Made by a program: the position numbers and the translations under genes. From an uncultured Lachnospiraceae bacterium (GTDB taxonomy: Bacteria; Bacillota; Clostridia; Lachnospirales; Lachnospiraceae), in NCBI GenBank assembly GCA_947626985.1, contig CANQUG010000030.1, positions 1 to 43,694 on the forward strand: a stretch of DNA of 43,694 nt, read 5' to 3'. Within the stretch, counting starts at the first letter, position 1; every line of letters begins with the position of its first letter. The notes under the pieces were generated by a model. It had not been told where the DNA came from, did no database searches, and saw only the letters and a program-made list of their open reading frames with translations. This document shows, one piece after another, positions 1-43,694 of this stretch.

Positions 1-905
1 TTAATCAAGGTGTGGTAACAATTAATCTTCCCGATGTCGCTTTGAGCTCTAAGGGAGATTTCGCAGCTTTTGATGATATTTTGAAGGATCGTCTGGAAAA
101 TCTCTGCTATCCGGCTTTGATGGCCAGACATCAGCGTCTGAAAGGGACGAAATCAAATATTGCACCGATTCTCTGGCAATATGGTGCATTAGCCCGTCTG
201 GATAAGGACGAAACAATCGACCCACTTCTCTTTGATGGATATTCTACCATCAGTCTTGGATATGCCGGCCTGTATGAATGTGTGAAGTATATGACCGGAG
301 AGTCTCATACTGCAGGCGGCAAAGAGTTCGCTTTGCATGTCATGGATATTCTCAATGAATATACGGCTAAGTGGAAAGCCGAGACCAATATTGATTTCAG
401 TCTTTATGGCACACCGCTGGAATCCACAACTTATAAATTCGCCAAGTGCCTGCAAAAACGGTTTGGGGTGATCCCCGGAGTAACGGATAAGAATTATATT
501 ACGAACAGTTATCATGTCCATGTAACGGAGCCTATCGATGCTTTTACCAAATTATCCTTTGAAGCGGAGTTTCAGGCTCTCAGTCCTGGCGGGGCGATTA
601 GCTATATTGAGGTGCCGAATCTGAGTCATAATATTCCGGCCGTTCTTGCTGTTATCAATTATATTTATGAGCATATTATGTACGCGGAATTGAATACCCG
701 AAGTGATTATTGTCAGGTATGTGGGTTCGAAGGAGAGATTAAAACGGTAGAAGACAATGGCAAGCTGGTTTGGGAATGCCCGGCATGCGGAAACAGAGAC
801 CAGAATAAGATGAACGTGACTCGCCGAACCTGCGGTTATATCGGTACAAACTTCTGGAACCAGGGGCGTACGCAGGAGATCTCAGAGAGGGTGCTGCATC
901 TATAA
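1..905 (+). CDS. nrdD: Anaerobic ribonucleoside-triphosphate reductase, C-terminal part (5' end outside window)
   Basis: This enzyme reduces ribonucleoside triphosphates to deoxyribonucleotides without oxygen, using a glycyl radical made by NrdG. The frame is open to the window edge and reads NQGVVTINLPD, an internal NrdD segment, so the GTG at 12 is not a real start. Near the C-terminus two Cys-x-x-Cys pairs (CQVC and CPAC) form the zinc site, followed by RRTCGYIGTNFWNQG, the glycyl-radical loop; the Gly of CGY would carry the radical. About 300 residues are visible, under half of a normal NrdD. No nrdG lies in the window. Location among phage genes suggests a phage-encoded nucleotide-supply enzyme, but the left prophage border is not visible. 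Confidence 0.93.
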   Translation, partial: NQGVVTINLPDVALSSKGDFAAFDDILKDRLENLCYPALMARHQRLKGTKSNIAPILWQYGALARLDKDETIDPLLFDGYSTISLGYAGLYECVKYMTGESHTAGGKEFALHVMDILNEYTAKWKAETNIDFSLYGTPLESTTYKFAKCLQKRFGVIPGVTDKNYITNSYHVHVTEPIDAFTKLSFEAEFQALSPGGAISYIEVPNLSHNIPAVLAVINYIYEHIMYAELNTRSDYCQVCGFEGEIKTVEDNGKLVWECPACGNRDQNKMNVTRRTCGYIGTNFWNQGRTQEISERVLHL

Positions 906-925
906 AAAAAGGAGGAATTATATTT

Positions 926-1153
926 ATGTATGGAAAATACAAAACGATGCAAGAATGTATAACTGCAATACAACTGCTGCAAAGTAATATGGAGTGTATC
1001 TATAGATTTACTTTTGAGGACATTATCAGCAGTTTACAAAAGGAAACCGAATGCTATCAGCAAACGATTCGAGATTTGGTGAAAGAAAACGAAACTCTCC
1101 GTCAAAAGATCGGAGAGCTTGAAGAATCATCTGGAAGTCGCAATCACATTTGA
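926..1153 (+). CDS. Small coiled-coil protein, unknown function
   Basis: A 75-residue protein of unrecognised family. The second half is a predicted coiled coil with heptad-like Leu/Ile spacing (LVKENETLRQKIGELEES). The start is supported by a strong ribosome site (AAAGGAGG) about 9 bases upstream, 20 bases after nrdD, so it is probably co-transcribed with it. It has no membrane segment or metal motif. Possibly a small early phage protein; no function can be assigned. Confidence 0.6.
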   Translation: MYGKYKTMQECITAIQLLQSNMECIYRFTFEDIISSLQKETECYQQTIRDLVKENETLRQKIGELEESSGSRNHI

Positions 1154-1196
1154 CTAAAATGCACAATAATTATATTTTGGAAAGGAAAAACGAATT

Positions 1197-1538
1197 ATGA
1201 CAATAAATGAATATCAATTAAAAGCAATGCGAACTGCAAACCCTGATATGATGGCTTACTCTGAGAAGGGGTTCAGCAATATGGCTCTTGGTCTCTGTGG
1301 AGAATCTGGGGAGATTGCCGACATTATTAAGAAAAGTTTGTATCAGGGACATAAACTCGATGGAGACCACATTGCGAAAGAATTGGGTGATGTGGCATGG
1401 TATCTGGCTCTGGGGGCCACGCTTATTGGCTACGATCTGGAGGCAATTTTGCAGATGAATGTGGACAAATTGACATCCAGATACCCGGAAGGATTCGATG
1501 CCGAACGCAGTCAGCATCGAAGTGAGAAAGATATTTAG
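1197..1538 (+). CDS. MazG-like nucleotide pyrophosphohydrolase
   Basis: A 113-residue all-alpha NTP pyrophosphohydrolase of the MazG/dUTPase-like superfamily, which hydrolyses (d)NTPs to monophosphates. The metal-binding helices are recognisable: GLCGESGEIADIIKK (E-x-x-E/D type) and AKELGDVAWYLA (E-x-x-D). The C-terminal KLTSRYPEGFD is also typical of phage versions. The start has a GGAAAGG ribosome site about 10 bases upstream. Grouped with nrdD it suggests control of nucleotide pools or of alarmone-like nucleotides during infection. The family is well supported; the precise substrate is not known. Confidence 0.87.
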   Translation: MTINEYQLKAMRTANPDMMAYSEKGFSNMALGLCGESGEIADIIKKSLYQGHKLDGDHIAKELGDVAWYLALGATLIGYDLEAILQMNVDKLTSRYPEGFDAERSQHRSEKDI

Positions 1539-2013
1539 GACTGATTTGAGCCCACTCTTTCGGTACTTTTTGGACTGATACGGGTAGTGAAAATTCTATT
1601 CTAGATTAAAAATTTCTATTCTAGATTAAAATTTGGCTAATCTAGGATAGGAATTCGGACAAAATTTCCGTTGATTTTTGTGGTCATTTTGTGGCCACTT
1701 TGGGTTTTTAAAAGTGGGCAGAGGACAAAAATTTGGCCAATTTTGGCTTTTTACTGAGAGAAAAATAAGCTTCTTCGAGGTAAAAATACGATTTTTTTGG
1801 CCATTTTCTGGCCACTTTGCCCACTTTTTTTCAAAAGTGACCAGGCACTTTGGCCACGAAAAACCCAGTATTTATGCGGGTTTGCGGGCTCAAAGCCCAC
1901 TTTCCCACTTTTTTCATTCATTTAATTGTGATAAAAAGTTTAATAAATATAATAAATATGGGTCAAAAAAGTGGGCTTTTGGCCACAAGCAAAAAATGGA
2001 GAGAAAAAGAGGT
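1539..2013. promoter_or_regulatory. Long non-coding block with clustered repeats (possible control region or origin)
   Basis: No convincing gene lies here. At 1592-1631 TCTATTCTAGATTAAAA is directly repeated, and at 1638-1654 TAATCTAGGATAGGAATT is its imperfect inverted copy. From 1680 to 1985 the words CCACTTT and AAAGTGG recur about eight times, with several TGGCCA palindromes and GCCCACTTTTTT facing AAAAAAGTGGGC (1819-1830 and 1966-1977). An open frame from 1678 crosses the block but encodes low-complexity Phe/Gly/His-rich residues. The pattern suits clustered protein-binding sites or an iteron-like origin; this is inference. Confidence 0.5.
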
Positions 2014-2232
2014 ATGAGACAAGAGAAAATTACATTTACGGATATTTACAAAGATTTTAAAAAACGGTTTCCCAATTTGTCAAAGAAGACAGAAGACTGG
2101 CGACCGAATGGGTATCTTTCCATATTGATATTCTTCAAGGACAGTTCTGAGATGGTGTATGACTATCTGTGGAAGAAGGGTTCTTTTATTGTCCTCCCGG
2201 GAGATGCGGTACAGGATACACCAAAGCAGTGA
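2014..2232 (+). CDS. Small hypothetical protein
   Basis: About 72 residues beginning MRQEKITFTDIYKDFKK; unrecognised family. The frame stays open upstream to 1678, but that part reads through the repeat block and looks non-coding, so an internal ATG is preferred. ATG at 2014 follows an AGAGG that is very close; ATG at 1996 is the alternative. It is mixed charge, with a Trp-Arg-Pro-Asn-Gly turn and an aromatic YDYLWKKGSF segment, and no membrane helix. It may be a small phage regulatory protein, but there is no direct evidence. Confidence 0.45.
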   Translation: MRQEKITFTDIYKDFKKRFPNLSKKTEDWRPNGYLSILIFFKDSSEMVYDYLWKKGSFIVLPGDAVQDTPKQ

Positions 2233-2247
2233 GTCTTGAAAAATTAT

Positions 2248-2300
2248 ATTTTCTTTCCAGCTGTTTCATGGTATACTGTATTTCATAATAAGTAACTTAT
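2248..2300 (+). promoter_or_regulatory. Probable extended -10 promoter with overlapping palindrome
   Basis: TGGTATACT at 2269-2277 is a good extended -10 (TGn-TATACT); the -35 region is weak. Eleven bases downstream, 2288-2300 is a perfect 13-base palindrome, ATAAGTAACTTAT, about where transcription would begin, so it could be an operator. The downstream gene starts at 2367. Confidence 0.45.
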
Positions 2301-2366
2301 GCAAAAGCGCGATGCAAAGGCAACAAGCACTTTTCAATTTGACATTTTTTACGGAGGACTTTAGAA

Positions 2367-3398
2367 ATGGAGCGAACAGGTTTGTATAATTTTGAGATAA
2401 CCCCATACGATGATATTTCCCAACAGTCAAATCTGACCAAACTGGAACTCAGTTCTGCTCAGAAAATGCATACCAGCGCGTTTTACCAGCAGCTTCCTTC
2501 CCTTATTGCGGCAGGTACCGCTGCAAATATTTATGAGATGAAACTGCCTCCGGGAATCAGCCCCTCTGATCTGATGCGGTATTCCGATGGCAGTTATGGC
2601 AATATCTATTTTGGCAAAGACGGAAAATTTCTTGGGCACGCACATTTGGAATCTTTGTCAGACAGAGCTGTTGCAATGAACGCATTCTCTGCAATGTCGA
2701 TAGCTTCCGGGCAATACTATTTGTCAGAGATAAATAATAATCTGACGGCTATCAATCAGAAAGCGGATAAGATTCTGGAGTTTCTGTATGGAGACAAGAA
2801 AGCGGAATTGATGGCAGAGGTGAGATTTGTAAATTTCGCTTATCAGAATTATATTTCAATTATGGGAAGTGACGTTCAGAGAATGGCAACAATCGTGGGA
2901 ATTCAGGAAGCCAGAAAAGTCGCAATGAAGGATATAGAGTTTTACGTTTCTGATCTGGATTCCCAGTCGAAAGTAAAAGATATTTCGAATTTAGATACTT
3001 TCGTAAATGATGTTTTTAAGATTAAGGATTGCCTGCAGCTGGCTATTCAGCTCTATGGTATGAGCAGTGTATTGGAAGTATATTATTCACAGAACAAAGA
3101 CGCCAAATATCTCAAGTATGTAGAGGATGATATTTTTGCGTATATTGACAGATGTGAAAAATGTATGCTATCCGACTTCTCTGCAATACAGATGCGAATT
3201 AACAGCTACAAAGCCGGACCATTAAAAAAGATTGATAAATCAGAATATGAGAAACAGATCAGTAAGATTGTAGATTTGTTAGGCAGCGGAGAAGAGCTTA
3301 TCAAACGAAAGCCGCTGCAGTCGACGTTACAGTCTTGTCAGAAGGAAACCGTTTATTATCTGAACAGAGATGGAGAATTATATTTAAAAACTGCATAG
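2367..3398 (+). CDS. Conserved-looking helical protein, unknown function
   Basis: 343 residues, not recognised. Residues 1-105 are mixed, with a YGNIYFGKDGKFLGHAHLES strip that could be a beta-hairpin. The rest is mainly helical, with long amphipathic helices. No signal peptide or clear catalytic motif is seen; the hydrophobic SAMSIASGQYYLSEI stretch is too short for a confident membrane helix. The ATG follows an ACGGAGG ribosome site with good spacing, behind its own likely promoter at 2248-2300, and the gene ends at a strong terminator, so it is probably monocistronic. A cytoplasmic host-interaction or immunity role is conceivable, but nothing in the sequence fixes it. Confidence 0.7.
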   Translation: MERTGLYNFEITPYDDISQQSNLTKLELSSAQKMHTSAFYQQLPSLIAAGTAANIYEMKLPPGISPSDLMRYSDGSYGNIYFGKDGKFLGHAHLESLSDRAVAMNAFSAMSIASGQYYLSEINNNLTAINQKADKILEFLYGDKKAELMAEVRFVNFAYQNYISIMGSDVQRMATIVGIQEARKVAMKDIEFYVSDLDSQSKVKDISNLDTFVNDVFKIKDCLQLAIQLYGMSSVLEVYYSQNKDAKYLKYVEDDIFAYIDRCEKCMLSDFSAIQMRINSYKAGPLKKIDKSEYEKQISKIVDLLGSGEELIKRKPLQSTLQSCQKETVYYLNRDGELYLKTA

Positions 3399-3419
3399 CT
3401 TACTTTCCTGCCCGCATAA

Positions 3420-3456
3420 ACAGAGGTACTTTGGTATCTCTGTTTTTTTTTTTCTT
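3420..3456 (+). terminator. Rho-independent terminator
   Basis: AACAGAGGTAC pairs with GTATCTCTGTT (11 pairs including one G-U) around a TTTG loop, followed by an uninterrupted run of about 11 T. It ends the 2367-3398 unit and separates it from the nuclease/polymerase operon. Confidence 0.9.
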
Positions 3457-3463
3457 TTAAAAT

Positions 3464-3497
3464 TCGCACGAAAAACATGCCCTTTTATGAAGAGAGA
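3464..3497 (+). promoter_or_regulatory. 34-nt repeated intergenic element, copy A
   Basis: TCGCACGAAAAACATGCCC followed by TTTTATGAAGAGAGA. Copies B (9176-9209) and C (9294-9327) match at 33 of 34 and about 26-27 of 34 bases. Copy A starts just after a terminator and before a new operon, the place for a promoter. It contains no normal -35/-10 pair, so a phage-specific polymerase or sigma factor is a reasonable inference. Confidence 0.55.
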
Positions 3498-3548
3498 GGT
3501 AATATGCACATTTCCGCATAGACTCTCTCTTTTGATATTTAAAATATC
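3490..3548 (+). promoter_or_regulatory. Structured leader: hairpin plus palindrome
   Basis: AAGAGAGAG (3490-3498) pairs with CTCTCTCTT (3523-3531), enclosing an inner TATGC/GCATA stem (3503-3507 and 3516-3520), followed by TTTT. Immediately after, 3534-3548 is the palindrome GATATTTAAAATATC. Together they look like an attenuator-type leader and an operator before the gene starting at 3568. Confidence 0.45.
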
Positions 3549-3567
3549 AGAAAAGGAGGCCTTTCAG

Positions 3568-3858
3568 ATGCGAGAGAATATTTTTCAGGCAAAGTTGATT
3601 CGGGATTTAAAGAATCTCTTTCCTGGATGCATTGTCATGAAAAACGACCCTAATTATATTCAGGGTATTCCTGATCTGCTTATTCTGTACGGGAATAAAT
3701 GGGCCTCTCTGGAATGCAAGGGCAGCGAGGATGCGCCAAGGCAGGCAAACCAAACTTACTATGTGGACAGGATGGACAGAATGTCCTTCTCCAGATTTAT
3801 ATTTCCCGAAAATAAGGAGGAAGTGCTAAATGAACTTCAACAGGCATTCTACATTTGA
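3568..3858 (+). CDS. VRR-NUC domain endonuclease
   Basis: A 96-residue stand-alone VRR-NUC nuclease of the PD-(D/E)XK superfamily, a family acting on branched or structured DNA. Visible core: GIPDLLIL supplies the metal-binding Asp and ASLECKG supplies the E-x-K pair, followed by a helix with a conserved Gln (PRQANQTYYVDRM). ATG 3568 is chosen over the in-frame ATG at 3487 because AAAAGGAGG lies 8 bases upstream and the family motif starts right after it. It overlaps the next nuclease by 29 bases, so translation is probably coupled. A role in phage recombination or DNA processing before packaging is likely. Confidence 0.85.
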   Translation: MRENIFQAKLIRDLKNLFPGCIVMKNDPNYIQGIPDLLILYGNKWASLECKGSEDAPRQANQTYYVDRMDRMSFSRFIFPENKEEVLNELQQAFYI

Positions 3859-4423
3859 AGGACAGCATGCTTTTCTTGGAGCGAGTAAATATCATTGGAT
3901 TAACTACGATGAGGATAAGGTAGCAGAATCCTACAAAAAGTATTTGGCAGTTCAGAAAGGGACGGTCCTTCATGAATTCGCTGCTCAGTGTATCAGACTT
4001 GGGCAGAAACTTCCCAAATCGAACAAAACATTGAATATGTATGTCAATGATGCTATCGGCTATAAGATGGTTCCGGAACAAATATTATATTACTCAGAGA
4101 ATTGTTTTGGCACAGCCGACAGTATTTCATTTCGGAATAATCTTTTAAGAATCCATGATTTAAAAACCGGCGTGGTAGTAAAAGCTCATATGGAACAGCT
4201 GATGGTTTATGCTTCCCTTTTCTGTCTGGAATATAAAATCAAGCCGGCAAACATTGACATTGAGCTCAGACTTTATCAGTCAAATGAGATCGAAATCTGT
4301 AATCCGGGAGTGGATGAGATTGCTCCTATTATGGACAAGATCATTATATTTGATAAGGTTATCAACAGAATCAAAGAGCAGGAGGGGGTAAGCGATGAAT
4401 CAGATCGCAGAAGAAATGAATGA
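3830..4423 (+). CDS. PD-(D/E)XK nuclease, RecB/Cas4-like
   Basis: A 197-residue RecB-family-like nuclease. Motifs in order: GTVLHEFAAQC (conserved His helix), FGTADSISF (metal-binding Asp), IHDLKTG (D-x-K) and MEQLMVYASLF (Gln/Tyr helix), the order seen in Cas4/AddB-type exonucleases. It lacks the four cysteines of Fe-S versions. AAGGAGG lies a few bases before the ATG, inside the VRR-NUC gene, and the 3' end overlaps the polymerase-like gene, so these three form a tight operon. It is probably a phage recombination or DNA-processing exonuclease. Confidence 0.82.
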   Translation: MNFNRHSTFEGQHAFLGASKYHWINYDEDKVAESYKKYLAVQKGTVLHEFAAQCIRLGQKLPKSNKTLNMYVNDAIGYKMVPEQILYYSENCFGTADSISFRNNLLRIHDLKTGVVVKAHMEQLMVYASLFCLEYKIKPANIDIELRLYQSNEIEICNPGVDEIAPIMDKIIIFDKVINRIKEQEGVSDESDRRRNE

Positions 4424-7289
4424 TATTCTCATGCACTATGGAACACCAAGACATTCCGGCCGTTACCCCTGGGGTTCAGGGGAAAATCCATATCAGCATG
4501 AAGGAGATTTTCTAAGCAGAGTTGACGAATTCAGGAGTCAGGGAATGAGCGACACTGAGATTGCCAGAGATATGGGGCTGACAACAACTCAGTTTCGTGT
4601 TCAGCGTGCGTTGGCATCAGACGAGCGAAGAGCAGCCGCAGTTGAGCAGGCGAAGTCTTTAAAGTCTGACGGATACAACACTACTGAAATTGCCAGAATC
4701 ATGGGCTATAACAATGAATCTTCTGTTCGTTCCCTTTTGAATTCAGATTCTGAGGCTCGTATGAAACTGGCAAGAGCTACAGCTGATAAGCTGAAAGAGC
4801 AGGTTGACAGGAATGGGATGATTCTTGTAGGAAACGGTGCAGAACGCTGGCTTGGGGTTTCAAAGGAGAAGATGCAGGAAGCTCTTTATATTTTGGAACT
4901 TGAGGGGTATAACCATTTTGGGGGCAGTGTTCCTCAGGTAACAAACAAAGGAAAACAGACCAACATTCAGGTCCTTTGTCCTCCTGGCACTCCTTACAAG
5001 GAAGTTACTCGAACCTGGACGGATAAAAACGGTGAAGTCCATACCAAGGTCACAAAAGTATCCAGCGCAATCTATGATTATGAGAATATCCATTCTCTGG
5101 AAGAAGTCTGTGATTATATTTCCTATGACGGCGGAGATACTTTCCGAAAGCGGTTTGAATATCCGGAAAGTGTGGACTCTAGGAGGATTCAGATTGTTTA
5201 CGGAGACGAAGGCGGGGCCAGGAAAGACGGCGTTATTGAACTCAGACGAGGCGTCGAGGATATTTCACTTGGCGATTCCCACTATGCTCAGGTCAGAATT
5301 CTTGTCGATGGAACTCACTATCTCAAAGGGATGGCATTATATTCTGATGACCTTCCTCCTGGCGTGGACATTCGCTTCAATACCAACAAACCTTCCGGAA
5401 CTCCGATGTGCGGTCCGAAAGACAACACAGTTTTGAAAACCATCGGTAAGGATCCGGATAATCCTTTTGGCGCTTTGATAAAGGAAGATGGCGGACAAAG
5501 ATATTACGATGACCCAAAAGGAAAATTTATTGACCCTAAGACCGGCAAGAAGCAATCTCTTTCGGTGATCAACAAAACGAGGGAAGAAGGAGATTGGGAA
5601 GGCTGGGATGATAAATTACCTTCTCAGTTCCTGTCCAAGCAAAGTATGAAACTGATTAACAGACAGCTTGATCTGACTCTGTCCGATGCAAAAGCAGAGT
5701 ACAATGATATCTGTTCTCTTACGAATCCAACTGTGAAAAAGGCATTGCTGCAGTCATTTGCCGACGATTGCGACGCTGCAGCCGTACATCTGAAAGCCGC
5801 TGCCCTTCCACGGCAGAAATACAAAGTTATTCTTCCGATTACCACGATGAAAGATGATGAAGTATATGCGCCAGGATATGAAAACGGTGAAAAGGTGGCT
5901 CTTATTCGATTCCCACATGGCGGAACCTTTGAAATACCTGTGCTCACTGTCAACAATAAGCAGCCGGATGCGAAGAAGACACTGGAGAATGCCCAGGATG
6001 CTGTAGGTATCAACAGTAAAGTGGCACAAAGGCTTTCCGGTGCAGACTTTGACGGCGATACAGTAATGGTGATTCCTACCGGCAAAAACGTCAAAATTAA
6101 TTCAGTGGATCCTAACACATCCAAGGCACTGAAAGAGCTGTCAGAGTTTGATGGAAAGCTTACTTATGGTCATGATGCTACAAAGACTGACGAAGATGGA
6201 ACCGTTCATTACTACCGAGGCGGGCGGGAATTCAAGCCTATGAAAAATACCCAGACACAGATGGGTATTATTTCAAATCTTATTACAGACATGACTCTGC
6301 AGGGTGCGCCCCCGGAAGAGCTGGCAAAAGCTGTTCGCCACAGCATGGTTGTAATCGATGCTGAGAAGCATGGCCTGGATTACCGACAGAGTGAGAAGGA
6401 TAACGACATTGCCCTTTTGAGAAAGAAGTATCAGGGGCGAATTGAGGAGGATGGCAAGTACCATGAAGGGGCTTCTACCCTTATCTCAAGGGCCAGCGCG
6501 GAGAAGGATGTGCTGAAACGCAGAGGAAGCGCTAAAGTCAATATCTCTGACAAACCCTGGTATGACCCCAGTAAACCGGAGGGGTCTTTGATTTGGAAGT
6601 CTGTGGAGGAGGAGTACACGGATAAGAATGGTAAAACAAAGCTGAGGATGCAGAAGAGTACGCATATGGCGGAGACGGATGACGCCCGGACACTTATCTC
6701 AAAAGCAGACACCCCTCAGGAAAGAGCTTACGCGGAATACGCCAACCAAAGAAAGGCGCTGGCCAATGAGGCACGTTTGGAGATTGCCAGGACAGGAAAG
6801 GTGGCATACTCGGCAGCAGCAAAGAGAACTTATGAGCAGACAGTAAAAGAATTGCTGGCTGATCTGGATCGTGCAGAACGTAATGCTCCAAGAGAGCAGC
6901 AGGCTCAGCTGATTGCGAATTCCGTTATGGCTGCCAAGAAAAGGGAGAACCCTGACATGACGCCCAAAGAGAGTAAGAAGCTCAGTCAGCAGGCGCTCAC
7001 CCAGGCTCGTCAGCAGGTAGGAGCAGAAAGGTATACCATTCCTTTAGATGAAAAGAGATGGGAAGCTATTCAATCCGGAGCTGTCAGTGAGAACCAGCTG
7101 AAGAAGATCCTTAACCATGCAGACCTCGATAAGGTTCGTGAACTTGCTACACCAAGATCTTCAAAAGAACTCAGTCAGGCGAAGAAGAATAAGATAGCAG
7201 CGATGAAAGCGTCTGGCAACTACAGCATTGCAGAGATCGCTCAGGCTGTCGGTGTTTCCTCATCAACTGTATTGAAGTATATGAAATGA
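4395..7289 (+). CDS. Phage single-subunit RNA polymerase-like protein (DFDGD motif) with HTH segments
   Basis: 964 residues. The key motif is SGADFDGDTVMV at about residues 548-559, the metal-binding DxDGD loop of two-barrel RNA polymerases (bacterial beta-prime, phage YonO type). It is preceded by VALIRFPHGGTFEIPVL, a plausible barrel strand region, and followed by TQTQMGIISNL and a conserved RHSMVVIDAEKHG helix. The N-terminus carries HYGTPRHSGRYPWGSG, then two helix-turn-helix-like units (about residues 40-75 and 85-118); a third, SIAEIAQAVGVSSSTVLKYM, ends the protein. AGGAGGGGG precedes the ATG. It probably transcribes phage genes. The polymerase assignment rests on motif recognition, not on a search; activity is inferred. 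Confidence 0.72.
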   Translation: MNQIAEEMNDILMHYGTPRHSGRYPWGSGENPYQHEGDFLSRVDEFRSQGMSDTEIARDMGLTTTQFRVQRALASDERRAAAVEQAKSLKSDGYNTTEIARIMGYNNESSVRSLLNSDSEARMKLARATADKLKEQVDRNGMILVGNGAERWLGVSKEKMQEALYILELEGYNHFGGSVPQVTNKGKQTNIQVLCPPGTPYKEVTRTWTDKNGEVHTKVTKVSSAIYDYENIHSLEEVCDYISYDGGDTFRKRFEYPESVDSRRIQIVYGDEGGARKDGVIELRRGVEDISLGDSHYAQVRILVDGTHYLKGMALYSDDLPPGVDIRFNTNKPSGTPMCGPKDNTVLKTIGKDPDNPFGALIKEDGGQRYYDDPKGKFIDPKTGKKQSLSVINKTREEGDWEGWDDKLPSQFLSKQSMKLINRQLDLTLSDAKAEYNDICSLTNPTVKKALLQSFADDCDAAAVHLKAAALPRQKYKVILPITTMKDDEVYAPGYENGEKVALIRFPHGGTFEIPVLTVNNKQPDAKKTLENAQDAVGINSKVAQRLSGADFDGDTVMVIPTGKNVKINSVDPNTSKALKELSEFDGKLTYGHDATKTDEDGTVHYYRGGREFKPMKNTQTQMGIISNLITDMTLQGAPPEELAKAVRHSMVVIDAEKHGLDYRQSEKDNDIALLRKKYQGRIEEDGKYHEGASTLISRASAEKDVLKRRGSAKVNISDKPWYDPSKPEGSLIWKSVEEEYTDKNGKTKLRMQKSTHMAETDDARTLISKADTPQERAYAEYANQRKALANEARLEIARTGKVAYSAAAKRTYEQTVKELLADLDRAERNAPREQQAQLIANSVMAAKKRENPDMTPKESKKLSQQALTQARQQVGAERYTIPLDEKRWEAIQSGAVSENQLKKILNHADLDKVRELATPRSSKELSQAKKNKIAAMKASGNYSIAEIAQAVGVSSSTVLKYMK

Positions 7290-7305
7290 AAGGAGTGAAT
7301 TGCGG

Positions 7306-7551
7306 ATGTCAGGAAGAGTTAGATTAACAACAATCGATAATCCTTTTGATCCATTCACGCAGTTTACTTCGTGGTTCCTATATGATGAGCAAAAAGGTTA
7401 TCATTCAACAGCGTATTTAGGCAGAATCGCACGAATTTCTTCTGAACTTTCCGATGAAGAGAACAACCGGGAAGAAGAAAGGGCAATTGATGAAATTATC
7501 AAGTATGATTTCCAAAATATCTACAAGAAAGTTCGTGAAAAGGAGTCCTGA
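7306..7551 (+). CDS. Conserved small phage protein, unknown function
   Basis: About 81 residues, beginning MSGRVRLTTIDNPFDPFTQF. The pattern NPFDPF...W...D..KGY.....YLGRIA followed by an acidic helix resembles a small phage protein family commonly seen near terminase regions (from memory). ATG 7306 lies 10 bases after AAAGGAG; a TTG at 7300 is an alternative. It follows the polymerase-like gene by 16 bases and is probably in its operon. Function unknown. Confidence 0.65.
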   Translation: MSGRVRLTTIDNPFDPFTQFTSWFLYDEQKGYHSTAYLGRIARISSELSDEENNREEERAIDEIIKYDFQNIYKKVREKES

Positions 7552-7813
7552 TCACTGTAAAAGGATAGGGGGGGGGTCACGAAAACTGCACCCCCTCCTG
7601 CATCGCGGCGGTCTTGAAAAATTCCCCGGCGGATATTTTTCAGAATTGTTTTCAGTACATAAATGAGCCTGCAGGGCTGATCGGATATCTCTTTCCTCAA
7701 GCTCCTTTCTGGATATGACAAAGACCGGTCTTGTGGGTTTATTTATGCGCTGAAAAAGTATTTGAATAGTATTAGTAAAATGGGATATTTCTCATTGAAA
7801 GGAGGCGGCAAGT
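7552..7813. promoter_or_regulatory. Intergenic region with hairpins and a 12-bp palindrome
   Basis: No gene seen. It holds a G9 run (7568-7576) that can pair with ACCCCC (about 7589-7594), an imperfect inverted repeat TGAAAAATTCC (7615-7625) with GGATATTTTTCA (7631-7642), and the perfect palindrome AAGACCGGTCTT at 7721-7732. These suggest a termination/initiation boundary and possibly an operator for the packaging-region operon. A ribosome site (AAAGGAGG) at about 7798-7805 serves the next gene. Confidence 0.4.
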
Positions 7814-8152
7814 ATGAGAAAAACCAGGGCTGTAAGCTCTTCCGATTCTATAAAAAAGATGAGGCCGGCTTTGTCCCCGGAAGCCAGAGAAAACCAGATG
7901 ATATCTTTGGCAATGGATCTTGCCGAACAGCAGATACGGGATGGTACTGCTTCTTCTCAGCTTATAACCGAATTTGTCAAACGGGGATCAACCAAAGCAA
8001 GATTGGAAAAAGAGATCCTTGAAGAACAGAAAGGATTGATCGAAGCCAAAATACAGGCCATGCAGTCAGCACAGAGGATTGAAGAGCTTTACGCTAAGGC
8101 GATGGATGCATTTAGAAGCTACAGCGGACAAGGAGTTCCACCAGATGATTAA
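7814..8152 (+). CDS. Conserved phage protein (possible packaging/DNA-binding accessory)
   Basis: 112 residues, mostly helical. LSPEARENQMISLAMDLAE opens a helical region followed by a putative short helix-turn-helix (SSQLITEFVKRGSTKARLE) and a long charged helix. Proteins of this pattern lie next to HNH nuclease and terminase genes in clostridial phages (recollection), so a small-terminase-like or packaging role is possible but unproven. AAAGGAGG lies about 8 bases before the ATG. It overlaps the HNH gene by 8 bases. Confidence 0.68.
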   Translation: MRKTRAVSSSDSIKKMRPALSPEARENQMISLAMDLAEQQIRDGTASSQLITEFVKRGSTKARLEKEILEEQKGLIEAKIQAMQSAQRIEELYAKAMDAFRSYSGQGVPPDD

Positions 8153-8555
8153 AACATATTCTGAATTAATTACGCTCCCAACTTTTGAAGAACGTTATCG
8201 TTATCTCAAACTTTCAGGTGCTGTAGGAAAAGACACGTTTGGATTTAAGCGATGGCTGAATCAGGAGTTCTATCATTCCGACGAATGGCTGCGTTTCAGA
8301 AACAAAATCGTCATCCGGGACAACGGCTGCGATCTGGCATTTCAAGGGTTCGAGATTAATGAGTCGGTTCTTATTCATCATCTTAATCCAATTACCTATG
8401 AAGATATTCTTAATCGAAATCCCTGTATTTTTGATCCAGATAATGTGGTCTGTACCAAACTTTCCACGCATAATGCGATTCATTACGGAAGTGAAGGTCT
8501 GTTAATCAATCGGCCAGTTGTGAGGGAAAAGAATGATACCTGTCCATGGAAGTAA
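8145..8555 (+). CDS. HNH endonuclease
   Basis: 136 residues with an HNH fold. LIHHLNPITYED holds the first histidines and the C-terminal part FDPDNVVCTKLSTHNAIHYG gives the DN..C..S..H.A.H pattern. HNH proteins beside terminase genes assist cutting of concatemeric DNA during packaging in HK97-like phages, which fits the position here about 3 kb before terL. The ATG at 8145 overlaps the stop of the previous gene and follows AAGGAG inside it, indicating coupled translation. A further upstream in-frame start (8079) is unlikely. Confidence 0.85.
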   Translation: MIKTYSELITLPTFEERYRYLKLSGAVGKDTFGFKRWLNQEFYHSDEWLRFRNKIVIRDNGCDLAFQGFEINESVLIHHLNPITYEDILNRNPCIFDPDNVVCTKLSTHNAIHYGSEGLLINRPVVREKNDTCPWK

Positions 8556-8562
8556 AAACATG

Positions 8563-8615
8563 CAAAGAGGGACGTGTGTTGGTGCTTTCTTTATTAAAGC
8601 CACGTCCCTCTGTCG
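8563..8615 (-). terminator. Terminator-like hairpin for the 29-residue minus-strand gene
   Basis: AGAGGGACGTG (8566-8576) pairs perfectly with CACGTCCCTCT (8601-8611) over 11 bp, with an inner GCTTT/AAAGC stem. Read on the minus strand it lies just past the stop at 8617 and is followed by TTTGCATGTTTTT, so it terminates the minus transcript; it may also slow transcription from the + strand. Confidence 0.65.
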
Positions 8616-8616
8616 G

Positions 8617-8706
8617 TTATCTGGTCCTCAGTGAAGCTTTGTGCGTAATAGTCCTATGCCCGGCTTGACTTTTGGACACAGAAACCTTTGCAGGTGCTCG
8701 TCTCAT
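8617..8706 (-). CDS. Very small basic protein, 29 residues
   Basis: Reads MRRAPAKVSVSKSQAGHRT then ITHKASLRTR and stop. It contains five Arg, three Lys, two His and no acidic residue, so it would bind nucleic acid or acidic partners. Support for a real gene: AGGGAGGTGG about 6 bases before the ATG on the minus strand, and an 11-bp hairpin plus T-rich tract directly after the stop. It is one of only three minus-strand genes. Family unknown. A chance short frame is the alternative, but the complete signal set argues against it. Confidence 0.5.
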   Translation of the reverse strand: MRRAPAKVSVSKSQAGHRTITHKASLRTR

Positions 8707-8818
8707 TGTTGCCACCTCCCTTCGTATTGATGAATCAATCATGTGCTACAGGAGACTATATGATACGGCACCTGTAAAGGATAATAACATTGATAAGAAA
8801 TAGGAGAGGAGGGTACGT

Positions 8819-9172
8819 ATGGAGAGTATACTGAACTCAGTCAAAAAGCTACTCGGAATTGCGGAAGAGTACACGCAATTCGATACCGATCTGGTTATAG
8901 ATATTAATTCTGTTTTTTCAATTCTGACTCAGCTCGGAGTTGGCCCCCAAGATGGTTTCTCAATCAGCGATGAGAGTACAGTATGGGGTGACTTTCTTCA
9001 AGATAAAACCCTACTTGAGTTTGTAAAAACTTACATGTACCTGAAGGTAAAGCTTCTGTTTGATCCTCCTTTAAGTTCGGCAGTTATGAATTCTATAACT
9101 CAATTAATCAGCGAATTGGAGTGGAGGATTAATGTTGCCGTTGACCCAGGATGGGAGGAAATTCCAGAGTGA
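8819..9172 (+). CDS. Head-tail connector-like protein (gp6-type)
   Basis: 117 residues, helical. MESILNSVKKLLGI then FDTDLVIDINSVFSILTQLG, VKTYMYLKVKLLFDPP and a final helix (ELEWRINVA) match the pattern of HK97 gp6-like adaptor proteins, which form the ring under the portal. GAGAGGAGGG precedes the ATG. Its place before terminase and portal is unusual for classic HK97 gene order but is seen in clostridial siphophages (recollection). Fold recognition would confirm it. Confidence 0.7.
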   Translation: MESILNSVKKLLGIAEEYTQFDTDLVIDINSVFSILTQLGVGPQDGFSISDESTVWGDFLQDKTLLEFVKTYMYLKVKLLFDPPLSSAVMNSITQLISELEWRINVAVDPGWEEIPE

Positions 9173-9175
9173 TAA

Positions 9176-9209
9176 TCGCACGAAAAACATGCCCTTTAAT
9201 GAAGAGAGA
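9176..9209 (+). promoter_or_regulatory. 34-nt repeated intergenic element, copy B
   Basis: Identical to copy A (3464-3497) except for one base (TTTAATG in place of TTTTATG). It begins three bases after the stop of the connector-like gene and precedes a short structured, terminator-ended segment without a gene. Its near-perfect conservation 5.7 kb from copy A implies selection or recent duplication. Confidence 0.55.
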
Positions 9210-9293
9210 AGGAAGTAAGAGAGACGAATGTTGTTGGTGAAAATCCAACCTTCTACGAGGAGTTCGATCCTCCCTCGTAGCCTTTTCTTTTTT
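9210..9293 (+). ncRNA. Candidate small RNA between element B and a terminator
   Basis: No open frame with a ribosome site fits here. Two hairpins are seen: GTTGG/CCAAC (about 9233-9249, 7-base loop) and CTACGAGG/CCTCGTAG (9253-9260 and 9273-9280), the second followed by CCTTTTCTTTTTTT. With the putative promoter element directly upstream, this looks like a transcription unit of about 80 nt. A tRNA was considered and rejected. Existence of the RNA is inference. Confidence 0.4.
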
Positions 9294-9294
9294 T
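9253..9294 (+). terminator. Rho-independent terminator
   Basis: The 8-bp stem CTACGAGG/CCTCGTAG with a 12-base interior that can extend as GGAG/CTCC, followed by CCTTTTCTTTTTTT. It ends the short unit before element copy C. Confidence 0.7.
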
Positions 9295-9327
9295 CGCAAA
9301 ATAATCATCTCCTTTAATGAAAAGAGA
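9294..9327 (+). promoter_or_regulatory. 34-nt repeated intergenic element, copy C (diverged)
   Basis: TCGCA then a diverged middle then CCTTTAATGAAAAGAGA. It matches copy B at about 27 of 34 bases; the ends and the CCTTTAATGAA core are kept. It lies directly after a terminator and 33 bases before the ATG at 9360, consistent with a promoter for that gene. Confidence 0.5.
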
Positions 9328-9359
9328 AGAAACTTTAATTCTTGAAAGGAGATTTTATT

Positions 9360-9722
9360 ATGAAAGAGCGTATTGAAATTGTAGATTTTCAGAAGGAAGC
9401 GAAGAGACGTCAGAGGAAGGCGAAAATTCAGAGCACATTAAACAGTGTTGGAAAATGGATTGGAAATAACAAAGAAATGATTCTGATTCTCGGCCCGGCA
9501 GCGCTTGGAACGACCACAGCTGGAATAAAAGCAGTGAGCAAGCATGTGTCACAGGGAAAAGAGAAGAAACTGAAAGAAAATTATTGTTATGATCGGTCAT
9601 TAGGCCACTACTGGAAATTGCGCAGGGAATTGACAAATTCTGAATGGGTGGAAATCGACAGAAGAAAGAACAATGGAGAGAGATTGGCAGACATTTTGGA
9701 AGAATTGAAAGTGTTAAAGTGA
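9360..9722 (+). CDS. Conserved phage protein with one hydrophobic segment
   Basis: 120 residues. A basic N-terminal region (KEAKRRQRKAK) is followed by one hydrophobic stretch, MILILGPAALGTTTAGIKAV, which may be a membrane helix or buried helix. The C-terminal YDRSLGHYWKLRREL and GERLADILEELKVLK segments look conserved. ATG 9360 has AAAGGAG about 10 bases upstream; the TTG at 9342 overlaps that site and is rejected. It is alone between element C and a terminator. Family known to me only as hypothetical phage protein. Confidence 0.65.
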   Translation: MKERIEIVDFQKEAKRRQRKAKIQSTLNSVGKWIGNNKEMILILGPAALGTTTAGIKAVSKHVSQGKEKKLKENYCYDRSLGHYWKLRRELTNSEWVEIDRRKNNGERLADILEELKVLK

Positions 9723-9738
9723 ATCGAAAAAAAGAACG

Positions 9739-9778
9739 AAAGACTGTGAGATCAACACGGTCTTTCTTCTTTTGCTTG
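9739..9778 (+). terminator. Rho-independent terminator
   Basis: GAAAGACTGTG pairs with CACGGTCTTTC (11 pairs, one G-U) around a 7-base loop, followed by TTCTTTTG. It ends the 9360-9722 gene. Confidence 0.75.
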
Positions 9779-9804
9779 GTTTATTATCTGGAGGTTAAAT
9801 TAAG

Positions 9805-10707
9805 ATGGACGAAATGGTGTATAACTATTTATCCCATCATGGCATTCTCGGTCAGAAGTGGGGCGTTCGGAATGGTCCGCCTTATCCTTTAGGCGGAGGA
9901 GATTACACTGCACGGGAAAAGAGAGAGATTTATAAGAAAAGGAAACAGCGAAACAGTATCTACAATAAAAAGCATTTCGACGAGGTGTTGAGCGCTGACA
10001 AAACAACTCTCAGCACTCTTTCTTATGATAAAAACAGAACACAAAATACAAACATGTTTTATGCAACTCATGATATATTTGACAAAGCTCAGTATACTGC
10101 TCTGTTTAATCGAAAAGCCCCGCAAGCTGTATATGATAAAAATGGAAAATACATTGGAACTAATTTCTGCCTGAAATTTCGGATTAACAATTCGTTAAAG
10201 CAAAATGTGAAGGTTGCCAGTGAAGATTCCGGAGCGGAGTTGTTTGCGCAGTTGTATAAGAAAGATCGGGATTTTTACAATTTTGTGACAGATAAAAACC
10301 GGATGCAAAGTTATTTTGTAAGTGACAAGTATAAGTTCAGAGGATATCGGGAATCCAAAGCTGTCCTTGAAAAATTGAAGGACAAAGACTATGAACCAAC
10401 TGAAGATGATATCAAAACATTATATCGGATGTTTAATTATGTCGTACCTTATGACGGTCAGGGAAATGCACGTTCTGGAAAAGATGTTTACACGCAGCGA
10501 ACGAAGTTTTTTAATGCCTGTAAAAAGGCAGGATACGGTGCTGTTCTTGACACTAATGACGCCATATACGGAGGATTCAAGGCAAAGTCGCCGGTAATCA
10601 TGTTCGATATGGAACAAATAATTCCCAAGAATGTGTATCAAACAAAAATGAGTGACAAGAGAGTTGCTGAACTTATGCTTTGGGGCAGAAAGATGATGGG
10701 TTTATAA
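9805..10707 (+). CDS. HHG-tagged phage protein, possible ADP-ribosyltransferase-like domain
   Basis: 300 residues. Residues 6-30 are the tag YNYLSHHGILGQKWGVR continuing NGPPYPLGGGDY, shared at DNA level with genes at 10732, 14045 and 14569. After a basic linker comes a domain with NTNMFYATHD, RKAPQAVYDKNGKYIG, VASEDSGAELF and a C-terminal KAGYGAVLDTNDAIYGG...SPVIMFD segment. The latter recalls the end of ADP-ribosyltransferase folds (a G-Y-x-A-x-x-D...P-x-I-x-F pattern), but the catalytic signature is not clear. GGAGG lies upstream of the ATG. The tag suggests a virion-associated protein; the enzymatic idea is weak inference. Confidence 0.7.
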   Translation: MDEMVYNYLSHHGILGQKWGVRNGPPYPLGGGDYTAREKREIYKKRKQRNSIYNKKHFDEVLSADKTTLSTLSYDKNRTQNTNMFYATHDIFDKAQYTALFNRKAPQAVYDKNGKYIGTNFCLKFRINNSLKQNVKVASEDSGAELFAQLYKKDRDFYNFVTDKNRMQSYFVSDKYKFRGYRESKAVLEKLKDKDYEPTEDDIKTLYRMFNYVVPYDGQGNARSGKDVYTQRTKFFNACKKAGYGAVLDTNDAIYGGFKAKSPVIMFDMEQIIPKNVYQTKMSDKRVAELMLWGRKMMGL

Positions 10708-10731
10708 ATTGAAGAGGGAGGACCTTTACAT

Positions 10732-11247
10732 ATGGATGAAATGACGTATAACTATTTATCTCATCATGGCATTCTCGGTCAGAAGTGGGGTGTAAGAAGA
10801 TACCAGAATAAAGATGGTACATTGACTGAAGAAGGTAAAAAACGCTATGACCGTGATGTACGAGAAAATCTCGCAAAAAAGAAGGATAATCGTATTGATA
10901 CCTCAAAACCGGATCCGAACAGATGGGTCAAAGAAGATCTAAAACGGACGAAAGATGCTGTGGACGCAAGTTCCAATCTCATGAGACAGATGAATGATGT
11001 TGAGATGCGTACGCGAAAATCACAGATGGATTTGTCACAGATGAGTGACAAAGAGCTCAGGGATAAAATAAACAGAAAGCTTTTGGAGCAGCAATACGAA
11101 AAACTTTACTCCGACCTGAATCCGGAAACTATTTCAAAGGGTCGTGCATATGTTCACGATATTTTGGAGGTTGCCGGCACAGTTCTTGGTTTGACAAGTT
11201 CTGCATTGGGCATAGCTTTGTCAATTAAAAACCTGACGTCTTCATAA
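10732..11247 (+). CDS. HHG-tagged phage structural-type protein
   Basis: 171 residues. The tag is YNYLSHHGILGQKWGVRR followed by YQNKDGTLTEEGKKRY, the long form seen in clostridial phage minor head proteins (recollection). The middle is a charged helical region (DPNRWVKEDLKRTKDAVDAS...LSQMSDKELRDKI) and the C-terminus has a hydrophobic helix (EVAGTVLGLTSSALGIAL) that may insert into membrane. GAGGGAGG precedes the ATG. It may be ejected with DNA or sit inside the capsid; this is inferred from the tag and position. Confidence 0.72.
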   Translation: MDEMTYNYLSHHGILGQKWGVRRYQNKDGTLTEEGKKRYDRDVRENLAKKKDNRIDTSKPDPNRWVKEDLKRTKDAVDASSNLMRQMNDVEMRTRKSQMDLSQMSDKELRDKINRKLLEQQYEKLYSDLNPETISKGRAYVHDILEVAGTVLGLTSSALGIALSIKNLTSS

Positions 11248-11317
11248 AGCGTTTCTTGATGATACCGGTTGCTGATTATCGAAATATTTCAAAATGGCTT
11301 CTAAACAGAAATAACAG

Positions 11318-11373
11318 CCCTTAACTTTTGCGCAGCTAAGAGCTGTCAGGTTAAGCCGCGCTATTAAATAGCG
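11318..11373. terminator. Nested inverted repeats between convergent genes
   Basis: CTTAAC (11320-11325) pairs with GTTAAG around an inner CAGCT/AGCTG stem, and CGCTATTAAATAGCG at 11359-11373 is a second palindrome overlapping the 3' end of the minus-strand gene. There is no long T tract on either strand, so it is a weak bidirectional terminator at best. Confidence 0.35.
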
Positions 11374-11564
11374 TCAAAGGCTTCTGCGGCAGCGAATAAC
11401 GTTTCAGTTTTAAAACCGTGTTTCGCCGCTTTTTTTGTCTGCGCGATAGCAGACTTGCCATGAAGTTTAGCAAAACGCCAGGCTTCTGCCGGATGTTGAT
11501 CAGTATATATGTTGGCTTCGTTAATAGACATATTTCTGATTTCTTCATTAGTCAATCTGGCCAT
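11364..11564 (-). CDS. Small hypothetical protein (minus strand)
   Basis: 66 residues: MARLTNEEIRNMSINEANIY, then TDQHPAEAWRFAKLHGKSA and an Ala/Lys-rich helical C-terminus. AGGAAGGAGGG lies a few bases before the ATG at 11564, which is why this start is preferred to the in-frame ATG at 11594. It is convergent with the HHG-tagged gene at 10732 and divergent from terL, so it is transcribed independently of the late operon. Family unknown; regulation or host-range interference are possibilities only. Confidence 0.6.
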   Translation of the reverse strand: MARLTNEEIRNMSINEANIYTDQHPAEAWRFAKLHGKSAIAQTKKAAKHGFKTETLFAAAEAFDAI

Positions 11565-11651
11565 TACACTCCCTCCTTCCTGTTTAGAAGTCATTTTTAA
11601 ATATTTTGATAATTAGCACTCTAACACGTTTTACGAAAGGATTACAAACAT

Positions 11652-13397
11652 ATGGCATTATCTAACACAGCCGTTCCGAAATACTACGGCATGTTTCGAG
11701 ATGCCGTATTGCGTGGAGAAATCCCCATATGTCGGAAGATAGACCTTGAAATGCAGCGTATTGATGAGCTGATTGCGGACAGAGGAATCTATTACGATGA
11801 TGAAGCGGTGGAAGGATGGATTCGTTACTGTGAAGGTGAAATGACCCTGACAGATGGCTCTGATCTGATTCTTCTGGACAGCTTCAAACTATGGGCGGAG
11901 GAAATTTTCGGATGGTATTACTTCGAAGAACGAAGTGTCTATGAACCAAATGAAGATGGACATGGCGGACATTACGTAAATAAGTGGATAAAGAGAAGGC
12001 TTATTAATAAACAGTATCTTATCGTTGGCAGAGGAGCCTCCAAATCATTATACGAGTCATGTATTCAAAGTTATTTTTTAAACATTGATACTTCCACAAC
12101 TTATCAGATGACAACCGCCCCTACAATGAAACAGGCAGATGAAGTTATGGCACCGATTCGTACTGCCATAACCCGCTCCCGGGGACCGCTCTTTGCTTTC
12201 CTTACAGAGGGTTCTTTGCAGAATACAACAGGGTCAAAGGCAAATCGTGTGAAGCTCGCTTCTACCAAAAAGGGAATTGAAAATTTTCTGACCGGTTCCA
12301 TTTTGGATATTCGTCCGATGTCGATTGATAAATTGCAGGGTATGAGACCAAAGGTAGCTACTGTTGATGAATGGCTTTCCGGGGATGTTCGGGAAGACGT
12401 AATTGGTGCAATCGAACAGGGAGCTGCCAAGGTAGATGACTGGCTGATTGTTTCTGTTAGTTCAGAAGGAACTGTACGAAACGGAAGCGGCGATACAATC
12501 AAAATGGAATTAATGAAGATTCTCAAAGGAGAATATCGTGACATTCATACTTCTATTTGGTGGTATCAGCTGGATTCCATTGATGAAGTTGGAAGACCGG
12601 ATTTGTGGCTGAAGGCGAATCCTAATCTGGGAAAGACTGTGAGCTACGATACCTATCAGAGAGAAGTGGAAAGAGCTGAAAATGCACCTGCTACAAGAAA
12701 TGATACCCTTGCAAAAAGGTTCGGTCTTCCAATGGAAGGTTATACTTATTATTTTACTTATGAGGAAACCTTACCTCATCGGAAAAGAGAATTCTGGCAA
12801 ATGCCCTGCTCTATGGGCGCAGACTTGTCGCGGGGGGATGATTTCTGTAATTTCACGTTTCTGTTTCCTCTTCAGGGTGGAAGTTTTGGTGTGAAAACAA
12901 GAGCATATATTACAGAGCTGACCTTAATGAAGCTTCCAGGAGCCATGCGGAGCAAATATGATGAGTTTATTGAAGAAGGCAGCCTTATCGTTATGGACGG
13001 AGCTGTTCTGGACATGATGAAGGTGTATGAAGATCTGGATGATTACATCAACAGATCCGGATATGATGTTCGCTGCTTTGGATACGATCCTTATAATGCA
13101 AAAGAATTTGTCGAGCGCTGGGCTACGGAAAATGGCCCGTTCGGAATCGAGAAGGTAATCCAGGGTGCCAAAACAGAATCCGTCCCATTGGGAGAACTGA
13201 AGAATTTATCAGAGGAACGTATGCTTTTGTTTGATGAAAAACTTATGTCGTTCTGTATGGGGAACTGCATTACTACCGAAGATACCAATGGGAACAGAAA
13301 GCTATATAAGAAACGAGGAGACCAGAAAATAGATGCAGTTGCAGCCATGATGGATGCTTTTGTAGCGTACAAACTTAACAGAGATGCGTTTGAGTAA
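11652..13397 (+). CDS. terL: Terminase large subunit
   Basis: 581 residues, the normal length for a Terminase_1/HK97-type TerL, the ATP-driven DNA packaging motor and nuclease. ATPase: VGRGASKS (about residues 125-132) is the Walker A variant and VATVDEW (about 235-241) is Walker B with the catalytic Glu. Nuclease: MGADLSRGDD, FGYDPYNA and GDQKIDAVAAMMDAF provide the acidic metal ligands. The ATG follows GAAAGGA. It lies divergent from a small minus-strand gene, so a promoter should lie within 11565-11651. No small terminase is obvious; the 7814 gene is the best candidate. Confidence 0.95.
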   Translation: MALSNTAVPKYYGMFRDAVLRGEIPICRKIDLEMQRIDELIADRGIYYDDEAVEGWIRYCEGEMTLTDGSDLILLDSFKLWAEEIFGWYYFEERSVYEPNEDGHGGHYVNKWIKRRLINKQYLIVGRGASKSLYESCIQSYFLNIDTSTTYQMTTAPTMKQADEVMAPIRTAITRSRGPLFAFLTEGSLQNTTGSKANRVKLASTKKGIENFLTGSILDIRPMSIDKLQGMRPKVATVDEWLSGDVREDVIGAIEQGAAKVDDWLIVSVSSEGTVRNGSGDTIKMELMKILKGEYRDIHTSIWWYQLDSIDEVGRPDLWLKANPNLGKTVSYDTYQREVERAENAPATRNDTLAKRFGLPMEGYTYYFTYEETLPHRKREFWQMPCSMGADLSRGDDFCNFTFLFPLQGGSFGVKTRAYITELTLMKLPGAMRSKYDEFIEEGSLIVMDGAVLDMMKVYEDLDDYINRSGYDVRCFGYDPYNAKEFVERWATENGPFGIEKVIQGAKTESVPLGELKNLSEERMLLFDEKLMSFCMGNCITTEDTNGNRKLYKKRGDQKIDAVAAMMDAFVAYKLNRDAFE

Positions 13398-13450
13398 TGC
13401 CATGTAATATATGTCTGAGATCAACGCTATAATATAAAAGGGGATTTACA

Positions 13451-14030
<580 letters not shown>

Positions 14031-14044
14031 AAAGGAAAATCAAA

Positions 14045-14563
14045 ATGGATAAATTAGTATATAACTATTTATCCCATCATGGAATTAAAGGTCAGAAGTG
14101 GGGTGTAAGAAGATACCAGAATAAAGATGGTACCTTAACATCTGCCGGTAGAAAGAGATATGGTGGGGGAACGAAACGTGCTAACAAAAAGGCACAGGAG
14201 GAGAGAGCAAAACTTGTCGATCAGGCAAATCATATGGCTGAGACGGAGAAAACACAGGCTAAGTACGATAAGGAGTATTATCAACTTCTTCAAAAAGAAG
14301 GCGAACATGGAGAAACAATGAAAGCTCTGTATGGCGATGATTCGGATGATGAAATAAAAAACATATGGGGAGAATCTCTGAAAGATCTATGGAATGAGGA
14401 TATATCCTACTACATGGAAGCTGAAGCATCCTCTATTCGCCGTGGCGAGAAATATACGAAATACGCAAAGGAACTTATGAATATGGATATATCTAAAGCT
14501 TCCAAAAAAGAAGTAACCAAACGGGCAAACAAATTATTGTTTGATATAATGAATGAGGAGTAA
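14045..14563 (+). CDS. HHG-tagged phage protein
   Basis: 172 residues. The N-terminus is YNYLSHHGIKGQKWGVRR plus YQNKDGTLTSAGRKRYGG, nearly identical in DNA to the tag of the 10732 gene. The rest is a highly charged helical domain (KAQEERAKLVDQANHMAE..., ISYYMEAEASSIRRGEKY...) with no membrane segment and no known catalytic motif. GAAAGG and the AATCAAAATGG start context precede the ATG. The following HHG gene starts 6 bases after its stop. It is probably a virion or cargo protein by analogy. Confidence 0.72.
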   Translation: MDKLVYNYLSHHGIKGQKWGVRRYQNKDGTLTSAGRKRYGGGTKRANKKAQEERAKLVDQANHMAETEKTQAKYDKEYYQLLQKEGEHGETMKALYGDDSDDEIKNIWGESLKDLWNEDISYYMEAEASSIRRGEKYTKYAKELMNMDISKASKKEVTKRANKLLFDIMNEE

Positions 14564-14568
14564 ATCGG

Positions 14569-15448
14569 GTGCCAAATGAACTATACCATCATGGAATCAG
14601 AGGTCAGAAGTGGGGAGTTCGAAATGGACCGCCATATCCATTAGGTTCATCCGATCATTCTGCATCAGAAAAGAGAGCCAATTGGCAAAAAAAAATCTCT
14701 TGACAAAGGAAAAAAGAATAGCAATACTGATCAGCAGACCGGTGGAAGTGCTGCTGCCGCTATTCTCACGGCATCACTATATGTTGGATTATACGCAACA
14801 GTTAAATTCAGTAGTCTCGTAAAAAACAAGGTTCTCATGAATAAGGGAAAAAAACTTGTTCAGCAGCTTATGCAAGAGAATGCATCTGACAATAAATCAT
14901 CCAAAAGTATTGATTCAAAAGATATTAATCCTTTACATGGAACTATGAATTGCGGAGCTTGTTGTATAGCAGAAGAAATGAGAATACGAGGAGTATCCTG
15001 CGCGGCTAAGAACATTAACGGAATGCTTATTGCGGATGTAGCTGCCTGTTTTAAAGGGGAAGATGAAAATACCTTTGACAGATTATCACCTGATTGCATT
15101 TCTGAAACGGGTAACGGAAAAGAAACGCGGGATAATATTAGCGCAGAAATTGCAAAGAAATATCCTGAAGGTTCAAGGGGATGTATGTATATGCCAATGT
15201 GGTTCGGCAATCACTTCATAACTTGGGAAGTTAAGGACGGTAAAACAAATTTCAAGAATCCGCAAGATTCGAAAGTTGATTTAACAAACGAGTGCTTTTC
15301 TGCTATGATAAAGAGTGGAACTTCTGGAGCAGATTGGGTTGGCATCAGAACTATGCGTTGGGATAATCTAGAATTTAACAAAGATTTAACGGACGAAGTT
15401 CTGTATACAGATCAGGGTTCACTGAACAAGAGGTTTTATACCGAATAG
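14569..15448 (+). pseudogene. HHG-tagged papain-like (Tox-PL-type) protein, frame broken in an A9 run
   Basis: It begins GTG with LYHHGIRGQKWGVRNGPPYP and stops at 14701 after an A9 run (14687-14695). With eight A the frame continues for a total of about 292 residues: a hydrophobic helix (AAAILTASLYVGLYATV) then a domain with NCGACCIAEEMRIRG (candidate nucleophile Cys), and GNHFITWEVKDGKTNFKNPQ (candidate His and Asn/Asp). This order is that of papain-like toxin domains (Tox-PL) of polymorphic toxins. The second part could instead start at the ATG at 14837. Slippage on A9 or a sequencing error could restore it. Confidence 0.68.
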
Positions 15449-15477
15449 CAATACGATCACAGAAAGGAGAGTAAACT

Positions 15478-15741
15478 ATGACAGCGGTACAGGCATGGAA
15501 CAAACTGTCTGATTATTTAAGAAAATCGGACAAAAATGAGTATGCCCCCGAAACAATTGCTGAATGTAAAGATTGTTTTGTTTTTTCAATTCGTTTAAAA
15601 GACGATCCTCCCGGAACCTCAACCGGAATTAATCCTTATATCGTATACAAGATAACAGGGAAAGTTCTTAACGACCGCAGCTTGAAAATTGTTCCTAAAA
15701 TGAAGCCGATCAGAATGATCAATCCGAGAACCGTAGGTTAA
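15478..15741 (+). CDS. Small protein after the papain-like gene (possible partner/immunity)
   Basis: 87 residues starting MTAVQAWNKLSDYL. The segment DCFVFSIRLKDDPPG followed by INPYIVYKITGKV resembles small YrhB/Imm35-like proteins with an 'F.FS...G...Y.V.K.TGKV' pattern, often found beside toxin domains (recollection). It starts 29 bases after the papain-like frame with AAAGGAG 6 bases before the ATG, and ends at a terminator. The immunity idea is inferred from position and vague resemblance only. Confidence 0.6.
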   Translation: MTAVQAWNKLSDYLRKSDKNEYAPETIAECKDCFVFSIRLKDDPPGTSTGINPYIVYKITGKVLNDRSLKIVPKMKPIRMINPRTVG

Positions 15742-15759
15742 AGGCCTGCGGTTTTTTTT
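15728..15759 (+). terminator. Rho-independent terminator
   Basis: AACCGTAGG pairs with CCTGCGGTT (9 pairs, one G-U) around a 7-base loop, followed by eight T. The stem overlaps the end of the 15478 gene and separates the HHG cluster from the portal gene. Confidence 0.85.
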
Positions 15760-15792
15760 ATGCCTGAAAATAAAAAGGAGGCAAAAATCAAA

Positions 15793-17028
15793 ATGGAAAT
15801 CGCATTTGGTTCCAGACTGAAACATGCCTGGAACGCTTTTATGAACAGGGATCCGACACGATCTTATATGGACCTGGGAAGCAGCTATTCTTACAGACCG
15901 GATCGCCCACGGTTCACGATGGGTAACGAAAGGTCTATCGTTACTTCCGTTTATAACAGGATAGCTTTAGATGTGGCCGCCATCGATATTCAGCATGTTC
16001 GGCTGGATGAAAACGGCCGCTTCCTTGAAGTTATAAATTCCGGTCTGCATAACTGCCTGTCAACGGAGGCAAATCTTGACCAGACCGGCAGGGCCTTTAT
16101 TCAGGATGTCGTAATGTCGCTTCTGAATGAAGGGTGCATCGCGATTGTTCCGGTTGATACGACACTTGATCCACATGTCACAGGTTCTTACGATGTCCTG
16201 ACAATGCGGACAGCAAAAATACTGGACTGGTATCCGAACCATGTCCGTGTCCGTATATACAACGAAAAGACAGGGCAGAAAGAAGATATTATTCTGGCTA
16301 AGAATTTCGTGGCGATCATTGAGAATCCGCTTTATGCCGTGATCAATGAGCCGAACTCTACCATGAAGAGGCTGATAAGAAAATTAGCGCTGCTGGATGT
16401 GACAGATGAACAAACGGCTTCCGGCAAGCTTGATCTGATTATTCAGCTTCCTTATGTGATAAAAACTGAAGCTCGAAGACAACAGGCTGAAAGCAGAAGG
16501 CGTGACATTGAACAGCAGCTGGCTGGTTCCAAATACGGAATTGCTTACACCGATGGCACGGAGCGGATTACACAGCTGAACCGTTCTCTTGAGAACAATC
16601 TCATGGGGCAGATCGAGTATCTGACTTCTTTGCTGTTCAGTCAGCTGGGTATTACGCAGAGTATTCTGGACGGAACAGCAGATGAAAAAGTGATGCTCAA
16701 TTATTACAACCGTACCATTGAGCCTATTATCTCTGCAATCGTTGACGAAATGAAACGGAAATTTCTTACGAAAACGGCCCGGTCTCAGAGGCAGGACATT
16801 ATCTTCTACCGGGATCCGTTTAAGCTTGTTCCTGTGAATAATATCGCAGAGATTGCTGACAAATTTACAAGAAATGAGATCATGACGTCGAACGAGATAC
16901 GGCAGGTAATCGGGATGAGGCCATCTTCTGATCCTAAGGCGGATGAATTGGTCAACAGCAATATCAGCCAACCGGAGAATAAGGTTGAAGAACAAACTCA
17001 ACAGGAGGAAAATCAAAATGGAGAATAA
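15793..17028 (+). CDS. Portal protein, HK97 family
   Basis: 411 residues, typical length. The portal dodecamer at one capsid vertex channels DNA in and out. Recognisable parts: an N-terminal NERSIVTSVYNRIALDVAAI region, a stem/wing section with FGITQSILDGTADE-like core (here LGITQSILDGTADE), and a charged C-terminal tail rich in Glu/Gln. ATG 15793 follows AAAAGGAGG by 10 bases; the in-frame ATG at 15760 sits in the T tract of the preceding terminator and is rejected. The start context is AATCAAAATGG. Confidence 0.92.
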   Translation: MEIAFGSRLKHAWNAFMNRDPTRSYMDLGSSYSYRPDRPRFTMGNERSIVTSVYNRIALDVAAIDIQHVRLDENGRFLEVINSGLHNCLSTEANLDQTGRAFIQDVVMSLLNEGCIAIVPVDTTLDPHVTGSYDVLTMRTAKILDWYPNHVRVRIYNEKTGQKEDIILAKNFVAIIENPLYAVINEPNSTMKRLIRKLALLDVTDEQTASGKLDLIIQLPYVIKTEARRQQAESRRRDIEQQLAGSKYGIAYTDGTERITQLNRSLENNLMGQIEYLTSLLFSQLGITQSILDGTADEKVMLNYYNRTIEPIISAIVDEMKRKFLTKTARSQRQDIIFYRDPFKLVPVNNIAEIADKFTRNEIMTSNEIRQVIGMRPSSDPKADELVNSNISQPENKVEEQTQQEENQNGE

Positions 17029-17040
17029 GGGGGTGGAGAA

Positions 17041-17484
17041 ATGAAGTGTCTGTTTCTATGTGACGGTAATGCAGAGGAATGCTCTAAAACTGATTGTTAT
17101 AAGAGCGGAGGATCATGCCGGTATACGGAAGATGTTCGGCATAGTATTAGTTTTTTGAAAGATGGTTCTGAGGATGATTGCTATAAAGAGGTGTTCACGC
17201 AATCACCCGCCAAGGTATCAGAACTGTCAGAGCATGAGAAACTGGACTGTACTATAAGGTGGCTGAATTTCCTTTACCTGAATTTTTACAGGTTGGAAAA
17301 AGGAACTCTGAAACTTGAGGAGTTCCTTGAAGATCCGGGTCCGTGTTATTCGGATTGCCCCTATGCTGAAAAATGCCCTTCTATATCTGCGCCTCCATAT
17401 CATCCTGCAGTGCCGATAACTCATAATTTCATGGTTCTTATGAAATTCAATCCCGGGGTGAATGTTTTAAGTTCCATCTTTTAA
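17041..17484 (+). CDS. Cysteine-rich small phage protein
   Basis: 147 residues. The first 37 residues hold CLFLCDGNAEECSKTDCY then GGSCRYTED, a compact Cys cluster likely to bind zinc; a second cluster CYSDCPYAEKCPS follows near residue 105. The middle is helical. AGGGGGTGGAG precedes the ATG, 12 bases after portal. Its last 18 bases overlap the convergent minus-strand gene. Family not recognised. Confidence 0.6.
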   Translation: MKCLFLCDGNAEECSKTDCYKSGGSCRYTEDVRHSISFLKDGSEDDCYKEVFTQSPAKVSELSEHEKLDCTIRWLNFLYLNFYRLEKGTLKLEEFLEDPGPCYSDCPYAEKCPSISAPPYHPAVPITHNFMVLMKFNPGVNVLSSIF

Positions 17485-17667
17485 CAAAGGGCATTCTAAA
17501 TATGGGCATTTTTCGCCTGAGTGCATAATTTCACAATTTGCTCCGATATATTTCTCAGAATCGATGATGTCTTTTTTAGAAGTTCTCCGTTTGCTGTATC
17601 CAACATGCAGGACAGTTTCTTTATTACATGATGGACAAACAACTGTGTATTTATCTTCAACAATCAT
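17467..17667 (-). CDS. Small zinc-finger-like protein (minus strand)
   Basis: 66 residues, MIVEDKYTVVCPSCNKETVL..., with CPSC and later NCEIMHSGEKCPYLECPL, enough Cys/His ligands for two zinc sites. A strong GCGGAGGTG lies 9 bases before the ATG on the minus strand, so the gene is credible although embedded among + genes. It is convergent with the Cys-rich protein at 17041 and divergent from the capsid gene. It may be a small DNA- or RNA-binding regulator (inference). Confidence 0.65.
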   Translation of the reverse strand: MIVEDKYTVVCPSCNKETVLHVGYSKRRTSKKDIIDSEKYIGANCEIMHSGEKCPYLECPLLKDGT

Positions 17668-17750
17668 AGTTTATCACCTCCGCATCAGATTCTGCCACAA
17701 GGTGCGGAAAATAGCAGCTATTCAACTATGCAACTAGGAGGAAAATCAAA

Positions 17751-19616
17751 ATGGCGATTTATGATTTCAGTGGCTGGGCCACTCGAAATGATCTGCAGTG
17801 CGCCGATGGGAGAATCATCCGGAAAGATGCTTTCAAACAGCAGAATGGTGAGACAGTCAGTCTTGTCTGGAATCATCAGCATAATTCTCAGGATAATGTT
17901 CTTGGGCATGCGCTGCTTGAGAATCGGGACGAAGGTGTCTATGCATACTGCACGTTCAATGACACAGAATCTGGACAGACAGCTAAAAAACTGGTGCAGC
18001 ATGGCGACGTTGTATCGCTTTCAATCTGGGCAAACCAGCTTCAGCAGAATGGCCGTGACGTGGTCCACGGTATCATTCGTGAGCTGAGTCTTGTTCTTGC
18101 CGGTGCGAATCCGGGGGCATTTATCGATACGGTAATGGCTCATGGTGCAGATGCTGATCCTGATCAGATTGAAGAGCTTATTGCAAATTACAATGAAAAT
18201 ATTATGCTTTATCATTCCGATGAACCGGATGAGAAAGACAGGAAAGGAAAAAAAGAAATGGACAAACAGGAAAAAGACCAGCCAGAAGACCAGTCCAAAG
18301 ACAATGAGGGAGAAACGCTCGGGGACGTTTTTAATACATTAACCAAAAAACAGAAAGATCTCGTTTATGCGTTACTTGGTTCGACTCTGGAAGATGAGGA
18401 TGAGCCCGATGACGATGATAAGGATGATGAAGGAGGAAAAACAAACATGAAGCATAACGTATTTGACCAGGGCAGTATGCAGGAGAGAAATTATCTTAGC
18501 CATGCGGACCAGGAGAGTATTATCAATCTTGCCAAGACTAACAGTGTCGGCAGCCTTCGGACAGCACTTCAGATTTATGCTGAGAACAACAGTGATACTC
18601 TGGCACATGATGGTATGACCGGTATCACAGATGCTGACGAAGTGATGGAAGCGCTGTTTCCTGAATTCAGAGATGTGCGCCCGGGCGCTCCGGAAAGAAT
18701 AACCCGTGACCAGGGCTGGGTCACCGCGGTAATGAGTAAAGCCTATAAAACCCCGTTCAGCCGTATCCGTACCCGTCAGATGGACGCCCGTGATGCGAAG
18801 CTTCGGGCTGTCGGCTATAAGAAGAAAGGCGATCAGAAGAAAGAACGGGGCAACATGACCCTGTATAACAGAACCACGGACCCGCAGACCATTTATGTCA
18901 AGGATAAGCTGAACCGTGACGATATCCTCGATATTACCGATTTTAATGTCGCGGCTTATATTTATCAGGATATGCGTGAGAAGCTTAATGAGGAGATTGC
19001 GATTGCCATTATGGTTGGGGACAGCCGGGAGCCAGGAGCAGATGGAAAGATCGATGAGACCCATATCCGCCCGATCTGGCAGGATGATGAGTTCTTCACC
19101 ATCCATGCGGATGTTGATATTGAAGCCTCCAAAAAGGAACTTCAGGGAACAAATACATCTGCCAATTTCAGCGAGAATTATGTTTATGCAGAAGCTATTA
19201 TCCGCGCGGCGCTGTATGCCAGAGAGAGCTACAAAGGAAGCGGAACTCCGGACTTCTACTGTACCCCTCATCTTGTAAATGTGATGCTGCTTGCCAAGGA
19301 TCTGAACGGGCGTCGTATTTATGATACGGTGTCCGATCTGGCCAAGGCTCTTGACGTGGGGGCTATCTACAAGGTAGAGCAGTTCGAAGGACTTGAGAGA
19401 ACAGACAAAGAGACGAAGAAAAAGAAGCTGCTCGGTCTGTTCGTGAACATGGCTGATTATACGATCGGTTCCACGAAGGGTGGGGAGATTACGAAATTCA
19501 ACCAGTTCGATATTGACTTCAACCAGGAGAAGTATCTGCTGGAGACCAGGATTTCCGGCGCTCTGACCAGATACCACTGTGCGATTGCACTGGAAGAGCC
19601 CACGGAGGGGGAATAA
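17751..19616 (+). CDS. Fused prohead protease, scaffold and major capsid protein
   Basis: 621 residues in three parts. Residues 1-145 are an HK97-type S78 prohead protease: WNHQHNSQDNVLG carries the His and VSLSIWANQ the Ser. Residues about 150-230 are very acidic and charged, acting as scaffold/delta domain. From about 233 on is an HK97-fold capsid (YNRTTDPQTIYVKDKL, DITDFNVAAYIYQDMREKL, LGLFVNMADYTIG). An internal ATG at 18447 with AGGAGG 10 bases upstream would make the capsid alone. GGAGGAAAATC precedes the main ATG. The 3' end carries a -1 frameshift signal leading to the domain at 19613-20068. Confidence 0.92.
   Translation: MAIYDFSGWATRNDLQCADGRIIRKDAFKQQNGETVSLVWNHQHNSQDNVLGHALLENRDEGVYAYCTFNDTESGQTAKKLVQHGDVVSLSIWANQLQQNGRDVVHGIIRELSLVLAGANPGAFIDTVMAHGADADPDQIEELIANYNENIMLYHSDEPDEKDRKGKKEMDKQEKDQPEDQSKDNEGETLGDVFNTLTKKQKDLVYALLGSTLEDEDEPDDDDKDDEGGKTNMKHNVFDQGSMQERNYLSHADQESIINLAKTNSVGSLRTALQIYAENNSDTLAHDGMTGITDADEVMEALFPEFRDVRPGAPERITRDQGWVTAVMSKAYKTPFSRIRTRQMDARDAKLRAVGYKKKGDQKKERGNMTLYNRTTDPQTIYVKDKLNRDDILDITDFNVAAYIYQDMREKLNEEIAIAIMVGDSREPGADGKIDETHIRPIWQDDEFFTIHADVDIEASKKELQGTNTSANFSENYVYAEAIIRAALYARESYKGSGTPDFYCTPHLVNVMLLAKDLNGRRIYDTVSDLAKALDVGAIYKVEQFEGLERTDKETKKKKLLGLFVNMADYTIGSTKGGEITKFNQFDIDFNQEKYLLETRISGALTRYHCAIALEEPTEGE
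18431..18449 (+). promoter_or_regulatory. Internal ribosome site and start for capsid-only product
   Basis: AGGAGG at 18431-18436 and ATG at 18447, in frame, at the boundary between the acidic linker and the capsid domain; the product MKHNVFDQGSMQERNYLSHA... would be 389 residues. This gives a way to make excess capsid protein over protease fusion. Confidence 0.6.
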
Positions 19617-19651
19617 TTGGTCTTACCGTTAAACCCGTAGACGGTGAGACC
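19607..19651 (+). promoter_or_regulatory. Putative -1 frameshift signal of the capsid gene
   Basis: Run GGGGGAA (19607-19613) immediately before the TAA stop, a 5-base spacer, then stem GGTCTTACCG (19619-19628) with CGGTGAGACC (19642-19651), 10 pairs including one G-U, loop 13. Only the P-site GGG re-pairs fully after slipping, so the site is less ideal than that of the tail gene, but the geometry is the same. Confidence 0.6.
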
Positions 19652-20068
19652 GAGCATTACGGGAAAACCATACATGATCTTCAGGATAACATTGAGATCA
19701 CTTCAGGCAGTATCAAAGGTACTTCCAGATATGTGACAGGGTTTACCCAGTTCAGCGATGATCCCGCAGAACAGGAAGGAACTTATATTGCTCTGGAGTT
19801 TGAGATGGATGACGATGTATCCATTACAACGGAACTTGTCGGAGGCTCACACGGGCCTGTTACAGTGGAGGATGGGTTCTGCATTTACAGGATCACAAAT
19901 CCTGCGGAACAGAGTATCAAAGTGACAATTACCAAAGATGACAGTCAGGAAACGATTGTGTACAGTCTGGAGTCTCTGGTATGTGAAACACCCGAGGATG
20001 CAGTATTGGATTCTGTTCAGGATCCGGTACGGGACAATCGATACAATCCACTCAGAGGAGAAAACTGA
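19613..20068 (+). CDS. C-terminal extension domain of the capsid, -1 frame
   Basis: The -1 frame after the capsid stop is open for about 151 residues, beginning IIGLTVKPVDGETEHYGK and ending PVRDNRYNPLRGEN. There is no ATG or ribosome site at its beginning (GTG at 19733 would cut the conserved start), which supports frameshift expression. It is about two-thirds identical to the extension after the major tail gene. Known phage analogues are Ig-like or decoration domains added by frameshifting; whether this fold is Ig-like is not visible directly. Confidence 0.75.
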   Translation: MIGLTVKPVDGETEHYGKTIHDLQDNIEITSGSIKGTSRYVTGFTQFSDDPAEQEGTYIALEFEMDDDVSITTELVGGSHGPVTVEDGFCIYRITNPAEQSIKVTITKDDSQETIVYSLESLVCETPEDAVLDSVQDPVRDNRYNPLRGEN

Positions 20069-20069
20069 A

Positions 20070-20420
20070 ATGAAATTTTATGGGGTAATCGGCTATGTGG
20101 AGACGGTTGAAACGGAACCCGGCATCTGGGAAGAGAAAAACACGGAACGTGCATACTGCGGTGATCTGATCCGGAATTTCGGGAAGCATGAACCTTCAGG
20201 TAATGTGAACGATAATATTAATATCGCGAATGAAGTTTCTATTATAGCTGACCCCTATATCATGGAACACTTCTGGGCGATCAGGTATGTTAAATTTACA
20301 TTACCGGCGCTTAGCGGTGCATGGAAAGTTACAGACGTGGAAGTAGCCAGTCCAAGGCTGATATTGACAATCGGGGGTGTGTATAATGGCAACACAGCTG
20401 GAACTCCAGGCAAAGCTTGA
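20070..20420 (+). CDS. Head closure / head-tail connector-like protein
   Basis: 116 residues, MKFYGVIGYVETVETEPGIW, then ERAYCGDLIRNF, VNDNINIANEVSIIADPYI, and VTDVEVASPRLILTIGGVYNG. This beta-rich pattern is typical of a clostridial phage head-closure family (recollection) and fits the neck gene order. GAGGAG precedes the ATG at 20070, which begins just after the capsid extension stop. It overlaps the next gene by 35 bases. Confidence 0.75.
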   Translation: MKFYGVIGYVETVETEPGIWEEKNTERAYCGDLIRNFGKHEPSGNVNDNINIANEVSIIADPYIMEHFWAIRYVKFTLPALSGAWKVTDVEVASPRLILTIGGVYNGNTAGTPGKA

Positions 20421-20691
20421 GGGAGTGCTTGGCAGCAGGAACGTATATTATCAGCCTCCTGAATCTGTTAAGATGGCTTATCCGGCAATTGTATATTCCA
20501 GACCAAATATTGGGAGCAGGTTTGCGAACGACGCGGCCTACTCCCATTTGTTTCGTTATGAGCTGATTGTGATAGACAGAAAACCGGATCATCCCGTTAT
20601 TATGGAACTTTTGAAATTTCGTTACTGTTCCTATGACAGGCAGTATATTTCTGACAATCTTTATCATGATGTTTTGACACTATATTTTTAA
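20386..20691 (+). CDS. Tail terminator / neck-like protein
   Basis: 101 residues: an N-terminal helix (ATQLELQAKLEGVLG), then YPAIVYSRPNIGSRFAND, YELIVIDRKPDHPVIMELL and a final strand, the fold expected of tail terminator or head-tail joining proteins in siphophages. The ATG at 20386 lies within the previous gene after GGGGGTG; a GTG at 20377 is an alternative. Position between head closure and major tail protein supports the role. Confidence 0.7.
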   Translation: MATQLELQAKLEGVLGSRNVYYQPPESVKMAYPAIVYSRPNIGSRFANDAAYSHLFRYELIVIDRKPDHPVIMELLKFRYCSYDRQYISDNLYHDVLTLYF

Positions 20692-20705
20692 GGAGGTAAT
20701 CAACT

Positions 20706-21380
20706 ATGGCTCTTTCTAAAGCCCTCGTATGGGACGATATCGGACAGCGTCTCTATGAAACCGGCGTCAAAAGGGGTGTTCTTTATCCGCAGGCACAGGG
20801 AAAATACCCGAAAGGCGTAGTGTGGAACGGTCTGACCGGAGTGACAGAAAATCCATCAGGTGCAGAGGCGACTCCGCTGTACGCAGACGACATCAAATAT
20901 ATTAACCTGTATTCCGCCGAGGAATTCGGTGCGACTATAGAAGCATACACATATCCGGATGAATTCGGGGAGTGTGACGGATCTGCCACACTTCAGACAG
21001 GTGTTTCGATCGGGCAGCAGTCCCGTAAACCGTTCGGTATGTCTTATGTCACAACGATTGGCAATGACGTGGATGGGACCGACTATGGTTATAAGATCCA
21101 TCTGGTCTATGGTGCGATGGCGTCTCCTTCCCAGAAAAATTACAGTACGATCAACGATAGCCCGGATGCGGTTACATTTTCCTGGGAGGTCAGTACGACT
21201 TCAGTGAATGTGGCCGGGCATAAACCTACCGCCACTCTGGTAGTGGATTCCACGAAGTTTACGGATGAAGCTGGCAAGGCGAAATTAAAGAAGCTTGAAG
21301 ATGCGCTGTATGGCACGGAATCTGCTGATCCGTATCTTCCGCTTCCGGACGAAGTTATCAAACTGTTATCGGGAAACTGA
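20706..21380 (+). CDS. Major tail protein
   Basis: 224 residues, beta-rich, forming the hexameric rings of the tail tube. Patterns seen: WDDIGQRLYETGVKRGVLYP, an ETFGATIEAYTYPDEF-like strand pair (here EEFGATIEAYTYPDEF), CDGSATLQTGVSIGQQSRKP, and FSWEVSTTSVNVAG near the C-terminus, all typical of clostridial major tail proteins. AAGGAGG lies about 9 bases before the ATG. The stop TGA follows the heptamer GGGAAAC, a classical -1 slippery site, and the -1 frame runs on into a domain of about 150 residues. Confidence 0.9.
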   Translation: MALSKALVWDDIGQRLYETGVKRGVLYPQAQGKYPKGVVWNGLTGVTENPSGAEATPLYADDIKYINLYSAEEFGATIEAYTYPDEFGECDGSATLQTGVSIGQQSRKPFGMSYVTTIGNDVDGTDYGYKIHLVYGAMASPSQKNYSTINDSPDAVTFSWEVSTTSVNVAGHKPTATLVVDSTKFTDEAGKAKLKKLEDALYGTESADPYLPLPDEVIKLLSGN

Positions 21381-21414
21381 TTGGTCTCACCATTAAGCCC
21401 GTGGATGGTGAGAC
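21371..21414 (+). promoter_or_regulatory. Putative -1 programmed frameshift signal of the major tail gene
   Basis: G GGA AAC at 21371-21377 in the correct phase (X XXY YYZ), TGA directly after it, a 6-base gap, then an 8-bp perfect stem GTCTCACC (21384-21391) with GGTGAGAC (21407-21414) and a 15-base loop. After slipping, translation reads GGG AAA CTG ATT and continues into the extension. Confidence 0.8.
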
Positions 21415-21835
21415 AGAGTGCTACGGGAAAGTGGCCGAAGATCTTCAGGAAGACATCGGGTTCAGGCTTGGCACTTCCATTTATGGTACTTTAAAGTACG
21501 TGACAGATTATAGTCAGTTTAATGGAGGGACGGACGAACGGGAAGGAACCTATCTTGCATTGGCATTTGAGATTCCTGAGGGTATGTCCGTTACAACCGA
21601 ATTAGTCGGAGGACCGCATGGACAGGTTACGGTAGAGGATGAATTCTTTGTTTACAGGATTACAGACCCTGCAGCACAGACCATAGAAGTGGTGGCCACT
21701 AAAGGAGACGATCAGGAAACGATAGTGTACAGCCTGGAGTCTCTGGTATGTGAAATACCTGAAGATGCTGTATTGGATTCGGTTCAGGATCCGATACGGG
21801 ACGATCGATACAATCCGATCAGAGGAGAAAATTGA
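21377..21835 (+). CDS. C-terminal extension domain of the major tail protein, -1 frame
   Basis: About 152 residues: LIGLTIKPVDGETECYGK, then a variable stretch, EGTYLALAFEIPEG, VTTELVGGPHGQVTVEDE and PIRDDRYNPIRGEN at the end. It has no proper start of its own. It is homologous along its whole length to the capsid extension, so one phage domain decorates both shell and tail tube. Frameshifting would put it on only a fraction of subunits. Its surface location suggests carbohydrate or mucus binding, by analogy only. Confidence 0.78.
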   Translation: MIGLTIKPVDGETECYGKVAEDLQEDIGFRLGTSIYGTLKYVTDYSQFNGGTDEREGTYLALAFEIPEGMSVTTELVGGPHGQVTVEDEFFVYRITDPAAQTIEVVATKGDDQETIVYSLESLVCEIPEDAVLDSVQDPIRDDRYNPIRGEN

Positions 21836-21844
21836 AATGATACA

Positions 21845-21875
21845 GACCCCCTTCCAGAACGGTTGGGGGTCTTTT
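21845..21875 (+). terminator. Hairpin between tail tube and chaperone genes
   Basis: GACCCCC (21845-21851) pairs with GGGGGTC (21865-21871), followed by TTTTAAG. With only four T it is a weak or partial terminator, suiting lower expression of the chaperones than of the tail tube protein. Confidence 0.5.
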
Positions 21876-21894
21876 AAGAAAGGAGAAAAAAAAG

Positions 21895-22284
21895 ATGCTG
21901 AAGAAAACAATCGCTTATGAAGACTATAACGGAGTAAGCAGAAAAGAAGACTATTATTTCAACCTGTCAAAAGCGGAAGTTATGGAGATGGAAATGGGGA
22001 CGACAGGCGGAATGGCCGAAATGATCCGGCGTATCGTCGCGGCCCAGGATACTCCGACACTTATTTCGATTTTTAAAGACCTGATTTTAAAATCATATGG
22101 AGAGAAGAGCGCGGATGGGAAACGCTTTATCAAATCCAAAGAGCTTTCTGAAGCATTTTCCCAGACAGAAGCGTACTCCATTCTGTTTATGGAACTGGCA
22201 ACGGATGCGGGCGCAGCCTCGGATTTTGTGAATGGGATAATGCCGGCAGACTTGCCCAAAATGCTTGATAAATCCGAAAAGTGA
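21895..22284 (+). CDS. Tail assembly chaperone (gpG-like)
   Basis: 129 residues. MLKKTIAYEDYNGVSRKED then FNLSKAEVMEMEM opens like the short tail chaperone of clostridial siphophages; then come SIFKDLILKSYGEKSADGKR, FIKSKELSEAF and ATDAGAASDFVNGIMP. The start has GAAAGGAG. It lies between the major tail and tape measure genes, the fixed position of these chaperones. The downstream frame overlaps its end; a frameshift fusion is possible but no clear slippery site is seen. Confidence 0.82.
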   Translation: MLKKTIAYEDYNGVSRKEDYYFNLSKAEVMEMEMGTTGGMAEMIRRIVAAQDTPTLISIFKDLILKSYGEKSADGKRFIKSKELSEAFSQTEAYSILFMELATDAGAASDFVNGIMPADLPKMLDKSEK

Positions 22285-22303
22285 AAAAAATGGAGGGTTA
22301 GAA

Positions 22304-22849
22304 ATGCTTCAGTTGACGGTTGTAATCAGACCTGAGGGATGGGACGAAGAGAAGGAAGAATTTATTGAGCCCGAAATCAGAACACTCCAGCTGGAGCATT
22401 CACTTGTCTCTCTTTCCAGGTGGGAATCAAAATGGCATACATCGTTTCTCGCGAAGAAGGAGCTGACAGTAGAAGAAACCATCGATTATATAAAATGCAT
22501 GACTTTAACAAAGGGAGTTTGTCCTGATATTTACAGTTATATTACCAATCGGCATATAAACATCGTGCAGGATTACATTTCTGATTCAATGACTGCGACT
22601 ACATTCGGTAAAAGCAGCACGGGTACCAGGAATCGAGATATCATTACCTCAGAGATTATTTATTACTGGATGATCAGGTTCGGGATTCCGTTTGAATGCC
22701 AGAAATGGCATCTGAACCGGCTGCTGACTCTGATCAGGGTCTGCAACGTCAAGAGTCAGCCGGTAAAGAAGAAGAGCTTAGGTGAAATCATGAGAAACAA
22801 TGCTGCACTGAATGCCGAACGACGGAAACAGCTGAACACAAAAGGTTAA
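22304..22849 (+). CDS. Second tail assembly chaperone-like protein
   Basis: 181 residues starting MLQLTVVIRPEGWDEEKEEF; HSLVSLSRWESKW, TIDYIKCMTLTKGV, ITSEIIYYWMIRFGIPFE and EIMRNNAALNAERRKQLN are prominent. GGAGGG is 6 bases before the ATG. The frame is open back to 22265 and overlaps the first chaperone in the +1 (or -2) frame, so a frameshift product as in lambda gpGT is conceivable, but independent initiation looks adequate. Confidence 0.72.
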   Translation: MLQLTVVIRPEGWDEEKEEFIEPEIRTLQLEHSLVSLSRWESKWHTSFLAKKELTVEETIDYIKCMTLTKGVCPDIYSYITNRHINIVQDYISDSMTATTFGKSSTGTRNRDIITSEIIYYWMIRFGIPFECQKWHLNRLLTLIRVCNVKSQPVKKKSLGEIMRNNAALNAERRKQLNTKG

Positions 22850-22867
22850 CACAAAGGGGATGGAGCA

Positions 22868-23245
22868 ATGATAACGTTCAGATCGAAGGGAGATTACAGC
22901 AAAGCCACCCGGTATTTCGAGAAACTTCGTGAGAAGGCGAAATTGGGGGTACTGGACAAGTACGGAAAAGCCGGGGTGGATGCTCTTTCTTCCGCAACCC
23001 CGGTCGACAGCGGAACAACCGCCGCTTCGTGGGGATACGAGATCGAACATTCTGCCGGATGCTCCAAAATCGTGTTCACGAATTCAAATGTAGTGAAAGG
23101 TGTTAATATTGCAATCATTTTGCAGTACGGGCATGGAACCGGAACAGGAGGCTGGGTTCAGGGAAGAGACTATATCAACCCTGCGATCCAGCCTGTTTTT
23201 GACCAGATAGCAAAAGAGGCCTGGGAGGAGGTTGTAAGCGTATGA
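22868..23245 (+). CDS. Tail completion protein, HK97 gp10-like
   Basis: 125 residues. A helical N-terminal part (RYFEKLREKAKLGVLDKYG) then VDALSSATPVDSGTTAASW, a feature of the gp10/neck family, and YGHGTGTGGWVQGRDYINPA, also typical. These proteins join head and tail or finish the tail. The ATG follows AAAGGGGATGGAG, and the last four bases overlap the tape measure start (ATGA), indicating coupled translation. Its place after the chaperones rather than before them is slightly unusual. Confidence 0.8.
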   Translation: MITFRSKGDYSKATRYFEKLREKAKLGVLDKYGKAGVDALSSATPVDSGTTAASWGYEIEHSAGCSKIVFTNSNVVKGVNIAIILQYGHGTGTGGWVQGRDYINPAIQPVFDQIAKEAWEEVVSV

Positions 23246-26200
23246 GTACGACAATCGACTCAAGAGTTCTTGAGATGCGGTTTGATAACGGCCAGTTTGA
23301 AAAGGGCGTTTCCACCAGCATGTCAACTCTTGATAAGCTTAAAGAAAAGCTGAATCTGTCCGGAGCCTCCAAGGGACTTGAGAATGTAAGCGCAGCGGCC
23401 GGAAAATTCAAAATGGATGGTATCAGTTCAGCAATCGATACTGTTCATGCAAAATTCTCAGCTCTGGAAGTAATGGGCATGACTGCACTGGCAAATATTA
23501 CCAACTCGGCGATCAACGCCGGCAAGAGGATGATTAATGCCTTTGCTATCGAACCGGTGACCACCGGATTTAATGAATTCGAGCTTAAGATGGGTTCGGT
23601 TCAGACAATTATGGCCAGCACCGGTGCAAGTCTGGAAGAGGTAAACGGATACCTTAACGAATTAAATGAATATTCTGACCGGACCATTTATTCGTTTTCC
23701 GATATGACACAGAACATTGGTAAATTTACCAACGCCGGGGTCAAACTGGAAGATGCAGTGATGGCCATTAAAGGTATCAGCAATGAGGCCGCATTATCCG
23801 GAGCCAATGCGAATGAAGCTTCCCGTGCCATGTATAACTTTGCCCAGGCTTTGTCGGCGGAATACGTAAAGCTGATTGACTGGAAATCCATTGAAAATGC
23901 CAATATGGCAACTGTCAGTTTTAAGGAACAGCTTCTTGAGGCGGCAGCCGCAGCAGGTACTGTCGAAAAGACAACGGATGGAATGTATAAGGTCCTGACC
24001 CAGAATAATATGGGCGGTACCATGGATATGGCGGTCAGCGCAACGTCTAATTTTAACGACAGTCTTGCTTATCAGTGGATGACAACAGAAGTGCTGGTCA
24101 ACACACTGAAGGATTATGCCGATGAAACCACCGAAATTGGTAAAAAGGCTTACGCTTCAGCGCAGGATGTTAAGACATTCTCGATGATGATGGACACTCT
24201 GAAAGAGGCGGCTCAGTCCGGATGGGCGCAGACATGGGAACTGATCATCGGCGACTTTGAGGAAGGAAAAGCGCTTTGGACAAGTCTGTCCGAAATGTTC
24301 GGCAGCCTGATCGGAAATTCTGCGGATGCAAGGAACGAACTTCTGGGCGGCGCTTTAAATTCAAACTGGCAGAAAATCGTAGAACAGGTTTCGGAAGCGG
24401 GGATCTCCGTCGATGATTTTCAGGAGAAGGTAAAAGAAGCTGCCAGAGCACACGGAGTTTCCATCGACGAGATGATTGAAGAACAGGGGACACTGGCGGC
24501 GGTCATGGCTTCCGGGGCTGTCTCCGGAGATATCATTAAAGAAGCCATCAACGAATTGGCAGGAGGAGCCAGGGAGGCGTCGGCGGCAACTTCTGATCTT
24601 GGAGACGTTGTAAACCGTGTGCTGCAGGGAGAGTTCGGAACCGGAGAAGAACGTGTGAAGGCTCTGGCTGAAGCCGGGTATGATTATGCAACTGTACAGG
24701 AGCTGGTCAATGAGGCGATAGCCGGCGGTTCTGTCGATGTATCGGAACTGTCAGATGCTCAGATGGAAAATCTTGGCTATACGGCAGAACAGATCAAGGC
24801 GCTCCGGGAACTTGCAAAACAGGCGGAAGAAACCGGGACGCCATTAAACGAACTTATCGAACATCTTGATAAACCATCTGGGAGGCAGCTGTTATTCGAT
24901 TCGATGAAAACTTCAATCCAGTCGGTTATCAAAGTGTTTGATGTTCTGAAACAATCATGGAAAGATGTTTTCGGTGTTGCCACTTCTGAACAGTTATATT
25001 CGATCATCGAGGCTGTCCATTCTTTTGCGGAAGGTCTGTCTTCCGGTATCGTTCAAAATGCTTCAAAACTGTCAAGTATATTTAAAGGGCTTTTTTCTGT
25101 TCTGGATATGGGGAGAAAAGTCCTTTCTTCTGTTGCCGGCTTTTTTATGGATATTCTTGGCTCCAGCGGAATGAAGAGTCTGGGAACTTTTCTTCTGGAT
25201 ACGGCGGCCTCTATTGGAGATTTTTTTACTTCCCTGAATGAAGGATTCCATGCGAATGACCTATCAGGATTGTTTGACAGCATTTCTTCTTCTGTTTCTG
25301 ATTTTTTAGGAATGTTTACCGGAGGACTTCGAGGGTTCGGCGATAACATATCCGATCTGTGTTCCCGTATCAGTAAACCTCTCAGCAATGTCAGGGAGAT
25401 TGTTTCCGGGGTGCTGACAGGTATATGGGAAACAATCAAAGACGTATTCGGGCTGATAAAAGACCATGTGTCTATTGGGGATATTTTTGCCGGTCTGCTC
25501 GGGGCCACTGCACTGACAACGCTGAAAAAATTTGCGGGACTTCTTGATAAGGCAAAAGAAGGGGTCCAAAGCTTTTTCGATTTTTTTAAGGGCGATAAGT
25601 CAGGAGGAATTAAGGATAACATTTCAAAGGTACTCGATTCTGTGCATGATTCCCTTGAATCTTTTACAAGCGGGATAAAAACGGTATCTTTACTGAGTAT
25701 CGCTGTTGCGGTCGGTGTTCTGGTCAATGCGTTGAAGTCCTTGTCTGAATTGAATTCCGATGAGCTTGGCTCCGGCCTGGCGGCAGTTGCTTCCATGATG
25801 TTCATGCTGACCCGGTCACTTTCCTCCATCACAAAAAGTCTGGGGAAACAAAGTTCCAGCACGGGAGGAATCGTTAAAACGGGGGCCTCTCTTATTTTAT
25901 TGGCGAAAGCCGTGGAAATCCTTGCTGATGCGATGCAGGCTCTTAGCGGGATGTCCTGGGATGAGATTGGCCACGGACTTTCCGCTATGGGCGGTGTTCT
26001 TGTCGAATTCGTAGCGGCTGTCCGGATAATCAATGGAAGCAAAGTATCTCTGTCAACTGGCGCCGCGATGCTTGCATTAGCCCAGTCCTGCAAAATGCTG
26101 GGTGAAGCGTTAGGAGCACTCGGTAAACTGTCCTGGGATGAAATCGGACGCGGGCTTTCTGCCATGGGGGGAGCTCTTGGAGAACTTGTTGCAGCGGTAT

Positions 26201-28785
26201 CGATTCTCAGCAAAATGGGAGGGTTCGGCTCGTTATTTGGAAGCGTCGGAATTCTTATTGCCGTGCAATCCCTGCAGAAGATGGCAGAGGGACTGAAAAG
26301 CTTTTCTGAATTCTCCTGGGATGAAACGAAACGTGGTCTTGCAGCCATGGGTGGTGCTCTTGGCGAATTGGGAATTGTACTTGGAGGTCTGGGCAAGGTT
26401 ACCGGACTGTCCAGTATATTCGGAGCTACCTCCATACTGATTGCCGTGCAGGGACTTGACGATCTGGCCACCGCATTGGAAAGCTTTTCGAAATTTTCCT
26501 GGGATGAAATCGGGCGCGGACTTTCCGCTATGGGCGGAGCCCTTTCCGAAGTCAGCGTGGTAGCCGGAGCACTTGGTAAGATAGCCGGCTTATCCGGGAT
26601 ATTTGGGGCCGGGGCAATACTGATTACTGTTCAGGGCCTGAGCGATCTGGCGGAAGCACTTGGTAAATTTGGAGGAATGTCCTGGAATGAGATAGGCCAT
26701 GGCCTTGCTGCGATGGGAGGGGCCCTTGCAGAAGCAGGAGGGATTTCGGGAGCAATTGGTATTCTTTCCGGCTTATCCGGAGTATTAGGCGGAGCAGCAG
26801 TCTGGGTTACCATTCAAGGCTTGAATGATCTTGCGGCCGCACTGCAGAATTTTGCGGCGATGTCCTGGGACGAGATCGGCCACGGACTGGCTGCAATGGG
26901 AGGAGCCCTTGCGGAAGCAGGCGGGATTTCCGGAGCCTTAGGCGCTTTGACCGGTTTCGCAGGTGTTCTTGGCGGCGGGGCAATCGCTCTGATAACGACC
27001 AATATTAATGATCTGGCTGATGCATTTATGAAGTTCAGCAGTATGGACTGGGATGAGGTAGGCCGTGCGCTTACGTCTATGGGTGCTGCCCTTGGAGAGA
27101 CTGCTATAGGCGGAATTCTCAATACGTTTTCAGGGTTTGGCGCCGGAGCGATAAAGACCATGGCGGAACCCCTTGGGGCATTGGCTGATTCGGTAAAAAA
27201 ATGGACAAATATCTCTGTTTCTGAAAGCCTCAGCGGGCAGCTGGGTTCTCTTGCGGATGGGATCAGGAAATTTACTTTTACCGGATGGGGCGCTTCCGAT
27301 ATTTCAAAAATCGCAAGTCCTCTTGGAACACTGGCTGATTCCGTAAAGAAATGGTCCGGGGTTTCTATTGCTTCAGGACTGGGCGGAGAGGATGGCGCTT
27401 TAGCTTCTCTTGCATCCGGAATTAAGCAGTTTAATTTCACATGGATGGCGGGATCATCCATTGACGAAGTGGCCGGGCCATTAGGAGCATTGGCGGAATC
27501 TATTTCAAAATGGTCCGGAGTTTCCATTCCTTCGGGGCTGGGTGGAGAAAATGGTTCTCTTGCTGCTATTGCGGAAGGGATCAAAAAGTTCAGCTTCAAA
27601 GGCAGCAATATCGATAAACTTTCATCGGTATCAGAAGCTTTAGGCGCATTGGCCCAGTCTGCGCAGGAATGGTCCGGCGTACAGATTCCGGATGATCTGC
27701 CGGGAAAACTCTCTTCCCTGAGCGAAGCGGCGGCAGGCATGGCAGCCATCTTAAGCGAGAATCAGGCGGAGCTTACTTCCGGAGGTGCATCTTTTGGAGC
27801 TGGAATCGTAACGGCTATGAGTGAGGCGGTCGAAAATGTCACTCAGGCTATGGATGCACTGGTGTCCAGTACCGGAAGCTATGCGTCAGATTTCAATGCC
27901 AATGGCGAAGCTCTGGGAACTGCTCTTGTTACCGCTTTGAAAGAATCGCTTTCTGATGCCGGTTCGACAGCAGAGACAGAAATTGGAGGTGCTCTGAATA
28001 TTGCAGACAGCTATGAGAGCGGTTTTTCTTCCAGCGGTTCATCTTTAGGGACAGCATTTGTTACTGCTTTGGGAAACGCTCTCAGCAGTGCAGGTTCTAC
28101 AGCCGGCTCAAGAGTATCGGCCGCGGTGTCTGCGATAAACGGTTACTGGCAGTCATTCTATAATGCCGGCGGATATCTCGGGTCAGGTCTGGTGAGCGGT
28201 ATCAATGCGAGAACGACAGATGCCTATAACGCTGGTTTTGCTCTTGGCCAGGCGGCGGTTCAGGGCGAGAAAGCAGGGCAGCAGTCCAATTCTCCATCCA
28301 AATTAACGATTAAAGCCGGTAAATGGCTTGGCGAAGGTCTTATTATTGGTATGCAGAAGATGGGAGCAAGAGTCTATAATGCTGGTAATGAGATAGGAAA
28401 AACTGCTACAGTTTCGCTTTCATCCGCCATGTCAAAGATCTCTGATTTCATTACGAACGATATTGATGCGGAACCGAAAATCAGACCCGTCCTCGACCTG
28501 AGCGATGTCCGAAAAGGTGCCGATGCCATGCATGGGCTGCTCGGTTTTTCTCCGGCTGTTGCTGTGGGGGAGAATATCGGTGCAATCAGCATGATGATGA
28601 GCCAGAATAATCAAAATGGCGCAAATGATGATATAGTTTCGGCAATAGACCGACTGGAGAAGTCTCTCGGGCAGAGAGGCGGAGATACGTACACGATCAA
28701 TGGCATTACTTATGATGATGGCAGCAACATCACGTCTGCAGTGAAGTCGCTGATCAGAGCGGCGCGAATGGAAAGGAGGGTGTAA
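23242..28785 (+). CDS. Tape measure protein
   Basis: 1847 residues, the longest gene; its length sets tail length. The N-terminal part (about 60-330) shows the conserved tape measure domain (FNEFELKMGSVQTIMAST, YNFAQALSAEYVKLIDW). Around 890-1290 there are seven copies of a ~54-residue unit with core SWDEIGRGLSAMGG. Then four ~45-residue units with core PLGALADSVKKWSGVSI (about 1310-1480), and three units with LGTALVTALKE-like core near the C-terminus (about 1510-1670). Several hydrophobic stretches may insert into the host membrane during DNA entry. GGAGG precedes the ATG. Confidence 0.95.
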   Translation: MSTTIDSRVLEMRFDNGQFEKGVSTSMSTLDKLKEKLNLSGASKGLENVSAAAGKFKMDGISSAIDTVHAKFSALEVMGMTALANITNSAINAGKRMINAFAIEPVTTGFNEFELKMGSVQTIMASTGASLEEVNGYLNELNEYSDRTIYSFSDMTQNIGKFTNAGVKLEDAVMAIKGISNEAALSGANANEASRAMYNFAQALSAEYVKLIDWKSIENANMATVSFKEQLLEAAAAAGTVEKTTDGMYKVLTQNNMGGTMDMAVSATSNFNDSLAYQWMTTEVLVNTLKDYADETTEIGKKAYASAQDVKTFSMMMDTLKEAAQSGWAQTWELIIGDFEEGKALWTSLSEMFGSLIGNSADARNELLGGALNSNWQKIVEQVSEAGISVDDFQEKVKEAARAHGVSIDEMIEEQGTLAAVMASGAVSGDIIKEAINELAGGAREASAATSDLGDVVNRVLQGEFGTGEERVKALAEAGYDYATVQELVNEAIAGGSVDVSELSDAQMENLGYTAEQIKALRELAKQAEETGTPLNELIEHLDKPSGRQLLFDSMKTSIQSVIKVFDVLKQSWKDVFGVATSEQLYSIIEAVHSFAEGLSSGIVQNASKLSSIFKGLFSVLDMGRKVLSSVAGFFMDILGSSGMKSLGTFLLDTAASIGDFFTSLNEGFHANDLSGLFDSISSSVSDFLGMFTGGLRGFGDNISDLCSRISKPLSNVREIVSGVLTGIWETIKDVFGLIKDHVSIGDIFAGLLGATALTTLKKFAGLLDKAKEGVQSFFDFFKGDKSGGIKDNISKVLDSVHDSLESFTSGIKTVSLLSIAVAVGVLVNALKSLSELNSDELGSGLAAVASMMFMLTRSLSSITKSLGKQSSSTGGIVKTGASLILLAKAVEILADAMQALSGMSWDEIGHGLSAMGGVLVEFVAAVRIINGSKVSLSTGAAMLALAQSCKMLGEALGALGKLSWDEIGRGLSAMGGALGELVAAVSILSKMGGFGSLFGSVGILIAVQSLQKMAEGLKSFSEFSWDETKRGLAAMGGALGELGIVLGGLGKVTGLSSIFGATSILIAVQGLDDLATALESFSKFSWDEIGRGLSAMGGALSEVSVVAGALGKIAGLSGIFGAGAILITVQGLSDLAEALGKFGGMSWNEIGHGLAAMGGALAEAGGISGAIGILSGLSGVLGGAAVWVTIQGLNDLAAALQNFAAMSWDEIGHGLAAMGGALAEAGGISGALGALTGFAGVLGGGAIALITTNINDLADAFMKFSSMDWDEVGRALTSMGAALGETAIGGILNTFSGFGAGAIKTMAEPLGALADSVKKWTNISVSESLSGQLGSLADGIRKFTFTGWGASDISKIASPLGTLADSVKKWSGVSIASGLGGEDGALASLASGIKQFNFTWMAGSSIDEVAGPLGALAESISKWSGVSIPSGLGGENGSLAAIAEGIKKFSFKGSNIDKLSSVSEALGALAQSAQEWSGVQIPDDLPGKLSSLSEAAAGMAAILSENQAELTSGGASFGAGIVTAMSEAVENVTQAMDALVSSTGSYASDFNANGEALGTALVTALKESLSDAGSTAETEIGGALNIADSYESGFSSSGSSLGTAFVTALGNALSSAGSTAGSRVSAAVSAINGYWQSFYNAGGYLGSGLVSGINARTTDAYNAGFALGQAAVQGEKAGQQSNSPSKLTIKAGKWLGEGLIIGMQKMGARVYNAGNEIGKTATVSLSSAMSKISDFITNDIDAEPKIRPVLDLSDVRKGADAMHGLLGFSPAVAVGENIGAISMMMSQNNQNGANDDIVSAIDRLEKSLGQRGGDTYTINGITYDDGSNITSAVKSLIRAARMERRV

Positions 28786-28786
28786 A

Positions 28787-31700
28787 ATGGGCAAAATTGT
28801 GGTCTCGGATTTTAAATTCTATGACACCAATACATCAGACCGTGAAGTGATCGCGAAATGGAGTGCCCCCAAGGGTTACGAAAACACTACGGATCATTAT
28901 GCACTCATCTGGTATTACTACACCAAAGCCTATCCGAACACTGCATTCCGAAAAACCGATACTGTGGAAACTGTCCAATCAGGGCAATCGAGTTACACTG
29001 CTCCTGACGAAGCCTACAAGGTCGCCATCGTAGTAAGACCTATCGCAAAGACCCATAAGGTAAACAATCAGGATGTTGCGTTATGGCAGGGGACCAATTC
29101 GACATTTACCAAGACGTTTGAAGTTTCAAAGCCGAAACAGCTTGGAGCAGTCACGGATATCCAATTATGGATAGAAGTAAATACTGACCGGACAGTTCGT
29201 GCGAGCTGGGTATGGTCTCAGGCGCATACCGCCAGCTATCTTGTTACCTGGCAGTATGGGGATGGAAGAAGTGGACGGTGGTATAGCGGATCAGAAGAAA
29301 ATGAAACCCGGCCCCTTTCTTCCTACACTCCGCCGGATAACGCTGCACATGTTCGGATCAGAATCCGTCCGATTTCCGAGACCCGCGATGTATATGGTCA
29401 GGATACTGCTTACTGGACAGCATCTGCCAGCAGCTGGGAAGAATACAGGTTTGAAGCAGAGCCGGTAGAGAATAAGGGAGCAATAACAAATGTTTCCCTC
29501 AACCTTGAACCGGATACAGAACGAAGTCTGTTTGCGCACTGGCAGTGGTCAGAGTCGCATACGGCGGCATACAAAACCAGATGGGACTATAATTCCGGAA
29601 TTGGCTGGATTTTTGGAAAAGAACCTGACAATCTTCTGGTGAAACAGGATTCCTATTCTCCTCCGGCAAACGCAAAGAGTGCGAGATTCCGGGTACTCCC
29701 TATTGCGGAGGAGCATGTTCAAAATGGTGTAACCGTACCCTGGTGGAAAGCCGAATGGAGCGACTGGTATAAATACATTTTCGAGGCGGAAGCTCCTCCT
29801 CAGGTGGGAACTGTATCAAGCCTGTGGCTGCGGCGGCAGAGCGGGACAGACCGTACGTTATATGCCAGTTGGGAATGGGACAGGGAAAATACAGAATCCT
29901 ATTCCGTACAATGGGCCTACGACACAGGAGACAACGTATGGTTTGACAGCGGAACTGATACAGTTACTTCTACACAGGCTATGCATAATGCAGAGTCAAA
30001 TGCCAAACGGATCAGGGTCAGAGTCAAGCCGAACGCAAAGACCCATCTGGATCACGGAGAGACCGTTGCCTACTGGGAAGCTCCTTATACGGATTGGGTG
30101 GAATACATTTTTGAGGAAGTCGTAAAAGTTCCGATGGTGCCACAGGCTTCAGTAGAACAGTATATGTTTAAAGCTGAAGTAGATGTCTATGAAGAGAACA
30201 TTGTGCAGGTAGAGTTTCAGGTTGTAGAGAATAACTCTGTAATATTTGCAACCGGGATTGCAAATGTTGTAACCAGTCATGCGGCGTATTCCTGCAGCGT
30301 AACTGCGGGCGGAAAATACAAAGTCCGCTGCAGGGGTATATCGGTCAGCGGAGCATATAGCGAGTGGTCTGAGTATTCGAATGAGGTAGGAACTCCGCCA
30401 TCCGCTCCTCGGTCAATTACCAGTTGTCGTGCATTAAGCTCTACGTCAGTAGAGGTAACATGGACAGCGGCGCCAAATGCTGAAGAGTATGAAGTAGAGT
30501 ATACGACTAATAAGTTATATTTTGATGCTGCATCTTCGACTCAGTCTTCAACAGTGGAAGGAGCATTCAACCGGGCAATTCTTACAGGTCTTGAAACAGG
30601 TGAAGAATGGTTTTTCCGCGTGAGAGCCTCCAATGATAACGGAAAATCAGGCTGGACAGATATTGTTTCAGTTGTGCTTGGCAAAAAACCTTCTGCTCCT
30701 ACAACCTGGTCACAGACTTCCACTGGTATCATCGGTGATGATATTACTTTATACTGGGTACATAATTCTGAAGATGGATCCCGACAGAGAAAAGCTCAAA
30801 TAGAGATTTCGGCAGGAAGAAATAAGCACATCGAAGAAATTGATACTCCGGTATCCGATACGGAAGATGAAGATGAAGACGAAAGTGAACAGCCGATAAA
30901 CTCATACGTATTATCCACAAAAAACTATTCAGAAGGTTCTGAGATTAAATGGCGTGTGAGAACCATGGGTGTTACAGGCGAATACAGTGACTGGTCTGCC
31001 GCAAGGACAATTAAAGTTTACGCCCCTCCGACACTGGCCTTTGGTGCAGACGGAACAAATTTACCGGAGGTTCTCAGAAAATTTCCCTGGTATATCGTCG
31101 CCAGATCTGGTCCTGATTCGCAGACTCCTGTTGGCTACCATCTGACAATTTCATCAAATGAGTCATACGAAACGATAAACAGTGTCGGAGAGGAAGTATG
31201 GGTAAATAAAGGTCAGCAGATCTTTTCGAAATACTTCGACATTGACGATCACACATTGTCTGCTTGTTTGACAGCCAGTGATATTGATCTGGAGAATAAT
31301 ATTTCTTATCTGATTCACTGCGAGGTTTACATGAATTCCGGGCTTAGTGCAAGTGCCGAAGCAATGTTTACAGTGGACTGGCAGATAAATGATTACATGA
31401 TAAATGCTGAAATCGGGGTCAACTGGGAGAATTTGTCTGCCTATATTTGTCCATACTGCGAGGATTTCAACGGCAATCGGGTGCAGGATGTGCTGATGTC
31501 CGTATATCGTCGGAATTTTGACGGAACTTTTGTCCTGATTGCGGATAATATCGAAAACCAGCATGCTGCCGAGGAAATGTTTCTGGATTCATCCGGCAGC
31601 TATCTCCTGGATTCCAATGGTGATCCTTTCTTTAACATAGTAACAGCATACTCTGCCACATATGTTACGGATCCTCATCCCGCGCTTGACTACGCAAGAT

Positions 31701-32191
31701 ACCGTATTGTAGCCATGTCCAAAACTACCGGGGAAATCGATTTTTACGATATGCCTGGTTATCCGATTGGTGAAGCTGCAGCGGTTCTGCAATGGGATGA
31801 AAAATGGTCTTCCTTTGAGGACCCGGAAGAAAACATATATCAGCAGCCTGTATGGGTTGGTTCGCTGCTCAAACTTCCCTACAACCTTGATGTTTCCGAG
31901 GAAGGCGACGTGGATAATTCTCTGGTCGAGTATATTGGCCGGGAGCATCCGGTAAGTTATTACGGAACACAGCGGGGCTCCACTTCTACCTGGAATGTGG
32001 ATGTGATTAAGGAAGATACAGAAACACTCTATCAGCTGAGGAGGCTGCAGAGATACGCCGGAGACGTTTATGTAAGAGAACCGTCCGGTCTTGGTTACTG
32101 GGCTAATGTGAAAGTGTCATTCAGTCAGGTGCATTGCGAGCTTGTGATTCCTGTAACACTCACTATTACCAGGGTTGAGGGAGGTGCATAA
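28787..32191 (+). CDS. Tail tip / distal tail protein with fibronectin type III-like repeats
   Basis: 1134 residues. The first ~445 residues are four repeats of about 105 residues, each with a strand pattern like DRTVRASWVWSQAHTASY, a PPDNA-type turn and an RIRVRPIAETH-type strand. A more canonical FnIII unit follows (PSAPRSITSCRALSSTSVEV, WFFRVRASNDNGKSGW), then another with SEIKWRVRTMGVTG-like strands. An acidic stretch (VSDTEDEDEDESEQ) interrupts it. The C-terminal ~200 residues (QQPVWVGSLLKLPYNLDVS, EYIGREHPVSYYG) look like a distal tail domain. It starts 1 base after the tape measure stop, preceded by AAAGGAGGGTG. Confidence 0.78.
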   Translation: MGKIVVSDFKFYDTNTSDREVIAKWSAPKGYENTTDHYALIWYYYTKAYPNTAFRKTDTVETVQSGQSSYTAPDEAYKVAIVVRPIAKTHKVNNQDVALWQGTNSTFTKTFEVSKPKQLGAVTDIQLWIEVNTDRTVRASWVWSQAHTASYLVTWQYGDGRSGRWYSGSEENETRPLSSYTPPDNAAHVRIRIRPISETRDVYGQDTAYWTASASSWEEYRFEAEPVENKGAITNVSLNLEPDTERSLFAHWQWSESHTAAYKTRWDYNSGIGWIFGKEPDNLLVKQDSYSPPANAKSARFRVLPIAEEHVQNGVTVPWWKAEWSDWYKYIFEAEAPPQVGTVSSLWLRRQSGTDRTLYASWEWDRENTESYSVQWAYDTGDNVWFDSGTDTVTSTQAMHNAESNAKRIRVRVKPNAKTHLDHGETVAYWEAPYTDWVEYIFEEVVKVPMVPQASVEQYMFKAEVDVYEENIVQVEFQVVENNSVIFATGIANVVTSHAAYSCSVTAGGKYKVRCRGISVSGAYSEWSEYSNEVGTPPSAPRSITSCRALSSTSVEVTWTAAPNAEEYEVEYTTNKLYFDAASSTQSSTVEGAFNRAILTGLETGEEWFFRVRASNDNGKSGWTDIVSVVLGKKPSAPTTWSQTSTGIIGDDITLYWVHNSEDGSRQRKAQIEISAGRNKHIEEIDTPVSDTEDEDEDESEQPINSYVLSTKNYSEGSEIKWRVRTMGVTGEYSDWSAARTIKVYAPPTLAFGADGTNLPEVLRKFPWYIVARSGPDSQTPVGYHLTISSNESYETINSVGEEVWVNKGQQIFSKYFDIDDHTLSACLTASDIDLENNISYLIHCEVYMNSGLSASAEAMFTVDWQINDYMINAEIGVNWENLSAYICPYCEDFNGNRVQDVLMSVYRRNFDGTFVLIADNIENQHAAEEMFLDSSGSYLLDSNGDPFFNIVTAYSATYVTDPHPALDYARYRIVAMSKTTGEIDFYDMPGYPIGEAAAVLQWDEKWSSFEDPEENIYQQPVWVGSLLKLPYNLDVSEEGDVDNSLVEYIGREHPVSYYGTQRGSTSTWNVDVIKEDTETLYQLRRLQRYAGDVYVREPSGLGYWANVKVSFSQVHCELVIPVTLTITRVEGGA

Positions 32192-32193
32192 AA

Positions 32194-33252
32194 ATGCCGG
32201 ACTGGTATTCATCCATGCAGCAGACTTTCGAGTATTACATCGTGAATCCGGATTCCTGGAAAGATGTAAAAAAGCTTGAGAAAGTAAAATCCTGCACCAT
32301 GGACTATGATCTGGACAGTGAGACGATCATTTCCGCCTCAATCGATTGCGATGACAAAATCGGAGAAAACTACATCCGGGCATATCTTATAACAATTCAA
32401 AATGGAATCAAAGACAAATACCCGTTGGGTACAGTGCTTGTCCAGACACCATCCACAAGTTTTGACGGCAAATCAAGCGGAAATTCCCTTGACGCGTACA
32501 GCCCTCTTCTGGAATTGAAAGAAAAGCTTCCGCCTATTGGTTATGCCGTCCGCAAGCATGAAAATATTATGTCACTGGCCTATGCCCTGTGCAGAGAAAA
32601 TATGCGGCCGCCGGTCACAGCCTGTGAGAACGATGCCACGCTTGAATATGACTTTGTTTCTGATATGGGGGAAAACTGGCTCTCTTATCTGGCAGACCTG
32701 ATTGCAAATGCAAACTATCAATTCGGACTGGATGATCTGGGCGGAATCATATTTGTTCCGGATCAGGATATTGCTTCTCTGCAGCCGGTTTGGACTTATG
32801 ATGACAGCAACAGCTCTATTCTGTACCCGAATATCACTATGGAGCGAGATCTCTACGGGATTCCCAATGTGGTAGAGGTTATCTGCTCCAGAGATTCCGG
32901 ATACTATTATTCGAGAGTCTCCAATGACGATCCAAACAGTCCGATCTCGACTGTGAATCGTGGGAGGGAAGTGGTTCACAGAGAGACCAATCCGTCTTTT
33001 CCAGGGGAGCCAAACCAGGGAATCATCGACGAATATGCGCAGCAGCTTCTCCGGAATTTATCATGCCTGGAGTACACAATGCAGTACACGCATGGTTACT
33101 GCCCTGTCCGTATCGGCGACTGTGTACGTCTTAATTATGAACGGGCCGGGATTACAAATGTGAAAGCAAAAGTTGTGAGGCAGTCCATTAAATGTGAACC
33201 CGGATGCCCGGTAACAGAGACTGCGGTGTTCAGTACAAAGTTATGGGGGTGA
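32194..33252 (+). CDS. Tail hub / baseplate protein (Tal-like)
   Basis: 352 residues. Patterns are those of the N-terminal hub part of siphophage tail proteins: an SCTMDYDLDSETIISASID strand pair, a DSLDAYSPLLELKE-type core (here NSLDAYSPLLELKEK), YLADLIANANYQFGLDDLGG, and a final PVRIGDCVRLNYERAG strand. It is short and has no peptidase domain. GGAGG precedes the ATG, two bases after the preceding stop. Placement between the distal tail protein and the fibre supports a hub role. Confidence 0.75.
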   Translation: MPDWYSSMQQTFEYYIVNPDSWKDVKKLEKVKSCTMDYDLDSETIISASIDCDDKIGENYIRAYLITIQNGIKDKYPLGTVLVQTPSTSFDGKSSGNSLDAYSPLLELKEKLPPIGYAVRKHENIMSLAYALCRENMRPPVTACENDATLEYDFVSDMGENWLSYLADLIANANYQFGLDDLGGIIFVPDQDIASLQPVWTYDDSNSSILYPNITMERDLYGIPNVVEVICSRDSGYYYSRVSNDDPNSPISTVNRGREVVHRETNPSFPGEPNQGIIDEYAQQLLRNLSCLEYTMQYTHGYCPVRIGDCVRLNYERAGITNVKAKVVRQSIKCEPGCPVTETAVFSTKLWG

Positions 33253-33255
33253 TCT

Positions 33256-35298
33256 GTGTTGGAGTTAGCGAGGGAACTGGCAAAAGAGTTTGCTTCTGTT
33301 ACTTCCGACCGTGGCAGAAACTCTCAAAGGGAAACCATGACTTATGGGGTTATCAAGAAAAACGTGGATGATACCTATGTAAAATTAGATGGAACCGACG
33401 TTTTAACCCCCATTTCTTTTACAATGGACGCAGACGCGGAAGACCGTGTGCTGGTTCTGCTCAAAGATCACAGTGCGACCGTGATTGGGAATGTAACATC
33501 TCCTGCATCCGCAAAGACAGCTACAAGTTATATGAAGCTGACCGGGGACGGACTGGTGGTCGGAAATCTTGGAAACGGCGGCGATCCTACAGGAACTTAC
33601 GCGCTGATTGCCGGGGATGGATATTTCATCAAAACTCAGGACGGCAAAACCCTGGCGTCTTTCACTTCGGACAAGATCGAGTTCGGAGATGGAAAGGGAA
33701 TCTTTACCTCTGATTCGATTTCGCTGGCAAACGGGGCACTGGAGATTGATGAAAACGCCGTATCATTTCAAAATGGAAGAACAGTATTCGGGAAAGACAA
33801 GATTGTTATCGGTGCAGTAAACGGTCCCACTGCCGTGTTTACCGCAAACGATATTTCTCTGGCTGATGGCGCGGCCAAAATCACAGAGACATCTTTAATT
33901 TTTGGGGCGAGAGGCGTCCGTGGCGATGGACCCAAAGCAGTATTTTCTGTAGATGGAATCACTCTGGGAACAGAGGGGCTATCTCAGGCCAGATTTACCA
34001 CAAGTGGTATTTCTCTGGCTGATGGTGTTGCTGTAATCAGTCCGTCGTCCATAACACTCGGAGCGAAATCCACAAGTTATACCGGGGCTGTAACGCATGG
34101 TCCGCAGGCAGTATTTTCTGTAGATGGAATCACTCTTGGGACCTATGGATTGTCTCAGGCCAAATTTACCACGAGCGGGATCACTTTGGCGGATGGACTC
34201 TCTGAGTTTACGCCATCGTCCATAACACTCGGAACAAAGGGGACAAATAGTTACGGATATACGACATATGGCCCAAAGGCAGTATTTTCTACTGACCAAA
34301 TTTCTTTGGCTGACGGAGCTGCCGTGATAACTCCTTCATCTATAACTCTTGGTGCAGGCGGCAGTGGTTCCTATGGACCTAAAGCTGTATTTTCTACTGA
34401 CCAAATTTCTTTGGCGGATGGAGAACTGGTAATTACGCCATCTTCAATAAGGCTTCGTGCAAAAACCGGGACGGATTATTATGGCAGCGCTGTTTACGGT
34501 CCTGAAGCTGTATTCTCTGCGACAGGTATGAGCCTTACTTATAACGGTTCCAATACAGCTACGTTTACCACAGATGGCGTTACATTGGCAGATGGCGAGG
34601 CATCATTTTCCAAAGATTCCTTGTTGCTTGGACAAGATTCTTCCACTATTTCGCTGTGCGGTGGGAATGGTCTCATAACTATGGACAATGATATTTTGGT
34701 CATTGAAGGCTTTAACGCAAGAGCAGTGGGATTTAAAAATCAGTATTTTGATGGAGTTGGTTATGACCGAAGTGAAATAATCTGCAGAAATGACGGCAGC
34801 TATCACGCCAGAATCGGCATACAGACCCTCGATTTCTGGAATAACGGCTCATCTATCATTGTGGATCTTTCCGAGGGTATAACGTTCAATGCGTTGGCTT
34901 CCAATGCTACGATCAGCTTCAATACTGGAAGCAGTTCTGACGTGATCACTGCAAACGGGTATGAAATGCTGCAGGCGAACCGACTGGTTTATGCGGGACG
35001 TGTAGTAGGTACAACTACCATAGCGGCTGGAGCTATAGCAAACGCTATTGCATATCCGGATATACCAGATGGGTATCGTCTTGTCGGGGTACGTCAGGCT
35101 TCCTGCAGCAGACCAAAGTTCTGTGTTTTGACGAGATATGTAGCGGACCCCACTACCGGGAGAATCATGGTGACATACAAAAACATATCAGACAGCGAGA
35201 TTAGTGTGACGATTGCAATGGAATGGTTCGCGCTTCGCACGTATGCTGTATATAGTGTTGGCGAAAGCACAAATGTCACATGGGGTAATGATGAATAA
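33256..35298 (+). CDS. Tail fibre / baseplate protein with beta repeats
   Basis: 680 residues, probably starting at GTG 33256 after GGGGGTGATCT. Residues 1-110 contain a domain like a baseplate OB-fold (TYVKLDGTDVLTPISF, RVLVLLKDHSATVIGN). Residues ~190-465 are repeats of a motif such as GPKAVFSTDQISLADGA followed by VITPSSITLGA, about five or six copies, expected to form a beta-prism-like trimeric shaft. The C-terminal domain (DIPDGYRLVGVRQASCSR, GRIMVTYKNISDSEISVTIA) resembles fibre tip domains. It may carry the variable protein encoded next. Confidence 0.8.
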   Translation: MLELARELAKEFASVTSDRGRNSQRETMTYGVIKKNVDDTYVKLDGTDVLTPISFTMDADAEDRVLVLLKDHSATVIGNVTSPASAKTATSYMKLTGDGLVVGNLGNGGDPTGTYALIAGDGYFIKTQDGKTLASFTSDKIEFGDGKGIFTSDSISLANGALEIDENAVSFQNGRTVFGKDKIVIGAVNGPTAVFTANDISLADGAAKITETSLIFGARGVRGDGPKAVFSVDGITLGTEGLSQARFTTSGISLADGVAVISPSSITLGAKSTSYTGAVTHGPQAVFSVDGITLGTYGLSQAKFTTSGITLADGLSEFTPSSITLGTKGTNSYGYTTYGPKAVFSTDQISLADGAAVITPSSITLGAGGSGSYGPKAVFSTDQISLADGELVITPSSIRLRAKTGTDYYGSAVYGPEAVFSATGMSLTYNGSNTATFTTDGVTLADGEASFSKDSLLLGQDSSTISLCGGNGLITMDNDILVIEGFNARAVGFKNQYFDGVGYDRSEIICRNDGSYHARIGIQTLDFWNNGSSIIVDLSEGITFNALASNATISFNTGSSSDVITANGYEMLQANRLVYAGRVVGTTTIAAGAIANAIAYPDIPDGYRLVGVRQASCSRPKFCVLTRYVADPTTGRIMVTYKNISDSEISVTIAMEWFALRTYAVYSVGESTNVTWGNDE

Positions 35299-35350
35299 GT
35301 CGTAATGTATTCTCCATTGGTGTACCCAGGTTATCGAAAAGTGAATAAAT

Positions 35351-35404
35351 TTAAAAAAAAAAGCCTTGTCAGAGGAAAAATCTTCTGTCAGGGCTTTTTT
35401 ATTT
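35351..35404 (+). terminator. Rho-independent terminator
   Basis: AAAAAAGCCTTGTCAGA pairs with TTCTGTCAGGGCTTTTTT with a few mismatches around a GGAAAAATC loop, followed by TTTTTTATTTT. It separates the tail fibre gene from the DGR target operon. Confidence 0.8.
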
Positions 35405-35433
35405 TGCACGAAAAGGAGGTGAAAAAAAATGAG

Positions 35434-35493
35434 ATGGCAACCATAGAAACTTATTTCATATTGACCAAGTTACTGAGCCGGAACCCCGGCTAA
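35434..35493 (+). CDS. Very small open frame, 19 residues
   Basis: MATIETYFILTKLLSRNPG, preceded by a strong AAGGAGGTG (35413-35421) at 13-base spacing. A competing 5-codon frame starts at 35429. It may be a small peptide or simply a leader for the variable protein. Low confidence. Confidence 0.3.
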   Translation: MATIETYFILTKLLSRNPG

Positions 35494-35524
35494 AAAATCA
35501 AAATGGTACAGGAGGAAAAAAAAC

Positions 35525-36358
35525 ATGGCGAAACTTACAGATTACACGGAAGCTACCAGATTTGACAGTGGGGATATTCTTATCAAGGATGGTAAAAACG
35601 GCACAAAAAAGATAACGGCGGCGAATGCGGCTGCTGAGTTTGCGGGATTATTATCTCCAATCAATCATCGTAATGTCTGGAGAGGAAAAAATCTGGGGAC
35701 CAAAGTTACGGATGCTCAGAAAGCTGCAATCAAGGATGGTACGTTCGATGACCTGTATATCGGAGATTACTGGGTTATCAACAGCGTAAACTGGCGGATT
35801 GCGGATATGGATTACTGGCTTCGCTGCGGGGATACGGATTTTAATACCCATCATCTCGTGATCGTCCCGGATTCATGTCTCGGTGAGAACAAACCGATGA
35901 ACGAGTCCGGAAAAACTGAAGGCGGTTATCACGGATCCGAGATGTATACAACTACATTACCCAGCATAAAGACCACATATATTGATAAAGCATTTCCGAG
36001 TCTGGTGCTGACTCATAAAGAATACCTTACTAACGCAGTTACGGAGGGGCATCCGTCAGGTGGCGGATGGTTCGAGTCTACTGTCGAATTAATGAATGAA
36101 ATCATGGTCTATGGGTGTCCGATCTTTACACCGGCGAACACTGGAACAACAGTACCGACACTTTATACTATCAATAATTCGCAGCTTGCGCTGTTTCAGC
36201 TTAATCCACGAATGATCAAAACCAGGTACAATTATTGGCTGCGGGATGTGGTATCTGCGTCGCTCTTCGCGTTTGTGGTCATCAGCGGCGATGCGGGCAG
36301 CCGCTCCGCGTCGGATGCTTACATTGGTGTTCGTCCGGTCTTCGCGATTGGTTCGTGA
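35525..36358 (+). CDS. DGR target: variable C-type-lectin-like tail protein
   Basis: 277 residues. The N-terminal ~50 residues look like a tail-attachment part. Then come GKNLGTKVTDAQKAAI, LYIGDYWVINSVNWRIADMD and ELMNEIMVYG, common in clostridial phage receptor proteins. The C-terminus YNYWLRDV...ASDAYIGVRPVFAIG is the CLec (formylglycine-enzyme-like) fold end used by DGR variable proteins; residues 243-271 are the variable repeat. It should bind the host receptor at the tail tip. AGGAGG lies about 9 bases before the ATG. Confidence 0.93.
   Translation: MAKLTDYTEATRFDSGDILIKDGKNGTKKITAANAAAEFAGLLSPINHRNVWRGKNLGTKVTDAQKAAIKDGTFDDLYIGDYWVINSVNWRIADMDYWLRCGDTDFNTHHLVIVPDSCLGENKPMNESGKTEGGYHGSEMYTTTLPSIKTTYIDKAFPSLVLTHKEYLTNAVTEGHPSGGGWFESTVELMNEIMVYGCPIFTPANTGTTVPTLYTINNSQLALFQLNPRMIKTRYNYWLRDVVSASLFAFVVISGDAGSRSASDAYIGVRPVFAIGS
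36251..36338 (+). repeat. DGR variable repeat (VR)
   Basis: 88 bases aligning without gaps to the template repeat at 37405-37492. 22 positions differ, every one at an adenine in the template; the other 58 positions are identical. In frame it changes about 15 codons, mostly template AAC/AAT. The 3' portion ATTGGTGTTCGTCCGG is unchanged and serves as the initiation region. Confidence 0.97.
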
Positions 36359-36363
36359 AATCG

Positions 36364-36380
36364 CGGGGCCCTGTGCCCCG
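36364..36380 (+). other. GC-rich hairpin/cruciform downstream of the VR
   Basis: CGGGGC-CCTGT-GCCCCG: a 6-bp perfect GC stem with a 5-base loop, 26 bases after the VR and 6 bases after the stop codon. In known DGRs an inverted repeat at this place promotes target recognition for retrohoming; there is no T tract, so it is not a simple terminator. Confidence 0.7.
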
Positions 36381-36451
36381 AAAACTACGATTAATTACCG
36401 TACACAGGTTACTGAAAACTATGTTATAACACTGCGAAAAGGAGAATCAAA

Positions 36452-36760
36452 ATGGATGAAGTAAAATACAGCGTGAAACTCGCTGACGGTACAACTTTTG
36501 AAAACCTCGGCTTAAACGGAAATAACTTTATCTCATCGGAGAAAGTTGATGCTTCCGCTTTTGAATTGAATTGCTCACCGGTAACGATCAACGATGGAAG
36601 TAATGAAGAAGTTCATGAAAACATGGAACTTGTTCAGGTCACTCAGATGGGCGACGAATACTGGTTTATTCTTCGTGATCTGTCGGAGAGTGAACTGGCA
36701 CAGATCAAGCTCAGAGCTGATGTGGACTATATTGCGATGATGTCAGAGGTAGAACTTTAA
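36452..36760 (+). CDS. Conserved phage protein, unknown function
   Basis: 102 residues with beta-rich N-terminal (KYSVKLADGTTFENLGLNG NNF type) and a final helix ESELAQIKLRADVDYIAMM. Proteins of this pattern follow tail-fibre genes in many clostridial prophages (recollection). AAAAGGAG and the AATCAAAATGG context precede the ATG. It lies between the DGR target and the XkdX gene and may be a tail-fibre accessory or chaperone; function unknown. Confidence 0.65.
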   Translation: MDEVKYSVKLADGTTFENLGLNGNNFISSEKVDASAFELNCSPVTINDGSNEEVHENMELVQVTQMGDEYWFILRDLSESELAQIKLRADVDYIAMMSEVEL

Positions 36761-36774
36761 GAAAGGAGAAAGTC

Positions 36775-36918
36775 ATGCATAGCAATACTTACGAGAAAGT
36801 AAAGCGTTACTACATCCTTAAAATGTGGGACGAATCCAGAGTGAAAAACGCGGTTAAGATGAACTGGATTACGGAGGAGGAATTCCAGGAGATCACTGGA
36901 AATGCCTACTCTGCATGA
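36775..36918 (+). CDS. XkdX family protein
   Basis: 47 residues: MHSNTYEKVKRYYILKMWDE then VKNAVKMNWITEEEFQEITG. This is the typical short XkdX family pattern (K..YY..g.W....v..AV....IT.eEy.eITG), usually found just after the tail fibre genes and before holin. AAAGGAG is 6 bases before the ATG. Its stop overlaps the start of the next gene (ATGA), so the DGR accessory gene is translationally coupled. Confidence 0.88.
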   Translation: MHSNTYEKVKRYYILKMWDESRVKNAVKMNWITEEEFQEITGNAYSA

Positions 36919-37406
36919 GCGTTCTGGTAAGCGAGCGTAAAGAATCACAATTCGAAGTGGTAACATTTGCGGATGAATTAAGAAACATGATGATCGAGCT
37001 GATGCAGCGGCGGTTTGGAATAAAGAATCTGGAGCATATGGTGAGAGTACAATATGCTTATGGAAAGCTGACAACTGAGAACATTGAGTATTATCAGTCT
37101 GTACTGGCCTGTTCAAAACAGAATATTATGAATATTGCGGCTTTACTTACAAACAATGTAAGGGCCGCAAATTCACTTTATCCAGTTACCGAGGATGAAT
37201 GGCGAAAACGGCGTGACTTTCAAAATTCTGCAATAGTAAACTGTGAATTGCTGATTAAAGAGTTACAGCATATTGTGACTCTGTTTAACGTAGATGTTAA
37301 TATTTACGGCCGCTATATTAATGCGATAGATCGCGAGATTCATTTGATTAAGAGATGGCGTCAGAAAGATAATCGGACGATGTCGACCAAAAAGGGCAGT
37401 GTCTAA
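36915..37406 (+). CDS. DGR accessory protein, Avd-like
   Basis: 163 residues, almost wholly helical. After a short N-terminal strand come VVTFADELRNMMIELMQRRF, VRVQYAYGKLTTENIEYYQS, WRKRRDFQNSAIVNCELLIK and a final IDREIHLIKRWRQKD, consistent with the four-helix-bundle Avd family; the protein is basic enough to bind RNA. Avd forms a pentamer that works with the RT in cDNA synthesis. Position directly before the template repeat and RT is the typical DGR order. The stop codon overlaps the first two bases of the template repeat. Confidence 0.82.
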   Translation: MSVLVSERKESQFEVVTFADELRNMMIELMQRRFGIKNLEHMVRVQYAYGKLTTENIEYYQSVLACSKQNIMNIAALLTNNVRAANSLYPVTEDEWRKRRDFQNSAIVNCELLIKELQHIVTLFNVDVNIYGRYINAIDREIHLIKRWRQKDNRTMSTKKGSV

Positions 37407-37492
37407 ATATGCGTCGAACTTCGCGAATGTGAACAACAACGGCAATGCGAACAACAACAACGCGTCGAATACTAACATTGGTGTTCGTCCGG
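37405..37492 (+). repeat. DGR template repeat (TR)
   Basis: 88 bases, with 30 adenines. In the frame of the target it reads K Y A S N F A N V N N N G N A N N N N A S N T N then IGVRP: thirteen codons are AAC/AAT or ACT placed where the target varies, leaving the framework codons (GCG, TCG, GGC, GTG) adenine-free. The RNA copy serves as template for mutagenic reverse transcription. Confidence 0.97.
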
Positions 37493-37604
37493 ATTCCCTG
37501 ATTAACCAACAGGGAAGGAGATGCTGTCCGTTCCTCCATAAGGATAAATGAGAAAGCTGTACGCATTTACCACGGTAACTATCGCTAAAGACGGTGAATA
37601 ATTT
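37493..37604 (+). ncRNA. DGR RNA spacer between TR and RT gene
   Basis: 112 bases with no gene. It begins with the hairpin CCCTG (37496-37500) / CAGGG (37510-37514). In characterised DGRs the segment 3' of TR is required in the template RNA for priming and Avd/RT binding; this stretch has the right place and size. The RT ATG at 37605 has only a weak ribosome site (GGTG). Confidence 0.6.
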
Positions 37605-38825
37605 ATGACATATGAAGAGATGCTTTGTGACGCTAATAATTTGTATAAGGCCTACCTGGCTTCGGTAAAGGGCAGTAAATGGAAAAATTCCAGTCAGAGA
37701 TTTTCCCTGAACTATCTGCGTTATATTTTTCAGATTCAGAAAGATATTATGGATCGAACTTTGAAAAACGGGGTAGTAGACGAATTTGAACTGCATGAAC
37801 GAGGCCATGTCAGGCCTATTTCAAGTCTCAGAACACAGGATAGAGTAATCCGCCATGTTTTATGTGACGAGATTCTTCTTCCTGTGGTCCGAAATAAAAT
37901 TATCTATGATAACGGGGCTTCAATTAAAGGACGCGGTATTTCTTTCTCAAGGAAACGTTTTGACGTACATCTTCAAAAATATTACAAGGCACATGGGCGT
38001 AATGGATATATTCTGTTTGGAGATTTCTCAAAGTTTTATGACAATATTGTTCATGAAATCGCCAAAGCAGATTTGGTGAAGCTGTTCGACGATGATGAGT
38101 TTATGGAATGGCTGCTGACTCTTATATTTGAGGGATTCAGAATAGATGTTTCCTATATGACAGACGAAGAATACCTGAAGTGTATGGGCAGCATATTCAA
38201 CAAGTTGGAATATAGAAAAATCCCTAAAGAAAAGCTGACGGGAGAAAAGTTTATGGAGAAATCGGTAAATATAGGAGATCAGATATCACAAATTCTTGGG
38301 ATTTATTACCCACATCGTATCGATACGTATGTCAAGTATGTTCGTAGTCAGAAATTCTATGGGCGGTATATGGATGACTGGTATATTATAAACCAATCAA
38401 AAGAAGAGCTTATTGACCTTTTGGAAAACATCCGAATGATTGCAGCAAGCCTTGGAATTCATATAAATGAGAAGAAAACAAAAATAGTCCCTATTGATCG
38501 CAGCTTTAAATATCTGCAAATTACTTATACTATGACGGAATCCGGAAAAATATACAAGAAAATCGATAAGAAAAAAGTAACGGTTATGAGAAGAAAGCTT
38601 AAGAAACTTGCCGTGAAAGTAAATCAGGGAGATTTGAAATACGAAGCGGTGGAAGAAATGTTTCGAAGCTGGATGTGTAACTATTATAAATTAATGTCCA
38701 GGGACCAGCGGCGCAATATGCTGTCTTTATATGAGGAGCTATTTGGCAAAACTATCCGGATTAAGAAAAAGAAAATGGAATTCCTGGGAGGTGATGGACA
38801 TGGATACACCGATTGCAAGAGCTGA
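37605..38825 (+). CDS. DGR reverse transcriptase
   Basis: 406 residues, normal for a DGR RT. Motifs: a VRPISSLRTQDRVIRHVLCD region, NGASIKGRGISF (motif 2), LFGDFSKFYDNI with catalytic Asp at about 140 (motif A), SVNIGDQISQILG with the DGR-typical I-G-x-x-x-S-Q at about 223-229 (motif 4), and GRYMDDWYII with YMDD at about 255-258. A basic C-terminal thumb follows (KKVTVMRRKLKKLAVK). It makes error-prone cDNA at template adenines. No maturase or endonuclease domain is present, unlike group II intron RTs. It overlaps the next gene. Confidence 0.96.
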   Translation: MTYEEMLCDANNLYKAYLASVKGSKWKNSSQRFSLNYLRYIFQIQKDIMDRTLKNGVVDEFELHERGHVRPISSLRTQDRVIRHVLCDEILLPVVRNKIIYDNGASIKGRGISFSRKRFDVHLQKYYKAHGRNGYILFGDFSKFYDNIVHEIAKADLVKLFDDDEFMEWLLTLIFEGFRIDVSYMTDEEYLKCMGSIFNKLEYRKIPKEKLTGEKFMEKSVNIGDQISQILGIYYPHRIDTYVKYVRSQKFYGRYMDDWYIINQSKEELIDLLENIRMIAASLGIHINEKKTKIVPIDRSFKYLQITYTMTESGKIYKKIDKKKVTVMRRKLKKLAVKVNQGDLKYEAVEEMFRSWMCNYYKLMSRDQRRNMLSLYEELFGKTIRIKKKKMEFLGGDGHGYTDCKS

Positions 38826-39108
38826 GCATGAGGAATTTGCGAAAAGAGTAGAGGAAGAAAATAACCGTCAGAACCACCGTATTGAGCTATTGGAAGAAAC
38901 CATGAGGCAGTACAATGCTGTTGTAACGAATGTAGAAAAGCTTGCTGTTAATATGGAAAGTATGCTGAAAGAGCTGGAACGGCAAGGTAATCGGCTGGAA
39001 GTGCTGGAAGCCCGTGATGGGCAGATGTGGCGTACAGTTGTAGGGTACGTCATTACGACAGTGATAGGAATTGCTGTAGGCTTCATTGCGACACATATTG
39101 GATTGTAA
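38800..39108 (+). CDS. XhlA-like protein
   Basis: 102 residues, MDTPIARAEHEEFAKRVEEE, a long coiled coil (RIELLEETMRQYNAVVTNVE...), and one C-terminal membrane helix (VVGYVITTVIGIAVGFIA). This is the usual layout of the XhlA/hemolysin family that aids phage lysis. ATG 38800 is chosen because GGGAGGTG lies about 9 bases upstream; the ATG at 38794 is too close. It overlaps the RT gene by 26 bases. Confidence 0.85.
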   Translation: MDTPIARAEHEEFAKRVEEENNRQNHRIELLEETMRQYNAVVTNVEKLAVNMESMLKELERQGNRLEVLEARDGQMWRTVVGYVITTVIGIAVGFIATHIGL

Positions 39109-39124
39109 AAACGGAGGAAATAAT

Positions 39125-39358
39125 ATGAATCAGATATTTTCTAAGAACTGGTGGGTTGCAAGTCTGGTAAGGGCTGTACGTACATTCTGCCAAGTTGCCG
39201 TGGCACTTATCGGAACAGAACTGGTTGGCTTTACAGAACTGGACTGGGTTCATATTGCCAGTGTCGCCGGCGTGTCTGCTGTCCTGTCTATATTGACATC
39301 TCTGGCAGGTTTACCGGAAGTAAGTGAGGAGGAATCGGTAAATGAAGAGGGGAATTGA
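39125..39358 (+). CDS. Phage holin (r1t type)
   Basis: 77 residues. NQIFSKNWWVASLVRAVRTF is the typical start of r1t-type holins, followed by a hydrophobic helix (FCQVAVALIGTELVG), DWVHIASVAGVSAVLSILTS and LPEVSE. Two membrane helices are expected; it forms lesions in the host membrane at lysis time. CGGAGG lies 8 bases before the ATG. It overlaps the endolysin gene by 17 bases. Confidence 0.9.
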   Translation: MNQIFSKNWWVASLVRAVRTFCQVAVALIGTELVGFTELDWVHIASVAGVSAVLSILTSLAGLPEVSEEESVNEEGN

Positions 39359-40946
39359 TATTTCTCAATGGCAGGGGAAGGTAGATTTCGCAAAAGTTAA
39401 AACTCAGGTAGATTTTGTGATTCTAAGAGAAGGATACCGGAATACGGTTGACCCCAGATTCTTTGAGTATGTTGAGGGTTGTACAGCCAACGATATTCCG
39501 ATTCATGGTGTATACCATTTTCTTTATCCTCTGAACAGTCAGGATGTGATCAGTGAAGCGGAATCCTGTATCGCCAACGTAAAGAAAGCCGGCATGCCGA
39601 AGACTACCCGCATCTGGTGTGATCTGGAGTATGATACGATCGAAAATGCCAGGAAAAAGGGGGTCACTCTTGGAAAAACTGATGTGAACCAGTTTACAAA
39701 GATATTCTGCGATCACATTATTTCTCAGGGGTATCCAACGGGCGTATATACTAACGGAGATTATTACAAGAATTATTACAGTGCGGATATTCTGAAAAAG
39801 TATCCGATCTGGCTGGCGGATTATACCGGAGATCCGGACTATGACTGTATTATGCAGCAATACTCCAGTAAAGGCGTCATTGAGGGGATTTCCGGAAGCG
39901 TGGATATGAACTACTGCTTTTGCGCTGACCATCAGGAAACCAGGTCCCAGATTTTGGACCCGCAGGCTGTGGTAGATGTTGCACTGGCGGAGACAGGATA
40001 TTTGGAAAAATCGGCCGCTGCCTATAAGAAAGACAAGACAGTTCTTGATCAGAAGACTGCCGGAGCCGGATCTGATAATTACACCAAATACGGCCGGGAT
40101 ATGCACGCCTTGTATCCAGCCGTGATGGACTTCCCCGCAGCATGGTGCGATGCCTTTGTGGACTGGTGTTTCCAGAAAGCTTACGGCGTAACCAATGCCA
40201 AAGCACTTCTTGGTGGCAATTTCGACGACTACACGGTAGCATCCGCCCAACTGTATAAGAACAAAAACGCATGGTACAAAACTCCGCAGGTTGGCGACCA
40301 GGTGTTCTTCAATAGTGTGTCCGGCGGAATCTGCCATACAGGTCTTGTAGTGGAAGTAAATAACTCGAAAAAGATATTTACTACTGTGGAAGGCAACACA
40401 TCCAGTGCAGAGGGAGTTGTAGCAAATGGAGGGGCAGTAGCTAAAAAGACTTACTACTTCAGCTACAGCAGGCTTGCCGGATTTGGAAGACCGCTTTATG
40501 GTCAGGTGTCCGGGTATACTTCCGGGACTGATATTTCGAGTGATTCGTCTCTTGTAAAACAGGCTCAGATCCATCTTAACAATTTTGTCAATGCCGGATT
40601 ACAGGTCGACGGAGAAATTGGCCCTCTCACGAAAAAGGCATACCGACGGGCACTTCAGTCTGCAATGAATTTTGATAGGGGAGCTGGTTTGGATGTGGAT
40701 GGAGATATAGGAGCCAATAGTAAAGCTGCTCTGAAGAAGGTGGTGCTTCGCAAAGGGGATACCGGACATCTGGTGACAGTTCTGGAAATCGGATTGCTGC
40801 TCAACGGAATTGACCCCAAAGGTGTGGAATGTCCGGGAATCTTTGGGAATTCTTTGCATGAGGCGGTAGGAAAATTCCAGGCACAGACCGGTCTGACTAA
40901 AGATTATGAGGCTGGTTATAACACCTTCATGTCTCTGCAGCAATAA
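39342..40946 (+). CDS. Endolysin: GH25 lysozyme, CHAP peptidase and peptidoglycan-binding domains
   Basis: 534 residues, three modules. About 1-190: GH25 muramidase (RGIDISQWQGKVDFAKVK, LREGYRN, GVYHFLYP, IWCDLEYD), cleaving glycan strands. About 220-380: CHAP-type amidase/peptidase with Cys in FPAAWCDAFVDWCF and His in GGICHTGLVVEV. About 395-534: two peptidoglycan-binding-1-like units (LQVDGEIGPLTKKAYRRAL, LRKGDTGHLVTVLE). There is no signal peptide, so export depends on the holin. Having both catalytic types in one polypeptide is seen in gut clostridial phages. GGAGG precedes the ATG. Confidence 0.94.
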   Translation: MKRGIDISQWQGKVDFAKVKTQVDFVILREGYRNTVDPRFFEYVEGCTANDIPIHGVYHFLYPLNSQDVISEAESCIANVKKAGMPKTTRIWCDLEYDTIENARKKGVTLGKTDVNQFTKIFCDHIISQGYPTGVYTNGDYYKNYYSADILKKYPIWLADYTGDPDYDCIMQQYSSKGVIEGISGSVDMNYCFCADHQETRSQILDPQAVVDVALAETGYLEKSAAAYKKDKTVLDQKTAGAGSDNYTKYGRDMHALYPAVMDFPAAWCDAFVDWCFQKAYGVTNAKALLGGNFDDYTVASAQLYKNKNAWYKTPQVGDQVFFNSVSGGICHTGLVVEVNNSKKIFTTVEGNTSSAEGVVANGGAVAKKTYYFSYSRLAGFGRPLYGQVSGYTSGTDISSDSSLVKQAQIHLNNFVNAGLQVDGEIGPLTKKAYRRALQSAMNFDRGAGLDVDGDIGANSKAALKKVVLRKGDTGHLVTVLEIGLLLNGIDPKGVECPGIFGNSLHEAVGKFQAQTGLTKDYEAGYNTFMSLQQ

Positions 40947-41006
40947 AAACCGTATGCAGGTGATGAAAAAACGTGATATTTCTATATCATAAAACAATTT
41001 TAGAAA

Positions 41007-41043
41007 AGAAGAGCGCAGGACTTACATGTACTCTTCTTTTTTT
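41007..41043 (+). terminator. Rho-independent terminator
   Basis: AAGAAGAG pairs with CTCTTCTT around a 17-base loop, followed by TTTTTTC. It ends the lysis cassette. A smaller TGATAT/ATATCA hairpin lies at 40974-40989. Confidence 0.82.
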
Positions 41044-41059
41044 CTGGAGGTAGAGTTTT

Positions 41060-41242
41060 ATGAACAGTGAAAAGGCTCTGTTAGATGTGAAAGAGTTCTG
41101 CAAATACCTGGGAATTGGAGAGACGAAAGGACGGCAGCTGCTTACGGATCCTCGAAACGGCTTTACAGTCAGAATTGGAAACCGTCTGTACGCTCATAAA
41201 GGAAAACTGGACACATGGTTGCTTAAACAGATTGTAAATTGA
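41060..41242 (+). CDS. xis: Excisionase family DNA-binding protein (Tn916 Xis-like)
   Basis: 60 residues with a winged-helix pattern: VKEFCKYLGIGETKGRQLL is the recognition region and FTVRIGNRLYAHKGKLDTWL the wing and C-terminal helix, as in Tn916-type excisionases. It would bend attachment-site DNA and favour excision by the integrase encoded 72 bases downstream. CTGGAGG precedes the ATG, directly after a terminator; a promoter must lie in the terminator-proximal region. Confidence 0.86.
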   Translation: MNSEKALLDVKEFCKYLGIGETKGRQLLTDPRNGFTVRIGNRLYAHKGKLDTWLLKQIVN

Positions 41243-41314
41243 TCTTTTTTATGTTAAAATTTGGCGAAGACATTCTATATGGTGTTCTTTCCCCGAAAGA
41301 AAGGAGCGAAAGTA

Positions 41315-42451
41315 ATGGGCAAATCATTGAAGGGGAAGGAGCTTGGAAAAGGGATTAGTCAGCGTAAGGATGGCCTGTATCAGGCTCGATTTACTGACAG
41401 ATTTGGCAAGAGGCGGACTGTTTATGCTAAAACTTATACGGAGATAACTCAAAAGCTTCGTCAGGAACAGTATAACGATGAAAAACAACTGAACGTCGTT
41501 GACTCAAATATTACTCTTAACGAGTGGTTTGACATCTGGAAAGATACGTATAAGAGAAATTGCAGAGATACTACAATGAATACGTATCAAATTCAATATA
41601 ACAGAATTAAAAACGAACTGGGATGGAGAAAACTATCCGACTTATCATCGGTTGTCATTCAAAAAGCATTTAATCAGTTAAAAAGCGATGAATCCAGAAA
41701 ATCAAGTAAAATAGTTTTGATAGATATGCTCAATCGTGCCGTCGAGGCTGATTTGATAATTAAAAATAATGCGTTGAAAATAACTACAAAACTGAATAAC
41801 TATGACAAAAAAGAAAAAAGAGTATTGACGGAAGAAGAAATTGATATTTTATACTCTTATTCTGAAGGAAGATATATTAATCGGATTATTAAAGTTGCAT
41901 TGGGGACTGGAATGCGCATCGGAGAGATCATAGGTTTAACTTGGGATTGTATTGATTTTTCTAAAAATCTTATATACGTTAATAAAACACTTTGTTATCT
42001 TACGGATAACGGCAAATCTCCATACGAGTTTCACGAGCCGAAGACAAAATCTAGCAAAAGGGTGATACCAATGTCATCACTTGTTAAACATGCTTTACTG
42101 GAACAACTTGAATTTGTAAAGAACGTAACAGACAATAATACACCATTAGAAGGATTCGAAAACCTCGTTTTCACAAGCAGGACAAATCGTCCGCTGCATG
42201 TCAGCCATGTAACCCGTATGATAGATACTATTGTACGCAGGATAAATAAGGATGGAATCGAGTTCGAACGTTTTGGTCTGCACTGTTTAAGGCATACCTT
42301 TGCCACAAATTGTATTGCAAAAGGAATGAACCCTAAAATACTTCAAAAAATTCTAGGACATACCACTCTTCAGATGACTATGGATTTATATTGTCATGTT
42401 AGGGATGATATGATCATGGAAGGAATGAAGACAGTGATGAAAATGGCATGA
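41315..42451 (+). CDS. int: Tyrosine recombinase / phage integrase
   Basis: 378 residues. N-terminal AP2-like/arm-binding part (GISQRKDGLYQARFTDRFGK RRTVYAKT type), SAM-like core-binding domain (LNEWFDIWKDTYK), then the catalytic domain: Arg in GTGMRIGEIIGL, Lys/beta-hairpin KTKSSKRVIPM, H-x-x-R in LHCLRHTFATN, His in LGHTTLQ and Tyr in MDLYCHV. ATG 41315 follows AAAGGAG; the upstream in-frame ATG at 41261 is rejected because it has no ribosome site. It lies at the prophage end next to tgt, so it inserted the phage into this intergenic site. Confidence 0.95.
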   Translation: MGKSLKGKELGKGISQRKDGLYQARFTDRFGKRRTVYAKTYTEITQKLRQEQYNDEKQLNVVDSNITLNEWFDIWKDTYKRNCRDTTMNTYQIQYNRIKNELGWRKLSDLSSVVIQKAFNQLKSDESRKSSKIVLIDMLNRAVEADLIIKNNALKITTKLNNYDKKEKRVLTEEEIDILYSYSEGRYINRIIKVALGTGMRIGEIIGLTWDCIDFSKNLIYVNKTLCYLTDNGKSPYEFHEPKTKSSKRVIPMSSLVKHALLEQLEFVKNVTDNNTPLEGFENLVFTSRTNRPLHVSHVTRMIDTIVRRINKDGIEFERFGLHCLRHTFATNCIAKGMNPKILQKILGHTTLQMTMDLYCHVRDDMIMEGMKTVMKMA

Positions 42452-42546
42452 ATGGTGTAAAAGTGGTGTAGTATGTAAATAAAAAGTTCACAAGACCTTT
42501 AAAACTCTAGCTTCTCTAGAAAAAATTATTGGAAAGAGGACATTTC
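42452..42546. other. Prophage/host junction region (attachment site should lie here)
   Basis: 95 bases between the integrase stop and tgt. It contains the inverted repeat TCTAG/CTAGA (about 42508-42522) and the tgt ribosome site. Base composition changes from AT-rich phage to GC-rich host just after it. The attachment core cannot be defined without the other prophage end. Confidence 0.45.
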
Positions 42547-43694
42547 ATGGCAGAATATCGATTACTGAAAACAGAGGGAAGGGCCAAACGGGCGGAGTTT
42601 CACACGGTGCACGGCGTTATTCAGACGCCGGTGTTCATGAATGTGGGCACGGCGGCGGCCATCAAGGGAGCCGTCTCCACCGTGGATCTGAAGGAGATCG
42701 GGACACAGGTGCAGCTGTCCAATACCTATCATCTCCACGTGCGCCCGGGAGATACCATTGTAAAGCAGCTGGGGGGCCTTCACCGGTTCATGTCCTGGGA
42801 TCGTCCCATTCTCACGGACTCCGGCGGATTTCAGGTGTTTTCCCTGGCGAAGCTGCGGAAGATTAAGGAGGAGGGCGTTCATTTCCAGTCCCACATCGAC
42901 GGACATAAAATTTTTATGGGCCCTGAGGAGAGCATGCAGATTCAGTCCAATCTGGGCTCCACCATCGCCATGGCCTTTGACGAGTGCCCCAGCAGCATGG
43001 CGGAGCGGGATTATGTTCAGAGATCCGTGGACCGCACCGCCCGGTGGCTTGTGCGGTGCAGGGCGGAGATGGAACGGCTGAATTCCCTGCCGGACACGCT
43101 GAACAGGGAACAGCTCCTCTTCGGCATTAATCAGGGAGCCATTTTTGAGGATATCCGCATTGCCCATGCGGAACAAATATCAGAGCTGGATCTGGACGGC
43201 TATGCCGTGGGCGGTCTGGCTGTGGGGGAGACTCACGAGGAGATGTACCATATCCTGGACGAGACGGTTCCCCATCTGCCTCAGAACAAGCCTACCTACC
43301 TTATGGGCGTGGGAACCCCGGCCAATATTCTGGAGGCCGTGGAGCGGGGCGTGGATTTCTTCGACTGCGTGTACCCCAGCAGGAACGGACGTCACGGACA
43401 TGTATATACGAATACCGGGAAGCTGAATCTCTTTAATTCCCAGTACGAGCTGGACGCCAGACCCATCGAGGAGGGCTGCGGCTGTCCCGCCTGCCGGCAC
43501 TACAGCAGAGCCTACATCCGTCATCTCCTGAAGGCTAAAGAAATGCTGGGAATGCGCCTGTGCGTTCTCCATAATCTGTATTTTTACAATCATCTCATGG
43601 AAGAGATCCGTCAGGCCCTGGATGAGGGCAGATTCGCGGAATATAAGAAAATGCGGCTGGAGGGATTCCTGCAGGGAACTGGTAAACATGCCTG
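42547..43694 (+). CDS. tgt: Queuine tRNA-ribosyltransferase (3' end outside window)
   Basis: About 382 residues are visible. TGT exchanges the guanine at position 34 of tRNAs with GUN anticodons for a 7-deazaguanine (preQ1 in bacteria). Motifs: SNTYHLHVRPGD, LTDSGGFQVFSLA with the catalytic Asp, FDECPSSMAERDY, GINQGAIFEDIR, YAVGGLAVGE, FDCVYPSRNGRHG with the second catalytic Asp, and the zinc site CGCPACRHYSRAYIRHLLKA. GGAAAGAGGA precedes the ATG. Higher GC than all upstream genes marks it as host DNA. Only the last few residues are missing. Confidence 0.97.
   Translation, partial: MAEYRLLKTEGRAKRAEFHTVHGVIQTPVFMNVGTAAAIKGAVSTVDLKEIGTQVQLSNTYHLHVRPGDTIVKQLGGLHRFMSWDRPILTDSGGFQVFSLAKLRKIKEEGVHFQSHIDGHKIFMGPEESMQIQSNLGSTIAMAFDECPSSMAERDYVQRSVDRTARWLVRCRAEMERLNSLPDTLNREQLLFGINQGAIFEDIRIAHAEQISELDLDGYAVGGLAVGETHEEMYHILDETVPHLPQNKPTYLMGVGTPANILEAVERGVDFFDCVYPSRNGRHGHVYTNTGKLNLFNSQYELDARPIEEGCGCPACRHYSRAYIRHLLKAKEMLGMRLCVLHNLYFYNHLMEEIRQALDEGRFAEYKKMRLEGFLQGTGKHA

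What the first reader, a model, noticed from the sequence alone, without database searches (positions are those of the whole stretch)
35525..38825. Complete diversity-generating retroelement targeting a phage tail protein
Seen: VR 36251-36338 and TR 37405-37492 align without gaps; 22 of 30 template adenines differ in VR and none of the other 58 bases do. Next to them are an Avd-like helical protein and an RT with YMDD and the SQ motif. Known: adenine-specific mutagenic retrohoming defines DGRs (Bordetella BPP-1 type). Inference: the phage diversifies its receptor-binding tip against gut bacterial surfaces.
Basis: partly seen in the sequence, partly recalled or inferred. Interest (0 to 1): 0.85.

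Follow-up and report, generated by a model that had tools for sequence, protein, structure and literature searches.

The report
Prophage retroelement that mutates its adhesin
A dormant virus in a bacterial genome carries a known kind of machine that rewrites the end of its own predicted attachment protein, and the same template has also rewritten a second, small gene about 61,000 bases away; the machine is ordinary, the distant second target is the interesting part.

Summary
It is a diversity-generating retroelement (DGR) with Avd, TR and an open DGR-type RT, in a prophage of about 75 kb beside tgt. The account is incomplete: contig C16 abuts the window (77-base overlap, its only partner) and holds a second VR of the same TR about 61 kb upstream (56 of 58 non-adenines kept, 18 of 30 adenines changed). 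It lies in T2, a small stand-alone relative of the variable domain of the predicted tail target. T2-like genes are remote DGR targets in other prophages too: 25 of 31 tested match a TR of their own genome, and a hairpin follows 43 of 48. Here T2 lacks the hairpin and a third copy has decayed, so the remote arm looks frozen. Two-target phage DGRs are in print (Shimadzu, Lelie, Quimbyvirus). New member of a known kind; T2's function is open.

The parts
35525..36358 (+). T1, target protein (277 aa), predicted tail adhesin; C-terminal DUF6273-like domain
   Evidence: PF19789 E 8.6e-4, 19.6 bits, below its cut-off of 23.5; residues 111-276 homologous to the stand-alone T2 family, hhalign 99.2%, E 1.9e-19
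36251..36338 (+). VR1, variable repeat
   Evidence: 58/58 non-A identical, 22/30 A changed against TR
36364..36380 (+). Hairpin after VR1: 6-bp GC stem, 5-nt loop CCTGT
   Evidence: hairpins at the like place after tail-gene VRs of relatives
36452..36760 (+). Small ORF of unknown function between target and Avd; a similar ORF stands there in the second DGR (C103)
   Evidence: no family hit
36775..36918 (+). Small phage protein, phrog_134 (function unknown)
   Evidence: E 7.1e-17
36915..37406 (+). Avd, accessory protein
   Evidence: PHROG 3206 'Avd protein of DGR' E 6.5e-6; no Pfam or NCBIfam hit
37405..37492 (+). TR, template repeat, overlaps the avd stop codon
37480..37604 (+). Conserved, possibly structured RNA segment: 3' end of TR and spacer to RT
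   Evidence: 24-sequence alignment A4; 8 of 24 predicted pairs with changes on both sides, 0/500 shuffles reach this, but 8 of the 9 such cells come from one sequence, L008
37605..38825 (+). Reverse transcriptase (406 aa), YMDD, GDQISQ
   Evidence: PHROG 1423 E 1.8e-62; tree
38800..39108 (+). XhlA-like ('hemolysin' in PHROGs) gene after the RT
   Evidence: phrog_937 E 1.1e-19
41261..42451 (+). Tyrosine integrase of the prophage
   Evidence: Pfam Phage_integrase E 7.5e-31
42532..42545 (+). Probable attR, 14-base repeat shared with C16:24344 (probable attL), at the 5' end of tgt
   Evidence: tgt by Pfam TGT E 8.2e-158
1..77 (+). Overlap with the end of contig C16, inside nrdD; links the window to the part of the prophage with the remote targets
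   Evidence: the NRDD profile is split 1-300 on C16 and 278-562 in the window

Best explanation
A prophage-borne DGR. RNA that covers TR and the spacer is copied by the RT with Avd; template adenines are misread; the mutated cDNA replaces the VR at the 3' end of a target gene, guided by the end of the VR and the hairpin behind it. The main target is T1, a predicted tail adhesin. The same TR also rewrote VR2 in T2, a small stand-alone version of T1's variable domain elsewhere in the same prophage (about 61 kb upstream as integrated, about 12 kb downstream of the RT in the excised circle). In relatives such small genes mostly carry a hairpin and keep matching the template; here T2 has no hairpin and T3 has decayed, so I infer that T1 is still a live target and T2 and T3 are frozen. 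Shown by sequence: the TR/VR relations, gene order, hairpins and their absence, homology. Inferred: the copying steps (from BPP-1), present activity, the adhesin role, and T2's role, most likely an intracellular binder in phage-host or phage-phage conflict.
For: VR1: 58/58 non-A, 22/30 A. VR2: 56/58 non-A, 18/30 A, log10 P about -8.3. A pattern with template adenines set free and up to 3 mismatches finds three places in 64 genomes of the genus, all in this genome (VR1, TR, VR2); reversed control 0. C16 is the only other match to the window's first bases, exact over 77 bases, inside one gene: the NRDD profile runs 1-300 on C16 and 278-562 in the window. T1 and T2 share the variable domain. Relatives: contig G064 has one TR and three VRs (tail 61/64 non-A; two remote, 63/64 each); isolated phage Fontainebleau has VRs in a tail-region gene (42/43) and in a T2 gene (65/66) between DNA polymerase I and helicase; 25 of 31 T2 genes match a TR of their genome, and in 23 of these 25 the same TR matches a VR beside the RT. 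T2 diversity is 0.20 in the VR, 0.05-0.08 in the body and 0.01-0.02 around stop and hairpin in two groups of 10. The hairpin-less second copy on L114 and L119 (identical, one event) has a decayed VR, 40/63; T3 too, 49/70 to the C103 TR and 49/64 to the G064 TR. RT tree.
Against: No reads, so no direct proof that the DGR is active here or that T1 varies and T2 does not. T2 lacks the hairpin yet matches TR at 56/58, so the loss must be recent or the hairpin is not strictly needed; in BPP-1 residual hairpin-independent activity was seen (PMC3240598, passages). L120 keeps 59/59 and L092 64/64 with imperfect hairpins. The hairpins have 5-nt loops, unlike the 4-nt GRNA loops in PMC3240598. 5 of 31 T2 genes matched no TR and one (L095) matched another VR. 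In a looser group of 8 T2 genes the VR stands out less (0.25 against 0.12-0.21 in the body). The C-type lectin fold could not be confirmed: T1 model pLDDT 44.7. The tail role of T1 is by position only. The 14-base att repeat could be chance.
Confidence: 0.85

Rival explanations
1. VR2 in T2 was made by recombination with VR1 of T1 (gene conversion), not by retrohoming from TR.
For: T1 and T2 share the domain; 6 template-A sites carry the same change in both; weak excess of similarity between the two VRs of one genome at template-A sites (0.359 against 0.318, permutation p 0.044, n=19 with near-duplicates).
Against: Of 30 template-A sites, T2 keeps the A at 8 where T1 has changed and has a different base at 8 more, so T2 derives from TR or a near copy. 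In 23 of 25 genomes both VRs match one TR.
Confidence: 0.06
2. The element is a relic: intact by eye but no longer active.
For: T2 and T3 have no hairpin; no reads or population data for this strain.
Against: RT frame open and with motifs; VR1 keeps 58/58 template bases, and its hairpin is present.
Confidence: 0.15
3. T2 is a virion or injected protein, so that both targets act outside or at entry, not inside the cell.
For: Same variable domain as the predicted tail target; virion content untested.
Against: In Fontainebleau T2 lies between DNA polymerase I and helicase; DUF6353-type genes lie within about 6 kb in 37 of 47 loci and an N6 methylase gene in 13 of 47; no membrane-like stretch in 39 T2 sequences (highest 19-residue mean hydropathy 1.23, against 2.17 for a DUF6353 protein). 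No formal signal-peptide prediction was run.
Confidence: 0.2
4. The A-specific differences come from adenine deamination or another mutator, not from an RT.
For: Changes are limited to template A.
Against: A changes to G, T and C (10, 8, 4), while the TR next to an RT keeps its adenines.
Confidence: 0.01

Closest known systems
Bordetella phage BPP-1 DGR (prototype; PMC3240598, abstract and passages)
   Same: VR near the 3' end of a target gene, TR, RT with A-specific infidelity, hairpin behind the VR; Avd (recalled)
   Different: Here a remote second VR in the same prophage, a DUF6273-like target domain, and a hairpin with a 5-nt loop instead of the 4-nt GRNA loop
Roseburia phage Shimadzu DGR (record LR596903; two targets mentioned in PMC11792537, discussion read; primary paper not held)
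   Same: Tail fibre VR beside the RT and a second VR in a small early gene, orf43, homologous to the T2 family (hhalign 99.3%, E 3.4e-20), near DNA methyltransferase genes
   Different: RT on another branch. Window T2 has no hairpin; the stretch behind orf43 was not examined
Faecalibacterium phages Lelie and CP11 (PMC11792537, sections 30, 31, 33 read)
   Same: One TR, a large and a small DUF6273 target; in Lelie the small one lies about 16 kb from the TR
   Different: Lelie's small target is not clearly a T2 homologue (hhalign 52.6% over 41 columns); CP11 was not examined here
Quimbyvirus DGR (PMC8008677, passages read)
   Same: One VR in a gene after the tail fibre genes, one in a distant, presumably non-structural gene near methyltransferase genes
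   Different: Bacteroides phage, RT said to lie in overlapping ORFs in three frames; sequence not compared here
Acutalibacter phage Fontainebleau (ON453893; PMC10197239, one passage: listed as an induced prophage; DGR not mentioned in its main text)
   Same: Same two-target layout with a T2 gene (56% identical to window T2)
   Different: Another hairpin; RT on a sister branch

Membership tests
Diversity-generating retroelement | TR/VR pair differing at template adenines only | tested here: met
   58/58 non-A kept, 22/30 A changed
Diversity-generating retroelement | RT of the DGR group: YxDD and a GxxxSQ motif (motif recalled), clustering with DGR RTs | tested here: met
   YMDD, GDQISQ; inside a 23-row branch (97/94) that holds all 12 other rows labelled DGR or TR/VR-verified, apart from the group II-like QGG.xSP rows; some SQ-bearing RTs of unknown type lie outside. 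Best solved relative 8ub7, E 5.7e-9 (that it is the BPP-1 enzyme is recalled). PADLOC gives only generic RT hits, best E 8.6e-16
Diversity-generating retroelement | Accessory protein (Avd) near TR and RT | tested here: met
   PHROG 3206 E 6.5e-6
Diversity-generating retroelement | Hairpin/cruciform element shortly after the VR | tested here: met
   36364-36380 for VR1; its loop differs from the published GRNA consensus
Diversity-generating retroelement | Variable residues on a C-type lectin (or Ig) scaffold | tested here: inconclusive
   DUF6273 similarity below cut-off; structure model too poor (pLDDT 44.7); DUF6273-like domains reported C-lectin-like in PMC10743442 (passages)
Diversity-generating retroelement | Ongoing diversification of the VR | not testable with these tools
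   No reads
Two-target phage DGR (tail gene plus distant small gene, as in Shimadzu) | Second VR of the same TR in a distant small DUF6273-like gene of the same phage | tested here: met
   C16:33083-33170, 56/58 non-A, 18/30 A; same prophage by the 77-base overlap
Live remote target of the T2 type | VR matching the TR of the same genome and a hairpin behind the gene | tested here: not met
   Window T2 matches TR (56/58) but neither T2 nor T3 has the hairpin, against 43 of 48 T2 loci; window T2 is therefore not filed as a live target
Group II intron or retron RT | RT clustering with, or scoring as, those RTs | tested here: not met
   Group II-like rows fall outside the window's branch; TIGR04416 55 bits against a cut-off of 300, retron St85 22.4 against 235. 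No verified retron row was in the tree

The most novel reading that the evidence does not exclude
One template serves two recognition surfaces: an outer one (tail adhesin) and an inner one (T2, a hypervariable early protein that works inside the infected or lysogenic cell against a varying host or rival-phage partner). Loss of the small hairpin behind a target acts as an evolutionary switch that freezes a chosen variant, as seen for T2 and T3 in this prophage.
Probability: 0.35. Interest if true: 0.8.

Novelty: new member of a known kind. Interest (0 to 1): 0.5.

Why it matters
The DGR itself is ordinary. What matters is that searching only near the RT misses targets: PMC8144416 (passages) says its large survey would not detect remote ones. 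Here a family of small genes turns out to be such targets in many prophages (11 of the 23 genome records are titled Lachnospiraceae), with a hairpin as a recognisable tag. It makes a testable question of why a phage would hypermutate a protein that is probably not part of the virion, and supplies natural hairpin-less variants to test what keeps a target live.

Tried and rejected
Trans-action between two elements: at first the VR on C16 looked like a target in another prophage; the 77-base overlap and the split NRDD match showed it is the same prophage. VR3 (C16:50490-50566) looked like a target of the second DGR of this genome (C103), but has many non-A mismatches (49/70) and no hairpin, so I treat it as decayed.

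The first TR/T2 comparison scanned one strand only and missed RTs on the minus strand; one search corrects it (its null: one mononucleotide shuffle per gene, plus strand only). L095's match is to another VR and is left out of the 25. One search left out L095 and the five T2 genes without a match. One search examined 48 of the 52 loci (not L003, L094, L098, L112). One search left out the two C16 copies and has no T2 row for 10 of 47 loci, whose T2 frame the gene caller did not choose; its family also holds one tail-type target (L099). One RT (L163) was dropped from the tree as not found by the script.

Structure of T1: model too poor to search. Solved structures by profile: none for T1 or T2. 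Rfam: one hit, E 0.69, below its threshold. Plasmids: no T2 match. Lelie's small target as a T2 homologue: not supported. T1-T2 similarity within genomes: p 0.044 with near-duplicates in the set, taken as no evidence.
Full report
Observation. Every number in the finding holds. VR 36251-36338 and TR 37405-37492 align without gaps; 58 of 58 non-adenine template bases agree and 22 of 30 adenines differ, to G (10), T (8) and C (4). The chance that 22 differences all fall on the 30 adenines is about 10^-13.7, not corrected for choosing the alignment. Around them lie the 277-residue target (T1, 35525-36358), a small ORF, a phrog_134 protein, Avd (PHROG 3206, E 6.5e-6), TR overlapping the avd stop codon, and an RT with YMDD and GDQISQ (PHROG 1423, E 1.8e-62).

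What the RT is. In a tree of 34 RTs the window RT sits in a 23-row branch (97/94) with all 12 other rows labelled DGR or with a verified TR/VR pair, while group II-like RTs with QGG.xSP lie outside. Some other SQ-bearing RTs of the genus, of unknown type, also lie outside, and no verified retron was in the tree. NCBIfam group II and retron models score far below their cut-offs; PADLOC gives only generic RT hits. The closest solved chain is 8ub7 (E 5.7e-9), which I recall as the BPP-1 enzyme. The stretch from the TR end to the RT start is strongly conserved in 24 relatives. Its predicted pairs covary more than shuffles (8 of 24 pairs with changes on both sides, 0 of 500), but 8 of the 9 such cells come from one divergent sequence, L008, and one from the window, so the structure is only suggested.

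Surroundings. The window is part of a prophage with terminase, portal, head protease, tail, lysis and integrase genes, next to tgt. A 14-base repeat at 42532 recurs at C16:24344, the probable att sites. The last 77 bases of contig C16 equal the first 77 of the window, and no other place in the genome matches the window start. The NRDD profile is matched at 1-300 by the C16 end and at 278-562 by the window start, so one gene runs across. The prophage is then about 74.9 kb by these coordinates.

The second target. TR matches one more place in the genome at high quality: C16:33083-33170, 56 of 58 non-adenines kept, 18 of 30 adenines changed (log10 P about -8.3). A pattern with the template adenines set free, up to 3 mismatches, found three places in 64 genomes of the genus, all in this genome; the reversed control found none. 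At the 30 template adenines T2 keeps A at 8 where T1 has changed, differs from T1 at 8 more, agrees with T1's change at 6, has changed alone at 4, and both keep A at 4: two separate copies of the template. VR2 ends the gene of a 184-residue protein, T2, about 61 kb upstream of TR in the integrated prophage and about 12 kb downstream of the RT in the excised circle, by the coordinates. The C-terminal part of T1 (111-276) and the T2 family are homologous (hhalign 99.2%, E 1.9e-19). A third gene, T3 (C16:50034-50580), shows only a decayed resemblance (49/70 to the TR of a second DGR in this genome, 49/64 to that of G064).

Relatives. Profile scans found T2-like genes at 29 viral and 23 genome loci. 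A hairpin lies directly behind the gene in 43 of the 48 loci examined; the five without a perfect one are L092 and L120 (imperfect), L111 and L132 (truncated frames) and L135. In a second count 46 of 51 family members have it, 40 of these with the loop CTTGT. 30 of 46 records or genomes with T2 carry a related RT at E up to 1e-8 (L118 was not searched). Of 31 T2 genes in these, 25 match a TR of the same genome (pooled without L095: 1527/1544 non-adenines kept, 377/591 adenines changed; scores 44-75 against a best shuffled score of 12); L095 matched another VR, and five did not match: L103 (contig ends at the RT), L127 (broken RT), L132 (truncated), L133 and L135. Some of the 25 are near-duplicates (L087/L088, L100/L128). 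In 23 of the 25 the same TR also matches a VR beside the RT (not in L120 and L129). In two groups of ten T2 genes diversity is 0.20 in the VR, 0.05-0.08 in the body and 0.01-0.02 around stop and hairpin; a looser group of eight shows 0.25, 0.12-0.21 and 0.10. Contig G064 has one TR and three VRs. The isolated phage Fontainebleau has VRs in a tail-region gene (42/43) and in a T2 gene (65/66) between DNA polymerase I and helicase.

Hairpin loss. The window's T1 has the hairpin (36364-36380); T2 and T3 have none. Compared with the 71%-identical T2 of L071, the stretch with the hairpin is missing behind window T2. The second T2-like copy on L114 and L119, the same sequence in both, has no hairpin and a decayed VR (40/63). 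I infer that loss of the hairpin ends diversification and that window T2 lost it recently; the number of independent losses behind this is small. PMC3240598 (abstract and passages read) shows by experiment that the hairpin is needed for efficient homing in BPP-1, with residual activity without it.

Known or new. A DGR in a prophage is ordinary. Two-target phage DGRs are in print: PMC11792537 (sections 30, 31, 33 read) for Lelie, CP11 and Lagaffe_CP and, by citation, Shimadzu; PMC8008677 (passages) for Quimbyvirus; PMC10743442 (passages) for nd4 and nd12. I found Shimadzu's second VR in orf43, a T2 homologue, so the T2 kind has probably been met before as 'a protein of unknown function'. In my literature searches (open-access library only, listings with a few papers opened) I saw no description of T2 as a family, of hairpins behind its members, or of their loss. 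PMC8144416 (passages) states that remote targets would be missed by its survey.

Role of T2. Position, neighbours (DUF6353-type genes in 37 of 47 loci, an N6 methylase gene in 13 of 47) and lack of a membrane-like stretch suggest a protein acting inside the cell, perhaps in conflict with host defence or rival phages. This is inference; virion content is untested. Gut origin and receptor are likewise untested.

Noticed in passing
G000 contig C103 (L051), RT at 9258-10433 (-), TR at 10514-10621 (-): A second, related DGR (RT 72% identical) in the same genome. The contig ends just where its own target gene should lie, and no other close T1 homologue was found in the assembly; a varying VR may have broken the assembly.
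   Followed up: partly
C16:50034-50580 (L070): T3, a further DUF6273-like gene with a decayed VR-like end and no hairpin.
   Followed up: partly
window 9805-10707, 10732-11247, 13451-13744, 14045-14563; also C16 just after T2: Several ORFs share an N-terminal HHG-KGQKWGVR-like stretch; one (13451-13744) ends in a long lysine run from a poly-A tract.
   Followed up: no
G064:C1:23454-24550 (-): The RT of this relative matches in two pieces (residues 1-294 and 319-392), so it may be broken although its VRs are close to TR.
   Followed up: no
L113: A distant T2 relative followed by a hairpin with a 10-bp stem and GAAA loop, which fits the published GRNA loop type.
   Followed up: no
L090, L091, L096, L100, L108, L114, L117, L118, L119, L124, L125, L128, L130: These loci carry two T2-like genes a few kb apart; an N6 DNA methylase gene lies within about 6 kb of T2 in 13 of 47 loci.
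   Followed up: partly
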